Part shown: one piece after another, positions 1-64,000 of the stretch | Numbering within the stretch: position 1 is the first letter of the stretch | Layout: every line of letters begins with the position of its first letter | Source of the DNA: Caldilineaceae bacterium | GTDB lineage: Bacteria; Chloroflexota; Anaerolineae; Caldilineales; Caldilineaceae | Assembly (NCBI GenBank): GCA_020433455.1 | Contig: JAGRCP010000073.1 | Coordinates: forward strand, 1-64,000 | DNA length: 64,000 bases | Direction of reading: 5' to 3' | Notes under the pieces: generated by a model | Databases searched by the model: none | What the model saw: only the letters and a program-made list of their open reading frames with translations | What the model was told of the DNA's origin: nothing | Translations under genes and position numbers: made by a program

Positions 1-58
1 AATCTTTAATCTTCAATCTTCAATCTTCAACCTTCTTTCTCTAATCTCTTCATCTCTG
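1..58. repeat. AT-rich heptad tandem array (A)
   Basis: The window opens inside a run of degenerate 7-nt units of the form CTTCAAT / CTTTAAT / CTTCAAC / CTCTAAT, seven or eight in a row. The same unit on the other strand (AAGATTG, AAGAGTA) makes up the arms of the arrays at 10977-11095 and 47186-47294. Only one arm is visible, because the window begins here. It ends about 48 nt before the metallophosphoesterase start. Confidence 0.75.
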
Positions 59-105
59 CACCTTTGTTTCCCCTATTCCCCCTTCACTGCTACAATTCTT
101 TCTCC

Positions 106-765
106 ATGCGTTGTCTCGTCGTAAGTGATAAAGTTGATCCCGTTCTCTATAGCGCCGCTATCAAGCATCGCGTCGGTGATATCGACCTGATCTTGAGTTG
201 CGGCGATATTCCCTTTTACTATCTCGAATACATCATCAGCATGCTCAACAAGCCGACCTACTATGTCTTCGGTAATCATGGGCGCGAGACGGAATATCAG
301 AGCGGCAAGCATGGCGATTGGATGGTCAAAACTGAACCCATGGGCGCAACGAATCTTCATTGTCGGACGTTTCAGGAGGGGCCGTTGCTGCTGGCCGGTC
401 TGGAGGGTTCGATTCGTTATAACAAGGCGCCGCGGTTTCAGTATACGGACAGTGAAATGTGGGGCAATATCGCGCGTTTGGCTCCCGGATTGCTCTACAA
501 TCGCCTGCGCTACGGTCGTTATCTGGACGTTTTGGTCGCGCACTCGCCGCCTTACGGCATCCACGACAGGCCGGATCGACCCCATCAGGGCTTCAAGAGT
601 TTTCTCAATTTCATGCAGATGTTTAAGCCCGGTTACCTGCTCCACGGCCATATTCACATCTATCGCAATAACGAGACGACCTATACCAAATATCAGGATA
701 CGGAAATTATCAACGTCTACCCATACCGGATTCTGGATTTGGAACCGAAGATGCTCAACGAGTGA
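106..765 (+). CDS. Metallophosphoesterase family protein
   Basis: A 219-residue calcineurin-like phosphoesterase, which hydrolyses phosphoester bonds with a dinuclear metal centre; the substrate is unknown. Visible motifs are CGD (32-34), GNHG (56-59), HSPP (146-149) and HGHIH (180-184). The first metal motif, normally D-x-H, reads SDKVD, so one ligand is atypical. An upstream ATG at 64 would add 14 unlikely residues encoded by the repeat-flanking DNA; the ATG at 106 begins directly with the first beta strand (MRCLVVSD). It is followed 10 nt later by an HD hydrolase and then rimO, probably co-transcribed. The fold assignment is firm and the function is open. Confidence 0.85.
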
Positions 766-775
766 GGGATAAAGC

Positions 776-1441
776 GTGACGCATAATTTAAGGATGTCGG
801 CTTGGCGCGCGGTCTGTCGCCAGGCGATGCAGAGCGCCGCCGAGGCTGAAGCCCGCGCCGCCTGGCAGTGCGGGCCGGACGAGGATATTCCGTTCAATTA
901 TCGCTGGGAGCACGTACAGCAGGTGGTTGCCACGGCAAACTGGCTGGGCCGCGTGGTCAATGCCGACGGTGAAATTGTAGAGGCCGCGGCCTGGCTCCAC
1001 GATGTGCGCAAAACTACGCCCCATCATGCCCAGGCCGGGGCTGAGGCCGCGCTGGGCATTTTGGCCGCGACGGACTTCCCGGCGGAGAAAATTGAACAGG
1101 TCTGCACCGTTATCGCCCAACATGAAGGGTTGACGCGCGGGGAAGACGCCCCGCCCCTGAAACCGCTGGAAGCTGCGGTCTTGTGGGATGCGGACAAGCT
1201 GACCAAGCTGGGCGTTCAGGCGATCATCTACGCCATGAGTACGCCCCGCACCCGGGGACTGACCCTGGCGGAACGGCTGGATGGCTTCCACTCGTTTACC
1301 CGCAACGTGCTGAGCCAAACGGTCATGAGCATGAACACCCCGGCCGGCCGCGCGTTGGCCGAGCAGCGCTATCGGGAAATGTGCGTGGCCCTGGATGAAT
1401 GGGCGCGGGATGCCGCAATCGGCGTCCGGGACGCTATCTGA
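776..1441 (+). CDS. HD domain phosphohydrolase
   Basis: A 221-residue metal-dependent HD-superfamily hydrolase, likely acting on a nucleotide or another phosphorylated small molecule. The ligand series is present: H46 (in YRWEHV), H75-D76 (WLHDVRK), a later H in IAQHEG and D in LWDADKL. The GTG start at 776 has GAGGG 8 nt upstream; an internal ATG at 794 lacks as good a site. It lies 10 nt after the metallophosphoesterase, and its 3' end runs up to rimO, suggesting one transcript. The family resembles YedJ/YpgQ-type phosphohydrolases, but the substrate cannot be read from sequence. Confidence 0.85.
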   Translation: MTHNLRMSAWRAVCRQAMQSAAEAEARAAWQCGPDEDIPFNYRWEHVQQVVATANWLGRVVNADGEIVEAAAWLHDVRKTTPHHAQAGAEAALGILAATDFPAEKIEQVCTVIAQHEGLTRGEDAPPLKPLEAAVLWDADKLTKLGVQAIIYAMSTPRTRGLTLAERLDGFHSFTRNVLSQTVMSMNTPAGRALAEQRYREMCVALDEWARDAAIGVRDAI

Positions 1442-1463
1442 CGAACTACGGAGAAAATCTGCT

Positions 1464-2858
1464 TTGAAATATCACCTTATCACCATGGGCTGCCCCAAAA
1501 ATCAGGTAGACAGTGACGGCATGGAAATGCTTTTGCAGCGGGCTGATTACGCCTACGCACCCACGCCCGACGGCGCGGATGTCCTCATCGTCAACACCTG
1601 CGGCTTTCTGGAAGCGGCCAAGGATGAGTCCATTGACGTGCTGCAGGAGTTGGGACGCGCCAAGCGCGCCGACCAAATTCTGGTTGCAGCCGGCTGTCTG
1701 GCTCAGCGCAACGGCCAGGAAGTGCTGACGCGCGCGCCGGCGGTAGACGGTCTCCTGGGTACGCGCCGCTGGATGGACGTGCTGGAACTCCTGCAACAGT
1801 TGCGCAGCCGTGAAAGCGGACGCGCCATGCAGCGCTACAGCCTGCTGGGCGATCCCGAGCATGAATTTGATGCGGCCGTGCCCCGTCCGCCGGTCGCGGG
1901 CGGCAGCGCCTATCTCAAAATTTCCGACGGCTGTAACGCGCCCTGCGCCTTCTGCACCATCCCCAGCTTCAAGGGCAAGCTGCGCAGCCGTCCACTGGAT
2001 GCGGTGGTAGATGAGGCCCAGGCGCTTGTGGCCGCGGGCGCGAAAGAGCTGGTCATCGTCGCGCAGGATACCACCGACTACGGTCGGGACCGGGGCGAGC
2101 CGGACAGCCTGCCCCGCCTCCTTTCCGCTATCTGCAACCGCACCGGTGATGACCTGCGTTGGGTGCGCCTCATGTACGCCTACCCCGGCCACGTAAGCGA
2201 CGCGCTTATCGAGGTCATGGCGACCCAGGAAAAGATTGTTCCCTACCTGGACATGCCCCTTCAGCATGGCGATCCCCGCACCCTGCGCCGTATGCGCCGG
2301 CCCAGCAAGCTGGAGATGGTCTATGATCACGTAGAAAAGCTGCGCATGGCTATGCCCGACATCGCGCTGCGCTCTACCTTTATCGTGGGCTATCCCGGCG
2401 AGACGGAAGAGGAGTTCCAGAGCTTGCTGGACTTCGTCGAGGCCATTGCCTTCGACAAGGTGGGCGCATTTCCCTTCAGCCCCGAGCCGGGCACGCCCGC
2501 GGCCGCACTGCCCGATCCCGTGCCGCCTGCGGTGCAGGAAGAGCGCTACGGCCGCCTTATGCAGGTGCAGCAGCAGATCAGTCTGGCTAAAAACCAAGCC
2601 CAGATCGGCAAGATGCTGGACATTTTAGTAGAGGGTGAAGGCGAGATCGAGGGGAGCGGCGAACCGCTGATTCTGGGGCGCAGCTATCGGGACGCGCCGG
2701 AAGTGGATGGGCTGGTCCTGGTGCCGGGCCTCAGCGGCGTGCCCGCGGGCGAGATGTTCCAGGTCCACATCAACGGCGCCATGGAGTACGATCTGGTGGG
2801 CGAGGCGCTGGTGGCGGAGACTTTCTCCAGCAAGAAGAGCAACCTCTCATTCTCGTAA
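1464..2858 (+). CDS. rimO: Ribosomal protein S12 methylthiotransferase RimO
   Basis: A radical-SAM enzyme that adds a methylthio group to an aspartate of ribosomal protein S12. The N-terminal MTTase domain carries the three cluster cysteines C10 (GCPKN), C46 (NTCGF) and C78 (AGCLA). The radical-SAM motif CxxxCxxC is C157/C161/C164 (CNAPCAFC), and a C-terminal TRAM domain follows. The open frame begins at 1395 inside the HD gene, but homologues begin at KYHLITMGCPKN. The TTG at 1464, with GGAG about 10 nt upstream, gives a 464-residue protein of family length. The variant loop between CPKN and the radical-SAM core fits RimO rather than MiaB. Confidence 0.93.
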   Translation: MKYHLITMGCPKNQVDSDGMEMLLQRADYAYAPTPDGADVLIVNTCGFLEAAKDESIDVLQELGRAKRADQILVAAGCLAQRNGQEVLTRAPAVDGLLGTRRWMDVLELLQQLRSRESGRAMQRYSLLGDPEHEFDAAVPRPPVAGGSAYLKISDGCNAPCAFCTIPSFKGKLRSRPLDAVVDEAQALVAAGAKELVIVAQDTTDYGRDRGEPDSLPRLLSAICNRTGDDLRWVRLMYAYPGHVSDALIEVMATQEKIVPYLDMPLQHGDPRTLRRMRRPSKLEMVYDHVEKLRMAMPDIALRSTFIVGYPGETEEEFQSLLDFVEAIAFDKVGAFPFSPEPGTPAAALPDPVPPAVQEERYGRLMQVQQQISLAKNQAQIGKMLDILVEGEGEIEGSGEPLILGRSYRDAPEVDGLVLVPGLSGVPAGEMFQVHINGAMEYDLVGEALVAETFSSKKSNLSFS

Positions 2859-2936
2859 TTTCTGCTGAACAAAAGCGTTCGTTGTGGATCGATAACCATT
2901 GCCAAGCCGGAGGCCGCAATCTACGGTTGGATCGGT

Positions 2937-3500
2937 CTACCCACTCAACAATCCGTCCAGATAGGCTCCCAATGCGCGGTCGAAGCTGAGATTCGTATCG
3001 ATGGGCATTTTGTATCCTTGGGCCGCTTCCAACGAACAGAATCCATGCAGCAGCGCACGCAGTCCGCGCAGAGCATGAACGCCGTCTTCATCCTGTACCC
3101 CGCACGAAGCCAGGATTAACAGAAAAATTTGCACCAATAACGCCGCCTGCCGTTCCAATTCTACTTCGCCGGCATCCGGCGCGCGCAAGGTGAGGGGATA
3201 TAAGCCAGGGTGTTGGCGGGCGAAACGGCGATAGGCATGGGCTGCCGCCTCCAGCGCTGCCCGTCCGCTCTTGCCCGTGATAGCCTCTTGAATGAACCCG
3301 GTCAACAATGTCAGCCCATAAAGCGCCAGCCCGGCATGAAGATCATCCAGGCTCTGCACATGGTTGTAGAGCGACGGCGTTCTAATCCCCAACTCTGCCG
3401 CCAGCTCCGTAAGAGTGAGCGATGAAACCGCGACGTTTGCGTCGAGCATCATCGCGGCCTGTTTAATGACCTGCCCTCGGTTCAACCCTTGTCTAGCCAT
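2937..3500 (-). CDS. TetR family transcriptional regulator
   Basis: A 187-residue one-component repressor. Residues of about 10-55 form the TetR helix-turn-helix (LTELAAELGIRTPSLYNHV), and the rest resembles the TetR_C_13/WHG ligand-binding domain (YRRFARQHPGLYPL). The ATG at 3500 has AGGA 9 nt upstream; a TTG at 3509 is the alternative. The 5' end overlaps the stop of the upstream MBL hydrolase, so the two are translationally coupled. The twin 15-bp palindromes upstream of that hydrolase (4232-4267) are its probable operators, making the operon autoregulated. The inducer is unknown; the coupled hydrolase may degrade it. Confidence 0.9.
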   Translation of the reverse strand: MARQGLNRGQVIKQAAMMLDANVAVSSLTLTELAAELGIRTPSLYNHVQSLDDLHAGLALYGLTLLTGFIQEAITGKSGRAALEAAAHAYRRFARQHPGLYPLTLRAPDAGEVELERQAALLVQIFLLILASCGVQDEDGVHALRGLRALLHGFCSLEAAQGYKMPIDTNLSFDRALGAYLDGLLSG

Positions 3501-4206
3501 AGACTGCAATCCTCGTATTCTTCCCGGCTTCTTCCACAGCAGCCGTCATCGCGTCCAGCGGATCATCCAGTACACGGCCATGGCCTACCGCCAGCCGGGT
3601 TGGCTTCAGGGCAAGGAGGTGAGCCGCGCTCTGCGCCGCCAAAGCGGGTTGCCAGGTAGCCACGGCCGGCAGGGGAAAACGCCAGCGCATGACGCCGGAT
3701 ACGGCGATGCCGCCCAGCGTCTGGAAAGCATCACCGGCAATCAGCGTGCCGTCCCGCACATCCAAAAACGAAAGATGATCGGGTGAATGGCCCGGCGTGG
3801 TGATCACCCGCAGCGAACCAATTTGATCGCCGTCCGTCACCGTGCGATCCGCCTGGACGTCACAGGTTACATAGCTGCCGCTCAGTTTGTCCTGGGGTTC
3901 GTCGGGCAAGAGGAATGGGCCGTCACGCAGAAAGGCGGCAGTTCGCGCGCCGAGGGCAAGGTCTGCCTCAGGATACGCTTCCACAATCTGCGCGATATCG
4001 CCCACATGATCGCCATGGGCATGGGTCAGCGTAATGCGTGTTAGCGGTTTTCCGTACTGCTCGATTGCGCGCATGATGCCTTTGGTGCTGCCTGACATGC
4101 CTGCATCGATCAATGTCAATCCGTCCTCTTCTTCCAGCAGATAGGCATTGATCGCGCGGAATTGGATGAGCTGGAGAAGATATGCGCCGTGTTGGGTCGA
4201 TTTCAT
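3493..4206 (-). CDS. MBL fold metallo-hydrolase
   Basis: A 237-residue metallo-beta-lactamase-fold hydrolase. The zinc motif HAHGDH is at 62-67, with a later histidine in GHSPDHL and an aspartate in IAGDAF. It resembles the glyoxalase-II/quorum-quencher-like branch; the substrate is unassigned. The start has AAGGAG 6 nt upstream. It is the first gene of a two-gene operon with the downstream tetR, which it overlaps. Expression is probably repressed by that TetR through two operators placed in the promoter spacer and just after the -10 box. Confidence 0.9.
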   Translation of the reverse strand: MKSTQHGAYLLQLIQFRAINAYLLEEEDGLTLIDAGMSGSTKGIMRAIEQYGKPLTRITLTHAHGDHVGDIAQIVEAYPEADLALGARTAAFLRDGPFLLPDEPQDKLSGSYVTCDVQADRTVTDGDQIGSLRVITTPGHSPDHLSFLDVRDGTLIAGDAFQTLGGIAVSGVMRWRFPLPAVATWQPALAAQSAAHLLALKPTRLAVGHGRVLDDPLDAMTAAVEEAGKNTRIAVYG

Positions 4207-4231
4207 GGTTGTCTCCTTTTACGTTGATGAA

Positions 4232-4275
4232 ACTAATTTAATTAGTATATTAACTAATATAATTAGTTTTGTCAA
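4232..4275 (-). promoter_or_regulatory. Promoter with twin TetR operators
   Basis: Reading the minus strand: -35 TTGACA (4270-4275), 17-bp spacer, -10 TAATAT (4247-4252). A 15-bp palindrome ACTAATATAATTAGT (4253-4267) fills the spacer, and a second, ACTAATTTAATTAGT (4232-4246), lies just after the -10 box. Their centres are 21 bp apart, two helical turns, so two dimers would sit on the same DNA face. The downstream operon encodes a TetR regulator. That it is the binder is inference. Confidence 0.8.
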
Positions 4276-4351
4276 TTCTTCTTCAGCGTTGGTCAAGATG
4301 ACAAGCGCCAATACTGGAAGGAAAAGGCACGACAGGGGAAGGCGGGATTGA

Positions 4352-4687
4352 AATGTCCTTGCCTATTCCGCACGAGCAAAAAATATTACTGGTGATACGC
4401 AGACTGCCCTGGCCCAAGCGACCGCGGCCTTAACCATAGGCGATAAAATCCAAAATCCTGAATGCCAAGCTGAGGCGCTGTCGGTGTTGATTCCGGCCTA
4501 TCTGCAAAGCGATGCATTGGCGGATGCCGCGGCATTGATCGAGGAAGCGGCATCCGTCTATCGGTCCGCCCGCGCGATCACGGTTGCGCCGGGCATCGTT
4601 CAAGCGGCACTGATGGAGTTGGGTCTGCTGAATGGGGTGGCCGGGGCGGAGATGTTGGACGCCGTGCGGGTCGCGGCGGCAGGGTAG
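4352..4687 (+). pseudogene. Remnant of a helical-repeat (STAND-type) protein
   Basis: Between the tetR-operon promoter and the next gene, one frame stays open from 4352 (just after a TGA) to a stop at 4688-4690, with no ATG; the first usable start is GTG 4484. The translation contains ALTIGDKIQN followed by QAEALSVLIPAYL, which matches the loose A-x-x-I-x-D...RAxALxxLxPxL repeat seen in large STAND-type or helical-repeat proteins. I read it as the C-terminal stub of a decayed larger gene. A short real gene from 4484 (67 codons) cannot be excluded. Confidence 0.4.
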
Positions 4688-4744
4688 GCGCGGGGGAAAG
4701 GTAATGGTGAATGGTTAACGATTATCCACTAGCATGTATGAGGA

Positions 4745-5491
4745 TTACCAAAACCAGCCTCGACGACGCTTGCGCAGCAGTTGGACAATCTGCGCGATCT
4801 GCTGTTGCAGGCCGCCCACTGTGCCTTCCAGCGCGCGCAGGCGGCTCTCCAGGCGCTCTTTGCGCATCTCTTCGCGCCGCTGGTATTCGGCCAAAACCCG
4901 CTCCAATTCCAGCATTCGCTCGCGCAGTTTGCGATTTTCACCCTTAAGATTAAAATTGTCCTGAACGATAACGCCCACGACTTCGCGCATGGAGGCTTGA
5001 TTGCTGAGAACCGTCTGCTGGCTGTCGGCCAGGGCATTGAAGACGGACCGCAGCGCCTGGGGCATGGCGTCGGCATCGGCGGGAATGATGGCCGCATAGT
5101 CGTCCTCAATGTTGAGGGTCAGTTCGATCACATCGTCCAAAACGCTCTCTTCAGAGGCGTCACCCGCAGCCTCATCCGCGGCAGCTTTGGGCCCATAGAC
5201 TGACGTATCCGACTCTGTCGCTTGTTCTGTTTGGGCCTGACGCAGAGCCAGGGTTTGGGCGATCTGTCCGTCACTCCGGCCCTCTTCCTGCAGGCGCAGG
5301 ACAGTCCGCAGGGTCTCCAGGTCAGCCGCACTGTAGTGAGGATGCTCTCCGGTGACCTCATTGCCCAGAAAGAGAGCAAAGCGTTGGCTATAGCGCCAAA
5401 GCAGGTGCGGCTGGGTGTCCAGCGCCGTTGCCGCTTCGCTGAAGGGATAAGTCGCTTCTTCGATTGGGGTCTGACCGTCCTGGGGATTCAT
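4745..5491 (-). CDS. MerR-like HTH protein with C-terminal coiled coil
   Basis: A 248-residue protein. Residues of about 14-75 (YPFSEAATALDTQPHLLWRY ... DLETLRTVLRLQEEGRSDGQ) look like a MerR-type winged helix that reads promoter DNA. The middle is acidic and low in complexity. Residues of about 175-240 form a long charged coiled coil (NFNLKGENRKLRERMLELER) ending in a basic-aromatic tail, RRRGWFW. No effector-binding domain is visible, so a structural or multimerising DNA-binding protein is as likely as a classical regulator. It stands alone, separated by 182 nt from the DUF1232 gene. Confidence 0.6.
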   Translation of the reverse strand: MNPQDGQTPIEEATYPFSEAATALDTQPHLLWRYSQRFALFLGNEVTGEHPHYSAADLETLRTVLRLQEEGRSDGQIAQTLALRQAQTEQATESDTSVYGPKAAADEAAGDASEESVLDDVIELTLNIEDDYAAIIPADADAMPQALRSVFNALADSQQTVLSNQASMREVVGVIVQDNFNLKGENRKLRERMLELERVLAEYQRREEMRKERLESRLRALEGTVGGLQQQIAQIVQLLRKRRRGWFW

Positions 5492-5673
5492 AGACGTATG
5501 GTGGGTTGAATAGGAGGAGTGAAACCGGATGACGGCGCTTAGTATCGTCCGGTTGGCGAATGCCGAGCGCCGTCAGGCTGTGCGGGCGAATAAATCCCGG
5601 CGGAAATCCGCATGCAGCTCCTGCCGGGAATCGAATCGTCAGATTTTCGTCGTGGTATTCACGCCATCTTGAA

Positions 5674-6003
5674 TTAGTCGATTACCTGCCAGGTCGTATC
5701 GACCACATCGTCGTCATTTTTTTGCTCTCCATTGGGCGCGTTGTCCACACCATTCGCTCGGTTGACAGCGTCCTGAGGCGCCATGGCAATAAACATTTTC
5801 ATTGCCGCGATGACCAGCGCAATGTCGTCAATGACGATGCCCGGCAGCAGATCGATGGGCGAGACCCAATAGACGAAGGCCAGGAACGGCAGTCCGAATT
5901 TTAATACTCCCGGGACGCGCGGATCGCGCAATAGCCGCCACGCCGTCATGGCATCACGCATGAGATGAAGGCTGAAACCGCTTCGATTAGTCGTTGAGTT
6001 CAT
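5674..6003 (-). CDS. DUF1232 (YkvA-like) small membrane protein
   Basis: A 109-residue protein with the DUF1232 signature YWVSPIDLLPG...DD at about 45-62, within a hydrophobic segment that probably forms one membrane hairpin. The C-terminal third is acidic and polar. The family is widespread with no agreed function. The ATG has a GAGGAG site upstream, and its own promoter is legible at 6036-6064. Confidence 0.85.
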   Translation of the reverse strand: MNSTTNRSGFSLHLMRDAMTAWRLLRDPRVPGVLKFGLPFLAFVYWVSPIDLLPGIVIDDIALVIAAMKMFIAMAPQDAVNRANGVDNAPNGEQKNDDDVVDTTWQVID

Positions 6004-6035
6004 AGAGAGTTGACTCCTCTGTCATAATGTTGGTC

Positions 6036-6064
6036 AGTATAGCGAAGTTTAGATTCTGTGACAA
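6036..6064 (-). promoter_or_regulatory. Sigma-70-type promoter for the DUF1232 gene
   Basis: On the minus strand: -35 TTGTCA (6059-6064), 17-bp spacer, -10 TATACT (6036-6041). The predicted start of transcription is about 25 nt upstream of the ATG at 6003. Confidence 0.65.
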
Positions 6065-6132
6065 TAATACTTTTGGCGTATCCTGATGTTTCTCGTTAAC
6101 CTCTCCTGCAAGCAGTAAGGCGCATTGCCGTT

Positions 6133-7668
6133 ATGCCCACGACCGCCCAGATGGTCGCCGATTATCCCGATATGCTTTTACGCGTCCTGGCTGAACTGCG
6201 CGGCGCTTTTCTTGACGGCTATGATTCGCGCACCGAAGGCGTCGCGCTCCTGGCCGCGCAGATTACCGATCCGCTCTCCGTCCAGATGGCCTATCAGGAG
6301 ATTACGGACATCTATCCCCAGGCGAAAGACGCGATCGAAGTCATCCTCAAAGAGGGCGGCGAGATTGCCGAAGCCCAGTTCAGCCGCGCATACGGCAGCA
6401 TTCGCCAGATGGGACCGGCCCGCCTGGAGCGGGAGCAGCCCTGGTTTGCGCCCGAAAGCATGGCCGAAGTTCTGTACTATTATGGTCTGCTGGGGCGCGG
6501 TTTTAAAGGCGCCGGCCAGAACGCCCGCACCATCGTCTATCTGCCCGAGGATATCGTTCCCTGGCTGCCCAATCCCCACGCCGCGGAAGATAACGAAACG
6601 CTCTCCGCGTCCGTGCTCTCTGCGCCGCCCAAAAGCCGCATCATGGCGGCCGATGACAGCTTCCTGGCGGATATGGGCTCGCTTTTGGGCTATATCCATA
6701 CCGAAGGGTTGGGGCTGGACGGCAGCGGCCCCGGCGCGGAGGATGCCGAGCGCCTGGTGGAACGTTTGCAGATGCCCTTTGCGGCCGACGATGAGGAACT
6801 GAATGTCCGCCTGGCGCTTATGCTGCACCTGGCCAATCGCCTGGGCTGGCTGCGGCGCGGCGATGACGGACGCATCCACTTGACCGGTAATGCGGTTCAC
6901 CGCTTTCTGGAGCAGACGCGCAGCGAACAGCGCCACACCCTCTGGGAGAGCTGGCGCCGATCGGCGGAGTGGAATGATCTCTGTCGCGTGCCCGGACTGG
7001 AGTGCGTGGAAAAGGGCGGAGCGTTTAATGATCCGCTTCAAACCCGTAATGCCTTGTTGCGCTTGCTGGGCAAGCTGATGCCCGGCTGCTGGTACAGCCA
7101 GGCTGATGTAGTTGACGCCATTCGCTCCCTTGAGCCTGATTTCCAACGCCCGACAGGCAATTACGATACCTGGTACATCCGGGATATCACTACGCAGGAA
7201 TTCCTCAAAGGTTTCGAGCAGTGGGAGGCGGTAGAAGGCGCCTTGATTCGCTTCCTTTTCCGCGGGCCCCTCCACTGGCTGGGCGCGTTGGATTTGGCCG
7301 AGCCGTCCGCGGGGGATGATTTGCAAATTTCGCTGAGCCAGTGGGGCGCACGCTGGCTGGAGATGGATGTGCCCCAGCCCCACGAAGCGCCCCGCAGCCC
7401 CATGGCGGTCAGCGAGGATTTTACCGTCAGCCTGGATTTGGACACGGCGTTAAAGGAGCGCTTCCGCGTGGAGCGCTTTGCCCAGTGGAAATCCAGCTAT
7501 CCCAAATACACGTATCAGATCAACCAGCGCAGCCTGGCCCGCGCCGCGGCCGAAGGAATTGACGGGGCCCGCATTGCGGCGTTCCTGCAAGCCCGGACGC
7601 GCCGTCTGCCCGAAAAGGTAGTTGCCGCGCTTCAGCGTCATGGGACAACCCCGGTATCTGAAACGTGA
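6133..7668 (+). CDS. XPB/Ssl2-like helicase-associated domain protein without motor
   Basis: A 511-residue cytosolic protein. The C-terminal region of about 415-505 (SEDFTVSLDLDTALKERFRV ... TYQINQRSLARAAAEGIDGA) matches the XPB/Ssl2-like domain (Helicase_C_3 type): a 'V-x-x-DFTV' strand, an 'RLERFA'-like helix and a 'TYRLTR-S...G' turn. The middle has helical segments and a GPLHWLGALDL stretch typical of the same proteins. No Walker A or DEAD motif is present, so there is no helicase motor. Homologues elsewhere sit near XPB-like helicases; none is visible here. The role is unknown, possibly nucleic-acid binding. Confidence 0.6.
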   Translation: MPTTAQMVADYPDMLLRVLAELRGAFLDGYDSRTEGVALLAAQITDPLSVQMAYQEITDIYPQAKDAIEVILKEGGEIAEAQFSRAYGSIRQMGPARLEREQPWFAPESMAEVLYYYGLLGRGFKGAGQNARTIVYLPEDIVPWLPNPHAAEDNETLSASVLSAPPKSRIMAADDSFLADMGSLLGYIHTEGLGLDGSGPGAEDAERLVERLQMPFAADDEELNVRLALMLHLANRLGWLRRGDDGRIHLTGNAVHRFLEQTRSEQRHTLWESWRRSAEWNDLCRVPGLECVEKGGAFNDPLQTRNALLRLLGKLMPGCWYSQADVVDAIRSLEPDFQRPTGNYDTWYIRDITTQEFLKGFEQWEAVEGALIRFLFRGPLHWLGALDLAEPSAGDDLQISLSQWGARWLEMDVPQPHEAPRSPMAVSEDFTVSLDLDTALKERFRVERFAQWKSSYPKYTYQINQRSLARAAAEGIDGARIAAFLQARTRRLPEKVVAALQRHGTTPVSET

Positions 7669-7671
7669 CGG

Positions 7672-7709
7672 GTGACTCGTGAAACGTGATATACTCCCTC
7701 ACGAGTCAC
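7672..7709. repeat. Perfect 11-bp inverted repeat (GTGACTCGTGA)
   Basis: Arms GTGACTCGTGA (7672-7682) and TCACGAGTCAC (7699-7709) flank a 16-nt loop between the helicase-associated gene and the SDR gene. No T-run follows, so it is not a classical terminator. The 13-mer GGGTGACTCGTGA recurs at 25168-25180, before the second lgt, which marks it as part of a dispersed repeat. The adjacent loosely repeated ACGTGA words resemble the heptad arrays. Confidence 0.7.
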
Positions 7710-7761
7710 GAATTACGGGGCCACGCCTCATTAACCATCTATCCTCATAAAGGAGAACCCC

Positions 7762-8496
7762 ATGTCCGGTAAACTTACAGGCAAAACCGCAATCATCACC
7801 GGCGCCAGCGCGGGCATCGGTTGGGCCTGCGCCATGGCCCTGGCCGCAGAAGGAGCCAACCTGGTCGTCACCGCCCGGCGCGCAGAACGGTTGGCGGAAC
7901 TGGCCATGGCCATTGATGCAGCCGGCGGTCGGGCGGCCACGGTAGTAGGGGATGCCGTGGAGGAAGCGACGGCCTTGCAGTGCGTCGCCGAGGCGGTAGA
8001 GAACTTCGGCGGTCTGGACATCCTCATCAACAACGTGGGCGTAGGCAACTACAAGAACCTGGTCGATACCAGTGTGGCCGAATATGATGAGTTGATGGTC
8101 ACCAACATGCGCTCGACCTTTCTTTTCACCCGCCACGCCGCGCCCGTCATGATCGGGCAGGGGGCGGGCACGATTTTGACCGTCTCGTCCATTGCCGGCA
8201 TCTACGGTTTTCCCGGTGAAGCGGTCTACTGCTCCACCAAGTTCGCACAGGTGGGCTTTACCCAGGCCCTGGACAAGGAGTTGCGGCCCCACGGGATCAA
8301 GGTGGGCGTTATCTGCCCCGGCGGCGTCAAAACCGAGTTCGCTCTGGGCAAGGGCCGTACGGAGCAGAGCGTCGCCGAATCGGAGATGCTGGATCCCGAG
8401 GATGTGGCGGGCGTGGTGCTTATGGCCTGCACCCAATCGCCCCAATCGCGCATCATCGAAGTGCAGATGCGTACCATGGCCGAGCCGCTGGCATAA
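7762..8496 (+). CDS. SDR family NAD(P)-dependent oxidoreductase
   Basis: A 244-residue classical short-chain dehydrogenase. The cofactor motif TGASAGIG is at 13-20, with the NNVG motif, a catalytic serine in VSSIAG and the YCSTK dyad near 154-158. An arginine pair, TARRAERL, after the second strand favours NADPH. It is preceded by AAAGGAG at good spacing. The best family resemblance is to YdfG/3-oxoacyl-reductase-like short dehydrogenases; the substrate is undetermined. It is followed 40 nt later by the HAS-barrel-like gene, with no obvious functional link. Confidence 0.9.
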   Translation: MSGKLTGKTAIITGASAGIGWACAMALAAEGANLVVTARRAERLAELAMAIDAAGGRAATVVGDAVEEATALQCVAEAVENFGGLDILINNVGVGNYKNLVDTSVAEYDELMVTNMRSTFLFTRHAAPVMIGQGAGTILTVSSIAGIYGFPGEAVYCSTKFAQVGFTQALDKELRPHGIKVGVICPGGVKTEFALGKGRTEQSVAESEMLDPEDVAGVVLMACTQSPQSRIIEVQMRTMAEPLA

Positions 8497-8536
8497 TTAG
8501 TTTGCATTCGCACAAAAGTTCTGGTTTACTAGGATT

Positions 8537-9139
8537 ATGAGCGCCATCGGCAAGATTGTTAAATCCAACAGCCATATCGATTACGTCTGTCAGGTTTATG
8601 GCCCGGGCGAGTTTAATCCCCAGCCCGAGCCGGAAGCATATGCTTTCGGTACGTTTGTGGGGATCGATCGGGAGACGGAGGGGCAGGCCAATCCACGGTT
8701 GATCGGCGTGATCTATAACACCCTGCTCATGAACCCCGATTTCGGCACGCTGGGGCCGCGCCTCAGTTCGCGCGCGGAATTGGATGTCTTCTCGCCCGAT
8801 TACCTGGCGGAGACGGCCACGCTCATCGGTGTTTTGGCCGTCGGCGTGGTGGATGAGGCTGGGCGCGTCCAGCAGGGCGTTCCCATGCCCGCGGCTGCCG
8901 TCAACGGACCTGTCCGCCGCCTGAGCGAGGCGGAGGTGCGCACTTTTCACACCAGTCCCAGCGGCGCCTTAATGCTGCACTATGCCGCGCTGCTCATGCG
9001 TCAGGGCGACCCGCTAATTGCGCCGCTCTTGCTCAATATTCTGGATAGCGTGGAGAAACTCTTTCCCAACGAGCGCAGCCGCTTAAATGTCCTGCGCAAC
9101 ACAATCGCCTGGCGGAGCATCGTCCAGCCGGCGGGGTGA
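8537..9139 (+). CDS. HAS-barrel-like protein paired with HerA-like ATPase
   Basis: A 200-residue protein of uncertain family. The N-terminal 100 residues (IGKIVKSNSHIDYVCQVYGP ... TFVGID ... LIGVIYNT) look like a small beta barrel of the HAS type that precedes HerA/FtsK-like ATPases. The C-terminal half is helical (SGALMLHYAALLMRQGDPLI). The next gene, across the array at 9141-9305, is a HerA-like ATPase with its own N-terminal barrel, so this may be an accessory subunit of that motor. No nuclease motif is visible. The partner role is inference from adjacency. Confidence 0.6.
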   Translation: MSAIGKIVKSNSHIDYVCQVYGPGEFNPQPEPEAYAFGTFVGIDRETEGQANPRLIGVIYNTLLMNPDFGTLGPRLSSRAELDVFSPDYLAETATLIGVLAVGVVDEAGRVQQGVPMPAAAVNGPVRRLSEAEVRTFHTSPSGALMLHYAALLMRQGDPLIAPLLLNILDSVEKLFPNERSRLNVLRNTIAWRSIVQPAG

Positions 9140-9140
9140 G

Positions 9141-9305
9141 GCAAGTTGCAGGTTGCAGGTGGCAGGTGGCAAGTTGTCGGGTAATCGGAACCGGTAAGGC
9201 AATCCGTCATCCGTCCGGTTACCAACCCAACAACCTCTGCCTACCTGCCACCCCGCAACTCCGCCGCCCCGCCACCTGCTAACCTGCCACCTGTTAACCT
9301 GCACC
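9141..9305. repeat. GCAGGTG heptad array with facing inverted arms (D)
   Basis: The left arm (9141-9178) is a tandem of GCAAGTT/GCAGGTT/GCAGGTG units. The right arm (about 9241-9305) carries the complementary units CCACCTG/TTAACCT. The intervening 60 nt are unrepeated. The whole gap between the HAS-barrel-like gene and the HerA gene is made of this structure, which runs to the HerA start codon. The same heptad forms array E at 60761-60837. Confidence 0.8.
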
Positions 9306-10973
9306 ATGACCCAACTCTGTATCGGTACTGTCAAAGGCCCGGGTGAAACGCCCAACGAATTTACCATCATTGCGCCGGATCCTGAGCGGCGGGTGAAGCA
9401 TGGCGAGTTCGTCTATTACTACGCATACGTGGACGGCGAGGAGCGGCCCATCCTCGGCCGTATCACCGCGCGCCGGGCCGTGAAAATTTACCCCGACGGC
9501 TTTATGGCCGACCCGACCGTCCCCCCGCGGGAGGTGGCCGCGCTTCTGGGCTTTCAGGGGCAGGATGATGAGCTCTTCGAGTTGACCGTCGCGGTGCTGG
9601 GCTATCATCACCAGGCATTTGGCGACTTTATCAACCCCCGGGTTCCGCCCGAAGGCGGCGCTCCGGTCTACATTGCCGATGACGACTATCTGGCCGACGT
9701 GCTCAGCAAGCGCAAGCGAGCCGAGCGGGGCAGCGCGCACCTGGGCAGTCTCCTCAGCCGGGAGCCGGGAGCCGTGCCGCTGGCTCTGGACGTCCAGGGC
9801 TTTACCTCCACTCACCTGGCCATCATTGCCTCCACCGGCAGCGGCAAGAGCTATCTGGCGGGCGTGCTGCTGGAAGAGCTGATGATGCCCTACAACCGGG
9901 CCGCGGTCATGGTCATCGACCCCCACGGTGAATACAATACTCTCCAGGAAGCCCAAAATCTGGCTGCGTTTGCCGAAGGTAATTACAAACCCAAGGTGCG
10001 CATCTTCCGGCCCGACATGATCCGGGTGCGCATTGACAGCCTTTCCCTGGCCGATCTACGCTATCTTTTGCCCAACCTGTCGGAAAAAATGCACTATCAG
10101 CTGACCCGGGCCTTCAACTTTGCCCGCCGCAGCAGCAAGAATAATCACTACACGCTGGAGCAGTTTCTCTACGCCATCCGTCAGGTGGCTGAGGGCAAGC
10201 GGGACGAAGAGGAGGGCGAAGATGATCCCACCACGGGCGCGCTCATCTGGCGCGTCAACAGCGCACTGCGCAACAGTTCCATCTTCAATGATTTTGAGAA
10301 CCTGGAGTTAGACGAACTGTTTGAACCGGGCCAGGTGACGGTCGTTCAGCTCAATGAGGTAGACCAGCGGGAGCAGCAGGTCATCGCCGCGACCATGCTG
10401 CGACGCATCTACCAGGCGCGCATGGACACGGCTAAAGGCAAGGTGACCCGGGAGGACAAGGGCTACGTGCCCTTTCCCGTCTTCTGCCTGCTGGAAGAGG
10501 CCCACAACTACGCGCCCGCCAATGCCGACGCGGTCAGCTCTGACGTGCTGAAGACGGTGCTCAGCGAAGGGCGCAAGTTCGGCGTGAGCGTGGGGTTGAT
10601 CAGCCAGCGGCCGGGCAAGCTGGACAGCGACGTCCTCTCCCAATGCATGACCCAGTGCATTATGCGCATCACCAACCCCATCGACCAGAATCGCATTGCC
10701 GAATCGGTGGAGAGCGTGGGGCGGGACCTGCTGCGGGAACTACCCAGCCTGAGCAAGGGCCAGGTCATCGTCAGTGGCGCGAGCGTGAACACGCCCGTGC
10801 TCCTGCGCGTTCGTTCGCGTATCACCACCCACGGCGGCGAGAGCGTCAATGCGCCCGAAGAGTGGGCCCAGTGGTTCGAGCGGGATCAGGCCGCGCTCAA
10901 CGCCCGGGACAGTGCGCTGCCCATCGACCGCCGGGCCGATCAGGAAGAGGACGGCGACATTTTGTTTGCGTAA
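9306..10973 (+). CDS. HerA-like ATPase (DUF87)
   Basis: A 555-residue hexameric DNA translocase of the HerA/FtsK superfamily. It has an N-terminal HAS barrel (1-70), Walker A STGSGKS (176-182), a first acidic motif VIDPHGEY near 205, Walker B CLLEEAHN near 395 and the sensor region GLISQRPGKLDSDVLSQ. In archaea HerA drives end resection with the nuclease NurA; no NurA gene lies in this neighbourhood. The ATG lies directly after the right arm of array D with no recognisable ribosome site, so translation may depend on that structure or on coupling. Confidence 0.88.
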   Translation: MTQLCIGTVKGPGETPNEFTIIAPDPERRVKHGEFVYYYAYVDGEERPILGRITARRAVKIYPDGFMADPTVPPREVAALLGFQGQDDELFELTVAVLGYHHQAFGDFINPRVPPEGGAPVYIADDDYLADVLSKRKRAERGSAHLGSLLSREPGAVPLALDVQGFTSTHLAIIASTGSGKSYLAGVLLEELMMPYNRAAVMVIDPHGEYNTLQEAQNLAAFAEGNYKPKVRIFRPDMIRVRIDSLSLADLRYLLPNLSEKMHYQLTRAFNFARRSSKNNHYTLEQFLYAIRQVAEGKRDEEEGEDDPTTGALIWRVNSALRNSSIFNDFENLELDELFEPGQVTVVQLNEVDQREQQVIAATMLRRIYQARMDTAKGKVTREDKGYVPFPVFCLLEEAHNYAPANADAVSSDVLKTVLSEGRKFGVSVGLISQRPGKLDSDVLSQCMTQCIMRITNPIDQNRIAESVESVGRDLLRELPSLSKGQVIVSGASVNTPVLLRVRSRITTHGGESVNAPEEWAQWFERDQAALNARDSALPIDRRADQEEDGDILFA

Positions 10974-10976
10974 CGA

Positions 10977-11095
10977 TCAAAGATTGAAGAGTAAAGAGTA
11001 AAGATTGGGGACCAGAGGCTCGCCGTCATTGGTCGGTTCTTTTACCCCCAGAACCTCCCCGCCCAATCTTCAATCTTTACTCTTCAATCTTTATA
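10977..11095. repeat. AT-rich heptad array with facing inverted arms (B), possible bidirectional terminator
   Basis: The left arm (10977-11009) is made of AAGATTG/AAGAGTA units and the right arm (11061-11094) of the complementary CAATCTT/TACTCTT units. At least 19 bp (AAAGATTGAAGAGTAAAGA) match perfectly between arms across a loop of about 50 nt. It fills the gap between the convergent HerA and CBS genes, where a two-way terminator would be expected. Confidence 0.8.
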
Positions 11096-11099
11096 TGCT

Positions 11100-11591
11100 T
11101 CACTCCTCGCGCTTAATCAACTCCAGCTCCAGCTTTTCGATGACGCGCACCATGTCGGTACGGGTGACGACGCCCACGACCTCGTTGTCTTCCACCACGA
11201 CCAACAGGGTAATTTCGGGATCCAACATCCGCTCCATTACCTCGTCGATCTCGGCGTCAGGCCCGATCTGCACGGTGTCGAGATCGTCAACCCCCATCAA
11301 CTCTTCGGCATTGGTGGCCAGCGCCTGCTGAAGCCGCTCTCGATATTCCCGGTATTCGCCCGGCCTCAAGGGGATGATGCTGGAGAGAAAGGCGAAGTAG
11401 GTCGGCTGATGGACCGGCGCGCTGCGCGAGATCAGGTCCAGCTCCGTGACCAGACCCTGGAGGCGACCCGCGCCGTCCACGACCGGCAGGCCGCTGATCT
11501 GCTCCTGGCGCATGATGCGGGCGATTTCTTGTACGGAGGCAACCGGCGCAATGGTAATCGCCGGGCTGCTCATCATTTCGCGGACTTGCAT
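11100..11591 (-). CDS. CBS-domain pair protein
   Basis: A 163-residue protein with two CBS motifs: residues of about 5-60 (MQVREMMSSPAITIAPVASV) and 108-155 (VQIGPDAEIDEVMERMLDPE). A 40-residue insertion, PTYFAFLSSIIPLRPGEY, separates them. CBS pairs bind adenosine nucleotides and report energy state; no effector domain is attached. The open frame extends to 11738, but the extra 49 residues are Arg/Cys-rich non-family sequence, so the ATG at 11591 (MQVREMMSS) is preferred. A weak hairpin lies in the 5' leader. A second, shorter CBS protein is at 62085. Confidence 0.88.
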   Translation of the reverse strand: MQVREMMSSPAITIAPVASVQEIARIMRQEQISGLPVVDGAGRLQGLVTELDLISRSAPVHQPTYFAFLSSIIPLRPGEYREYRERLQQALATNAEELMGVDDLDTVQIGPDAEIDEVMERMLDPEITLLVVVEDNEVVGVVTRTDMVRVIEKLELELIKREE

Positions 11592-11744
11592 GTTTACTAT
11601 CTCGTTTCTGCGCAAAGGCGCATAGTAAGTGAGGCTGCGGCAAAGGCATGATGGACCCGCCGGGCAGGTCCGGAGCCGCCGGCCCCCGCATTCGGACGCA
11701 AGCCGTCTCTTCTGCTGCCTGCGCGGGCGAACTGACAAGGAAGT

Positions 11745-12848
11745 CTAAACCAGGAACTTTCCATTGCGGTAGAAGACTTCTCCATCGGCGCTGATTTCGC
11801 TGTCGTCACGCATGTCGCAGATCATGTCCCAATGGATATGGGAGACGTTTTTGCTGCCCGTTTCAGGATAGCCCGTGCCCACGGCCATGTGGAACGTACC
11901 GCCGATCTTTTCATCGAAGAGGATGCTCTTGGTGAAGCGTTGGATGCCGTAGTTCGTGCCGATGGCAAATTCGCCCAGGTAGCGGGAGCCGGCGTCTGTG
12001 TCCAGTTGGCTGATGAGGTATTCTTCGTTCTTGCCCGCCTTGGCGTCCACGACCTTGCCGTCGGCAAAGCGCAGTTCGATATCGCTCACCTCGCGGCCGT
12101 GACTGATAGCGGGATAGGAATAGCGCACCCAGCCGTTGGCTGAATCCTCCACCGGTCCGGTAAAAATTTCGCCGCTGGGCATATTGCGCTTGCCGTCGCT
12201 GTTGATCCAGGTGCGTCCGGCTACGGAGAGGGTCAAGTCCACGTTGGGCCCGCGCACGGCAATCTCGCTCTTGCCCGCCAGCCAGTCGATGATGCGCTGC
12301 TGCTCGGCGTGAAGATCGAGCCAACACTGGATGGGGTCATCCTGATCGGCGAAGGTAGCCCCGTAGACGAAGTCTTCGTACTCGCGCAGGCTCATGTCCG
12401 CTTCCTGGGCCAGGGCCTGACACGGCACGTTCGCGCCCACCCAGCGATGCTCGCCCCGGGCCGTGCGTTCAATAATGGTTTGCAGGAACTTGTTGCGGGC
12501 ATTGTTGTAGAGGCGCTGACGGGCCGAGTCCATTCCGCTCAGCGTGCGGGTGTTGCCGGGCGCCAGCAGCACGATGCGTACGTCTACCTGGTTGGCGATG
12601 AGTTCATCGGCCGGCGATGTCCAGGCCAGCTGTTCCTCATCGGCCGTCTGGGCCCAGGCTGCTTCCAGATCGCCGGAACGCAGGTTGATGGTAGGCCGCC
12701 CGCCCGCCTTGGCCACGGCGCGAACGACTTCTTCCGTTACGGGCATGGCATCAACGTTGGCGCTAATCAGCACCCAATCGCCGGGCTGGACGCTGACCGA
12801 GTAATTGACCAAAATATCGGCCAGCTTGACTGCACGCGGGTCTGGCAT
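11745..12848 (-). CDS. M29 family aminopeptidase (aminopeptidase T/AmpS)
   Basis: A 367-residue cytosolic metallo-aminopeptidase that removes N-terminal residues from peptides. The family metal ligands are visible: E in SGEIFTGP, E in LGEFAIGTN, H in FHMAVG, and H and D in SHIHWDMI. The length matches the family (about 365-410). The ATG at 12848 has GAGGAG upstream. The promoter region contains a four-copy 12-bp tandem repeat (12878-12925). It is transcribed toward the CBS gene, with 153 nt between. Confidence 0.92.
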   Translation of the reverse strand: MPDPRAVKLADILVNYSVSVQPGDWVLISANVDAMPVTEEVVRAVAKAGGRPTINLRSGDLEAAWAQTADEEQLAWTSPADELIANQVDVRIVLLAPGNTRTLSGMDSARQRLYNNARNKFLQTIIERTARGEHRWVGANVPCQALAQEADMSLREYEDFVYGATFADQDDPIQCWLDLHAEQQRIIDWLAGKSEIAVRGPNVDLTLSVAGRTWINSDGKRNMPSGEIFTGPVEDSANGWVRYSYPAISHGREVSDIELRFADGKVVDAKAGKNEEYLISQLDTDAGSRYLGEFAIGTNYGIQRFTKSILFDEKIGGTFHMAVGTGYPETGSKNVSHIHWDMICDMRDDSEISADGEVFYRNGKFLV

Positions 12849-12877
12849 AGATCGCTCCTCTTCGTTACAATGGTGCG

Positions 12878-12925
12878 GTGATCGTCACTGTGATCGTCGC
12901 TGTGGTCGTCATTGCTATCTTCACT
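12878..12925. repeat. 12-bp tandem repeat, four imperfect copies
   Basis: Units GTGATCGTCACT, GTGATCGTCGCT, GTGGTCGTCATT and GCTATCTTCACT run head to tail directly upstream of the aminopeptidase gene. They may be a protein-binding array or a decayed repeat. The remaining DNA from 12926 to 13064 shows no gene that I can support. Confidence 0.6.
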
Positions 12926-13064
12926 GCGTGACGGCATTATCGATATCTGCTAAGAACTGCTATTGTACTGCGAATCGATCCGGATGACGAAACCTTCCCG
13001 GTTCCCCCGAGAAATTTTTCAGTCGCAAACGAACAAAATCCACAACAAGCTCAAGGGATGCGTT

Positions 13065-13208
13065 ATGCAGGCTATCACGCCCGATTGGGTGAAACACGCT
13101 GTCTTACCAGATTCTCCCGGATCGCTGCAAGGCGGCAAGCTGGTTGACGTAGACATACCGCTCCGGGATGTCCGGGCGCTGGTGCAGCGAGTGGGATATC
13201 GCCCCTAA
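13065..13208 (+). pseudogene. GH13 glycosidase 5' remnant, frameshifted
   Basis: From the ATG at 13065, preceded by AAGGGA, the frame reads MQAITPDWVKHAV. The match then continues in another frame from 13105 as YQILPDR. Joined, these give PDWVKHAV-x-YQILPDR, the N-terminal signature of GH13 neopullulanase/cyclomaltodextrinase-type enzymes (usually PDWVKDAVFYQIFPDRF). The break is at 13104 (GTC-T-TAC where GTC-TTT-TAC or similar is expected). After PDR the similarity ends and a stop follows. None of the catalytic domain remains. Both frames are too short for a functional protein. Confidence 0.6.
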
Positions 13209-13236
13209 AGCCTTATGCTGCTTCGTCGCTCTTCTC

Positions 13237-13292
13237 TGGTATAATCCTTGGGTGGAGAACCCATGCGTTGCGTATCCGTGCACGCGTGGGTT
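13237..13292 (+). promoter_or_regulatory. Extended -10 promoter and leader hairpin
   Basis: TGG-TATAAT (TATAAT at 13240-13245) is an extended -10 element without a good -35. About 13 nt downstream, AACCCATGCGT (13258-13268) and ACGCGTGGGTT (13282-13292) form a leader hairpin with one G-T pair. It is about 33 nt upstream of the membrane-protein ATG at 13326, which lacks a clear ribosome site. Confidence 0.5.
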
Positions 13293-13325
13293 TCCAAATT
13301 TCGGGGCATGATTAGATAGAGTTGT

Positions 13326-14273
13326 ATGATGGAAAGCGTTTCGCAAATTCCAGCGGAGAGAACCCGGCCGACGCGTGGCATGAAGCGCGTGCGCCAGACG
13401 CTCCTGCCGCCAATTACAAGCGAACAACATCTGGGTGACAGCGCTACGCTCAATGCTCAGTTTTGGTTTGAGCGACTGCCCCTGCGGATCACGGCCGGCT
13501 GGAGTCTGGCCGCCGGTCTTCTCGCCGGGGGAGTGCTGCGCGCGCCGGGAGCGCTGAGTTGGCAAACCCTGGTTCTTCTCTGGTTGCTGGCCGATCCCCT
13601 GTGGGGCGCGATTTGGCGCCTGGCTGCCGGACGTACGGAAAGCCTGCGCCTGCCTGCCCGTACGCTGGGCGTCCGCGGGCGCCTGCCTTATCTGGAGCAA
13701 GGCTCGCCTGCGGCTCAGCTCTTCGGCAGCGACGGCCCTGCTTCCCTGCGTCTTCTCTACCGCGTTGCCTTGCCCGCTGTGTTGGTGGGCCTGCTCGTCG
13801 CCTCAGCGCTGGGCGTTCCCGCGCTGGTGCTGACCGTCGTGGTCATTGGGTTAGGCGTCGCCGGCTGGATCAGCGTGCGCGTCCTTCACCTCTGGCCGTT
13901 TCTGCTTCAGGCCATCGTCGCGGTCGGGCTGCCCTGGCTGCTGGCCCTCATCCTGCTGGACGTCAATGGCCTGTCGCCGGATTGGAACCGACAATTGGCG
14001 CTGCTCCTGCTTTGGGTTCTGCATATGTGGGGAGCGAATCGGGCCCTGGCCCACACTCTGGATTGGCCGGCCATCGGCGTGATGGCCGTGGCTGCGCTGG
14101 GGATCGGCGTGCTCATGGTCGTTGCCCAGGCTCCCCTCTGGTTAGCTTTGCTGGCCTTGCTCTGGCTGCCCACCTGGCTGGCCGCGTATCAGCGTCGTGC
14201 TCTGCAAAGCCAGCAGGTTTGGTGGCTGCTGGCCATGCTTGTCAGCACGTTGGCCCTGGGGCAAGCCGGGTAG
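13326..14273 (+). CDS. Multi-pass membrane protein of unknown function
   Basis: A 315-residue protein. The first 55 residues are polar and basic, followed by about nine hydrophobic segments from residue 58 to the C-terminus, including paired helices around 140-180 and WPFLLQAIVAVGLPWLLALI near 198-217. It is very rich in Leu, Trp and Ala. A soluble loop (RLPARTLGVRGRLPYLEQGS) sits between helices 2 and 3. I do not recognise a family; there is no transporter or enzyme signature. It is followed 50 nt later by an HD hydrolase on the same strand. Confidence 0.65.
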   Translation: MMESVSQIPAERTRPTRGMKRVRQTLLPPITSEQHLGDSATLNAQFWFERLPLRITAGWSLAAGLLAGGVLRAPGALSWQTLVLLWLLADPLWGAIWRLAAGRTESLRLPARTLGVRGRLPYLEQGSPAAQLFGSDGPASLRLLYRVALPAVLVGLLVASALGVPALVLTVVVIGLGVAGWISVRVLHLWPFLLQAIVAVGLPWLLALILLDVNGLSPDWNRQLALLLLWVLHMWGANRALAHTLDWPAIGVMAVAALGIGVLMVVAQAPLWLALLALLWLPTWLAAYQRRALQSQQVWWLLAMLVSTLALGQAG

Positions 14274-14323
14274 AAAAAATTTGAACGTTGTACACATGTC
14301 AATAACTTATCGATAACGGAAAA

Positions 14324-15058
14324 ATGAACGAATCAACTATTATCACATCCGCCGGCGGCAACGCCGGCCCTGTTTCGCCTGAGCCCTCCGACGCAACGCC
14401 GGTTACCATCGAGCGGGTGCGTAAAGATCCGGAAGTGATCGCCTTTTTGCAGCAGGCCAATGCCTCGCTTTATGCGCTGGGATATACCGAACACGGTCAG
14501 CGCCACGCCGGACTGGTCGGGCACATTGCCGAAAACATTTTGAATCATCTGGGCTACGACGAGCGCACGTACGAGCTGGCCGATATTGCCGGTTACCTGC
14601 ATGACATCGGCAACGTCATTCACCGTGAGCACCACGCCATGAGCAGTGCGCTCATGGCCGATCGCATCCTGCTGCGCATGGGCATGGCCGCGGCTGAACG
14701 CGCCGTGGTCATGAACGCCATCGGCAATCATGAAGAAGAGCGGGGCTTTGCCGCTACGCCCGTCGCCGCGGCCCTCATCATTGCCGACAAGGCCGACGTG
14801 CACCGCAGCCGCGTCCAGAACCCGGACATGGGCGACTTCGACATTCATGACCGGGTCAACTACGCCACGACCCGCAGCTTTGTCCGGGTACAAAAGGATG
14901 AGCAGGTCATTGCGCTGGAGTTGGAGATCGATACGGCATACGCGCAGGTAATCGAATATTTTGAAATCTTTCTGGACCGCATGACCATGGTGCGTCAGGC
15001 GGTTGAGTTTCTGGGCTGCACCTTTCAATTGATCGTTAACGACGTCCGTCTGTCATAG
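14324..15058 (+). CDS. HD domain phosphohydrolase
   Basis: A 244-residue HD-superfamily hydrolase. The ligand histidines and aspartates are in [23 protein letters not shown] (the HD pair), HREHHAMSS and [12 protein letters not shown]. The [12 protein letters not shown] arrangement is like that of HD/HDIG proteins cleaving nucleotides or cyclic dinucleotides. The substrate is unknown. The cdaA c-di-AMP synthase lies 2 kb downstream on the same strand, but this protein lacks the transmembrane 7TMR-HD architecture of PgpH, so a link is only a possibility. Confidence 0.85.
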
Positions 15059-15127
15059 GCCCACGTCGTTAATGATGCGCCTTAACGGGCGTAACGTTTC
15101 CTATTAAGAGCTACCGGAGGTAATACC

Positions 15128-16000
15128 ATGCGCATTGTTCGCTTCAAATTTCCCGCTCTGGCGGAAGAAGAATATTGGAATAACGATGAGGGCCTTTTTG
15201 AGGACGATCCGTTTTTAGCCGATCCGCTTTTGTCTGACCCGCTGGAGAGTTGGGGCCTCCTGGTTGAAGACCTGGTCTATCCCGTGGCGGATATGCCCTT
15301 CCGCAATATAGTGGTCGGCCGCTATGCCCCCCAAATTTACGGCAATCCCCACCTTTTGGAGAATGTTGAACTGTTGGCTCCCGTCACGCCCAGCAAAATT
15401 GTCTGCGTCGGACGCAACTATGCCGCCCACGCGGCGGAGTTGGGCAACGAGGTGCCGACTGAACCGCTTATCTTTCTGAAGCCGCCTTCCTCGCTCAACA
15501 TTCCCGGCGGCGAGGTCGTTTATCCCGCCATCAGCAGCCGCGTCGATCACGAGGGCGAACTGGCTGTGGTCATCGGGAAGCGCTGCCGCAACCTGCGCGC
15601 CGAAGACGCTGATTCGGTCATCTTCGGCTACACCATTGCCAATGACGTCACCGCCCGGGATTTGCAGAAGCAGGACGGTCAGTGGACTCGGGGCAAGGGC
15701 TTCGACACCTTTGCGCCTATCGGCCCGTGGATCGACACGACTTTTGACCCGGCTAATCGTCAGGTGCGCTGCCTGGTCAACGGCGAGGTGCGTCAGGATG
15801 CCAATACCGCGGACCTCATTTTTCCTATTGGCCGCATTCTGGAACACGTCACCCGTTTTATGACGTTGGAAGCAGGTGACGTCATCCTGACGGGTACGCC
15901 CGAAGGCGTCGGACCGGTCCAGCCGGGCGACGTGATGACGGTGGAGATCGAGGGGCTGGGCTCCCTGACCAATCCCGTCGTCGCCGAAGCGGAGGCGTAG
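15128..16000 (+). CDS. Fumarylacetoacetate hydrolase family protein
   Basis: A 290-residue FAH-superfamily enzyme, which cleaves or decarboxylates beta-keto acid substrates with a divalent metal. The family core begins near residue 87 ([20 protein letters not shown]) and includes [31 protein letters not shown] and [18 protein letters not shown]. The extra N-terminal 80 residues are a typical DUF2437-like extension, here unusually acidic ([20 protein letters not shown]). The start has CCGGAGG 8 nt upstream. Likely activities are acylpyruvase, oxaloacetate decarboxylase or aromatic meta-cleavage; the context (argF next) does not decide. Confidence 0.9.
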
Positions 16001-16054
16001 TACGCTACGGCGTAAATAAGGCAACCAATCATCCATTCAGCAAGAGGATCGAAC

Positions 16055-16999
16055 ATGAGCATTCCGGCATTGACTCACTTTGTAGATATTCAATCTCTTT
16101 CCAAAGAGCAATTTTGGGGCTTGTTGGAGTTGGCGAAAGAGTTGAAGGACGAGCGGCGGCGTTTAGGTCAGAATGCGCCTATTCTGGCCGGTAAGTCGCT
16201 GGCGCTGCTCTTCCAGAAGGCGAGCCTGCGTACGCGTGTCAGCTTTGAGATGGGCATGGTCCAGCTGGGCGGTTATGCCTTTTTCCTCAGCCCCCAGGAG
16301 ATCGGGCTGGGCAAGCGCGAGAGCGTAGCTGACGTAGCCCGAGTGCTCAGCGGTTACTGTGACGGCATCATGGCGCGGGTTTTTGATCACGCGCACATTA
16401 TCGAACTGGCTGAATGGGGCAGTGTGCCCGTCATCAACGGCCTGAGCGACTACAGCCATCCGTGCCAGGCGCTGACCGACATCTTCACCATTTGGGAAGC
16501 AATCGGCGATCCGGCCGGCAAGACCCTGGCCTATGTGGGCGACGGCAGCAATAACGTGGCCACCAGCCTCATTACCGCGGCGGAAAAGGTGGACATGGCT
16601 GTACGGGTCGTGTCGCCCCCCGGCTATCAGCCGGATCCGGCCTGGCTGGCCGAAGTTGATGCGGATGTGACGGTTACGGATGATTTGGACGGCGTGGCGG
16701 GCGTTGACGCGCTCTACACCGACGTGTGGACCAGCATGGGGCAGGAGGCCGAAACCGAGGCGCGTCTGGCCGTCTTCCCGCCCTATCAGATCAACGAGGC
16801 GTTGGTAGAGCGGACCGGCAATGCCGAGGTGAAAGTGCTGCACTGCCTGCCGGCGCATCGGGGCGAAGAGATTACCGACGCCGTAGCCGACAGCGAGAGC
16901 AGCCTGCTCTTTCCCCAGGCGCACAACCGCCTGCACGCCCAAAAAGCGCTGCTTGCTCACCTTCTGGGCGGCATTCCGTTGGAGATTCACGGGGACTGA
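16055..16999 (+). CDS. argF: Ornithine carbamoyltransferase
   Basis: A 314-residue enzyme making citrulline from ornithine and carbamoyl phosphate in arginine synthesis. The carbamoyl-phosphate loop reads SLRTR near 59-63 (most homologues have STRTR; SLRTR also occurs in natural enzymes). The HPCQALTD and [12 protein letters not shown] motifs are intact and the ornithine-side DVWTSMGQE is present. Other arginine genes are absent nearby. GAGG lies upstream of the ATG. It could be either the biosynthetic or the catabolic paralogue; the isolated location fits biosynthesis. Confidence 0.94.
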
Positions 17000-17095
17000 T
17001 GCGGCTTTATTCGCCCATGGCGTCTGCCGGGCAGCCGCAGGGGTCGCGCTTTCGGCGGCCTAAACCATCCCCCACACTTTTTTGCTTGATCAACA

Positions 17096-17866
17096 ATGAC
17101 TGAGATATTAGAGTCCCTGAGCCGACTCAACCAATTGCAAAATCTGCTGGATGTTCTGCTCGTATCGGTGCTGATCTACTTTGTGCTGCTCATTTTTCGG
17201 GGCACTCAGGCGATTCAACTGATGCGCGGCTTGCTGGTTATCGGCATCGTGCTGCTGATTTTGGCGTCTACGGTGGAGTTGACTGCCTTTAACTGGCTGC
17301 TGCGGGTCAGTGCGCCCGTCTTTCTCTTTGCTATTCCCGTCATCTTTCAGCCGGAACTGCGTCGGGCGCTGGAGCGGGTGGGCCGAACGGCGCCATTGGC
17401 CATGCGGCGGACGGAAAGCGCCAGCCGTCAGCAATTGGTCAGTGAGGTTGTGCGCGCCGTGGAGCAGATGGCGGAGCGCAAGCACGGCGCGCTCATCGTT
17501 TTCGAGGGCTCTACCGGCCTGACGGATATCATCGAACGCGGCGTTGCGATTGACGGGGATGTCTCTACCGAACTTCTGACCACCATCTTCCATCCCAATA
17601 CTTCCCTGCATGACGGGGCCGTCATCGTCCAGGGCGACAAGATCGCGGCGGCCGGTTGCGTTCTGCCCCTGACTCAGCGCGAATTGAAGGACACCCAACT
17701 GGGGACGCGCCATCGAGCCGCCATCGGCGTAACGGAGCAATCGGATGCCATGTCGGTGGTCGTCTCCGAGGAAACGGGGACCATCTCTGTGGCGCGTAAT
17801 GGTCGCATTCTGCGGCTGGACAGCAATCGTCTGCGCAAGCTGCTGACCGATTATTACAACGCATAG
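17096..17866 (+). CDS. cdaA: Diadenylate cyclase CdaA
   Basis: A 256-residue membrane-bound enzyme condensing two ATP into the second messenger c-di-AMP. Three transmembrane helices (about 20-35, 43-62, 68-84) precede the DAC domain, with the catalytic DGA motif at 173-175 and GTRHR at 203-207 intact. The cdaR gene follows 40 nt downstream, the conserved pairing. The glmM phosphoglucosamine mutase that usually completes the cluster in Firmicutes is missing here; der follows instead. Confidence 0.95.
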
Positions 17867-17906
17867 CAACGGTTATCGAACCAGTATAAAGCTTAGAAAT
17901 CACTCT

Positions 17907-19313
17907 GTGACCGATAAATTAAATTCTGTTCCTGCAAAAGTTAATCCTGCCGAGAGCGATGCGGAAATTGTGGAAAACGGCATACAGCCCGGAATCCACA
18001 CGCGCCGCGCCGGCCTGCGTTGGAGAACGGTCGTCGAGTCCATCGGCACTTATCTGCTGGCGTTGGTGCTGGCCCTTATCGTTTGGCTGGTGGCGATTAA
18101 CGAGCAGAATCCCCTGGTCTTCAACCGCTATCCGGTGGAGATTCCCATTGAGATACGCGGTCCGGACGAAGGCTTGATCACCACCCAGGACTTAACCGAC
18201 CGTTCGCTCGAACTCTACCTCCGTGCGCCCAGTCGTTCGTGGGAGGCCATGAATTTTCGTTCTGACTTTTCCGCCTACGTCGATCTGACCAATCTGGAAG
18301 CCGGTGAGCATATCGTCACGGTGGAGACGGATCAGGTGGACCCCCGCATCAACATCGTGGAGAAAAATCCGTCTGAATATACCGTTTTGCTGGAAGAGGT
18401 AAAGAGCATTTCCGTGCCTGTACGCGTCAGCATCACCGGTGAACCTGCGGCCGGTTATCAGGTCCTGGATGCTATTTCCAACACGACGGAGGCAACCGTA
18501 ACCGGCCGCTCGGGGCAAATCAGCCAGATTTCTCACGTGGCGGGCACGGTCCAATTGACCGGAACCGAGCGCAGCCAGGTGGAAATGCGGCTGCCTTTGA
18601 CGGCCATCAGCAGCCAGAACGCCACGCTGCAGGGGACGACGATTGATCCCGAATTTGTTTCGGTTATTGTGCCCATCGAGCAGACGCCGGGGCGCAAGGA
18701 AGTTGCCGTGCGGCCCGCTCTGGAGGGCGAACCCGCTACGGGCTACCGCCTGAGTGCGCTGCGCGTGGAGCCCTCTTCCGTCACCCTGGTCGGCGATCCG
18801 GATCTACTGACCGAGGTGCCCGGCTCCGTGGCCACCAGCTCCTTCTCTCTGGATGGCGCAACCGCTGACTTTGCCCGCCCGGTGGGGCTGATTCTGCCCG
18901 AGGGCGTGACGACGCTGGAAGGGCGGAATACGGTCGTCGTTTCTGCCACCATCGCCGCGATCGAGAGCGGTAAGACCATTACGCTGGCCCCCATCATTGA
19001 TGGACTCGATCCCGATTATACGGCAGAGGTGGGATTGGACGCGGTGGACGTCATCATTAGCGGGCCGGTTGCCCTGTTGGATTCGCTGGAGGCTGACGAT
19101 CTGTTCGTGATCCTGGATTTGTCAGGACTCGTTGCCGGCGTCCATAATGTCCAGCCGCAGGTGGTGCTGCCCAGCGGCGTCAGTCGCGATGCCATCATCC
19201 CCGAGACGGTGGAAGTCGTTATCACGCGTAAGGCGGAGGGCGGGACGCCGGTGAACGGCGAAGCCGCATTCGGCACGCCGGACGCGGCGGCCGCGCCGAC
19301 TGCAAATCCGTAA
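17907..19313 (+). CDS. cdaR: YbbR-domain protein, CdaA regulator CdaR-like
   Basis: A 468-residue membrane-anchored protein. After a polar N-terminus there is one transmembrane helix near 45-65 (YLLALVLALIVWLVAI), then about four extracytoplasmic YbbR beta domains of roughly 85 residues each (for example PVRVSITGEPAAGYQVL, KEVAVRPALEGEPATGYRL and ITLAPIIDGLDPDYTAEVGL). CdaR proteins bind CdaA and tune c-di-AMP synthesis. The start is GTG with a weak ribosome site, so translation may depend on coupling with cdaA. The Ala/Pro-rich tail is low in complexity. Confidence 0.9.
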   Translation: MTDKLNSVPAKVNPAESDAEIVENGIQPGIHTRRAGLRWRTVVESIGTYLLALVLALIVWLVAINEQNPLVFNRYPVEIPIEIRGPDEGLITTQDLTDRSLELYLRAPSRSWEAMNFRSDFSAYVDLTNLEAGEHIVTVETDQVDPRINIVEKNPSEYTVLLEEVKSISVPVRVSITGEPAAGYQVLDAISNTTEATVTGRSGQISQISHVAGTVQLTGTERSQVEMRLPLTAISSQNATLQGTTIDPEFVSVIVPIEQTPGRKEVAVRPALEGEPATGYRLSALRVEPSSVTLVGDPDLLTEVPGSVATSSFSLDGATADFARPVGLILPEGVTTLEGRNTVVVSATIAAIESGKTITLAPIIDGLDPDYTAEVGLDAVDVIISGPVALLDSLEADDLFVILDLSGLVAGVHNVQPQVVLPSGVSRDAIIPETVEVVITRKAEGGTPVNGEAAFGTPDAAAAPTANP

Positions 19314-19388
19314 CGCATAAAGGGGGATGCATATCATGCTTCAACTATTCACGTATTTACGCATCGCGTCTTTTTGGAACACTAACCT

Positions 19389-20771
19389 ATGAATAAACGC
19401 AAACCTGTGGTCGCGCTGGTGGGCCGGCCCAATGTGGGGAAATCAACCCTCTTTAATCGCCTTACCGGTACGCGTACAGCGATCGTAGAGGATATCCCCG
19501 GCACGACGCGCGACCGCATCTACGGCCATAGCGACTGGAACGGCGTGGGCTTCATCGTCGTCGATACGGGCGGTCTGGAAGCGCCTACCGCCGTCACCGA
19601 CCGCAGCACCATGCGCGAGCGGGATCTCCCCCTGGGCATGGACAGCGCGCTCTTTGTGAGCCACATCCAAAATCAGGCGACGGTGGCCATGGAAGAGGCC
19701 GACGCCGTCATTTTTGTGGTGGACGGCAAGGAGGGCCTGACGGCTGCGGACGAGGATGTGGCCGATGTGCTGCGTCACGCCGAGCGGCCGGTCTTTCTGG
19801 CCGTCAACAAAACCGAGAGCCCCCAGCGCAAGCTGGATGCAGTAGAATTTTGGAATTTGGGCCTGGGCGAACCCTATCCTATCAGCGCCTACCACGGCGA
19901 CGGTACGGGCGATCTGCTGGACGAACTGGTCAAAGTGTTGCCGGCTTATCCTCCGGAGGACGTAGCGAGCGACGCCGTCGGCATTGCCATTGTCGGGCGG
20001 CCCAACGTGGGCAAAAGCAGCTTGCTCAATGCCCTCATCGGCATGGATCGGGCCATTGTCAGCGATGTGCCGGGCACGACTCGGGACCCCATTGATACAG
20101 AGATTATCTACGATGGGCAAACGATCCGCCTCATCGACACCGCGGGCATCCGCCGGCGCGGACGGGTGGAGCCCGGCATCGAGAAGTACAGCGTCCTGCG
20201 CAGCATGCGCAGCATCGATCGGGCGGACGTGGCGCTCTTGCTGATTGACGCAACGGAGGGCGTGACCGCGCAGGACGCTCACGTTGCGGGCTTTGTGCTG
20301 GATCGCAACAAGAGCGTGGTGGTCATCGTCAACAAGTGGGACGCGGTGGAAAAAGACACCCACACCATAGTCGAGTTTACCCGCCAGATTCGTACTGACT
20401 TGCGCTTCCTGGATTACGTGCCGGTTCTCTTTATCAGCGCCCAGACCCGCCAGCGGGTGAACAAGGTGTTGCCCGCGGCGCTGGATGTGGCCGAGGCCCG
20501 TCATCACCGCCTCACCACCAGCGAGGTCAATCATATTATCCACGAGGCGTACGATCGCAATGCGCCGCCCACCCGCCAGGGGCGCGCGTTGCGCCTCTAT
20601 TACGGGACGCAGATCGAAACCGAACCGCCCACTTTTATCATCTTCGTCAATGATGATAAGCTGGTTCATTTTTCCTACGGTCGCTATATGGAGAATCAGA
20701 TTCGCTCCTATTATCCATTCATCGGCACGCCCATCCGCGTCATTTTCCGCAGCCGCGAAAAGCGTAAATAA
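19389..20771 (+). CDS. der: Ribosome-associated GTPase Der (EngA)
   Basis: A 460-residue double GTPase required for 50S ribosome assembly. The first G domain has GRPNVGKST (12-20) and DTGGLE; the second has GRPNVGKSS near 201, DTAGIRRRGR and NKWD near 315. A C-terminal KH-like domain follows (PPTRQGRALRLYYGTQ). Oddly, the first G domain's guanine-specificity motif, normally NKxD, reads NKTE near 140. The length and order match the family. It follows cdaR with 75 nt between. Confidence 0.95.
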   Translation: MNKRKPVVALVGRPNVGKSTLFNRLTGTRTAIVEDIPGTTRDRIYGHSDWNGVGFIVVDTGGLEAPTAVTDRSTMRERDLPLGMDSALFVSHIQNQATVAMEEADAVIFVVDGKEGLTAADEDVADVLRHAERPVFLAVNKTESPQRKLDAVEFWNLGLGEPYPISAYHGDGTGDLLDELVKVLPAYPPEDVASDAVGIAIVGRPNVGKSSLLNALIGMDRAIVSDVPGTTRDPIDTEIIYDGQTIRLIDTAGIRRRGRVEPGIEKYSVLRSMRSIDRADVALLLIDATEGVTAQDAHVAGFVLDRNKSVVVIVNKWDAVEKDTHTIVEFTRQIRTDLRFLDYVPVLFISAQTRQRVNKVLPAALDVAEARHHRLTTSEVNHIIHEAYDRNAPPTRQGRALRLYYGTQIETEPPTFIIFVNDDKLVHFSYGRYMENQIRSYYPFIGTPIRVIFRSREKRK

Positions 20772-20804
20772 CCGAAGAATCGCCTGGCTGTCAGGCCCCC
20801 TGTT

Positions 20805-21866
20805 ATGAAATTTTTTCGCGCCTATTCCATCGAATTTCTCCTCATGTTCGCCCTTTTGGCGGCCGTGCTCTTCTTTGCCTATTTGGGCTATGGCCTTCTT
20901 TCGCCTCAGCTGGCGATTGCCGAATTTTCCGGCGAAGACGCCCTTGCCTATGCTGCTGCGCAGGTAGATGCGGGACCGCGTGCGACAGGCAGTGAAGCAA
21001 GCGCCGAAATGGTCGAGTGGCTGACGGAGGAATTGCGCGGCCATCGTTGGCGCGTCATCATTCAGCCGTATGACGTGACGGTGCCGGCCGTGGGCGCGGG
21101 AGAGCCGATTTCCGATACGGCCCAGATGTCGGAGGAGATGACTGCGGCCGCAATCCAGTTTTCCCTGAGCGATATGGTGACTTTGCGCGCGCGCAATGTG
21201 ATTGCCTATCGCGAACCTGCAGATACCGCGGAAGGGGAGGAACTGCCCGTGGCGCTGATCGTGGCGCCGTATGATTCACGCATTATTGCCGACGCCGATC
21301 AGTCGAGCGGCTCCACGCCGGGCGCCAATATTGGCGCATCGAGTGCGGCCGTGCTGCTGGAACTAGCCGATACGCTGAACATCGAGTTGAGCGAGCATCG
21401 CATCTGCCTGGTCTTTCTGGACGGCGAGCACAATCGGGGGGTGCCCGGTTGGCAACCGCCCTATGGCGGCTCTCTTTTTCTCCAGGAGGCGAACGATGAT
21501 GATGAGGACCTGGCTGAATGCGCCCGGCCGCGTCTGGCCGTTGTTCTGGACGGCGTGGGCGGCACGAACCACCGGCTCCGGCAGAGCCCCGCGAGCGATC
21601 TGGAATTGAGTCGCGCCCTGTGGCGCACCGCGGCAGGGCTGGAACTGGACGCCCAGTTTGTAGAAGGGGAGGATCCGCCCCTGGCCGGCGTCCATAATAC
21701 CTTTGTTGAAGCGGGCATTCCCACCGTGCTGTTGGCTGAAGGCGAATACCCTTACCGCTATACCAGCGAAGATACGCTGGACAAGCTCGACGCCGCCAGC
21801 CTGTCAGGCGTCGGTACGACCCTCAAGGTGTGGCTGGAAAGCGGCGCGCCCCGCGCGGAGGAATAG
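20805..21866 (+). CDS. M28-like protein, predicted inactive peptidase
   Basis: A 353-residue protein with an N-terminal signal anchor (YSIEFLLMFALLAAVLFFAY) and an M28/glutaminyl-cyclase-like fold outside the membrane. The fold landmarks are recognisable but the zinc ligands are replaced: the HxD motif reads APYDS (P155), GANDxAS reads GANIGASS (I176), DGEE reads DGEH (H209), and the final H-T reads YTSEDT near 319. All the expected ligand sites that I can locate are changed, so catalysis by the family mechanism is unlikely. It might bind peptides or act as a scaffold. It lies 33 nt after der. Confidence 0.75.
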   Translation: MKFFRAYSIEFLLMFALLAAVLFFAYLGYGLLSPQLAIAEFSGEDALAYAAAQVDAGPRATGSEASAEMVEWLTEELRGHRWRVIIQPYDVTVPAVGAGEPISDTAQMSEEMTAAAIQFSLSDMVTLRARNVIAYREPADTAEGEELPVALIVAPYDSRIIADADQSSGSTPGANIGASSAAVLLELADTLNIELSEHRICLVFLDGEHNRGVPGWQPPYGGSLFLQEANDDDEDLAECARPRLAVVLDGVGGTNHRLRQSPASDLELSRALWRTAAGLELDAQFVEGEDPPLAGVHNTFVEAGIPTVLLAEGEYPYRYTSEDTLDKLDAASLSGVGTTLKVWLESGAPRAEE

Positions 21867-21874
21867 CGCGCACC

Positions 21875-22369
21875 CTATTGGTAACGTAATTCGGCCAGCC
21901 ACCAGCGGCCGTCCGCGTAGATAAAGCGCCAATGGTCGCCGCCATTACGGCCGCTTGCGCGCTCTCCCTCTATAATTATCTCCAGGTTTTCAAACGAAGC
22001 GGGCGGCGGCGGGGCCGGAAAGACCGCCGTGACGTAGCGGTCCAGCACCGCGTCCCGCCCTTGCCAAACGTAGTCGTCATCGGGCGATGCTGTGTTGCGC
22101 CCGTCGATGACGCGGCTCGTCTCGTGCCAGAGTTGGGCCAGCTGCGCCGCATCGCCCGTACGGGAAGCAGTGCGCTCCGCCGCGACCAGGGCCGGCAGCG
22201 CCTGATCGCCGGACAAGAAGGCAGCGGCGGGCGGTGACGGCGTCGCCTTCTGCGGCGGGGCGGGCGCGAGGAGGGGCGCGGCGCAACCGGTGAGGCTAAA
22301 GAGCAGCAGGAAGAGCAGACAGCGGTGCAACTCTCGCCGCTGATTGCGACGATTTTCTTTGCTCTTCAC
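21875..22369 (-). CDS. Lipoprotein with SnoaL/NTF2-like domain
   Basis: A secreted lipoprotein. A basic n-region (KSKENRRNQRREL) is followed by a hydrophobic stretch and the lipobox LTGC, so the mature protein begins at Cys. After an Ala/Pro linker, about 110 residues resemble an SnoaL/DUF4440 NTF2-like fold (LPALVAAERTASRTGDAAQL ... WRFIYADGRWWLAELRY). GTG 22369 gives a signal peptide of sensible length; the frame is open to an ATG at 22465, which would overlap the divergent lgt start. No clear ribosome site supports either. It is convergent with the M28-like gene, 8 nt between stops. Confidence 0.6.
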   Translation of the reverse strand: MKSKENRRNQRRELHRCLLFLLLFSLTGCAAPLLAPAPPQKATPSPPAAAFLSGDQALPALVAAERTASRTGDAAQLAQLWHETSRVIDGRNTASPDDDYVWQGRDAVLDRYVTAVFPAPPPPASFENLEIIIEGERASGRNGGDHWRFIYADGRWWLAELRYQ

Positions 22370-22387
22370 CTCTATCGGGTCTATACT
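22359..22387 (+). promoter_or_regulatory. Probable promoter of the first lgt gene
   Basis: -35 TTGCTC (22359-22364), 17-bp spacer, -10 TATACT (22382-22387), about 60 nt before the lgt ATG. The -10 is good and the -35 is weak. It overlaps the 5' end of the divergent lipoprotein gene. Confidence 0.45.
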
Positions 22388-22448
22388 GATATATTCTCGC
22401 GCCGGCGTGGCGCGGGCCGACCCAATGCACAGCGGAGCATTATGCGGC

Positions 22449-23345
22449 ATGAATCCTGTTCTCATCGAAATTGGTCCGTTTCAGCTTGCCTGGTACGGTA
22501 TTTTCATTGTCGGCGGCGCCATATTGGCCGCCTGGGTCTCCAGCCTCTACGCTAAGGGAGCGGGTGAAAACCCCGAGCATATTTGGAACTTATTGGCCTG
22601 GGCCCTGCTGGCCGGCATCATCGGCGCACGGCTTTATCACGTCTTCAGCAACCCGGCCGAGGGCCTGGGGTGGCCCTATTATCGCGAAAACCCCGGCGAA
22701 ATCTTTAATTTCTGGAACGGCGGCTTTCGGGGATTGGGCATTTACGGCGGATTGGCCGGCGGCGTATTAGCCGTTTTCATCTACTGCCGCCTCCATCATC
22801 TTGACGTGCTCGAATGGCTGGACTTTATTGCGCCGAACGTGTTGCTGGCCCAGGCGCTGGGCCGTATGGGCAACTTCATTAATCAGGAACTCTACGGCCC
22901 GCTTACCAATCTGCCCTGGGCCTTTCATATCAACCCGCGTTATCCTTGTCAGGTTCCGCCGGAGCTGATTGAAGGCTGGCGTACGGGCGCATTGCGCGGC
23001 GTGCAGATCTGCGGTACGTCCGAACCGCTTACCCGGCAGACGCTGGATTGGTATGCAAGCCACGGTTATCATCCCACCTTTTTTTACGAAGCGGGTTGGA
23101 ACCTGCTCCTGTGGATCATTTTGACGCTGGTGATCCGTCGCTGGGGCGCACGCCTGCGTCGGGGCGATAGGGTCCTCCTCTATATTCTGGCCTATTCTCT
23201 GGGCCGTTTTTGGGTCGAAGCCTTCCGTCCCGATGCCTGGGTTATGGGACAACTGGCTACCGCCCAGTGGATCGCGGTGGGCGGGCTGCTCTTTGCGTCC
23301 ATAACCCTGATCGTCCGCCACTGGAGAGACAGAGCGCACGCATAG
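22449..23345 (+). CDS. lgt: Prolipoprotein diacylglyceryl transferase (first copy)
   Basis: A 298-residue integral membrane enzyme that transfers diacylglycerol from phosphatidylglycerol to the lipobox cysteine of prolipoproteins. The signature GRMGNFINQELYGPLTNLPW is intact, as are the N-terminal YGIFIVGG helix and the C-terminal LGRFWVEAFRPD helix. An insertion of about 35 residues after HINPRYP carries two cysteines. An upstream frame extension to 22344 is not lgt-like; the ATG at 22449 starts MNPVLIEIGPFQLAWYG. A second paralogue begins at 25203. A lipoprotein gene diverges from it. Confidence 0.93.
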   Translation: MNPVLIEIGPFQLAWYGIFIVGGAILAAWVSSLYAKGAGENPEHIWNLLAWALLAGIIGARLYHVFSNPAEGLGWPYYRENPGEIFNFWNGGFRGLGIYGGLAGGVLAVFIYCRLHHLDVLEWLDFIAPNVLLAQALGRMGNFINQELYGPLTNLPWAFHINPRYPCQVPPELIEGWRTGALRGVQICGTSEPLTRQTLDWYASHGYHPTFFYEAGWNLLLWIILTLVIRRWGARLRRGDRVLLYILAYSLGRFWVEAFRPDAWVMGQLATAQWIAVGGLLFASITLIVRHWRDRAHA

Positions 23346-23420
23346 GACTTGACGGCGTTAGCCGACGCGCAGTAAAGACGCCTCCGTTGCGCGCTGTTTT
23401 GCTGTTCGCCGCCCATTTTT

Positions 23421-23449
23421 TTGAACCGATACCCAATCCGGTCTATACT
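23421..23449 (+). promoter_or_regulatory. Promoter of the sulfatase-superfamily gene
   Basis: -35 TTGAAC (23421-23426), 17-bp spacer, -10 TATACT (23444-23449). It lies about 118 nt upstream of the TTG start, leaving a long leader that contains the small inverted repeat CCGTTG...CAACGG. Confidence 0.65.
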
Positions 23450-23566
23450 TTTTTGGCATTTTCCCCGCTTGACCGTTGGCTGTCGGCAGTCAACGGCTGT
23501 GTTGACCTTACCCACGCGCCGCCCTGTGGACAAAGAGTGTGCGGCGCACGTTAACGGGAGTTACCC

Positions 23567-25120
23567 TTGACCCAATCGCCTGATATTCTCCTACTTGTGC
23601 TGGATACCCAGCGCGCCGACCGTCTCTCTTGTTACGGCTACGAACAGCCCACATCACCCAATCTGGATGCCTTTGCCCAGGACGCACTGCGCTTCCGACA
23701 GGCGTGTTCAGCGGCCCAGTGGACTGTCCCATCTCATTCGTCCATGTTCACCGGCCTCTACCCCGGCGAACACCGCACCCAACAGTCATCCTCCATTTTA
23801 CCGGACTCGATTCCCACCATCGCCGAGCAGTTGAGCGAAAGCGGTTATTACACCGCCGCTTTTTGTAATAACCCGCTGGTGGGCGTCGTCAATAACGGGT
23901 TGCGCCGGGGCTTCCAAAGCTGGATGAACTATAGCGGCTTGTTGACCTCGCGCCCCAATCAGGCGGGCGCCAAACGTACGCCCGTGGGCAGCTATCGCCA
24001 GGGCTTTAAGCGCGTCCTGGCCAAGTGGCTGCATAAGGTGCAGGATTCCTTCGCACGTTCGGATGCGCTGCTGGCCTTCGCCTTTACGCCCTTTATGGTG
24101 CCCATCTGGCAGACGGCGCTCAGCTTTAAGGGCAACACGAGCAAATCCCTGCGCGACGCGGCCAACCTGTTGATTGAGCGGAAGGGTGTCCCGGGCGACA
24201 AGCCCGTCTTCGCGTTCGTAAACCTGATGGGCACCCACATGCCCTTTCACCCCGATCGTGAGTTCATGGAGGAATTTGCGCCTGAAATCTCCCGGGATAA
24301 GGCGGCCCAGCGCTATCTGCGCCGCTTCAACAGCGATGTTTTGGGCTGGCTTACTCCCACCAGCGACAAGATGCCGGCCAAGGAACGGGCGTTGCTCAAC
24401 GGCATGTACAATGCCGAGATTGCCACCCAGGACCGCCATCTGGGCGCCTTCTTCGCCCGTTTGCGCGCTACGGGTGCGCTGGACAACACGCTGATTATCG
24501 TCTGCGCTGACCACGGCGAGCATCTGGGCGAGAAGCACTTCATCGGTCATACCGTCTCGCTTTATCACGAGCTGACTCATGTGCCGCTCCTGGTGCGCGA
24601 CGGGCGCAATCCGGCCGGCCGGGGCGAGACCGCGGCGCAGCCGGTCTCCCTGCGGCGCGTCTATCACACCATCCTTGATGCGGCGGGATTGGCCGATAAG
24701 CGGGCCGCGCGTTATTCGCTTCTGGCGGAAACTATTGATGATCCGGAAGCTGATCCTGACCGGGGTACGGTTTTTGCCGAAGCCGTTACGCCGGAGAACG
24801 TTCTTCACCTGCTCCAGCGCAGCGATCCCGAACTGGCCGTCACGCATTATTGCGACCAGCGGCGTATCGCGGTCTGGCAAAAGCCGTATAAGCTGATCCT
24901 CACCGGCGCGGTGCTGACCGAGCTGTATCATTATGAAGACGATCCGGACGAACTGCACAACCTGGTTGACGAGAAGCCGGAGGTTGTAGACTATTTGCGG
25001 CGGGAAATCGAGGGCTACATTACCCGTACGGCCGCTGTCGCAGTCACGCCCGGCGCCCAGCAGGAGGCCGTCAGCGCCCAGGTAGCAGAGCGGCTACGCG
25101 CGCTGGGCTATATCGAGTAA
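23567..25120 (+). CDS. Sulfatase-superfamily hydrolase
   Basis: A 517-residue member of the alkaline-phosphatase/sulfatase superfamily. Metal-binding motifs are LVLDTQRADRLSCYGY near the N-terminus and CADHGEHLGEKHFIGH near 310. The nucleophile position reads W-T-V-P-S-H, with Thr in place of the Cys/Ser that would be converted to formylglycine. It is therefore more likely a phosphoester or phosphotransfer enzyme than a classical sulfatase. There is no signal peptide. The start is TTG with GGGAG 6 nt upstream. It sits between two lgt paralogues; a role in lipid head-group chemistry is conceivable but only inferred. Confidence 0.85.
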   Translation: MTQSPDILLLVLDTQRADRLSCYGYEQPTSPNLDAFAQDALRFRQACSAAQWTVPSHSSMFTGLYPGEHRTQQSSSILPDSIPTIAEQLSESGYYTAAFCNNPLVGVVNNGLRRGFQSWMNYSGLLTSRPNQAGAKRTPVGSYRQGFKRVLAKWLHKVQDSFARSDALLAFAFTPFMVPIWQTALSFKGNTSKSLRDAANLLIERKGVPGDKPVFAFVNLMGTHMPFHPDREFMEEFAPEISRDKAAQRYLRRFNSDVLGWLTPTSDKMPAKERALLNGMYNAEIATQDRHLGAFFARLRATGALDNTLIIVCADHGEHLGEKHFIGHTVSLYHELTHVPLLVRDGRNPAGRGETAAQPVSLRRVYHTILDAAGLADKRAARYSLLAETIDDPEADPDRGTVFAEAVTPENVLHLLQRSDPELAVTHYCDQRRIAVWQKPYKLILTGAVLTELYHYEDDPDELHNLVDEKPEVVDYLRREIEGYITRTAAVAVTPGAQQEAVSAQVAERLRALGYIE

Positions 25121-25202
25121 CCTGATCAATTTTGTTGTTTCAATCGAATTTCATGCGGTTACTCGATGGGTGACTCGTGAACCAAATATTTGAGAGCCAA
25201 TT

Positions 25203-26039
25203 ATGTATCCACCAGTTGATCCCATTCTTTTCCAAATCGGCCCCCTTGCTGTGCGCTGGTACGGCATCCTCATCATGCTGGGCATTGTCAGCGCAGCCAC
25301 CGTTGCCAGCCGTTACGTAGAGCGCAAGGGCGAGCCCGGCGAGAACGTGTGGGATATGCTGGTTTTCGTCCTGATTCCCGCGCTCATCGGCGCACGTCTG
25401 TACTACGTCTTCATTCAGTCGCCGCGTACGGAGCAGGGATTGGAATACTATCTGTCGAACCCGTGGGCTATCGCCCAAATTTGGACGGGCGGCATTCATA
25501 TCTTCGGTGCGTTCATCTTCGGCGGCATTGCCGTTGTGCTCTTTGCCCGCTGGCGCAAGCTGCCGCTCCTCATCTACCTGGACGCCTTGGGATTGGGCAT
25601 GCCTTTGGGGCAGGCCATCGGACGGTTGGCTAACTTCATCAATCAGGAATTATACGGTCCTCCCACCACCCTGCCCTGGGGTTTGCGCATTGATCCCCAG
25701 CATCGTCTTCCGCCGTATAACGACATGGCTGCGTATCCCGAGAGCGTGCGCTTTCAGCCCCTTTTTCTCTATGAATCGATCTGGAATTTTGCGGGCTTTC
25801 TGCTCCTCTTCTGGATTTCCCGCCGCTTTGAGGACTGGCTTCTGCCCGGCGATCTTTTTCTGATGTACCTTATCTGGTATCCGCTGGGCCGCTTTATGCT
25901 GGAGTTTATGCGTACGGATTCCTGGTTTTTTGCCGGCACGCCTTTCAATACGGTTCACATCCTCTCGGCTATCGCCATTGTTACGGCGAGCGTGCTGCTG
26001 GCGGTGAGGCATCGCCGAACGCGCCCGGCCGCCGGCTGA
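25203..26039 (+). CDS. lgt: Prolipoprotein diacylglyceryl transferase (second copy)
   Basis: A 278-residue second Lgt with the signature GRLANFINQELYGPPTTLPW and N-terminal IGPLAVRWYGILIMLGI. It shares the QELYGP and WYG motifs with the copy at 22449 but has a shorter insertion and diverges elsewhere, so this is an old duplication rather than a recent tandem copy. The G-to-A change (GRMGNF in copy one, GRLANF here) lies in the signature. The short leader contains the dispersed GGGTGACTCGTGA motif (25168-25180). Confidence 0.93.
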   Translation: MYPPVDPILFQIGPLAVRWYGILIMLGIVSAATVASRYVERKGEPGENVWDMLVFVLIPALIGARLYYVFIQSPRTEQGLEYYLSNPWAIAQIWTGGIHIFGAFIFGGIAVVLFARWRKLPLLIYLDALGLGMPLGQAIGRLANFINQELYGPPTTLPWGLRIDPQHRLPPYNDMAAYPESVRFQPLFLYESIWNFAGFLLLFWISRRFEDWLLPGDLFLMYLIWYPLGRFMLEFMRTDSWFFAGTPFNTVHILSAIAIVTASVLLAVRHRRTRPAAG

Positions 26040-26083
26040 TCTACCTCAGCGCCCGAATTTATGCCGCACTGCGTTATAAATGT

Positions 26084-26112
26084 TTGTCGCCAACCGGATA
26101 ATGGAGTAAAAT
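26084..26112 (+). promoter_or_regulatory. Promoter of the SARP-AAA regulator
   Basis: -35 TTGTCG (26084-26089), 17-bp spacer, -10 TAAAAT (26107-26112), about 67 nt before the ATG at 26179. Confidence 0.6.
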
Positions 26113-26178
26113 AGGGTGGTAACCTTTGGCTAATCTGGTAGAGTCGGTCTTTATAGGCCGGTTCAAATAGGCACAAAT

Positions 26179-29622
<3,444 letters not shown>

Positions 29623-29654
29623 CGTAATTCGAGCGCGCGCCGGTGGTCTATAAT

Positions 29655-29705
29655 GCGTACATAAAAAGGGGCGGCCTGCAACAGGCCGCCCCTTTTTATG
29701 TACGC
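29655..29705. terminator. Perfect bidirectional intrinsic terminator
   Basis: Two 24-bp arms (29655-29678 and 29682-29705) are exact complements around a 3-nt CAA loop. The GC core is GGGGCGGCCTG, flanked by AAAAA on one side and TTTTT on the other, so a U-run forms in either direction. It lies between the convergent SARP and LysM-PA14 genes. Confidence 0.93.
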
Positions 29706-29731
29706 ACGCTTATGCGTAAAGCGTCTTTCGG

Positions 29732-30958
29732 TTAATATCGATCCCAGCGTACGTGGATGCTGGCATCACCCGCGTCTTCAAAATATTCCACCACCACGGT
29801 GTGATAGCCGCCGTGGACGTAGGCCTTCTGGGTATATTGGGTTGCGGGATGCACGCTCCAGCTATCAATCACCTTAACCCCGTCTACGTAGACGCGCACG
29901 CCGTCATCGGAGGTGGCCACAAAGCCGTAGTGACCGGTCTCGAAATAGGCGCTGCGCGTCCAGCGGGCGCTAAAGCCGTCATTGCCGATGCCGTCGCCGG
30001 GGCTGCCGCCCATCCAGTTAAAGTTCACTTCGGCGTCGTTACGCGTGAAGACCGGATCGCCTTCTAGGTTTTTGTTGCTGTAATATTGCCCCGTCCAGAC
30101 GCCGCCCTGGGCCGGACCGCACGGATCACACGTCGGCGGCTGCGGTCGGCACGGCTCGTAACAGGTGGGCGGAGCCGGGGTAGCCGTGGGCACAGGCGTC
30201 GGCATGGGCGTGGGCGCGGGAGTAGGCGGCGTGCAGGCCGTGGGGCACGGGTTCGGCGGCGGCGTGCACGGATTGTAGCCGCACGGATATGGCGGAGCCG
30301 TGTCGCAACTGATCTTGAGCCACTGGCCCGCATAGATGTGATTGGGGTTGGCAATGCCGTTCAGCCCCATGAGGTAGTGAACGGATACCCCATAGTACAG
30401 GGCGATATTCGAGAGCGTCTCTTGCGGCTTGACCAGATGATAGGTGCAGCCGTCCTGAGGAGGCGGCGAGACCGGCTGTCCCCCGCCGGGAACGCAAAGC
30501 TTCTGTCCCACGTAAATATGATTCGGATTATAAAGACGATTGGCCTGCATCATGGCTTCAACCGAGACGCCGTAGTACTCGGCAATGTTCGATAGCGTCT
30601 GACCATAGCGAACGTAGTGGTAGCTGGAGCAACTCCCGCCCCAATCGCCGCCGTCATGGTAGCCGCCCCCGCCGGGAATGCAAAGCTTCATGCCGGCGTA
30701 GATATGGTTGGGGTTGCCGATATTGTTGGCCGACATGAGGGCGTAAACGGACGCCCCGTATTGTTCGGCGATCTGGGACAGAGTTTGGCCGTGATGTACG
30801 TAGTGATAGGCGCTGCACCCATAGTTTTCCTGCGGCGCTTCCGCTGCCGCCGGGCTGCCGGCTGCTTCTGCTGCCACGGGCGCCAGAAGCGCAGCCAGCG
30901 TCAACATGAATACCAACGTCAAGCTCAGCGCGCGCACCCCTCGACGAATCTGAGACAT
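29732..30958 (-). CDS. Secreted protein with three LysM domains and a PA14 domain
   Basis: A 408-residue exported protein with signal peptide (LSLTLVFMLTLAALLAPVAA). Three LysM domains follow at about 51-94, 111-154 and 172-215 (each Y-x-Y/H-x-V...TLS-x-IA...NPNHIYAGQ), for binding N-acetylglucosamine polymers. A Pro/Thr/Cys-rich linker (about 222-285) leads to a C-terminal PA14 domain (VFTRNDAEVNFNWMGG ... TSDDGVRVYVDGVKVIDSW), a carbohydrate-binding beta sandwich. Paired cysteines in each LysM suggest disulfides. A surface glycan-binding or wall-anchoring role is likely. No catalytic domain is present. Confidence 0.93.
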   Translation of the reverse strand: MSQIRRGVRALSLTLVFMLTLAALLAPVAAEAAGSPAAAEAPQENYGCSAYHYVHHGQTLSQIAEQYGASVYALMSANNIGNPNHIYAGMKLCIPGGGGYHDGGDWGGSCSSYHYVRYGQTLSNIAEYYGVSVEAMMQANRLYNPNHIYVGQKLCVPGGGQPVSPPPQDGCTYHLVKPQETLSNIALYYGVSVHYLMGLNGIANPNHIYAGQWLKISCDTAPPYPCGYNPCTPPPNPCPTACTPPTPAPTPMPTPVPTATPAPPTCYEPCRPQPPTCDPCGPAQGGVWTGQYYSNKNLEGDPVFTRNDAEVNFNWMGGSPGDGIGNDGFSARWTRSAYFETGHYGFVATSDDGVRVYVDGVKVIDSWSVHPATQYTQKAYVHGGYHTVVVEYFEDAGDASIHVRWDRY

Positions 30959-31145
30959 TTCCTTCTCCTTTCATTCCTTTGCAACAAACGGATGCTTATG
31001 CGAATATCCACGCGGATGTCCACGGTGCGTTGACGCCGCGTACAACGGCAAAGGACGCAACCGCAGCGAGATATCAACGACATCCAAGCGCTGTTTTGTG
31101 GAATATGCGCCAATAGGCGCACGATCTGAGGGGTGTACAGAATGT

Positions 31146-31190
31146 ATTGTAAATGATTTTGGCCTAAAACTCAAGAGGCAAAAATCATTT
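31146..31190 (-). promoter_or_regulatory. LysM-PA14 promoter overlaid by a 15-bp inverted repeat
   Basis: On the minus strand: -35 TTGAGT (31169-31174), 17-bp spacer, -10 TACAAT (31146-31151). An inverted repeat (AAATGATTTTGGCCT at 31151-31165, AGGCAAAAATCATTT at 31176-31190; 14 of 15 positions pair, 10-nt loop) covers the spacer and flanks the -35, an expected repressor position. The rest of the 30959-31296 gap shows only the palindrome listed next. Confidence 0.6.
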
Positions 31191-31234
31191 GTAACAGTTG
31201 GCCGACCCCTATAGAAATGACAGTTATGAGAAGA

Positions 31235-31251
31235 TCAAGTACACTACTTGA
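31235..31251. promoter_or_regulatory. 17-bp palindrome upstream of adenine deaminase
   Basis: TCAAGTA-CAC-TACTTGA is a perfect dyad 45 nt before the adenine deaminase ATG, at a position suited to an operator. No adjacent regulator gene explains it. Confidence 0.45.
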
Positions 31252-31296
31252 ATCGTTTAGCTCGTTTTCTGCATGCCTGTCTTGACTGGAGTCGTT

Positions 31297-33021
31297 ATGA
31301 ACAGACGAACCTTACTCGCTGCAGCACGCGGCGATCAGCCCGCCGACCTGGTGTTGCGTAATGCCCGATTGGTCAACGTTTTTTCCGGTCTTGTTGAGGA
31401 GACGGACATCGCCGTGGCCGACGGCTACGTTGTGGGGCTGGGTCCCGAATATGCGGGCGAACGCGAGGAAGACCTGGCCGGCGCATACGTTGCGCCGGGC
31501 CTCATCGACGCCCATGTCCACATTGAGAGCAGCCTTTGCGTGCCCGCCCAGTTTGCGGCCGCCGTGTTGCCCCACGGCATTACCACCGTGGTCACCGATC
31601 CCCACGAGATTGCCAATGTCGCCGGCATTCCGGGCATCCGCTTCATGGTCGAAAGCGGCCGCGACCTGCCCCTCCACGTCATCACCATGGCCCCGTCATG
31701 CGTGCCTGCTACCCACATGGAGACCAATGGCGCCACCCTGGATGCCGCGGACCTGGCCGCCCTGCTGGCCGATGGAACGGTCCACGGCCTGGCTGAGGTC
31801 ATGAACTACCCCGGCGTCGTGCTGGGCGATGCCCAGGTCTATGCCAAGCTGGAGGCTTTTAGCGGCCATCCCCAAGACGGCCACGCGCCTGCCCTGACGG
31901 GGCGGGAACTCAACGCCTACGCCGTTGCCGGTATCGGCAGCGAGCATGAATGCACCACCGTAGAGGAGGCGGCTGAGAAGCTGAGCCGCGGCTTCTATAT
32001 CCTCATCCGCGAGGCGACCAATGCCCATAACCTGCATACGCTGTTGCCGCTGATCACGCCCGCTAACAGCCGACGCATTTGCTTCTGCACCGACGATCGC
32101 ATGCCCGCGGATCTCATGGATCAGGGTTCCATCGACTACATGGTGCGGGAAGCCATTGCTTTTGGGATCGAACCCGTGACCGCGATCCGCCTGGCCACGC
32201 TCAACACGGCCGAATGGTTCGGCTTGCGGGATCGGGGCGCCGTGGCTCCGGGCCGGATTGCGGACCTTATCGTCTTTGACGATCTGCAAAACGTAACGCC
32301 CCGCCGGGTGTATACCCAGGGGCGTCTCGTGGCCGAAGACGGCGTTCTGGCCGGAGATATCTCGCTCGTTTCGCCGGCTATGCCCCCGGCCGTGGGCGGC
32401 TCGATGCGCGTGGACTGGGATGTGGTGGATCTGCGCGTCCCCGCGACGGGCGAGCGCCTGCGCGTCATCGGCTCGCTGGATGACCAACTCATTACGGAAG
32501 AACGCATTCTGGAGCCAACGACGCATGACGGTTACGTCGTTGCCGACCCGGCGCGGGATATTCTCAAGATGGCGGTCATCGATCGCCACAGCGGAAAGAG
32601 CGGCGCAGGCGTGGGCTTTATTCAGGGCTTCGGCCTGCAAGCGGGCGCGCTGGCCGGCAGCGTGGCCCACGATCACCATAACCTGGTCATCATTGGCGCG
32701 GACGATGATGTCATGTTGGCGGCAGGCCGGGCGGTGAGCGAAATGGGCGGCGGCCTGGTCGTCGTTGATGCGGTCGGCGATATTGCCGCCCGGTTGCCTC
32801 TGCCCGTGGCCGGCCTCATGAGCGATATGCCCCTGGCGGACGTGCGGGCTGCTTACGATGACCTGCTGACCGCGGCTGCGGCCCAGGGCGCGCGCCTTCA
32901 TGATTCGTTCATGGCCATGAGCTTTATGGCGCTGGAGGTGATTCCCAAGCTGAAGTTGACGGATCGGGGATTGGTAGACGTGGAACAGTTCGACTTTGTC
33001 AACCTCTTTGCGGACAAGTAA
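31297..33021 (+). CDS. ade: Adenine deaminase
   Basis: A 574-residue amidohydrolase-superfamily enzyme converting adenine to hypoxanthine and ammonia in purine salvage. Metal-binding motifs are present: GLIDAHVHIESSL, VVTDPHEIANVAGIPG, GIGSEHECT and CFCTDDRMPADL. The C-terminal family domain ends with MALEVIPKLKLTDRG. The ATG at 31297 (MNRRTLLAAARG) has TGGAG 6 nt upstream; an ATG at 31273 would add eight unlikely residues. It stands as a single gene, with a GC-rich hairpin (33040-33060) soon after the stop that may terminate it. Confidence 0.95.
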   Translation: MNRRTLLAAARGDQPADLVLRNARLVNVFSGLVEETDIAVADGYVVGLGPEYAGEREEDLAGAYVAPGLIDAHVHIESSLCVPAQFAAAVLPHGITTVVTDPHEIANVAGIPGIRFMVESGRDLPLHVITMAPSCVPATHMETNGATLDAADLAALLADGTVHGLAEVMNYPGVVLGDAQVYAKLEAFSGHPQDGHAPALTGRELNAYAVAGIGSEHECTTVEEAAEKLSRGFYILIREATNAHNLHTLLPLITPANSRRICFCTDDRMPADLMDQGSIDYMVREAIAFGIEPVTAIRLATLNTAEWFGLRDRGAVAPGRIADLIVFDDLQNVTPRRVYTQGRLVAEDGVLAGDISLVSPAMPPAVGGSMRVDWDVVDLRVPATGERLRVIGSLDDQLITEERILEPTTHDGYVVADPARDILKMAVIDRHSGKSGAGVGFIQGFGLQAGALAGSVAHDHHNLVIIGADDDVMLAAGRAVSEMGGGLVVVDAVGDIAARLPLPVAGLMSDMPLADVRAAYDDLLTAAAAQGARLHDSFMAMSFMALEVIPKLKLTDRGLVDVEQFDFVNLFADK

Positions 33022-33084
33022 CGCGTGATTGAGGCGGATGCCGGCGCTCTTCGGGCCGGCGGCTTGTTATTTGGAGCGCCGCCC

Positions 33085-33110
33085 GGGAGCGCCGGACTTC
33101 AGTCCGGCAG
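33085..33110. repeat. REP-like hairpin element (GGGAGCGCC...GGCAG)
   Basis: GGGAGC followed by the arms GCCGGACT and AGTCCGGC around a 2-nt TC, ending in AG. The 8-bp stem is perfect. The same frame with different stem bases appears twice at 39456-39519 and in decayed form at 53985-54017. It lies in the gap between adenine deaminase and the next gene, beside the possible terminator at 33040-33060; nothing else is evident in the gap. Confidence 0.65.
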
Positions 33111-33307
33111 TAACGCCCCGCAGTCGCTATGTTATTGACGAATAACCGCATCCTATCCCAACGACCCATTTGGAATTGCTGATCTGCTCTATTGCCTGAT
33201 TTCCCCCCACGTGATCTAGAATAATACAGGTTCAGTAATTCACGATTGTCCATGCTGTCGGCCCCCTCAAACGGCAGCCCATCTATGCAAAGCGAGAGAC
33301 CCATCCT

Positions 33308-34504
33308 ATGCTCGAAACCATTCAGGCTGCACCGCCCGATGCCATTCTGGGGCTGACAGAAGCCTTTAAGCAAGACGCTAATCCCGCCAAGATGAATCTG
33401 GGCGTAGGCGTTTATAAGGACGCCGCAGGCAAGACGCCGGTTTTGGCGTCGGTCAAAGAAGCCGAGAAGCGCATCCTGGCCGACGAAGAGAGTAAAAGTT
33501 ACCTGCCCATCAACGGCTCGCCCGCGTTTGGCGCGGCCACCCAGGAACTCCTTTTCGGCCCGGGGCATGAAGTTGTTGTCAGCGGACGCGCGGTAACGGC
33601 CCAAACGCCGGGGGGCACGGGCGCGCTGCGCGTGGCCGCCGATTTTATTGCCCAACTCATGCCGGGCGCACGGGTCTGGCTCAGTGATCCCACCTGGCCC
33701 AATCATCCTCAGGTGTTTGGACGCGCCGGCGTGGAAACCAGGACCTACCCATATTTTGACGCCGCCGCCAATGGCGTGGCGTTTGCGGCGATGCTGGCTG
33801 CACTGCGGGAGATTCCGGCCGGGGACGTCGTGCTGCTCCACGGCTGCTGCCATAACCCCACGGGCGTGGACCTGTCGCCTGACCAGTGGACGCAAGTTGC
33901 GGACGTTATCCGGGCCCAGGGCCTGTTGCCCCTTTTGGATTTTGCCTACCAGGGCTTCGCTGAGGGCCTGTACGAGGATGCGGTCGGCCTGCGCGCCCTG
34001 GCTCAGCCGGGCCGGGAATTGCTGATCGCCAGCTCCTACTCAAAGAATTTTGGCCTGTACAACGAACGGGTCGGCGCCTTCACCGTCGTAGCGCCGTCGG
34101 CCGATGCAGCGCAAGCAGTGCTGAGTCAGGTCAAGAAGTGCATCCGGGCCAACTACTCCAATCCTCCCGCACACGGCGGAGCGATTGTCACCGCTATTCT
34201 GGCCGATCCCGAGCTGCGCAGCCAATGGGAAGAGGAGGTGGCAACCATGCGCGATCGCATCAACGCCATGCGCGATCTTTTTGTCGAGACGCTCAACGAG
34301 ATGGGCGTTGAGCAGGACTTCAGCTTTATCGCCCGCCAGCGGGGCATGTTCTCCTTTTCGGGCCTTACGCCCGATCAGGTTGCCGCGCTGCGGGATGATT
34401 ACTCCATCTACGTGGTGGGCTCCGGCCGCATCAACGTTGCCGGCATGACGGAAGAGAACATGAACTACCTCTGCGGCGCAATTGCAGACGTACTGGCAAG
34501 ATAA
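33308..34504 (+). CDS. Aromatic/aspartate aminotransferase (class I alpha)
   Basis: A 398-residue PLP enzyme of the AspC/TyrB group, transferring amino groups between aspartate or aromatic amino acids and 2-oxo acids. The N-terminal NLGVGVYKDAAGKTPVL is diagnostic. The PLP lysine is in SYSKNFGLYNERVGA near 244, and the substrate-binding arginine is in GSGRINVAGM at the end. The aspartate pairing with the PLP ring nitrogen is in LLDFAYQGF. It is followed by a second, unrelated-clade aminotransferase, so the two may work in linked transaminations. Confidence 0.93.
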   Translation: MLETIQAAPPDAILGLTEAFKQDANPAKMNLGVGVYKDAAGKTPVLASVKEAEKRILADEESKSYLPINGSPAFGAATQELLFGPGHEVVVSGRAVTAQTPGGTGALRVAADFIAQLMPGARVWLSDPTWPNHPQVFGRAGVETRTYPYFDAAANGVAFAAMLAALREIPAGDVVLLHGCCHNPTGVDLSPDQWTQVADVIRAQGLLPLLDFAYQGFAEGLYEDAVGLRALAQPGRELLIASSYSKNFGLYNERVGAFTVVAPSADAAQAVLSQVKKCIRANYSNPPAHGGAIVTAILADPELRSQWEEEVATMRDRINAMRDLFVETLNEMGVEQDFSFIARQRGMFSFSGLTPDQVAALRDDYSIYVVGSGRINVAGMTEENMNYLCGAIADVLAR

Positions 34505-34547
34505 GCCTGCCGCCCAACCATTCCCAGCCAAAAAGGATCGTTACGCC

Positions 34548-35717
34548 ATGCAACCACTTTCCACCCTGCTCCAGACCGTGCCCGCTTCGGTGACGGCCAT
34601 GATGATGCAGAAGGGGCGCGAACTGAAAGCCGCGGGCGTTGATGTGGTGAATCTGGCGGGCGGCGAGCCCGATTTCAACACGCCGGAACATATCATCCGG
34701 GCCGCGCATGAGGCCATGCTGGCAGGCGATACCCACTACCCGACTTCATGGGGATCGCCTGTGCTGCTGGAGGCCATTGTCAATAAGCTGGCCCGGGAAA
34801 ACGATGTGCGCGTTACCCCGGCGCAGATCATGGTGACGCCGGGCGGCAAATGGGCGATCTACGCTACGCTGGCCGCAACGCTCAATCCGGGCGATGAAGT
34901 GCTGGTGCTGGATCCGTCGTGGGTGAGCTACGGGCCCATGGTGACGCTCCAGGGCGCGACGCCCGTGCGGGTGACCCTCGACGGGAATGATAACTTTCGC
35001 ATCACCCGGGAGAGATTGGAAGCCCACATTACGCCGCGTACCAAGCTCATTATGCTGAACAGCCCTAACAACCCTACCGGTCGCGTCATCACCCGGGAGG
35101 AGCTGGCCGCATTGGCTACGACGGCAACGGCCCACGATCTCTATGTGCTGAGTGACGAAATCTACGAGCACATTCTGTATGACGGCGCGGTTCACTACAG
35201 CCCCGCGGCCATGCCCGAGTTGGCCGACCGCACCATCATCGTCAATGGTTTCAGCAAAGCCTATGCCATGACCGGCTGGCGATTGGGATGGATGGCGGGG
35301 CCGGCTGAGGTGATAAAGCTGGCGCGTACCCTCCAGACCCAGAGCATTACTTCTGCCGCCAGCTTTACCATGACCGCAGGGGCGGTCGCACTTGACGGCC
35401 CCCAGGCATGCGTGCGGGAGATGACCGCGGCGTATGCCGCGCGACGACGCTTTATGCTGGACGCGCTGGAGGAGATTCCCGGCATCGAGTGCGCGCCCAT
35501 CGAAGGTGCGTTCTACCTTTTCCCCCGGTTCACTGCGACGGATAAGGACAGCCTGACCCTGGCGCAAATCTTGCTGGATGAGGCTCACATCGCCACTACG
35601 CCCGGCATTGCCTTCGGCGCGGCAGGCGAAAGCCACATTCGCTTTAGCATCGCCACCCATATGGAAGACCTGGAAAAGACCGTGGAGCGCCTGGCCAGGC
35701 TCGTGCCGAACCTGTAA
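34548..35717 (+). CDS. Class I/II aminotransferase (AspB type)
   Basis: A 389-residue PLP enzyme of the I-gamma subgroup (aspartate/prephenate aminotransferase-like). Markers are VVNLAGGEPDFNTPEHI, the aspartate region LSDEIYEHILYDG, the PLP lysine in NGFSKAYAMTGWRLGW near 230 and the C-terminal arginine in HIRFSIATH. The ATG at 34548 has AAGGAT about 10 nt upstream; the frame extends to 34482 inside the preceding gene but without family sequence. It is probably co-transcribed with the class I-alpha enzyme upstream and the TauE-like exporter downstream. Confidence 0.92.
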   Translation: MQPLSTLLQTVPASVTAMMMQKGRELKAAGVDVVNLAGGEPDFNTPEHIIRAAHEAMLAGDTHYPTSWGSPVLLEAIVNKLARENDVRVTPAQIMVTPGGKWAIYATLAATLNPGDEVLVLDPSWVSYGPMVTLQGATPVRVTLDGNDNFRITRERLEAHITPRTKLIMLNSPNNPTGRVITREELAALATTATAHDLYVLSDEIYEHILYDGAVHYSPAAMPELADRTIIVNGFSKAYAMTGWRLGWMAGPAEVIKLARTLQTQSITSAASFTMTAGAVALDGPQACVREMTAAYAARRRFMLDALEEIPGIECAPIEGAFYLFPRFTATDKDSLTLAQILLDEAHIATTPGIAFGAAGESHIRFSIATHMEDLEKTVERLARLVPNL

Positions 35718-35757
35718 TGTTTTCGTAATCGCTTATCACCCACAATTATCGATTCTC

Positions 35758-36531
35758 ATGATCTATCTGCTCGCCATTGCCGCCGGCATCCTGGCCGGCA
35801 TTATCAACACCCTGGCCGGCAGCGGCTCGTTGGTAACGCTGCCCATGCTTATCTTTTTGGGTCTGCCCGCGAATGTGGCCAACGGCACCAATCGCGTCGG
35901 CGTCATTTTCCAGAATATCGTCGGCATTGCCACCTTCCGGCGTCACGGCAGCCTGGATGTGGGCGGCGGCGTGTGGTACGTCATCCCCGCGGTGCTCGGC
36001 GCCATCGTGGGCGCCCGCATTGCCGTGGACATCAACGAGCAGATGATGAACTACGTCATCGGCGCGGTCATGGTGATCATGCTCTTTGTGATTCTCCTGG
36101 ACCCCAAGAAGTGGCTGCGGGATCAATCCGAAGTGCAGCCCGGCCGACCCGGTTTCCTGACGTTGGCTCTCTTTTTTGTCATCGGCATTTACGGCGGCTT
36201 TATTCAAGCCGGCGTGGGCATTTTTCTCCTGGCCGGCTTGGTGCTGGGGGCAGGCTATAATCTGGCCGGAGCCAATGCCCTGAAGCTGGTCATCGTCCTG
36301 GCCTTGAGCCTGTCGGCCATCGCTGTCTTCATTCTGAACGATCAGGTAGCATGGGGTCTGGGTTTGTTGATGGCCGTGGGCCAGAGCATCGGCGCGTGGC
36401 TGGCCGCCCGCTTCGCCGCCACCAATCCCAATGCCAACGTTTGGGTGCGACGTCTTCTCATCGCCATCATCCTCTTTTCCATTGTCAAGCTCTTTGGAAT
36501 CTGGGATTGGGCGATGGGGATGCTCTTTTAG
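35758..36531 (+). CDS. TauE/SafE family membrane exporter
   Basis: A 257-residue membrane protein with about eight helices and the two-fold TauE/SafE repeat: GIINTLAGSGSLVTLPMLIF near the start and GGFIQAGVGIFLLAGLVLGA near 145-165. The family exports sulfite, sulfoacetate or related organic anions. The open frame begins at 35578 within the aminotransferase, but the ATG at 35758 (MIYLLAIAAG) fits the first helix. Its position after two aminotransferases might suggest a sulfur amino acid product; that is inference only. Confidence 0.9.
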   Translation: MIYLLAIAAGILAGIINTLAGSGSLVTLPMLIFLGLPANVANGTNRVGVIFQNIVGIATFRRHGSLDVGGGVWYVIPAVLGAIVGARIAVDINEQMMNYVIGAVMVIMLFVILLDPKKWLRDQSEVQPGRPGFLTLALFFVIGIYGGFIQAGVGIFLLAGLVLGAGYNLAGANALKLVIVLALSLSAIAVFILNDQVAWGLGLLMAVGQSIGAWLAARFAATNPNANVWVRRLLIAIILFSIVKLFGIWDWAMGMLF

Positions 36532-36572
36532 CCTGGGGTGGGTAGTCGTATATCTTTAAAGGCGGATGACTT

Positions 36573-37202
36573 ATGCGAGTTCGTAAGCGCTTCCTGTTGA
36601 GCCTCTCCTGCAATCGTATCCGGGCGCGGGCGGTTTTACTTTGCCTAACGCTCTGCCTGACGGCCATGCCCGCCATGGCCCAGGAAAACGACGGCTTTAC
36701 CAGCCCGCTTGCTTTTCCCCGGGCCGATAGCGGAGCCCGCATCTATTTGCCCCTGATCGCCTCTCCGGATGCCGCCCGTACGCAAGGAAGCGTCGTCGCT
36801 GTGTTGGAGGCGGACGGTCGCTTTACCCTCTTTGCCGACCTGTTGGAACAGGCGGCGCTGGACGATCTCCTGAGCGCTGCTGAGCCGCTTACCCTGTTTG
36901 TCCCCACGGACGAAGCCTTCGCGCGCCTGGCGCGTACGGATTCCCGTGCGCTGGACGCCCTGCGTTCCGATCCCTACAATGCGCTTACGCGTACGCTCCT
37001 CTACCATGCTGCGCCTTACACGCTTGACCGCACGATTTCCCGCAACCGGCCGACCGTGCCCACGTTGGAAGGAGCAAGCGTGCGTCTGGACTATAACGAA
37101 CTGGGCGCTCTCCGCGTCAACGGCATCCCCGTCGCCGGTTCGCCTCTGCACGCGGGCGAAGTCCTTATCTACCCGCTCGACGGAATCCTCGCACCCCGCT
37201 GA
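36573..37202 (+). CDS. Secreted fasciclin (FAS1) domain protein
   Basis: A 209-residue protein with an N-terminal signal (LCLTLCLTAMPAMAQ) and one FAS1 domain from about residue 70 to the end. The H1 motif TLFVPTDEAFARL and the H2-like YNELGALRVNGIPV are visible, and the final GEVLIYPLDGIL is typical. FAS1 domains mediate adhesion at the cell surface. It has no membrane anchor beyond the signal and no additional domain. Confidence 0.9.
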   Translation: MRVRKRFLLSLSCNRIRARAVLLCLTLCLTAMPAMAQENDGFTSPLAFPRADSGARIYLPLIASPDAARTQGSVVAVLEADGRFTLFADLLEQAALDDLLSAAEPLTLFVPTDEAFARLARTDSRALDALRSDPYNALTRTLLYHAAPYTLDRTISRNRPTVPTLEGASVRLDYNELGALRVNGIPVAGSPLHAGEVLIYPLDGILAPR

Positions 37203-37326
37203 TCGCGCATTGCTCCTCATCGCCTTTTTGGCGCGTCGACTCGCTCATGATAAGGTTTTTATTGGCGCCTTGGCTGCGTTGCTTGGCTGCATTGCATGGG
37301 CTCCAAATTTCAGTGGGATAGAATCG

Positions 37327-37338
37327 GTTCGTACGAAC
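37327..37338. promoter_or_regulatory. 12-bp palindrome GTTCGTACGAAC
   Basis: A perfect dyad 91 nt upstream of the histidine-phosphatase start, immediately after a TAGAAT (37319-37324) that could be a -10 box. It could be an operator. It is not the GAAC-N4-GTTC SOS box of Firmicutes but the same half-sites inverted. The rest of the 37203-37428 gap shows no gene. Confidence 0.35.
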
Positions 37339-37428
37339 TGAACAACCTGCGTCATCCGCTGCATGCGTCCACTGCGCACGCTCTTTTATGCGGCTGCACG
37401 GAAACCGGAAAGGACTTTCTCGATTATC

Positions 37429-38148
37429 ATGTCGGCCAAACTGCACCTTTTTCTGATTCGCCATGGGGAATCGCTTAACAACGCGCTGGGCGGTACGACA
37501 ACCAGCTATGATGACTATTTCGCCCGGCGCGCTACCGATCCCGATCTGACGGAAAAAGGCCGTCAACAGGCGGAACTGCTCGCCCGCCATCTGGCTGAGT
37601 CTGACGGACCGGAAGGGGCCATCCAGCGCATCTACGTCAGCGCCATGCGGCGCGCCCTGCTCACTGCACAACCCATTGCCGCCGCTTTGAATGCGCCCGT
37701 GGAGGTGCATCTTGATATCTTCGAGCACGGCGGCCTCTTTAGCGGCAATCCCCGGGGCGAAGGAACGGTGGGGCAGCCGGGATTAACCCGCGCTGAGTTT
37801 GCGATGCATTTTCCCGCCTACATGCTCAATGATGCCGTCACCGAATACGGCTGGTATCAGGGCGGCCATGAGTCGTTGGAAGAGTGCGATATGCGTGCGC
37901 TGCGCGTGGCGGATCAACTCGCACTGTGGGCGGAAGACGCAGACGAGGTTACCATTGCGCTGGTCTCCCATGCGACCTTTATCGATCGCCTGCTCAAGGC
38001 GCTGCTCGGCGCGTCCGGCGCCAATAGCTTTCATTTTTCCAGCCAGAACACGGGCATGACCCGGGTCGATTTTCTGGAAGAGAATCGGCGGGCGCTGCGC
38101 TACACCAACCGCACCATTCATCTCCAGCCGGAGTTGATCACCCATTAG
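37429..38148 (+). CDS. Histidine phosphatase family protein
   Basis: A 239-residue phosphoglycerate-mutase-like phosphatase. The catalytic RHGES is at about 9-13 (LFLIRHGESLNN), with a second basic site in YVSAMRRALLTA and the second catalytic histidine in ALVSHATFIDRLL near 182. A 35-residue insertion (GGLFSGNPRGEGTVGQPGLT) is longer than in most small members. The frame is open from 37363, but the ATG at 37429 begins at the first strand. It is followed 27 nt later by moeA. The substrate is unknown. Confidence 0.88.
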   Translation: MSAKLHLFLIRHGESLNNALGGTTTSYDDYFARRATDPDLTEKGRQQAELLARHLAESDGPEGAIQRIYVSAMRRALLTAQPIAAALNAPVEVHLDIFEHGGLFSGNPRGEGTVGQPGLTRAEFAMHFPAYMLNDAVTEYGWYQGGHESLEECDMRALRVADQLALWAEDADEVTIALVSHATFIDRLLKALLGASGANSFHFSSQNTGMTRVDFLEENRRALRYTNRTIHLQPELITH

Positions 38149-38175
38149 GCCCATACCATCTACTCGAGGCATCCT

Positions 38176-39405
38176 ATGGCCGAACTTTTTACGGTTCTCG
38201 CGCCGCCCGCCGCCCGGGCCCGCTTTTTGGAGCACTTTGTCCCCACGGTCAAAACCGAGCGCATCGCCACGGCCGATGCGCTGGATCGCGTGCTGAGCGA
38301 AACTCTCACATCCCGCCAGGATTTGCCCAACTTCCGCCGTTCAACCGTGGACGGCTATGCCGTCCTGGCGGCGGACACCTACGGCGCTACGCCGGGTCTG
38401 CCCGCGTTTCTTCATGTCGCGGGGGAGGTGCCCATGGGCGCAGCCGGCGACGTGGAACTGGGCGTGGGCGAGGCGGCTTTGGTCCACACCGGCGGCATGA
38501 TTCCCGCCGATGCCGATGCTGTGGTCATGGTCGAGAACACCCAGCGGGTAGATGAGTCCGGCATCGAGCTGTTCCAGGCCGCGGCTGCGGGCGAAAACGT
38601 GATCCAGATAGGCGAAGACATTCGCCAGGGCGATCAGGTGTTGACGCCGGGTCGCCAACTGCGCCCCCAGGATATCGGCGGCCTGCTCGCCTTGGGGATC
38701 ACCGAGGTGACGGTCGCGGTTCCGCCCCGGGTCGCGATTCTCTCTACGGGTGATGAGGTCGTGCCGCCCCATGCGCCCATTGCGCCGGGTCAGGTGCGGG
38801 ACATCAACTCCTACACATTGGCCGCCCTCACCCGGCGGGCAGGCGGCGAGCCCATGCGCTACGGTATCATTCCGGACCGGCGCGAGGCGCTGGAGGCCGC
38901 CGCGGCCCAGGCCCGGGACGAGTGTGATCTGGTCGTTCTCTCCGCGGGCAGTTCCGTCTCGTACCGGGACATGAGCGTGGATGTGATTGGCGGACTGGGC
39001 AGTCCGGGCGTCCTGGTCCACGGGGTGAGCGTGCGGCCGGGCAAGCCCACGATCCTGGCGGTGGCCGATGGCGTGCCGGTTTTCGGCCTGCCGGGCAATC
39101 CGGTCTCGGCGATGGTCATCTTTGACCTGTTTGTCACGCCCGTGATCCGCGGGCTTTTGGGAACATCCACGCTTCCCCAGCAGCAGGTTCAGGCTCGTCT
39201 GGCGCGCAACGTCTCTTCCGCCGCCGGGCGCGAAGATTACGTACAGGTCCGCCTGGAAACCCGGGACGGCGAAGTATGGGCCGTTCCTGTTTTCGGCAAG
39301 AGCAACCTCATCTATACGCTGGTCCATGCTGAGGGGGCCGTCAAAGTGCCTTTGGACTCCAACGGTATTCGTGAAGGCGCGTGGGTGACGGTGCTGCTGC
39401 ACTGA
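38176..39405 (+). CDS. moeA: Molybdopterin molybdenumtransferase MoeA
   Basis: A 409-residue enzyme inserting molybdenum into adenylylated molybdopterin. The N-terminal STVDGYAV motif (56-63) and the MPT-binding core (ILSTGDEV, VRDINSYTL, GLPGNPVSAMVIFD) are intact, and a C-terminal MoeA domain IV completes the family length. No other molybdenum-cofactor gene is within the window, so it is detached from a moa cluster. It ends before an inverted pair of REP-like elements and the convergent sugar kinase. Confidence 0.94.
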   Translation: MAELFTVLAPPAARARFLEHFVPTVKTERIATADALDRVLSETLTSRQDLPNFRRSTVDGYAVLAADTYGATPGLPAFLHVAGEVPMGAAGDVELGVGEAALVHTGGMIPADADAVVMVENTQRVDESGIELFQAAAAGENVIQIGEDIRQGDQVLTPGRQLRPQDIGGLLALGITEVTVAVPPRVAILSTGDEVVPPHAPIAPGQVRDINSYTLAALTRRAGGEPMRYGIIPDRREALEAAAAQARDECDLVVLSAGSSVSYRDMSVDVIGGLGSPGVLVHGVSVRPGKPTILAVADGVPVFGLPGNPVSAMVIFDLFVTPVIRGLLGTSTLPQQQVQARLARNVSSAAGREDYVQVRLETRDGEVWAVPVFGKSNLIYTLVHAEGAVKVPLDSNGIREGAWVTVLLH

Positions 39406-39455
39406 GGCCAATGCAAGGAAATATTGATACGTCGATCCACATCCGTTGCAGGCGT

Positions 39456-39519
39456 CCCTGGGAACGCCAAGCTCCAGCCTGGCAGGGTTTGCCCGACTGG
39501 AGTCCGGCGCTCCCAAGGG
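39456..39519. repeat. Inverted pair of REP-like elements (BIME-like)
   Basis: Plus-strand unit 39460-39487: GGGAACGCC-AAGCT-CC-AGCCTGGC-AGGG. Minus-strand unit 39490-39514: GGGAGCGCC-GGACT-CC-AGTCGGGC-A. Both share the GGGARCGCC head, CTCCAG centre and GGC-A tail with the element at 33085, but the stem bases differ on both sides so that pairing is mostly kept. The pair fills the gap between convergent moeA and the kinase and may terminate or protect both transcripts. Confidence 0.7.
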
Positions 39520-39525
39520 AATTAC

Positions 39526-40728
39526 CTACGCATCACGCGGGGCCAACGCGGCCAGGAACCCGCCCACAAACGCATCGCCTAGCCCCACGGTCGTAGCGCC
39601 GGCCTGCTCCACGTGGACTACCGGCACGCAGGCAACCCGGCTGCCCAGCCTTGCCTGAATAGCCGCGGCAAATTCGGCCCCCGCCTTATTCGCCGGCGTG
39701 CTTTCGATGGTTCGGTAATCATCCAGCGTCAGCTCGTCGCCGCGGTAATAGCGAGTAGTAGCCATGGTCACCCCGCCGTGCAGGGCGGGCAGCAGGCGCT
39801 CGGCGTCCGGTCCGTACGCCAGCGCCCAGTACATGCCGTGCAGCACGATGGCGGGAACCGGAAATTGGACGTACAAATCCGCCAGCGCATCACTGACCTG
39901 ATGGGGGTCCAGCATATCGACGGAACGCCCCAAATGTTCCTCCATCTCATCTTCGTTCAGGCTGAAGACGTCGATGCGATCAATCAGCGCATCGTAAATC
40001 AGGCGGCCGATGTAGGACTCAAATACGCCGCCGTCTTCCATATAGACCTGGGCGGCGGGCGGCAGAGCGGTCATGATGCGCTTTAGTGACGCAAGCATGC
40101 GCACGGCAACGGCATCGCTCTGCATAGCGTTGAGACCCGAGATGAGAAAGACCTCCGCCTCCGTGATCAAATTTGCAAAGTCTTCATTCAGCGCCATACG
40201 GATATTATCGGCATCATTATGGTAGATGATGCGGTTATCCCGCGGCGCACGAATGTTGATGTCGCCCGCCTCTATCTGCATGCCCTTGCAAAACTGCACA
40301 ATCAGATGCGGGTAGAGCGTGTCTTCTTCGCTGCTGCAAACGTAAACGCTGTCCGGCGGCAGCAGGCGGCGCACATAGTCGTTCTGGGTGACCAGGTGCA
40401 GCGCGGCGCTGCGGCCCAGCACCGCCATGGCCAGTGCCGCGCGGGGCGACGTACCGCCAAGCGTAATCTTTTTCTCGAAGCGCGCGGCGAAGCGTTCGAT
40501 GATGGATGATGCGGCCACAAAGCGCTCGCCGCCCGATCCGGCGCGCAGGAAGGCCAGGATGGAAATCGCCAAATCCCGCTCATCGGTAATCGGTCGTGCG
40601 GTGGATAACTCTTCGGCGCGAATCGCATATTCCCGAATCAGCGCCTCGTATACGCTCCCGTTCCAAACAATCTCGTAATCGATATTATTACCGAATCCCA
40701 AAGCAAGTTTCTTTTTTGGGGGTATCAT
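39526..40728 (-). CDS. ADP-dependent phosphofructokinase/glucokinase family kinase
   Basis: A 400-residue ribokinase-fold enzyme of the ADP-PFK/GK family, best known from archaea, which phosphorylates glucose or fructose 6-phosphate using ADP. Markers are GFGNNIDYEIVWNG at the N-terminus, GGTSPRAALAMAVLGR, DVFSLNEDEMEEHLGR and the nucleotide-site GLGDAFVGGF near 385-394 with the catalytic Asp. Lying behind a class II aldolase and a sugar importer, it would make the bisphosphate that the aldolase splits. A terminator-like hairpin at 40770-40817 separates it from the aldolase, so its level may be reduced relative to that gene. Confidence 0.8.
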   Translation of the reverse strand: MIPPKKKLALGFGNNIDYEIVWNGSVYEALIREYAIRAEELSTARPITDERDLAISILAFLRAGSGGERFVAASSIIERFAARFEKKITLGGTSPRAALAMAVLGRSAALHLVTQNDYVRRLLPPDSVYVCSSEEDTLYPHLIVQFCKGMQIEAGDINIRAPRDNRIIYHNDADNIRMALNEDFANLITEAEVFLISGLNAMQSDAVAVRMLASLKRIMTALPPAAQVYMEDGGVFESYIGRLIYDALIDRIDVFSLNEDEMEEHLGRSVDMLDPHQVSDALADLYVQFPVPAIVLHGMYWALAYGPDAERLLPALHGGVTMATTRYYRGDELTLDDYRTIESTPANKAGAEFAAAIQARLGSRVACVPVVHVEQAGATTVGLGDAFVGGFLAALAPRDA

Positions 40729-40769
40729 TGCGCGTCTATTCCAGTCTGCCGAATAGGTAAAGCGTGGTT

Positions 40770-40817
40770 AAAAAGACGCTTGGCGCAATGTCCGTGAAGA
40801 AGACACCGCGCCAAGCG
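40770..40817 (-). terminator. Intrinsic terminator/attenuator between aldolase and kinase
   Basis: On the minus strand a 10-bp stem CGCTTGGCGC / GCGCCAAGCG (40808-40817 with 40777-40786), with an inner TGTC/GACA pair, is followed directly by TCTTTTT (40770-40776). It ends the aldolase transcript or lets a fraction read through into the kinase gene. Confidence 0.75.
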
Positions 40818-40856
40818 CCGGGATAATTGTTGCCTTGTGTTGATCGTCTGCAGAAC

Positions 40857-41720
40857 TTAGCAGTAGAGGGCGGCCTTGCCCATGGCGTCAAACAGATCAA
40901 TCTTGTGATGCGCCACGACTTTCATGGCATCAATGCAGGGCGGGTAGATGGAGTTCGGCTCGCGCAGGGTCTGATTCTGGAGCACCTCGCGGCATTTCTG
41001 GTAGAAAGCATCCTTGATATCGCTGGAGATGTTGATCTTGTTAATGCCCAGTTTCACCGCCTGTGCAATCTCCTCATCCGGATTGGCGGAACCACCGTGG
41101 AGCACCAAGGGAATATCCACCCGCGCCGCGATCTCCTTCAGCAGATCCAGCCTTAATTCGGGCTTCTTGTCCTTGGGGTAGATGCCGTGGGACGTGCCGA
41201 TCGCCACGGCCAGCGTATCAACGCCGGTCGCTTCCACAAAAATCTGGACATCATCCGGATTGGTGTAAATGATTTCGTCCGCACCGGCTTCCGCTTCGGG
41301 GCCGGTCGTGCCGATGGTGCCCAACTCGGCCTCGACGGAAACGTTAACCGGATGGGCCAGGGCGCAGATCTGATTGCTGATTTTGATGTTCTCTTCCAGG
41401 GACATGTGGGAAGCGTCAATCATGACCGACGTGAATCCGCACCGAATGGCCTCCATGATCTGGGCAATGGAGCCGCCGTGATCCAGGTGGATACAGACGG
41501 GAACCGAGGCCTTAATGGCCTCCTCCCGTGCTGCGAGCACAAAGGAGGGGCGGACAAAGCTCAACTCGTCAGGGTGAATGGCGATGATGACGGGCGACTG
41601 CTTCTCCTCTGACGCTTCCATGACGCCCTTGAGGAGCATATTGCTGCTGATGTTGAAAGCGGGCACGGCAAAATTTTCTTCGTGCGCAACAGCCAACAGC
41701 TCTTTCATATTGAGTAACAT
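40857..41720 (-). CDS. Class II ketose-bisphosphate aldolase
   Basis: A 287-residue zinc aldolase of the fructose/tagatose-bisphosphate type, yielding dihydroxyacetone phosphate and glyceraldehyde 3-phosphate. Zinc and catalytic residues are in VCIHLDHGGSIAQI, DASHMSLEENI, VEAELGTIGTTGPEAEAG, GTSHGIY and LVLHGGSANPDEEI, and the phosphate loop is NKINISSDIKDAF. The GatY/KbaY-like length favours tagatose- or fructose-bisphosphate. It follows the permease gene by 61 nt on the same strand and precedes the ADP-dependent kinase. Confidence 0.93.
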   Translation of the reverse strand: MLLNMKELLAVAHEENFAVPAFNISSNMLLKGVMEASEEKQSPVIIAIHPDELSFVRPSFVLAAREEAIKASVPVCIHLDHGGSIAQIMEAIRCGFTSVMIDASHMSLEENIKISNQICALAHPVNVSVEAELGTIGTTGPEAEAGADEIIYTNPDDVQIFVEATGVDTLAVAIGTSHGIYPKDKKPELRLDLLKEIAARVDIPLVLHGGSANPDEEIAQAVKLGINKINISSDIKDAFYQKCREVLQNQTLREPNSIYPPCIDAMKVVAHHKIDLFDAMGKAALYC

Positions 41721-41781
41721 ACTGAAGGTTCTCCGATTAGATGACAGATTTTAGATTGCAGGTTAATACAGGTACGAATTT

Positions 41782-42633
41782 TTAGCCCTTCACCGAGCCG
41801 GCGGTCATACCGGCAATGAAGAAGCGCTGAAAAATCAGGAAAAGAATTAAGACCGGCAGTGAGCCTAATACGCTCATTGCCATCATCTCATTCCACTCGT
41901 AGGAGTGCTGCCCCATGAGCATCTGAATTCCCACCGGCACGGTACGCATATTGAGCGTCTTTGTCAACGTCAGGGCGAAGAGGAATTCATTCCAGGCCAG
42001 CATAAAGGTGTAGACGCCCACGGAGACGATGCCCGGCAAAGAGATTGGAACCAGCACCCGCCACAGCGCGACAAAGGAACTGCCGCCGTCAATCATAACG
42101 GCTTCGTCCAGCGCCCGGGGCAAGGTGTTGAAATAGCCGGTCATCATGATGATGGCATAGGAGAGGGTAAAGACCATATAGGTCAGGATCAGCGCCGGGT
42201 AGGTGTTGTAGAGCCGCAGCAGCACGATGAGGCTGAAGTAGGGAATCAGCAGCGTAATCGGCGGTATGGCCTGTACGCCGATGACGATCATGTTCAGCGC
42301 CTGCTTGAAGGGAAATTCATAGCGGCTGAAGCTATAACCGCCCATGATGCCCACGAAAAGCGTAAAGATCATGACCAGCGTAGAGACCACGTAGCTGTTG
42401 ATGAAGAAGCGCACTTTCGTCGGATCGGTTAAAACGGTCCGGTACGCCGACGCCGAGAAAGAGTCGGTAATCAGCGAAGGCGGGTAGGCGAAAATTTCCG
42501 TGTTCGACTTGAACGATGAGGAAATCATCCACAGAACGGGAAAACCGGCAAAGAGCGCGCCGATGATCAGCACCAAAATGATTCCGATCTGCGACAGTCG
42601 CTTACTGACGGATTTTGGCAATGCGCTACTCAT
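41782..42633 (-). CDS. Sugar ABC transporter permease (MalG/LacG type)
   Basis: A 283-residue inner-membrane permease with six predicted helices and the EAA loop DEAVMIDGGSSFVALWRVLV, where the ATPase docks. It forms a heterodimer with the MalF-type permease whose stop codon it overlaps by 8 nt. The final residues FIAGMTAGSVKG are typical of the family. No ATP-binding gene occurs in the operon, so a shared MsiK-like ATPase encoded elsewhere is implied. Confidence 0.92.
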   Translation of the reverse strand: MSSALPKSVSKRLSQIGIILVLIIGALFAGFPVLWMISSSFKSNTEIFAYPPSLITDSFSASAYRTVLTDPTKVRFFINSYVVSTLVMIFTLFVGIMGGYSFSRYEFPFKQALNMIVIGVQAIPPITLLIPYFSLIVLLRLYNTYPALILTYMVFTLSYAIIMMTGYFNTLPRALDEAVMIDGGSSFVALWRVLVPISLPGIVSVGVYTFMLAWNEFLFALTLTKTLNMRTVPVGIQMLMGQHSYEWNEMMAMSVLGSLPVLILFLIFQRFFIAGMTAGSVKG

Positions 42634-43543
42634 TGGTTGCCCCCTGGTGTCGAACGTAAAAATAGGCTACAAAAAGTGAGAGCGCCAGAATCACAAACGC
42701 GTTGGCGGAAGCAAGTGAGAACTCGTAGGAGCTGAAAGCCATCTTATACGTCAGGGTGCTCAGCACTTCGGTGGCGCGGATGGGCCCGCCGCCCGTGGTC
42801 ATCCAGATAAGCGTAAACTGCTGCATGGTCCAGATAAAGTCGAGCATGGCCAGGCTGATGATAATCGGCCGGAGTTGGGGCAGCGTGATGAAGCGGAAGA
42901 GCTGTTGCTTGTTGGCTCCGTCAATCGTGCCCGCCTCGTACATGTCGTTGGGAATTCCCTGCAATCCGGCCAGCAGGCTGACCATGTAGAATGGGTAGCC
43001 GGACCAAATATTGATGAAGGTCACCGCGTGGAGCGCCACCTGACGCGAGCCCAGCCACTCGATCTTCTGGCTGATGAGGCCCGACCATTCCAGCAGGTAG
43101 TTGATCACGCCGTTGGGGTTCAGCATCAGCCGCCAGAGAATCGCGATAATGCTGGCCGTGAAGACCCAAGGCAGAATATAAATGACGCGGAAAAGGGCCT
43201 TGGTAAACGGATTGATGGCATCCGTGTTCAGCAACATGGCAAAGGAAAGGCCGATGATCAGGTGAAAAATTACGCTCATGAGCGTAAAATAAAGCGTGTT
43301 AAACAGCGCAGTATGAAAAACATCATCGGTGAGAATCTCGACATAATTTTTTAACCCCACAAAGACGGGGTCGGGATTCATCACCACGTTATCCATGAGA
43401 GAATAATAGAAGACCATCACGATGGGAATTAAAGACAGGATGGTCAGCAGGACGAGTGTGGGTGACAAATAGGCGAAAGGAGCCAGTCGCTTGCTTGTCT
43501 TGTACCACCTGGCTCTGGCCGAAGTGCGGGTCGTAACGGTCAC
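42626..43543 (-). CDS. Sugar ABC transporter permease (MalF/UgpA type)
   Basis: A 305-residue permease with a cytoplasmic N-terminus, six helices and the EAA loop YEAGTIDGANKQQLFRFITL. The start is GTG with GAGGAG 8 nt upstream. A 16-bp hairpin (43591-43631) lies between this gene and the upstream binding-protein gene, a common way to keep binding-protein mRNA more abundant than permease mRNA. Confidence 0.92.
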   Translation of the reverse strand: MTVTTRTSARARWYKTSKRLAPFAYLSPTLVLLTILSLIPIVMVFYYSLMDNVVMNPDPVFVGLKNYVEILTDDVFHTALFNTLYFTLMSVIFHLIIGLSFAMLLNTDAINPFTKALFRVIYILPWVFTASIIAILWRLMLNPNGVINYLLEWSGLISQKIEWLGSRQVALHAVTFINIWSGYPFYMVSLLAGLQGIPNDMYEAGTIDGANKQQLFRFITLPQLRPIIISLAMLDFIWTMQQFTLIWMTTGGGPIRATEVLSTLTYKMAFSSYEFSLASANAFVILALSLFVAYFYVRHQGATNE

Positions 43544-43590
43544 GTGTTCTTCTCCTCAAGCAACAATCAACAGCAAGGGGGGAGCCGCAG

Positions 43591-43631
43591 GGATTGGGCG
43601 ATCGGCCTTACATCAGCCGACCGCCCAATCC
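43591..43631. promoter_or_regulatory. Intercistronic hairpin after the binding-protein gene
   Basis: Arms 43591-43606 and 43616-43631 pair at 15 of 16 positions (GGATTGGGCG core) around a 9-nt loop. No U-run follows on the minus strand, so mRNA stabilisation or partial termination is more likely than full termination. Confidence 0.7.
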
Positions 43632-43728
43632 TTCTTACATCCGGTTCCTGTACCGACGGACGGAATCTGATACAGCTCTGTCTATCCCGGGCAATCAAAA
43701 ACCGTCCGTCGATTTACGCCGAACTGTA

Positions 43729-45054
43729 CTAGAAATTCTCCGCCCAGGCCTCCTGGGCATTGGTGAGGAATTCCTCCAGAGACTGACCGCCGTCCAGATA
43801 GAGCTGGAACTGCTCGTCGAAGGAGCGCATGAGCGCCTCGGCCACGGGCAGGCCCACAAACTCATTGGCGGGATAACCGGCCTGATAGATATCAAACGCG
43901 GCGCCGAACAGCTCGTCCGATTCCACGAAGTCAGGCGTGGAGTTGACGTTGCCGGGGAAGGCATTGGCGATAGAAGAGAGCTTGGAGTTGACCTCTTCGC
44001 TCATGAGATATTGGACCAGCTTCCAGGCTTCGGCTTTGTGGGGAGTGCTCTCCGCCACGCCGATGCCCCAGGATGCGTAAGGCAGACCGCGGGCGCCCGT
44101 GTAGCCCTCAACCGCGGGCAGCGCCGCGATGGTGAAGTTCAGGTCCGGGTTGCGTTCGCGAATCAGGTTAATGTGGGCCAGGGAGTCGATCATCATGCCG
44201 ACGCGGCCGTTGGTGAACTCCTCTACCTTGTCCTGCTCGGACATGGAGAAAGCGCCCGGCGTAATGACGCCTGCATCATAGAGTTCCTTGATATACTCCA
44301 TGGCGCTGCTTACGGCTTCGTTGTCCGTCAGGTGAGGCTGACCGTCGGCCATCATGCTGCCGCCCGAAGCCCAGACCCACGCCATGACGTCATTCTGGAT
44401 GCCGTTGGGCGCTTCCAGGGAAAGGGGCAGAACCCAACCGTAGACGTTGCTGTCGGCATTGGTCAGGGCTGCGGCTGCATCGGCGAATTCGGCACGCGTA
44501 GACGGAGCGTTTTCGATTCCGGCCGCGGCCATCAGATCGGCGTTGCTGAAGAGGGGATAGACAAAGTTGACAACGGGAATCATGTACGTGGCGCCGTTCA
44601 GCTGAATCTGGGCCGCCAGTTCGCTGTCGTCAAAACCGGCTTCGCTCATCAGGTCGCTCAAGCTGGCCAGCGCGCCCTGCTTGACAAAGTCGCTGACCCA
44701 GGCCCCGTCCAGACCGATCACGTCTGACATGGTGCCCGTGGCGGCTCCGGCGACGACTTGCTGCTTGGTAGCCGAGTAGGGGCCGCTGATTAGCTCAACC
44801 TTGATGCCGGGATTCTGGGCTTCAAACTCATCCATGAGCGCCCGGAATTCGCCCTCGGGCAATTCAGGCTCCCACCACTGCGTGAATTCCAGGGTCACCT
44901 CTTCGCCGCCGGACGTATCGGCGGACGTATCCGCGGCTGTATCGCTGCTTGTACTCCCTGCGTCGCCGGAGGGGGCTGCCGGCGCAGCACAGCCGGCCAG
45001 AACAGCAACGGCCATGATCAGCGCCAACCACAAGCTGACAAATTTACGATTCAT
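43729..45054 (-). CDS. Sugar ABC transporter substrate-binding lipoprotein
   Basis: A 441-residue extracellular binding protein (family 1, MalE-like). Signal peptide with lipobox VLAGC, then an Ala/Ser/Asp linker (DTAADTSADTSGGEE) and the binding fold (LEFTQWWEPELPEGEFRALM, NGRVGMMIDS). AAGGAG touches the ATG at 45063, leaving no spacing, whereas the ATG at 45054 has 9 nt, so 45054 is preferred. It is the first transporter gene of the RpiR locus. The sugar is unknown; the linked bisphosphate aldolase and kinase suggest a hexose or ketose. Confidence 0.92.
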   Translation of the reverse strand: MNRKFVSLWLALIMAVAVLAGCAAPAAPSGDAGSTSSDTAADTSADTSGGEEVTLEFTQWWEPELPEGEFRALMDEFEAQNPGIKVELISGPYSATKQQVVAGAATGTMSDVIGLDGAWVSDFVKQGALASLSDLMSEAGFDDSELAAQIQLNGATYMIPVVNFVYPLFSNADLMAAAGIENAPSTRAEFADAAAALTNADSNVYGWVLPLSLEAPNGIQNDVMAWVWASGGSMMADGQPHLTDNEAVSSAMEYIKELYDAGVITPGAFSMSEQDKVEEFTNGRVGMMIDSLAHINLIRERNPDLNFTIAALPAVEGYTGARGLPYASWGIGVAESTPHKAEAWKLVQYLMSEEVNSKLSSIANAFPGNVNSTPDFVESDELFGAAFDIYQAGYPANEFVGLPVAEALMRSFDEQFQLYLDGGQSLEEFLTNAQEAWAENF

Positions 45055-45322
45055 CTTCCTCATCTCCTTGATGATCTTGCGTTACAGTAAAAAATAACTT
45101 GCGTGGACGGTAAAACCGGCAACACCAGCGCCGAATAAGTGCGCCTCACCCCCTCTCTGAAACAGTCTGTAAAACAGCTTGAACAAGTACATCGCTATAG
45201 GCAATTCAAGAGACTTAACCGGTTTTTTTGCGGTTGACGAGGGCGTGATGCATGAATTTCTGCCTGACGGCTTCTGCAGGTCACACCCGGCGTGCGAACT
45301 GCCCGAACGCCTGGATGGTCGT

Positions 45323-46186
45323 TCAGTATTTGCGATCCCCGGTTGCGTGCATGGTTTTCGCCGCGGCCTGCATGGACGCCTCAGAGCGTTCGACGCACAG
45401 GCCCACGTAGAGCGCTTCCGTCAACGCCAGAGCGGCCAGATTAGAAGCCATTTCTTCCTCGCGGAAGTGGCTGACCCGGGCGGATGTAAAAAGGCGAATA
45501 TCGCCGTAACGGCTCAGGGGAGATTCGGAATGATTGGTGACGCAGATGGTGCGGGCGCCGTGTCGTTTGGCCAGTTCCAGCGCATGGACCGTATCGATGG
45601 AACTGCCCGTGTGTGAAATGCCCACAGCCACATCCTCGGATGAGGTTAGCGTGGCGTACATGGCCTGCATGGTCGGATCGATGGAGAAACGGCTGCACAA
45701 GCCGATCTTGGTTAGCCGAAAATTGAGGTCCATGGCAATGGGCAGCGAATTACCGGCCGCAAACAGCTCGATCCGCCGTGCGCCGGCCAGCGCCAGAATC
45801 GCCGCTTCCACCGCGGGCAGATTCAAAATCTGGGCCGTATCCTCCAGGGAGCGCATACCGGCCAGCAGGGCTTTTTGCATGGCGTCAACCGGTCCGTCTT
45901 CGGCCGTAAGGTCTTCATGCACCAGCAGCATGGGGGAGACAATGTCTTCCGCCAGGCTGATCTTGAGGGCGTGGAAGCCGGAATAGCCCAATAGCTGGGC
46001 GAAGCGGACGATACTTGCTTCGCTCACGCCGGAACGCGATGCCAATTCCGTAACGGTCAGGTTGATCGTCTCGCGCGGCGCACTCAGGATAAACTGGGCT
46101 ACTTTATGCGATGCCCCTTTGAGCTGCGGTAAAGCGTCGGACATAACAGCCAACGCCCCGCGCTCTCCGTTCGGGTGTCCGTTCAT
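45323..46186 (-). CDS. RpiR family transcriptional regulator
   Basis: A 287-residue repressor/activator. The N-terminal helix-turn-helix (LTVTELASRSGVSEASIVRF) is followed by a SIS sugar-phosphate-binding domain from about 125 (RIELFAAGNSLPIAMDLNFR ... AVGISHTGSSIDTVHALELA). It probably senses a phosphosugar made by the adjacent pathway. The ATG at 46186 is used; TTG 46195 and ATG 46144 are alternatives. It is transcribed from a consensus promoter that overlaps a TGAAA-type palindrome. The 259-nt gap to the binding-protein gene shows a CTGTAAAACAG near-palindrome but no clear promoter. Confidence 0.88.
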   Translation of the reverse strand: MNGHPNGERGALAVMSDALPQLKGASHKVAQFILSAPRETINLTVTELASRSGVSEASIVRFAQLLGYSGFHALKISLAEDIVSPMLLVHEDLTAEDGPVDAMQKALLAGMRSLEDTAQILNLPAVEAAILALAGARRIELFAAGNSLPIAMDLNFRLTKIGLCSRFSIDPTMQAMYATLTSSEDVAVGISHTGSSIDTVHALELAKRHGARTICVTNHSESPLSRYGDIRLFTSARVSHFREEEMASNLAALALTEALYVGLCVERSEASMQAAAKTMHATGDRKY

Positions 46187-46211
46187 AAGATTCAATTGTC
46201 AACAGGGAGAT

Positions 46212-46258
46212 ATGAAATTAATTTTCATGATTATATCATGTATGAAAATTTTTGTCAA
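46212..46258 (-). promoter_or_regulatory. Consensus promoter with RpiR-type operators
   Basis: On the minus strand: -35 TTGACA (46253-46258), exactly 17 bp, -10 TATAAT (46230-46235), a perfect sigma-70 consensus. A near-palindrome ATGAAATTAATTTTCAT (46212-46228) covers the start site, a perfect dyad CATGATTATATCATG (46226-46240) covers the -10, and a further TGAAAATTTT half-site (46243-46252) lies in the spacer. TGAAA...TTTCA dyads are typical of RpiR regulators. The 11-mer TTGTCAACAGG occurs at both ends of the region. The site also lies 37-83 nt upstream of the divergent nuclease gene. Confidence 0.82.
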
Positions 46259-46294
46259 CAGGTTAAAAAGCCCTGAATATGTTATGATTTTCAC

Positions 46295-47185
46295 ATGACT
46301 CCTACACTGCCCGTCACCCAACGCCTGCCCGAGACTTTTGCCTTTAGCCAATCGAGCTTGCAGGCCTATAGCGACTGCCCGCGCCGCTTTTGGCTGGCCT
46401 ATGTGGAGCAGTTGCCCTGGCCCGCGGTGGAAGCTTCGCCGGTCCATGAGTATGAGGAACGCATGCGTCAGGGCGCGCGCTTTCATCGTCTTATCGAACG
46501 CGCCGAGATCGGCATGGAGCCCGACGTCATCACCGCGGGGCTGGATCATCCCCTGGACGATTGGTTTGCCAAATACCAGCGCTTTCGTCCGGCCGATTTA
46601 CCGGGCGACGTACTGGAGGTGGAGAAGACGCTCTCGACGCCGGTGGCGGTGGCCGGCCGCGCCTATCGCCTGGCCGCCAAATATGATCTCATCGCGGTTG
46701 AGCCCCGTCGCCGCGCAATTATCATGGACTGGAAGAGCGCCTCCCGTCGGGGCGATGAGGGGCAATTGCGCCGGCGGTGGCAGAGCCGGGTTTATCCGTA
46801 CGTGCTGGTCGAGGCGAGCCGCGCCCTGCCCTGGGGGCCTCTGGCTCCCCACCAGGTGGAGATGCGCTACTGGTTCACGGCCGCGCCCAGCCGCCCTGTG
46901 ACGCTACCCTACAGCGACGCCCTCCACGCAGCCAATCATGAGCAGCTCCATGCGTTGATGACCGAGATCGTCAGCGGCGCAGCCGAAGACGACTATCCCA
47001 AAGTGGCGGATACGCCCCTCAACCGCAAGCGTTTCTGCGCCTACTGCATCTATCGCAGCCGTTGCGACCGGGGCGAAGCAGCGGGCGATTTGGACGATCT
47101 GGCTGACGCGGAAGAGTTCTTTGCCGTCGATCCGGCCGTCGCGCTGGAGTTTACGCTGGATGATGTGGCGGAAATTGAATTTTAA
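46295..47185 (+). CDS. PD-(D/E)XK nuclease with Fe-S cluster (Cas4/RecB-like)
   Basis: A 296-residue nuclease. The N-terminal SQSSLQAYSDCPRRFWL gives the first cluster cysteine (C28). The nuclease core has KYDLIAVEPRRRAIIMDWKS, with the active-site Asp and DWK. The final three cluster cysteines are C248, C251 and C257 (FCAYCIYRSRC). This arrangement is that of Cas4, AddB and RecB-like 5'-3' exonucleases. No cas gene or CRISPR array is nearby; recJ follows, separated only by heptad array C, suggesting a role in DNA end processing. Confidence 0.85.
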   Translation: MTPTLPVTQRLPETFAFSQSSLQAYSDCPRRFWLAYVEQLPWPAVEASPVHEYEERMRQGARFHRLIERAEIGMEPDVITAGLDHPLDDWFAKYQRFRPADLPGDVLEVEKTLSTPVAVAGRAYRLAAKYDLIAVEPRRRAIIMDWKSASRRGDEGQLRRRWQSRVYPYVLVEASRALPWGPLAPHQVEMRYWFTAAPSRPVTLPYSDALHAANHEQLHALMTEIVSGAAEDDYPKVADTPLNRKRFCAYCIYRSRCDRGEAAGDLDDLADAEEFFAVDPAVALEFTLDDVAEIEF

Positions 47186-47294
47186 AAAGAGTGAAGATTA
47201 AAGATTGAAGATCAGGCTAAGCGCCCGGCAGATTCACACGCGGCAGTCACTCTCGCTCCTTAATCTTTAATCTTCACTCTTTAATCTTCACTTT
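47186..47294. repeat. AT-rich heptad array with facing inverted arms (C)
   Basis: The left arm (47186-47213) has units AAGAGTG, AAGATTA, AAGATTG; the right arm (47259-47294) has the complementary CTTTAAT, CTTCACT units. A 20-bp stretch (AAGAGTGAAGATTAAAGATT) pairs perfectly between arms. Unlike array B, it lies between two genes on the same strand (nuclease and recJ). Confidence 0.8.
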
Positions 47295-47308
47295 ACCCAC
47301 CCTACCCT

Positions 47309-49738
47309 ATGACCTGGACTCTTCTCCCCCAACCCACCCCTTCCCCGGACCTCATTGCTGCGGCGGGCGGCTATCCGTTGGCCGCGCGGCTCCTGGCCCA
47401 GCGGGGCATGACCACGCCCGAACAGGCCCGGCCCTTTCTCGATCCCGACTGCTATACGCCGGCGCCGCCCGGAGCCCTGACCGGGGTAATCGAAGCCGCC
47501 CAACTCCTGGCCGGGACCATCCGGCGGGGCGAGCGCATTCTCGTCTGGGGTGATTTTGACGTGGACGGTCAGACCAGCACCTCGCTGCTGGTAGCTGCGC
47601 TGCGCAAGCTGGCTGGCGATGAGCAGATCGCCTATCACGTGCCCAATCGCTTCAGCGAAGGCCACGGCATCCGGGTGGAGAAGCTGGCCCAGGTGCTGGA
47701 TGACCTGCCGCCGGTTCATCTTCTCCTCACCTGCGACACGGGGATTTCCGACGGTCCGGGCGTCGCTTACGCCAAGACGTGTGGCCTTACCGTAGTCGTA
47801 ACCGACCACCATGATCTCACGCCCGAGTTTATCCAATTGCCGCCTGACGCCCCGCTTTGGGGGGCGTCCGCGGCCACGGCCGGCGCAGAGAGCGTGCGTC
47901 AGGCCGATGCGGTTGTTAATCCCAAATTTCAGGCGCCGGACGATCCGCTGCGCACCTTGCCCGGCGTGGGCGTCGCCTACAAGCTCATCCAGCAGCTTTA
48001 TGCGGATGTCGGTCGCGGCGGCGAGGAGGAAGAATTTTTGGATCTGGTTGCGCTGGGCATTGTGGCCGACGTGGCGGAACAGGTTCATGACGCCCGCTAC
48101 CTGCTTCAGCGCGGCCTGGCCCGCTTGCGCGCAACCCGGCGTATCGGTCTCCTCGCACTCATGAACGTGGCGGGTCTCGCGCCGGAAAAAGTTGATGCAG
48201 AAAGTATCGGCTTTCAGATTGGGCCGCGCATGAACGCGTTGGGACGGTTGGAAGATGCGACGGTGGCGGTGGAGTTGCTCACGACGCATGATGCGTTGCG
48301 CGCGGGTGAATTAGCGACCAGAATGAATCGCCTCAATCAGGAGCGCCGGGTGCTCACCAGCCAGACCGCCGCGGCCGCGCTCAACATGATCGACCGCAAC
48401 CCACATCTGCTGGATTTCAACGGCCTTGTGTTGGCCCATCCGGCCTGGCATGCGGGCATTGTCGGCATCGTCGCGTCGCGCATGGTCGAGCAATTCGGCA
48501 AGCCCGCGGTTCTCCTGCTCACGCCGCCCGACGGGCCGGCTCGAGGCAGCGCGCGCAGCATCCCCAGCGTGGACATCGGCGCCGCCATCGCCGGATGCAG
48601 CGAGTTGCTCATGGGGCACGGCGGTCATCCCGGCGCGGCCGGCGTCACGCTGGAAGCCGCCAATGTGGACGCGTTTCGCCGGGAGCTGAGTCGGCAGATT
48701 GAGTTGCACCAGATTCCCGATGCACCCACCGGTCTCATCATCGACGCAGAGGCGTCCCTGGCAGACCTAAACCTGGAATTGGCCGAAGCGTTGCAGATGT
48801 TGGCGCCCTTCGGCAACGGCAACCCCACGCCCCGCTTCCTCACCCGGGGCGTGACGATTGAACACGACCGGCGCATGGGCGCGGACGGCGCGCATCGACG
48901 CCTGACCGTCAGCCAGGCCGGCGCGCAGCAGCAGGTTGTCTGGTTTCACGGTGGGGATGCAGAGCTGCCGCCGGGCAAAATCGACCTGGTCTATACCCTG
49001 AGCATCAACGAATATAAGGGCAACCGCTCTCTCCAGCTCATGTTTGAGGGTATCCGCGCTGCAGAACCGCTGTCGGTTCAGGATCAGGTTGATGAGGCCG
49101 ACGCGCCGATCCCGCCTGCGACCGTCTACGACTGGCGTGACCGCTCCGTCACGGCTGCCGATCTGCCCGAAAACGCCCAATGGTATGCAGAGGGCGTGAA
49201 GCTGGCCATGACAGCCAATGACGCCCGACACCCGGCCTTCGCGTCCCGCCTGGCCATCACGTCCCGGCCTGACGCGCCCCTGGTTATCTGGAATGCGCCG
49301 CCCTCCCTCTCCCTGCTTCGCCGTCTGGTGGAGCAGAGCGGCGCGCGGGCGGTCTACCTCTGCGCGCAGGAGAGCGCCGACGACACGCTGGAGGGCGTCC
49401 TCAAGCAGGTAGCGGGGATGTGCAAGTTTGCCCTGGCCCGGGATGGGCTGCTGACCATTGATCGCATGGCCGCGCGCCTGGGGACCGCCGAAGAGGCTGT
49501 CCGCGTGGCGTTGCTCTGGCTGGAGCAGCGGGGACTGATTACGGTGGCGGAATGGTCGCCGAAAGACGCCCCCACCGACGCCGTGCGCATCGCGCCGGGC
49601 GGCCAGGCGCGCCAGGACGAGGAGTTGGCCTTGCGTCGGGCGCGTCTGGAAGAAGAGCTGAGCGAGGTGCGGGCCCGCCGACGATTCTACCGTCGCGCGC
49701 GTCTGCAGGAGTTGGGGCTTGAATCGCGCGCCGGTTGA
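47309..49738 (+). CDS. recJ: Single-stranded-DNA exonuclease RecJ
   Basis: An 809-residue 5'-3' exonuclease of recombination and repair. The DHH superfamily motifs are intact: GDFDVDGQTS (81-90), CDTGISDGPG and TDHHDL near 165-170; the DHHA1 region has MGHGGHPGAAG. An OB-fold segment follows (VYTLSINEYKGNRSLQLMFE). The C-terminal extension of about 200 residues (winged-helix-like VRVALLWLEQRGLITVAEW and a basic coiled tail) is longer than in E. coli RecJ. It begins 15 nt after array C, with no strong ribosome site. Confidence 0.94.
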   Translation: MTWTLLPQPTPSPDLIAAAGGYPLAARLLAQRGMTTPEQARPFLDPDCYTPAPPGALTGVIEAAQLLAGTIRRGERILVWGDFDVDGQTSTSLLVAALRKLAGDEQIAYHVPNRFSEGHGIRVEKLAQVLDDLPPVHLLLTCDTGISDGPGVAYAKTCGLTVVVTDHHDLTPEFIQLPPDAPLWGASAATAGAESVRQADAVVNPKFQAPDDPLRTLPGVGVAYKLIQQLYADVGRGGEEEEFLDLVALGIVADVAEQVHDARYLLQRGLARLRATRRIGLLALMNVAGLAPEKVDAESIGFQIGPRMNALGRLEDATVAVELLTTHDALRAGELATRMNRLNQERRVLTSQTAAAALNMIDRNPHLLDFNGLVLAHPAWHAGIVGIVASRMVEQFGKPAVLLLTPPDGPARGSARSIPSVDIGAAIAGCSELLMGHGGHPGAAGVTLEAANVDAFRRELSRQIELHQIPDAPTGLIIDAEASLADLNLELAEALQMLAPFGNGNPTPRFLTRGVTIEHDRRMGADGAHRRLTVSQAGAQQQVVWFHGGDAELPPGKIDLVYTLSINEYKGNRSLQLMFEGIRAAEPLSVQDQVDEADAPIPPATVYDWRDRSVTAADLPENAQWYAEGVKLAMTANDARHPAFASRLAITSRPDAPLVIWNAPPSLSLLRRLVEQSGARAVYLCAQESADDTLEGVLKQVAGMCKFALARDGLLTIDRMAARLGTAEEAVRVALLWLEQRGLITVAEWSPKDAPTDAVRIAPGGQARQDEELALRRARLEEELSEVRARRRFYRRARLQELGLESRAG

Positions 49739-49802
49739 ATCCCGACGCGCGTGCGAATCCCGCTCCGTTTGGAGCCCCCCTTAGATCAGTACCTGAAGGC
49801 GT

Positions 49803-49863
49803 TTGACAATATCAGGCACTGGTATTATTCTTACATACCGTGAACGTTAACGGTATCGTTCAC
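49803..49863 (+). promoter_or_regulatory. Promoter and LacI-type operator of the ChvE-like operon
   Basis: -35 TTGACA (49803-49808), 17-bp spacer, -10 TATTCT (49826-49831). The 13-mer GTGAACGTTAACG (49840-49852) and an inverted CGTTCAC (49857-49863) follow, so the outer GTGAACG/CGTTCAC arms form a dyad over the transcribed start. The identical 13-mer lies in the promoter of the LacI gene at 55153-55165. Confidence 0.82.
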
Positions 49864-49972
49864 AATTGATTTGACGAGCGCCTCCTTTGCTCCTCATTAG
49901 TTCATGCGCTCGTTTTCTAATTCGCTGCACCAATTCGTTTTTATCCACCAACCGAATAGAAAGGGAAATCTC

Positions 49973-51133
49973 ATGCACAGACGATGGTCTTTTGTTTTGG
50001 CTGCGCTCATGTTGCTTGCGGCATTGGTACTGAGTGCTTGCGGCGGCTCCTCCGCTCCGGCTGATAGTTCTGCGGATACATCTGCAGCTGCGGATACTTC
50101 TTCTGATACAGCCGCAGGGGATGCCGCCTCGGCCGATTCTACAGAGGGAATGACGGTCGGCATCTCTATGCCCACCAAGTCGTCGGCCCGTTGGATTGCG
50201 GACGGCGAAAATATGGTGAATGTATTCCAGGGAATGGGCTATGAAACAGACCTTCAGTACGCTGAGGACGACATTCCTAATCAGCTCTCTCAAATCGAAA
50301 ATATGGTGACCAAGGGCGTGAACGTGTTGGTGATCGCCGCGATTGACGGGACAACCCTTTCCGACGTACTTCAGCAGGCGGCGGACCAGGGCATCCCGGT
50401 GATTGCCTATGATCGCCTCATCCGCGACAGCGCGAACGTGGACTACTATGCCACCTTCGACAACTTCCAGGTGGGCGTCCTGCAGGCCAGCTATATCGAA
50501 GAGGCCCTGGGCCTGCAAGACGGCAACGGCCCGTACAACATCGAGCTGTTCGGCGGTTCGCCCGACGACAACAATGCCTACTTCTTCTATGACGGGGCCA
50601 TGTCTGTTCTCCAGCCCTATATTGACAACGGACAGCTCGTAGTCCAAAGTGGCCAAATGGGCATGGATAAGGTCTCCACGCTGCGCTGGGACGGCGCTAC
50701 CGCCCAGGCGCGCATGGACAACCTGTTGAGCGCCTACTACACCGACAAGCGGGTGGACGCGGTGCTTTCTCCCTATGACGGCCTGAGCATCGGCATTCTT
50801 TCTTCGCTCAAGGGCGTCGGCTACGGCTCGGGTGATCAGCCTATGCCGGTGGTGACCGGGCAGGATGCGGAAATTCCGTCGGTCAAGTCCATTATCGCGG
50901 GCGAGCAGACGGAGACCGTCTTCAAGGATACGCGGGAATTGGCCCAGGTGACCGCTGAGATGGTGGATGCTTACCTCAAGGGTGAAGATGTGCCGGTTAA
51001 TGACACCGAGACCTACGATAACGGGGTCAAGGTCGTGCCGTCCTATCTGCTGGTCCCCTACAGCGTGGATGCCTCCAACTGGCAGGAAATCCTGGTAGAC
51101 AGCGGTTACTACACCGAGGATCAAATCGAGTAA
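49973..51133 (+). CDS. ChvE/XylF-type sugar-binding lipoprotein
   Basis: A 386-residue binding protein of the periplasmic-binding-protein type I fold, closest to ChvE (multiple monosaccharides). Lipobox LSAC near residue 24, then an Asp/Ser/Ala linker and the core ([70 protein letters not shown]). The ATG at 49973 has AAGGGA upstream; the frame extends to 49904 without signal-peptide character. It is the first gene of an operon with a double-domain ATPase and a permease, controlled by the LacI-type operator. Confidence 0.93.
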
Positions 51134-51231
51134 CCAAGCAAGCAAAATCGTCACATCCCGGGCAAGAGGGAGCGTGTGCGCTCTCCCTCTTGCCCTGATT
51201 TGATGGTTGGAGCGGCCAAGGAGGAAGCTGG

Positions 51232-52782
51232 ATGTCCGATACTATTTTGGAAATGCGCGACATCACCAAGGAGTTTCCCGGCGTCAAAGCGCTGGACAAC
51301 GTGAATTTCTCGGTGAAAGCAGGCGAAATCCACGCGCTGGTGGGAGAAAACGGCGCGGGAAAGTCCACCCTGATGAAAGTGCTGAGCGGGGTCTATCCCA
51401 CCGGCGCATACACGGGCGATATCATCTATAAAGGCGAGGAAGTTCATTTTCGGGACATCACCGACAGCGAGAAGTTGGGCATCGTCATCATCCATCAGGA
51501 ACTGGCGTTGATTCCCCTGCTTTCCATTGCGGAGAATGTTTTCCTGGGTAATGAAGAGGCCCGCAACGGCGTTATCGATTGGAACGCCACGACCTCCTGC
51601 ACCCGAGAGCTGTTGCAAAAGGTCGGGCTGCACGAATCGCCCGAGACCCTCATCACGAGTTTGGGCGTGGGCAAGCAACAGCTGGTAGAGATTGCCAAAG
51701 CGCTGTCGAAAGATGTGGAGCTGTTGATCCTGGACGAGCCTACCGCCAGCCTTAATGAAACCGATACGGAGGCTCTGCTGGATCTTCTTTTGCAGTTTAA
51801 GGCCCAGGGCATCTCTTCGATTCTGATTTCCCACAAGCTCAATGAAGTCACCCAGGTGGCTGATGCCATCACCATCCTGCGCGACGGCGCCACCATCGAA
51901 ACGCTGGACTGCCGGCGCGATGAGATCACGGAATCGCGTATTATTCAGGGCATGGTGGGTCGCGACCTCACCCATCGCTTTCCGGAGCGGGATGCAGATA
52001 TCGGCGAAGTGGTTTTTCAACTAAAAGATTGGACCGTCTATCATCCCGTTCACGAAGGACGCAAGGTAATCGACAACGTCAACCTTACCGTGCGTCAAGG
52101 CGAAGTAGTGGGCATTTCCGGTCTCATGGGATCGGGACGCACCGAACTGGCCATGAGCGTTTTTGGCCGATCCTACGGTCGTCACATCACCGGCACGGCG
52201 CTCATGCACGGCGAGCCGCTGGACCTGAGCACCATTCCCAAGGCCATTAGCAACGGCATCGCCTATGTGACGGAGGACCGCAAAAATTTGGGCCTGGTCT
52301 TGATGCAGGACGTCAAAAACAATATCACTCTCGCGAACTTGAACGGCGTTTCCAACGGCATGGTCATCAACGAGCCCCGTGAAGTTGTGTTGACCAACGC
52401 CTATCGCGACAAGCTGAACATCAAATGTTCCAGCGTCTTGCAGCAGACCCTCAACCTGTCCGGCGGCAATCAGCAGAAGGTCGTGTTGAGCAAGTGGCTC
52501 TTCTCCGAACCGGACCTGCTGATTTTGGATGAACCGACCCGGGGAATTGACGTGGGCGCAAAGTATGAAATCTATTCCATCATCAATCAGTTGGCGGCCG
52601 AAGGCAAGAGCATTCTGATTATCTCATCCGAGTTGCCGGAAATTTTGGGTATCAGCGATCGCATCTACGTCATGAATGAAGGACGTATCGTAGGCGAGAT
52701 GCAGCAAGCCAACGCCTCACAAGAAAAAATCATGGCCTGCATCATGCAGCAGGACCCACGGAAAGAGGTAGCCGAAGCATGA
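51232..52782 (+). CDS. Sugar ABC transporter ATP-binding protein (GguA/XylG type)
   Basis: A 516-residue protein with two fused ABC domains. The first has Walker [10 protein letters not shown] near 40, signature LGVGKQQ and Walker [15 protein letters not shown]. The second has a degenerate P-loop, [10 protein letters not shown], but an intact LSGGNQQKV and [12 protein letters not shown]. Such asymmetry is normal in this family. It energises uptake of the sugar bound by the ChvE-like lipoprotein. GGAGG precedes the ATG. Its stop overlaps the permease start (ATGA). Confidence 0.94.
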
Positions 52783-53939
52783 AGACGATTCTCGATGGGC
52801 TGCGTCAGAATATGCGCCGCTACGGCATGCTGATCGCCCTGATTGCCATCATGATTTTTTTTCAGATCGTGACCGACGGTACGCTCATGCGGCCGGTCAA
52901 CATCACCAATCTGGTGCTCCAAAACAGCTACATCATCATCATGGCATTGGGCATGTTGTTGGTGATTGTGGCGGGTCAGATTGATCTGTCCGTCGGTTCG
53001 GTGGCGGCCTTTATCGGCGCGTTGGCGGCTGTCATGATGGTCAACCTGGACCTGCACTGGACGCTGGCGCTGCTGGGCGGCCTTGCTGCCGGCGCGCTGA
53101 TTGGCGCGGCCCAGGGCTACTTCGTGGCGTATCAGGGCATCCCGTCTTTTATTGCCACCCTGGCGGGCATGTTAATCTTCCGCGGCTTGACCCTGGTGAT
53201 GCTTCAGGGCCAATCGGTCGGTCCGTTTCCTCCTGCATTTCAGAAGCTCAGTTCCGGCTTTATTCCCGATATTTTCGGTTACGAGGGGCTCCACCTCACG
53301 ACGATTGTGCTGGGCGCGATTTTTTCCGTTCTGCTGGTCTACATGGATTTGCGCAGCCGCCGGAATCGCATCAAGTACGGGTTTGACGTCTCCTCAATTC
53401 AACTCTTCATTATCAAAAATTTGGCCGTTGTCGCCGCCATCATGTACATCTGTTTCCTGATGGCCTCTTACAAGGGACTGCCCAACGTGCTGATCATCGT
53501 CTTCCTCTTGATTCTGGTCTACACGTTCGTCACGACCCAAACGGTGGTGGGGCGGCGCATTTATGCGCTGGGCGGCAATGCCAAGGCGGCCAAGCTGTCG
53601 GGCGTAAACACCGAGCGGCTGACCTTCTACACCTTTGCCAATTTGGGCCTGTTGGCCGCGCTGGCAGGTCTCATTTTCGCCGCCCGCCTCAATGTCGCCT
53701 CGCCTAAGGCGGGCACGGGCTTTGAGCTGGACGTCATCGCCGCGGTCTTTATCGGCGGCGCGTCAGCGACCGGCGGCGTGGGGACGGTATTGGGCGCGGT
53801 CATCGGCGCCTTGGTCATGGGCGTCATGAACAACGGCATGTCCATTGTGGGCGTGGGCATCGATTGGCAGCAGGCCATCAAGGGGTTTGTCTTGCTTTTG
53901 GCCGTCTTCTTCGACGTGCGCAATCGCAACAAGGCGTAA
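52779..53939 (+). CDS. Sugar ABC transporter permease (GguB/XylH type)
   Basis: A 386-residue permease with about ten helices. Family markers are [17 protein letters not shown] near 65, [39 protein letters not shown] and [20 protein letters not shown] near 325. It starts within the ATPase stop codon, so the two are translationally coupled. The larger loop around 180-215 ([13 protein letters not shown]) is characteristic of the GguB/XylH/MmsB branch over RbsC. Confidence 0.94.
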
Positions 53940-54050
53940 ACAATTGCCTGTTTTCAAGTTGGGGGGGTGCTGTTGCGACCGCTCTCCGGGAGCGCCGGAT
54001 TCCGCTCTCGTGCTCCCGGGCAGCAGTCCCCCATCACAGTGGACAACTAT

Positions 54051-55088
54051 TCACGCATTCCGCTGCGTAGACGCGCGGACAATCAGCTCGGGTTTCAGGG
54101 TGATGAGGTTGTCCGACGGCGGCGCGGCGCCGTCGATCTGGGCCAGCAGGGTCTGGACGGCCGTGCTGCCCAGTTCACGCAGGGGCTGACGCAGCGTGGT
54201 TAGGCTGGGGTAGAAGAAGGCCGATTCGGCCAGATTGTCGAATCCCACCACCGCGATCTCCTCCGGTACGGCCACGCCCCGGCTATGCAAATAGTGGAGC
54301 GCGCCCAGCGCCATCTGATCATTGGCCGCAAAGAGCCCGTCTATGGCAGGACAACGCATCAACAATTCTTCCATACCGGCCTCCCCGCTGCCGGATGACC
54401 AGTTGCCCTGCACCCAGCACTCTTCCTCCGCAGCCAGCCCGGCCGCTGCCAACTCGTCCGCCCATCCATCGCGCCGTTGACGGGCTTCCAGCCATTTCAG
54501 AGGACCGGTGATGTGCCCAATCCGCCGCCGCCCGCTCTGCAAAAGATGGCGGACGGCCGTGCGCGCGCCCTCACGGTTGTCGATGACTATCGTGGTGTAG
54601 CGGGGATGAGGCCGACTTTTGAGAAAGACGACCGGCGGGCAGGTCGCGGGCAACTGTTCCTGCATGGTCGCGACGTTGTCGTCCAATTCCGGCGCGGCAA
54701 AAATGATGCCGTCCACGTGATGGGCGTTCAGTTCATCAATGAGGGCCAGGAGGTTGCTCCCCTTGAACTCGGACAGCTCAGCCAGCATGAGCGCATAGCC
54801 CGACTCTTTGCATTGCGCGGTGATGCCGTGGAGCGTTTGGGAAACGCCCACATAGCGCAGCCCGGCGATGATCACGCCCAGCGTACGGCTGCGCTGCTGA
54901 ACGAGGCTGCGGGCCAGCGCGCTGGGCTGATAGCCCAGCTCTTCGATGGCCTGTTCGACGGCGGCTCGGGTCGCGGGCGCCACGTCCGGCCGCTGATTGA
55001 TGACCCGGGAAACTGTCTGGGCGGAGACGTTACAAACCCGCGCGATGTCTTTGATGGTGACTTTTTTTCTGGGGTGCGGCTGGGTCAT
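54051..55088 (-). CDS. LacI family transcriptional regulator
   Basis: A 345-residue repressor. The N-terminal helix-turn-helix (VTIKDIARVCNVSAQTVSRV) and hinge (ALARSLVQQRS) are followed by a ribose-binding-like effector domain ending DNLITLKPELIVRAS. The 13-mer GTGAACGTTAACG occurs in its own promoter and in that of the ChvE-like operon, so it probably represses both until a sugar binds. It is convergent with the permease gene across a 111-nt gap that contains a decayed REP-like hairpin (about 53985-54017). Confidence 0.92.
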   Translation of the reverse strand: MTQPHPRKKVTIKDIARVCNVSAQTVSRVINQRPDVAPATRAAVEQAIEELGYQPSALARSLVQQRSRTLGVIIAGLRYVGVSQTLHGITAQCKESGYALMLAELSEFKGSNLLALIDELNAHHVDGIIFAAPELDDNVATMQEQLPATCPPVVFLKSRPHPRYTTIVIDNREGARTAVRHLLQSGRRRIGHITGPLKWLEARQRRDGWADELAAAGLAAEEECWVQGNWSSGSGEAGMEELLMRCPAIDGLFAANDQMALGALHYLHSRGVAVPEEIAVVGFDNLAESAFFYPSLTTLRQPLRELGSTAVQTLLAQIDGAAPPSDNLITLKPELIVRASTQRNA

Positions 55089-55129
55089 ATGGCGGTTCCG
55101 CCCTTAATCGGAATGGAAGAATATACGTA

Positions 55130-55165
55130 AGTATACCCTAAAAAGCCAAATTGTGAACGTTAACG
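55130..55165 (-). promoter_or_regulatory. LacI-gene promoter with overlapping operator
   Basis: On the minus strand: -35 TTCACA (55152-55157), 16-bp spacer, -10 TATACT (55130-55135). The 13-mer GTGAACGTTAACG (55153-55165, plus strand) overlaps the -35, fitting autorepression. The remaining 55166-55435 stretch, up to the AIM24 gene, shows no gene that I can support. Confidence 0.75.
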
Positions 55166-55435
55166 CTTGCCTTAGGAGATCGTTCGCGTCCGAATCCCGC
55201 GAATCTGCGAACCCGCCTTTCTTGCCGCAACTTGTCAATCCTTACAGCGTACTGTCCCTATGCAGGCTGTCAACGCGGCGGCGCTTCAGGCGCACATGGG
55301 GCAACCTTTCCCGGGCTGTAACCCATGGCGGATAACGACTGCCAAACGCAGCTTCCCGCATATCACGCCTTACTCATCCAGCACTGCACGAGATTCGCAG
55401 GGACTAATCCGACTCGTCGAAAGGAGCGAACGACA

Positions 55436-56182
55436 ATGGCACTACAGTACGAAATCCAGGGAACAACGCTGCCGGTGGTAACGATCCAGCTACAGCCGGG
55501 AGAGCGCATTTACTCATCCGCGGGCGGTATGAGCTGGATGAGCGACCCTGTGATCATGGATACCAATACCGGCGGCGGATTGGGGCGCATGGTGCGCCGC
55601 GCGTTTTCAGGCGAGTCCCTCTTTATCGTCGATTATTTTACGCGTGACCAGGTCGGCGAGGTCGCGTTCGCGGCCGAGTTCCCCGGCAAGATTGTGGATG
55701 TCGAGCTGCCCGAAGGGCGTTCGGTCATCGTGCAGAAAGACGCGTTTATGTGCGCCGAAAAGAGCGTGGACCTGGATATCCACTTTCGGCGCAGTCTGGG
55801 GACGGGGCTCTTCGGCGGCGAAGGCTTCATCCTCCAGCGCCTGACCGGCCCAGGGCGCGTCTTTGTCAATTTTGACGGCGAGATCGTGCAGAAAACGTTG
55901 GGTCCGGGCGAGCGTCTGCGCGTGGATACGGGGCACGTGGCCATGTTCGAGCCCACGGTCAATTTTAATGTGGAGATGATGCGGGGGTTCAAAAACATCC
56001 TTCTGGGCGGCGAAGGTCTCTTTCTGGCGACCCTCACCGGGCCGGGACGGGTCTGGCTACAGACCATGCCTATGGCCAAGCTGGCCCTGCGCATCGCCCA
56101 GTACATTCCCCGGCCCGGCGGCAGTGACGGCCCCAGCGGTGGGTTAAACGTGAATATGAACCAGCTGCTGGGCGGTCAATAA
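55436..56182 (+). CDS. AIM24/TIGR00266 family protein
   Basis: A 248-residue beta-rich protein of the AIM24 family (TIGR00266). Repeated strands are visible: [80 protein letters not shown] and [20 protein letters not shown]. It folds as a double-stranded beta helix of unknown function. The frame is open from 55325, but the ATG at 55436 has AAAGGAG upstream and begins MALQYEIQG, the usual start. Confidence 0.92.
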
Positions 56183-56365
56183 CGGGGGCGGCTCTGCGCA
56201 GGAAGTGAATGCAGTTTTCGGTGCGCCTGTACCGCTTGTTTTCCTGATACGTAAGGCGTGTGGGGCTCCTTTGGGCAACCGTCACGCCTCACTTGTCGCA
56301 CCATCACGCCAAACCCGCCTGGATCATTCCTTTACACAAATTACAGCGATTTCACTCGTTATAGG

Positions 56366-56830
56366 CTAAACCAGCAAGGCCCCTTCATGCCGCAGAAGCC
56401 AGGCTTTGCGCTCCAGGCCGCCTGCATAGCCGGTGAGCTTGCCGTCCGCGGCAATGACCCGGTGGCAGGGGATGATGACGGCGATGGGGTTGCTGCCGTT
56501 GGCCAGCCCCACGGCTTGCGCACCCTGAGGCTGGTCAAGCCCGATGGCAATCTGCTGGTAGGTGGTCGTCCGCCCGTAAGGGATGTCGCCCAGCGCGGAC
56601 CAGACGCGCTGCTGGAAGGGCGTGCCCCGGGGTGCAAGGGGCACGCTAAATTCATGCCGCGTCCCGGCAAAGTATTCGGCCAGCTCTTCCGCTGCGAGAG
56701 CAGTTACAGCGTTGCCCGCGTGGGCATGGGCGCGTGCGTCCGCAAAGCGTACGGCCAGCAGCGCCTGGTCGTCAGCCTCGATTTGCATGAGGCCCAACGG
56801 CGAATCAATGATGGCGGTATATATGCTCAT
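56366..56830 (-). CDS. ogt: Methylated-DNA--protein-cysteine methyltransferase
   Basis: A 154-residue suicide enzyme that removes alkyl groups from O6-alkylguanine onto its own cysteine. The active site IPCHRVIAADGKLTGYAGGL is intact, with the winged-helix recognition part PYGRTTTYQQIA. It lacks an Ada regulatory domain. Its ATG overlaps the stop of the DUF6398-like gene (ATGA type), so it is the last gene of a repair-linked operon headed by the EndoQ-UvrD fusion. Confidence 0.94.
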   Translation of the reverse strand: MSIYTAIIDSPLGLMQIEADDQALLAVRFADARAHAHAGNAVTALAAEELAEYFAGTRHEFSVPLAPRGTPFQQRVWSALGDIPYGRTTTYQQIAIGLDQPQGAQAVGLANGSNPIAVIIPCHRVIAADGKLTGYAGGLERKAWLLRHEGALLV

Positions 56831-57342
56831 TCATCGTCCACCGCATAGGGGATGATGCCCGCGGCAGCCAGCTCCGCCTGCACCTCATAGGGCAGCGTGC
56901 GCGCGTCCAGAATAAAGCCGTCCCGGGTTTGCACCATCCACGCAATTGTGTTGTTTTTCATGCCGCTGGGCAGCGTCCATGCGGGATCCATCTGATACAT
57001 GTCCATGAGTTTCCGAATTTCATGGGACTTATTGCCGCCGGTTGTCGGGTTTACGTCAAACGCCTGCCACAGATCGGGCGCCTTCATGGCAGGTTCAAAG
57101 CTCATGTCGGACAAAAAATTGACCATTCCCAATGCATGCACGACGCCGGCCGCCCAGTTTTTGACCTGGCCCTTGGCAATGGGCGACGGGCGTTTGCGCG
57201 CCAGCGCCGCGGTCAGATAGCGCGCGTATTCCGCATACTCTTCATTCAGGTACTCGGCGCAGACGGCATCCGTTAGGGCGACAATGGCGTCGTATTTTTC
57301 CTGCATATTCTTGGGAACGCTGAGGGATTTTGTTGCGGTCAT
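56827..57342 (-). CDS. DUF6398-like protein
   Basis: A 171-residue cytosolic protein resembling the DUF6398 family: a helical part with YDAIVALTDAVCAEYLNEEY, then RPSPIAKGQVKNWAAGVVHA and LWQAFDVNPTTGGNKSHEIR. The function is unknown. The ATG at 57342 has AGGAG 8 nt upstream; a start at 57402 would overlap the helicase stop. It sits between EndoQ-UvrD (56-nt gap) and ogt (overlap), so it is probably co-expressed with two DNA repair enzymes. It has no catalytic motif that I recognise. Confidence 0.75.
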   Translation of the reverse strand: MTATKSLSVPKNMQEKYDAIVALTDAVCAEYLNEEYAEYARYLTAALARKRPSPIAKGQVKNWAAGVVHALGMVNFLSDMSFEPAMKAPDLWQAFDVNPTTGGNKSHEIRKLMDMYQMDPAWTLPSGMKNNTIAWMVQTRDGFILDARTLPYEVQAELAAAGIIPYAVDDE

Positions 57343-57398
57343 GTGCGTGGCTCCTTGCGCAACAATCGGTGCACAATCAATGGAAATGGATAGAAAAT

Positions 57399-60300
57399 TC
57401 AAAACAGCGGCAACTGTAAGTCTTCCGGCTTTTCACGTACGGCCCTGCGCGGCGTCGGCTCGCTGAGCGCAAGGAGCGCGGCTTCAATCTCCTCCACAAA
57501 GCGGCTGACGGGCGGCTCAACCGTACGTCCGTAGCGCAAGCGACGACGCGCGGCGGTGAGGATCAGCTTCTCCTGGGCTCGGGTCATGCCCACGTAGAAA
57601 AGGCGGCGCTCCTCCGCCACGTTGGGCTCGTCTTCGCCCCGCCGGTAAGGCAGCAACCCCTCCTCGCAGCCGGTGATGAAGACCACGGAAAACTCCAGCC
57701 CCTTGGACGCGTGGAGCGTCATGAGCGCGATCCGGTCCGCGCGGGGATCATAATCGTCGGTCTCCTGCTCCAGGGCGGCTGATTCTAAAAGCCCAGGCAG
57801 ATCATCGCCGGCCGCGGCCCGACGCTTAACCCGGGCCAGGCGCTCCTCGTCCACGATGATGATCTCCCGTGCGGCCAGGCTTGCGGCGGCCGCATCCAGC
57901 CGGGCCGAAAGCGCCTGTGCGGAGCGGGCAGCCTCTTCCTCCAGCAGATCGACCGCTGCGGCCAGTCGTTGACGCTGTTCGCCCTGTAGGCCGGCCATGA
58001 TCGCGGCTTCTCCCCGCACGGCGGAAAGCGGTGCGCCCGCCTGGTCGGCATAGTCCAACAGCGCGGCGATATCCTCGTCGCTGAAAAGCTCATCGCCGGC
58101 ATTGAGCAGGCGACGCCAATGCACGCGTGAATCCGGTTGTCGGCTCAGCCAAAGCAGGGCCAGCAGCGCCTGCACGTCCGCGTGGGCGAAGAGCGGCGTC
58201 TTGCCCACGGTCTGATAGGGCATGCCCGACCGCTCGAAAGCCTCTTCCAGCAGGGCGGCCTGGGCGCCGGTGCGATAGAGTACGGCAAAATCGCCAAAGG
58301 CCAGATCCCGCTCACGGCCCTCTGTGCGATCATCCACCCGGCCCGAATCCAGGGAAAAGTAGCTGGTGCCGCCCACCATGCGTTCAATGCGGTGGACGAC
58401 AAACTCAGCCTCGGCCTTATCCGTGGGCGCGTGGTGCAGTTCCAGACGTGTCGCCGTGACGAAGTCGGTCCAGATTTGGCGAGCGTCATCCCGCTCGGGG
58501 TTGCGCCGAATGACCTGCTGCGCGGCCTCCAGAATCGCCTGGGTGGAGCGATAGTTACGGCTCAGGTTGATGGTGCGCGCGCCGGGGTAATCTTCGGTGA
58601 AGCGCAGGAAGTAGCGATGATCCGCGCCCCGGAAGCCGTAAATGGCCTGGTCGGGATCGCCGATGACGCAAAGGTTGGCTCCGCCCGCGGTCAACAGGCG
58701 CAACAGCCGATACTGGGCCTCGTTGACGTCCTGATACTCATCCACGGAAATCCAGTGATAGCGGTTTTGCAGCGCGGCCGCCACGGTCGGCTGCTCTTCC
58801 AGCAGACGCACGCTGCGGCTGACCAGGTCATCAAAATCCAGCGCTCGGGCGGCCTGGAGGGCTTGGGCATAGACGGCGGCGATACGCACTGCCTCGGCCG
58901 CGTCTTCCGCTTCGACGTTGCCCGGGACGGCCGGATCCAGCGCCTGTTGTTTGGCGGCGCTGACCGCGGCCAGCCAACGCCGGGCCGCGGTCTGGCTCAG
59001 CTCGGGCGCGGTTTGCCGCAGGAGACGCAGGCGTTCATCCTCGTCCAGAATGGTAAAGTCGGCCGGCAGACCGGCTTCAGCATGAAATTCGCGCAGGATC
59101 CGGGCGCCCAGCGCGTGAAATGTTTTGACCGTCATCCGGGCGACCGTCTCCGGCGTGAGGAGGTCAGCCAGGCGCTCGCGCATCTCGTCTGCCGCCTTAT
59201 TGGTAAAGGTGATGGCCAGAATCGACTCGGGATCCGCAGCGTGCTCGACCGCCAGCGCGCGGATGCGATGGGTGAGGGTGCGGGTCTTCCCGGTTCCCGG
59301 GCCGGCGGTGATGATGAGGGCGCAGTCGATTGTGCGGACGGCGGCTTGCTGTTCGGGGGTGAGGGGGGCGGAAGATTGGCTGATTGGGGGTTGAGAGACT
59401 TGAGATTGGGGGATTGGAGACTGGGGGATTGATGATTGGGTGACTGGAGGTTGGGGGGCGGACGCGGGTCTTTCGGGTGCGAAGAGAGCTATCTGGTCCG
59501 TGGCGTTCGCGCCGGCGAAGAGCTTGATGACGCCGTATTCGCCGTCGTACCCGGCGATGCGGGTGACGTCGCCGCGCCGCATGCGCGCAATACCCTGGGC
59601 CAGCTGCTCGCCGGCCGCGGTCGCGATCTCCGCCGGCTCCAGCGTCATGAGAATTTCCAGCTCCGGGCCAAGCTCAGCCAAAAGGCGCATATACTCACGC
59701 TGGACGCGCTTGCTGTTGACGCCCACTTCCACCTGCTCGGAGATAATCTCGGGCAGGGGAATGAGGCTATGGAACGGTTGGGGATGCGCGGGCTGGGCGC
59801 CCAGGGGGCGGTCAGCCAGTTCGGCCACCCGGTGGAAGACGCCTACGGTCACCGGTTTACCGCAGACGGAACAGAGGCCGTTGTGGGCCATGGTCGTCTC
59901 GGGCGTCCAACTTACGTTGCATTTGCGATGGCCGTCATGATGATACTTTCCCTCTTCGGGAAAAAACTCGATGGTGCCCTTAAAACGGTCCGGGTCGCCC
60001 GTGCGCATGGCGTCGAAGAGCGCAGCGTAGCTCAGCTCGCAGTCGAACAGGGTAGCTTCCCGGGCCAGCTTGGGCGGTGAGTGGGCGTCGGAAGTGGAGA
60101 CCAGGGTGTAGCCGTCCAACCCGGAGACGCGCCAGTTCATGGGCGGGTCGGAGGAAAGGCCGGTTTCCAGAGCAAAGATGTGCTGGGTGAGATCGCCGAA
60201 GCATTCTTCCACGCTGTCAAAGCCCGACTTGGAGCCGAGCATGGAAAACCAGGGCGTCCAGATGTGGGCGGGAATCAGCTCGCAGCGCTCGTCAGCCTCC

Positions 60301-60755
60301 AGAACCGTCTCCAGCAGGTCCCGGGAATCCAATCCCAGGATAGGTCGTCCATCGGAGCGGATGTTGCCGATTTGCTCCAGGGCAGCCTGTATGCGGGCTA
60401 CGGCAGCCAAATCAGGCGCAAAAACAACGTTGTGGACCTTGCGCACCCGATCATGACGCTTGTAAATGTTGCTGATCTCGCCGGTCAGAAGAAAGCGCAC
60501 CGGTCGCCGACAGGCGGGCGGGACTTCCTTTTCCACCTGCGTGGCGATTTCGGGCTTCAGGCGAAAAAGGCCCGGCTCAGCCGGCTCCAGCTTGGCGTGC
60601 ATCTCCGCCAGCCAGCCGGGATGGGAGAGATCGCCCGTGCCCACAACCGTGACGCCCTTCAACTGCGCCCAAAGGTAAAGATGCTCGAAGTCCAGATTTT
60701 TGCTGGTCGCGCGGGAATAGTGGGAATGAATGTGAAGATCGGCTACGATAGACAT
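57399..60755 (-). CDS. Endonuclease Q (PHP) - UvrD helicase fusion
   Basis: An 1118-residue fusion. Residues of about 1-425 match the endonuclease Q family (TIGR00375), which nicks DNA 5' of deaminated bases and abasic sites: PHP metal motif DLHIHSHYSRATSK, VSTSDAHSP, and a zinc region with HRKCNV, GLCSVCGKPVTVGV and LADRPLG. Residues of about 475-1110 are a UvrD/Rep superfamily 1 helicase: AGPGTGKTRT near 483, VDEYQDVNEAQ, GDPDQAIYGFRGA, LSRNYRSTQ, LMTLHASKGLEFSVVF and FYVGMTRAQEKL. The joint (434-457) is a five-residue repeat encoded by heptad-like DNA. No ribosome site is visible; array E lies against the start. Confidence 0.9.
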   Translation of the reverse strand: MSIVADLHIHSHYSRATSKNLDFEHLYLWAQLKGVTVVGTGDLSHPGWLAEMHAKLEPAEPGLFRLKPEIATQVEKEVPPACRRPVRFLLTGEISNIYKRHDRVRKVHNVVFAPDLAAVARIQAALEQIGNIRSDGRPILGLDSRDLLETVLEADERCELIPAHIWTPWFSMLGSKSGFDSVEECFGDLTQHIFALETGLSSDPPMNWRVSGLDGYTLVSTSDAHSPPKLAREATLFDCELSYAALFDAMRTGDPDRFKGTIEFFPEEGKYHHDGHRKCNVSWTPETTMAHNGLCSVCGKPVTVGVFHRVAELADRPLGAQPAHPQPFHSLIPLPEIISEQVEVGVNSKRVQREYMRLLAELGPELEILMTLEPAEIATAAGEQLAQGIARMRRGDVTRIAGYDGEYGVIKLFAGANATDQIALFAPERPASAPQPPVTQSSIPQSPIPQSQVSQPPISQSSAPLTPEQQAAVRTIDCALIITAGPGTGKTRTLTHRIRALAVEHAADPESILAITFTNKAADEMRERLADLLTPETVARMTVKTFHALGARILREFHAEAGLPADFTILDEDERLRLLRQTAPELSQTAARRWLAAVSAAKQQALDPAVPGNVEAEDAAEAVRIAAVYAQALQAARALDFDDLVSRSVRLLEEQPTVAAALQNRYHWISVDEYQDVNEAQYRLLRLLTAGGANLCVIGDPDQAIYGFRGADHRYFLRFTEDYPGARTINLSRNYRSTQAILEAAQQVIRRNPERDDARQIWTDFVTATRLELHHAPTDKAEAEFVVHRIERMVGGTSYFSLDSGRVDDRTEGRERDLAFGDFAVLYRTGAQAALLEEAFERSGMPYQTVGKTPLFAHADVQALLALLWLSRQPDSRVHWRRLLNAGDELFSDEDIAALLDYADQAGAPLSAVRGEAAIMAGLQGEQRQRLAAAVDLLEEEAARSAQALSARLDAAAASLAAREIIIVDEERLARVKRRAAAGDDLPGLLESAALEQETDDYDPRADRIALMTLHASKGLEFSVVFITGCEEGLLPYRRGEDEPNVAEERRLFYVGMTRAQEKLILTAARRRLRYGRTVEPPVSRFVEEIEAALLALSEPTPRRAVREKPEDLQLPLF
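59386..59456. repeat. Heptad-like array inside the EndoQ-UvrD gene
   Basis: Degenerate GATTGG/GACTGG units alternate at 7 and 8 nt spacing, giving a 15-nt period that keeps the reading frame. On the coding strand they read as the peptide repeat SSIPQ-SPIPQ-SQVSQ-PPISQ, at residues of about 434-457, between the endonuclease and helicase domains. The word style resembles the intergenic arrays at 10977, 47186 and 1. Confidence 0.75.
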
Positions 60756-60760
60756 GGGCG

Positions 60761-60837
60761 GGTGGCAGGTGGCAGGTGGCAGGTGGCAGGTGGCAGGTGG
60801 CAGGTGGCAGGTAGCAGGTAGCAGGTAGCAGGTAGCA
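60761..60837. repeat. Eleven perfect heptads before the EndoQ-UvrD start (E)
   Basis: Seven copies of GGTGGCA followed by four of GGTAGCA, uninterrupted (77 bp). It begins 5 nt from the EndoQ-UvrD ATG and lies between divergent genes, so it occupies the leader and any ribosome-binding position of that gene. The units equal the GCAGGTG heptad of array D. There is no facing inverted arm. Copy-number variation by slippage is likely. Confidence 0.92.
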
Positions 60838-60892
60838 GGGTAATTGTACCGTACGGAGGGCGTGGATGACCAGCGGGGGCGGGAAATAACAG

Positions 60893-61687
60893 ATGCCGCA
60901 ATTGACTCTCGTTGCGTTTTGGGGAGACAAGCCGCCTGCTTTCCAACGTTATCTGGCGGAGATTGGCGGGCGGATTGGGGCGTCTCCTCTGGGGGCGCGC
61001 TTTACGCCGTATGCGCCGGAGCAGATCCACGCCACCATTGTGGGGCTGGAGCGCATGGAAAACGAACCGGGCTGCTACAACCTGAATCAATTTCTGACCA
61101 CGGGCGAACGCCGCAGCATGGACCTGGCCGCGGCCCTGGGCCTGGCCCGAGCCTGGCCCAGGCTGACCGTGCGCTTCGGCGGCTTCGACCCGGACGATGA
61201 CCGGGTGACCAGCTTCGGCCAAACGCCTTTTGTGCGCAGCTTTCAACTCCGGCGCAAGGCGGGCAAGGTTATGCTCATGGGCTGGCTTCATGCCGACGGC
61301 GATTTTCGCCGGGCGGGAGAGCTGTGGCGGTTGCGCCGACGCTTTGCTGAGGAGGCCGCGGTACGGCCCAAATATTGGGCGGACCACGACTTCTACCTGA
61401 CGTTGGGCACGTTGACGTTGCCGACGGATGCTGCGCCTTCTTCGGCAAAGCCTTCTGCGGCGGAGGCATTCCAGGCAACTATGCGCGACTACATTGCGGC
61501 GAATCCCATAGACGTGATAGTATCAGCCGCAGATTTAGCCTTTGTGCGCTACGTCGATCCCGCCCTTCCTCTCAACGGTTCTTCCGCGTATCCCGTGGAG
61601 GAGGTCGGGTTGGACGCGCAGAAGCTGGCAAGCTTATACACTTCACGCGCGGGAGAAAGGATCGCCCGTGGTCCTCAAAACATTTGA
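60893..61687 (+). CDS. 2H-phosphoesterase-like protein
   Basis: A 264-residue protein, tentatively in the 2H (2'-5' RNA ligase/cyclic phosphodiesterase) superfamily. The first motif, HATI, is at 46-49 (PEQIHATIVGLE). The second, usually H-x-T, appears as FYLTLG near 167, with Tyr replacing His, so full catalysis is doubtful. The rest is unassigned. It is transcribed divergently from EndoQ-UvrD across array E, and its 3' end overlaps the next small gene by 20 nt. Confidence 0.5.
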   Translation: MPQLTLVAFWGDKPPAFQRYLAEIGGRIGASPLGARFTPYAPEQIHATIVGLERMENEPGCYNLNQFLTTGERRSMDLAAALGLARAWPRLTVRFGGFDPDDDRVTSFGQTPFVRSFQLRRKAGKVMLMGWLHADGDFRRAGELWRLRRRFAEEAAVRPKYWADHDFYLTLGTLTLPTDAAPSSAKPSAAEAFQATMRDYIAANPIDVIVSAADLAFVRYVDPALPLNGSSAYPVEEVGLDAQKLASLYTSRAGERIARGPQNI

Positions 61688-61877
61688 CGATCTGCCTGCG
61701 TTGGCCGCTGCGTTTGACGGCACGGTCTTCCAGGATATCGGGGACGACACCCTCTTTGTTTACGATAAGCTGCATCATCAGTGGCATCAGTACCGCTGGG
61801 CCCCGGGCAAACGCGAGATCGTTTATCTCGGTCCCAGCAGCAGTGAACTGCCCCTCGTCGCCCAAGCCTATCCGTGA
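61668..61877 (+). CDS. Small protein of unknown function
   Basis: A 69-residue protein starting at GTG 61668 with AAAGG about 7 nt upstream. It overlaps the preceding gene by 20 nt in another frame, implying translational coupling. The sequence (MVLKTFDDLPALAAAFDGTV ... LGPSSSELPLVAQAYP) is soluble, with aromatic strands YDKLHHQWHQYRW. I recognise no family. Coding character and the ribosome site support it. Confidence 0.55.
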   Translation: MVLKTFDDLPALAAAFDGTVFQDIGDDTLFVYDKLHHQWHQYRWAPGKREIVYLGPSSSELPLVAQAYP

Positions 61878-61914
61878 CCGCGCCGGGCGTCTCCTCCTGC
61901 AACCGGGCAGTAAC

Positions 61915-61941
61915 TGGCTCACGCCATACTGGCGCGAGCCA
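61915..61941. promoter_or_regulatory. Strong hairpin without T-run
   Basis: TGGCTCACGCCA and TGGCGCGAGCCA pair at 11 of 12 positions around TAC, 38 nt after the small gene and 144 nt before the CBS gene. The lack of a U-run argues against simple intrinsic termination; RNA protection is possible. The rest of the gap shows no gene. Confidence 0.5.
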
Positions 61942-62084
61942 ATCAACCATTTGCCGCCCAATTTGTGCGGAATCACAGGCAATCACGGCCCGTCAGATTC
62001 CCCGTCTTTCCCATATGGCTGACCGGCGCGCCCGGCCTATTCGCAACGTAACCCAATTCACGCAAAGACACACCGGAGGAGATC

Positions 62085-62462
62085 ATGTTAGTTCGAGATC
62101 GAATGAGCAGCCCGGCCATTACCGTCGCGCCCGGCGAAAGCTATCACGCCGCGCTTAAATTGATGCAGGACAAAAACGCCCATCATATTCCTGTGGTGGA
62201 AAACAATGCAGTTGTAGGGATTGTGGCCGAACGCGATCTGCTGCTGGCCGCGGTCAATTTTATGCAGGCCGATGTCGATGTGGCGGAAATCATGCACGCG
62301 CCGGTTGTGACCATTGGGCCCGAGGCCAGCGTGATTGACGCCGCGCGCATCATGGCGAAAAACCGTATCGGCGGCCTGCCCGTAGTGGACGGCAGCGGCG
62401 TCGTGGGGATCATCACGGAGACCGACGTGGTAAATGTCTTCGTCGCAATGATGGCGGAGTAG
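62085..62462 (+). CDS. Stand-alone CBS-domain pair protein
   Basis: A 125-residue protein made only of two CBS motifs (VRDRMSSPAITVAPGESYHA and ADVDVAEIMHAPVVTIGPEA, with NRIGGLPVVDGSGVVGIITE). It probably binds AMP/ATP-type nucleotides as a dimer and regulates a partner. GGAGGAG lies 4 nt before the ATG. It is shorter than the CBS protein at 11100 and lacks its insertion, although both begin with similar residues (VR-x-x-M-S-SPAIT). Confidence 0.92.
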   Translation: MLVRDRMSSPAITVAPGESYHAALKLMQDKNAHHIPVVENNAVVGIVAERDLLLAAVNFMQADVDVAEIMHAPVVTIGPEASVIDAARIMAKNRIGGLPVVDGSGVVGIITETDVVNVFVAMMAE

Positions 62463-62680
62463 CGCGGGCGACCCAGGCCAATCCGGGAAACGCCGCGGCC
62501 ATGCAGGCGCGCAGGAAGACGGAGCAGCCGTTTGGCGGCGTCAAGGCAACATCGTGACGCGCTCTGCTTCCGGGAGGAAATACGGCCGGGTCATCCGTAC
62601 GCTGTGGGTCGGCGGGAGGAGGCGTTTCCGGCGCCCTTCCCCCCTCCGTAAACGCGCTGCGTTCCTTTACGGTCTCCGGG

Positions 62681-62702
62681 AGGTTCCCCTCCGAGGGAAC
62701 CT
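62681..62702. promoter_or_regulatory. Hairpin in the gap after the CBS gene
   Basis: AGGTTCCC (62681-62688) and GGGAACCT (62695-62702) form a perfect 8-bp stem with a 6-nt loop, 45 nt before the next start. The 62463-62746 gap otherwise shows GC-rich DNA and no gene that I can support. Confidence 0.45.
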
Positions 62703-62746
62703 GTATGGTTACCGCGCGGCATTAAAACGCATGGAACAGCAAACTT

Positions 62747-63046
62747 ATGGACAATACGCTCTTCGGCGTTCCCCTGGCCGTTCTCGGCTTTATCTGTTTG
62801 GGGATTGCCCTGACTTACTACTTCATCTGGCCGCAGCCCAATCCCCAGGACCCGCCGCGTCCGGCCGGGCGCGGTTTTGTGCTGCGCTGGGGCCATATGC
62901 TGGTCTGGCTGCTTTTGGCCGGGGCCTGCTTTGCCGCCGGCCGGGGAATCGGGGCGTTTGCTGCCCTGCTGGGCGTCGCCGGGCTCCTTCTCTACATTGC
63001 CTTCCTTGCGGCTATTTTCCAAGATCGCAAAATCGCGGCAAAATAA
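62747..63046 (+). CDS. Small membrane protein of unknown function
   Basis: A 99-residue protein with three hydrophobic helices at about 7-27 (GVPLAVLGFICLGIALTYYF), 48-66 (GHMLVWLLLAGACFAAG) and 71-91 (FAALLGVAGLLLYIAFLAAI). A short Pro-rich loop, PQPNPQDPPRPAGRG, follows helix 1. The C-terminus is basic. No family is recognised. It is followed 31 nt later by the RAM-domain gene on the same strand. Confidence 0.65.
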   Translation: MDNTLFGVPLAVLGFICLGIALTYYFIWPQPNPQDPPRPAGRGFVLRWGHMLVWLLLAGACFAAGRGIGAFAALLGVAGLLLYIAFLAAIFQDRKIAAK

Positions 63047-63077
63047 AGGGACAGCATAAACCAATCAGGAGGAACGC

Positions 63078-63359
63078 ATGGTAACTGCAATTGTGCTCAT
63101 CAATGTGAAACACGGCGACATCAACGTGGTGGCCGATCAGCTGGCCGGCATGCAGGGCATTGCCGAGGTCTATTCGGTGGGCGGGCGCTTTGATCTGGTG
63201 GCAATTATCCGCGTCGCCACCAATGAAGAGATGGCCGGATTGGTGACCAACTCGCTGGTCAACATTGACGGCATCGAAGATACGGAGACGCTCATGGCCT
63301 TCCGGGCCTACTCCAGCTATGACCTGGAGCGCATGTTCGCGGTAGGCGCAGATGAATAA
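63078..63359 (+). CDS. Stand-alone Lrp/AsnC ligand-binding (RAM) domain protein
   Basis: A 93-residue protein consisting only of the RAM effector domain of Lrp/AsnC regulators (VTAIVLINVKHGDINVVADQ, VYSVGGRFDLVAIIRV, IEDTETLMAFRAYS), with no DNA-binding part. Such proteins oligomerise and bind amino acids. The stop overlaps the start of the asparaginase-like gene by 8 nt, so an amino-acid-linked (asparagine or aspartate) role is plausible. AGGAGG precedes the ATG. Confidence 0.92.
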   Translation: MVTAIVLINVKHGDINVVADQLAGMQGIAEVYSVGGRFDLVAIIRVATNEEMAGLVTNSLVNIDGIEDTETLMAFRAYSSYDLERMFAVGADE

Positions 63360-63852
63360 GCGGCCGTCCATCCGAATCTTCACCACCGGCGGTACCATCG
63401 ACAAAGTCTATTTCGACGCCAAGAGCGAGTTTCAGGTCGGCGAGCCCCAGATCAGCGACGTGCTGCACGAAGCCAACGTCACGTTTGACTTTGCCGTGGA
63501 GTCCCTCATGCGTAAGGACAGCCTGGAGATGACCGACGCTGACCGGGTCGCCGTACGGGCTGCCGTGGCCGGGGCGGCGGAGCGTCACATTGTCGTCACC
63601 CACGGCACCGACACCATGGCCGTTACCGCACGCGCGCTGACGGGAATTGCCGACAAGGTGATTGTGCTGACCGGCTCCATGCAGCCGGCCCGCTTTCGCT
63701 TTAGCGACGCCGTATACAATATTGCCGCGGCCCTCACCGCGGTGCAGCTTCTCCCCGCCGGCGTCTACCTTGCCATGAACGGCCGCGTGTTTGATGCGGA
63801 CAACGTGCGCAAAAATGTAGCGGAGAATCGCTTTGAAAAAGTAGACTCATGA
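63352..63852 (+). CDS. Single-domain asparaginase-like protein
   Basis: A 166-residue protein equal to the N-terminal domain of L-asparaginases. The nucleophile motif TTGGTIDKVY near 12-21 and the second catalytic motif THGTDTM near 80 are intact, with VLTGSMQPARF following. Full enzymes have about 330 residues and a second domain; here a natural stop follows NVAENRFEKVDS. Single-domain members are known as a separate group, so this is probably a complete short protein. It is translationally coupled to the RAM gene. Confidence 0.85.
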   Translation: MNKRPSIRIFTTGGTIDKVYFDAKSEFQVGEPQISDVLHEANVTFDFAVESLMRKDSLEMTDADRVAVRAAVAGAAERHIVVTHGTDTMAVTARALTGIADKVIVLTGSMQPARFRFSDAVYNIAAALTAVQLLPAGVYLAMNGRVFDADNVRKNVAENRFEKVDS

Positions 63853-63933
63853 ATTTCCCTGCGCCCGCTACAGGCGCTCCCCTCTCTGAATCACTCCCCG
63901 GATAAGAAGCACTGAATCAACAATATACCGAGT

Positions 63934-63962
63934 TTGACTTACTGAACGTTCCTTGTTACAAT
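63934..63962 (+). promoter_or_regulatory. Sigma-70-type promoter at the window end
   Basis: -35 TTGACT (63934-63939), 17-bp spacer, -10 TACAAT (63957-63962). It points out of the window, presumably toward the next gene. Nothing coding is evident from 63853 to 64000. Confidence 0.65.
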
Positions 63963-64000
63963 CATGACACTGATCGAAACGTAAGCCGTTTTCATCACAC

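Follow-up and report, generated by a model that had tools for sequence, protein, structure and literature searches.

An eleven-copy heptad array before the start codon of an EndoQ-UvrD gene in a Caldilineaceae genome with many heptanucleotide repeats

The EndoQ-UvrD locus and its heptad array

The window analysed here is the whole stretch of 64,000 nucleotides at positions 1 to 64,000 of contig JAGRCP010000073.1 of a Caldilineaceae bacterium (Chloroflexota). It carries on its minus strand a gene encoding an EndoQ-UvrD fusion protein, preceded by a tandem heptad array, a predicted promoter and a divergent ORF (Table 1). The EndoQ half of the protein matches PfuEndoQ (5zb8, E 2.2e-44), the helicase half matches PcrA/UvrD and gives a Pfam UvrD match, and both halves were matched in many family members; among the best 80 of 574 matching loci, full-length matches occur in records titled as several phyla. 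Judged from its sequence, the gene is real and its naming as EndoQ-UvrD correct. The orthologues that were read begin with a methionine that coincides with the ATG of this gene (complement of 60753-60755) or lies only a few codons away, and no in-frame ATG, GTG or TTG lies upstream of it back to the stop codon; the start codon is therefore well placed, and the same two observations led us to reject the possibility that the array is coding sequence. The linker between the two halves, encoded here by degenerate repeats, is built from repeats in some other genomes as well, with heptad-based runs at loci L013 (SSPVVGP), L026 (SPLPAPx) and L004 (the 33 loci scanned yielded 11 linkers). Of the 13 other genomes that were searched, two contain relatives of the divergent ORF, whose ATG lies 53 nt from the end of the array.

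Table 1. Features of the EndoQ-UvrD locus, in window coordinates
Feature	Position	Strand	Basis
EndoQ-UvrD fusion gene, 1118 aa	57399-60755	-	ORF, Pfam, homologue matches
Degenerate CAATCCC-type repeats encoding the EndoQ/UvrD linker	59363-59462	-	Tandem Repeats Finder, reading; below the heptad threshold in this genome
CGCCC, 5-nt spacer between array and ATG (plus strand GGGCG)	60756-60760	-	Direct reading
GGTGGCA x7 (CTGCCAC in EndoQ-UvrD mRNA sense)	60761-60809	+	Direct reading; Tandem Repeats Finder
GGTAGCA x4 (CTGCTAC in mRNA sense), ATG-distal block	60810-60837	+	Direct reading
Predicted sigma-70-like promoter TGGTCA-18-TACAAT	60872-60843	-	1 found vs 0.1 expected in shuffles
Divergent ORF, 264 aa	60893-61687	+	ORF call; no Pfam/NCBIfam match

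The two blocks of the array are contiguous and together form 11 heptads without interruption (60761-60837), the variants GGTGGCA and GGTAGCA being segregated into separate pure blocks. Read on the minus strand, the order is TACAAT (60848-60843), five bases, four CTGCTAC, seven CTGCCAC, CGCCC and the ATG at 60755, with the array ending 5 nt from the start codon. Tandem Repeats Finder reports the array at 60757-60839 with period 7, 11.9 copies and 97% matches, the top score among its 12 rows for the window. Since 378 kb of this genome contain 19 period-7 arrays and first-order Markov shuffles of it none, the array is beyond chance. No Shine-Dalgarno (SD)-like 4-mer (GGAG, GAGG, AGGA or AAGG) lies at -16 to -4 of the ATG. 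The first-pass annotation of this DNA had described the array, its purity, its position and the missing SD sequence, and all four are borne out. Both ends of the contig from which the window was taken also lie inside heptad arrays (1-35 of the window and 68953-69053 of the contig, C158). A general enrichment of arrays at contig ends was considered and set aside: arrays were counted at 2 of 62 contig starts and in 49 of 7939 windows, which are too few cases to use.

Predicted promoter and leader

A scan of positions 60700-60960 returned a single promoter-like site, which is upstream of the array and oriented towards EndoQ-UvrD, and none for the divergent ORF. Transcription would thus be expected to start at the ATG-distal end of the array. 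The initial annotation had proposed that copy number would change promoter spacing or leader length of both divergent genes. With the only promoter-like site, itself predicted, upstream of the array, copy number would change the length of the EndoQ-UvrD leader and not the spacing between -35 and -10 boxes; for this gene the leader part of the proposal is favoured and the spacing part is not supported. The sense leader is rich in C (44 C, 12 G), and pyrimidine-C steps recur along it at intervals of 1-7 nt. Its folding energy (-5.6 kcal/mol) does not differ significantly from that of 300 letter shuffles (-8.7 +/- 2.6), and its reverse complement folds at -19.0 kcal/mol.

The same order of -10-like box, repeats and ATG is present at the EndoQ-UvrD starts of two other genomes, G034 and G018, the repeats of the latter being below threshold. 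These three loci prompted a general rule in which a -10 box, an array and an ATG follow one another, and this rule failed for other arrays: of the 18 C-rich arrays near starts in this genome, only the EndoQ-UvrD array itself has a -10-like box directly upstream, and in the distant genome G136 none of 16 does. A -10-like box within 200 nt is found on the sense strand of 9 of 20 EndoQ-UvrD orthologues and on the other strand of none of the 20; such a box also occurs at 284 of 910 genes of this genome.

Ribosome-binding sites at EndoQ-UvrD starts

An SD-like motif was detected in only 1 of 29 readable EndoQ-UvrD starts, arrayed or not, from this genome and its relatives (30 loci, one of which, L030, was dropped because it has no start). 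An array at a score of at least 14 is present in just three of these starts, ours included, and a weak one in G032. Starts were also read at six of the best 80 of 574 loci; four were found, from further named relatives excluded from the 29, and two of them (L136, L163) carry an SD-like 4-mer. The SD sequence is thus not absent everywhere among EndoQ-UvrD orthologues. Across the genome studied here, an SD-like 4-mer lies at -16 to -4 in 49 of 124 strictly chosen starts vs 7 of 124 further upstream, which indicates that SD sequences are used by a minority of its genes. Because EndoQ-UvrD mostly lacks an SD sequence with or without an array, there is no sign of replacement, and the earlier suggestion that the array replaces the ribosome-binding region is not borne out. 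We likewise reject the idea that the array displaced an SD sequence, 28 of the 29 readable starts having no such motif, even though L136 and L163 have one.

Leaderless transcripts are suggested at three of the EndoQ-UvrD loci (L007, L017 and L028), where a -10-like box precedes the ATG by 12-13 nt. Eight relatives (L011, L016, L018-L021, L023 and L025) have in common an upstream sequence, extending up to the ATG, that looks like coding sequence.

Heptad arrays across the genome

We identified 65 period-7 arrays in 100 stretches of this genome (1,623,853 bases), part of which had been selected for carrying GGTRGCA. The same stretches contain 25 arrays of period 8, 16 to 19 for each of the periods 12, 15, 16, 18, 24 and 30, and 48, 35 and 21 for the multiples of seven (14, 21 and 28, respectively); each of the remaining periods of 4-30 is represented by 0 to 5 arrays. 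Forty stretches for which contig number was the only selection criterion (576,631 bases) gave 14 arrays of period 7 and 5 of period 8. Single linkage at one mismatch, used descriptively, places 60 of the 65 arrays in two clusters, 40 GATTGAA-like and 20 GGTGGCA-like, and the EndoQ-UvrD array belongs to one of these two main clusters. Only 23 distinct units are found among the 65 arrays, while a single random draw of the same size gave 65; this sharing of units exceeds what independent slippage predicts. Ten of the 65 arrays are well inside ORFs, as called by a longest-ORF script and no annotation pipeline; the arrays as a whole are mostly extragenic, preceding and following many genes other than EndoQ-UvrD.

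A whole-genome search located tandem GGTGGCA at 19 places, two of them being the sides of one assembly gap, with 2 (six loci), 3, 3, 4, 4, 4, 5, 6, 6, 7, 8, 9, 9 and 17 copies, and thus no peak at four units. Five or more copies are present at 8 of these 19 loci vs 3 of 58 AAGATTG loci (Fisher p 0.0004; AAGATTG counted over 100 of its 149 places, those listed first). Whole-genome counts were used here because the sampled regions, some of them picked for GGTRGCA, bias a comparison of copy length.

Some further arrays deserve mention. At locus L108, a CTGCCAC array that immediately precedes an ATG is interrupted by an assembly gap of N (contig C8, about 33095-33190). Inspection by eye revealed inverted pairs of heptad arrays flanking hairpin-like intergenic sequences at L041 (15022-15115), L055 (about 10064-10119) and L034 (about 8913-9053); these pairs look like terminators with heptad arms.

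Orientation of arrays at gene boundaries

Arrays no more than 40 nt from a gene boundary have a marked orientation in this genome. On the sense strand, 19 are C-rich and 5 G-rich at starts, and 3 are C-rich and 22 G-rich at stops (one tie each; Fisher p 2.3e-6), while array-free control windows are near 1:1. Where an ORF call overlapped an array, the first in-frame start codon downstream of the array was used as the start, a choice that biases distances towards small values; apart from the 40-nt cut, the orientation counts are independent of this distance. The G136 genome shows 16:9 in favour of C-rich at starts and 18:7 in favour of G-rich at stops (p 0.022), and a third genome, G013, offers only four stop-side cases, all G-rich; the contigs of both were picked because pattern matches lay on them.

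Sorted by type of intergenic gap, codirectional starts are 13:2 C-rich in this genome and 8:1 in G136, codirectional stops 15:2 and 6:5 G-rich, and convergent gaps 6:1 and 12:2 G-rich, respectively. Divergent gaps show no clear bias (5:3 C-rich here, 8:8 in G136); the orientation of the EndoQ-UvrD array, which lies in such a gap, therefore carries little weight. Since the 3′ rule holds in convergent gaps and no clear bias is seen in divergent ones, we doubt that selection on 5′ leaders is the sole cause of the orientation. Stop codons within the unit were rejected as its cause, as GGTGGCA contains no stop in any frame and its arrays obey the rule (C-rich to G-rich 4:1 at starts and 0:5 at stops in this genome).

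One codirectional gap of the window shows the orientation rule within a single gap: degenerate GGTGGCA-type repeats (9141-9174) lie 1 nt after a stop codon, and the inverse type (CCACCTGCTAACCTG; 9271-9302) precedes the next ATG.

Heptads in other genomes and at the same start codon

No second genome of the genus was present among 61 genomes searched. Three tandem copies of CTGCCAC were found in 6 of 199 genomes of the class, and three of CTGCYAC in 7 of 37 genomes of the family, this genome included in both counts. The G136 genome (family f15; L211-L230) contains 62 arrays in 400 kb, including GGTGGCA-, GATTGGA- and CAACAGT-type units, and a search of the whole of it located CAACART x3 at 151 places.

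Other heptads occupy the EndoQ-UvrD start in relatives, with arrays in two other genera (G034 and G004). In G034, about 21 heptads are present, first of GGCAAGT type and then of CGCCAAT type, the first part being G-rich in the sense strand; G004 has CCATCGT x3 and G032 a weak CCAATCx run. The heptads in this slot thus vary from genus to genus and run in either strand sense, which counts against one sequence-specific site. The G004 genome contains 134 matches of CAYCGTC x3, met as the reversed control of another pattern. We found no paper in the open-access literature on heptanucleotide repeats in Chloroflexi or on tandem repeats in Caldilineaceae.

Origin and possible effect of the array

The array is probably a tolerated heptanucleotide microsatellite, grown by slippage in the 5′ leader of EndoQ-UvrD. 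Replication slippage would lengthen it, and slippage combined with occasional mutation leaves pure blocks such as those formed here by the two unit variants. That such an array is prone to slippage, as first proposed from the letters alone, is reasonable given these blocks and the greater length of GGTGGCA than of AAGATTG loci. Transcription from TACAAT would make the array almost the whole leader; EndoQ-UvrD would be read without an SD sequence, so that a G-poor leader could be tolerated, and a weakly folded sense leader should do little harm to such a start. Each unit would add or remove 7 nt of leader, and expression may shift mildly. A dedicated function of the array is not needed.

A few units common to many loci are, as a genome-wide pattern, not accounted for by independent slippage. 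One broader reading, which strikes us as unlikely, is that heptad arrays are a recurrent gene-boundary trait rebuilt by unrelated bacteria, with genome-specific units, the C-rich strand inward at ORF ends and slots that are re-occupied; the EndoQ-UvrD start has CTGCCAC here, CCATCGT in the CAYCGTC-rich G004 and a GGCAAGT-type mix in G034. If true, this would imply an active heptad-making process at gene boundaries, by seeding or linked to transcription, beyond passive slippage.

It is quite unlikely that the array is a contingency (phase-variation) switch, in which leader copy number would turn EndoQ-UvrD up or down by analogy with the hmw1A gene of Haemophilus influenzae. A pure array between a predicted promoter and an ATG would suit such a switch, and in the part of the hmw1A study cited here more 7-bp repeats lowered expression, from the P2 promoter only (PMC8262952). 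However, EndoQ-UvrD is a DNA-repair enzyme and no surface structure, comparable arrays flank many other genes of the same genome, and 26 of 29 EndoQ-UvrD starts lack an array at a score of at least 14.

We find it improbable that the array is a sequence-specific regulatory site, such as a Rho-utilisation stretch, rich in C and poor in G, or a site recognised by an RNA-binding protein, with repetition raising the avidity. The composition of the sense leader and its regular pyrimidine-C steps fit such a site, and a Rho RNA-binding domain is encoded in this genome (2 matches), but the other heptads in the slot in other genera, including the G-rich first part in G034, argue against it, as does the lack of C-rich bias in divergent gaps, the gap type of the array. 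Equally improbable is a DNA-level boundary element, with arrays flanking ORFs, G-rich strand outward, as hairpin or G-quadruplex barriers: the start and stop bias and its presence in convergent gaps favour it, but bias is not clear in divergent gaps and absent after codirectional stops in G136, no two adjacent G occur inside the commonest unit, AAGATTG, and GGTGGCA loci show no preference for four units.

Comparison with known heptad systems

Cyanobacterial short tandemly repeated repetitive (STRR) heptamers are a known class of such sequences; several heptads per genome are common to them and to the arrays described here, which belong to another phylum. Three heptads are cited for Calothrix in the part of Rehm et al. 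(2015; PMC4692102) drawn on here. That part describes GGGAATC and GGGGA(C/T)T heptamers of Xanthomonas and Nostoc as dispersed and over-represented outside genes, occurring as single arrays and inverted pairs, with the G-rich strand being the non-coding one before starts and the coding one after stops, a preference for four units that the authors tie to G-quadruplex formation, and under-representation in divergent gaps. The present genome has likewise dispersed heptads at many loci, mostly extragenic (10 of 65 arrays well inside ORFs), the same orientation rule within 40 nt of boundaries, but only 5:3 in divergent gaps, and both single arrays and inverted pairs. It differs from the Xanthomonas and Nostoc systems, as far as the cited part describes them, in its GATTGAA-like and GGTGGCA-like units and in the position of the EndoQ-UvrD array within a divergent gap, and the missing peak at four units keeps this array out of the G-quadruplex subclass.

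The TAACTGA repeats of marine Beggiatoaceae stop a few nucleotides short of start codons, in most cases with no ribosome-binding site, and consist of one unit with 2-6 copies in the main genome, according to the sections of MacGregor (2015; PMC4679880) cited here. The EndoQ-UvrD array resembles them in ending 5 nt before an ATG without an SD sequence; unlike these repeats as there described, the arrays of the present genome form two unit clusters and are as often located after stops as before starts. A search of this genome for TAACTGA x3 gave 0 matches; G136 and G034 each contain one. At the adhesin locus hmw1A of H. influenzae, the portion of the study cited above reports 7-bp repeats downstream of the promoter, whose measured variation is accompanied by a fall of expression with copy number. 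The EndoQ-UvrD heptads lie downstream of a predicted promoter, and a similar link between copy number and expression is plausible, whereas the heptads here precede a DNA-repair gene and not, as in that account, an adhesin gene.

The EndoQ-UvrD array is therefore a further start-proximal heptad repeat resembling those described in other bacteria. On the evidence of the cited parts of these papers, the orientation rule has already been described in Xanthomonas and Nostoc, as have start-proximal heptads lacking an SD sequence in Beggiatoaceae. The surrounding data outweigh the single array: dozens of heptad arrays in one Chloroflexota genome follow the Xanthomonas and Nostoc rule, and the same gene start is occupied by other heptads in two relatives, so that the origin and effect of bacterial heptads become testable by comparison across many genomes.
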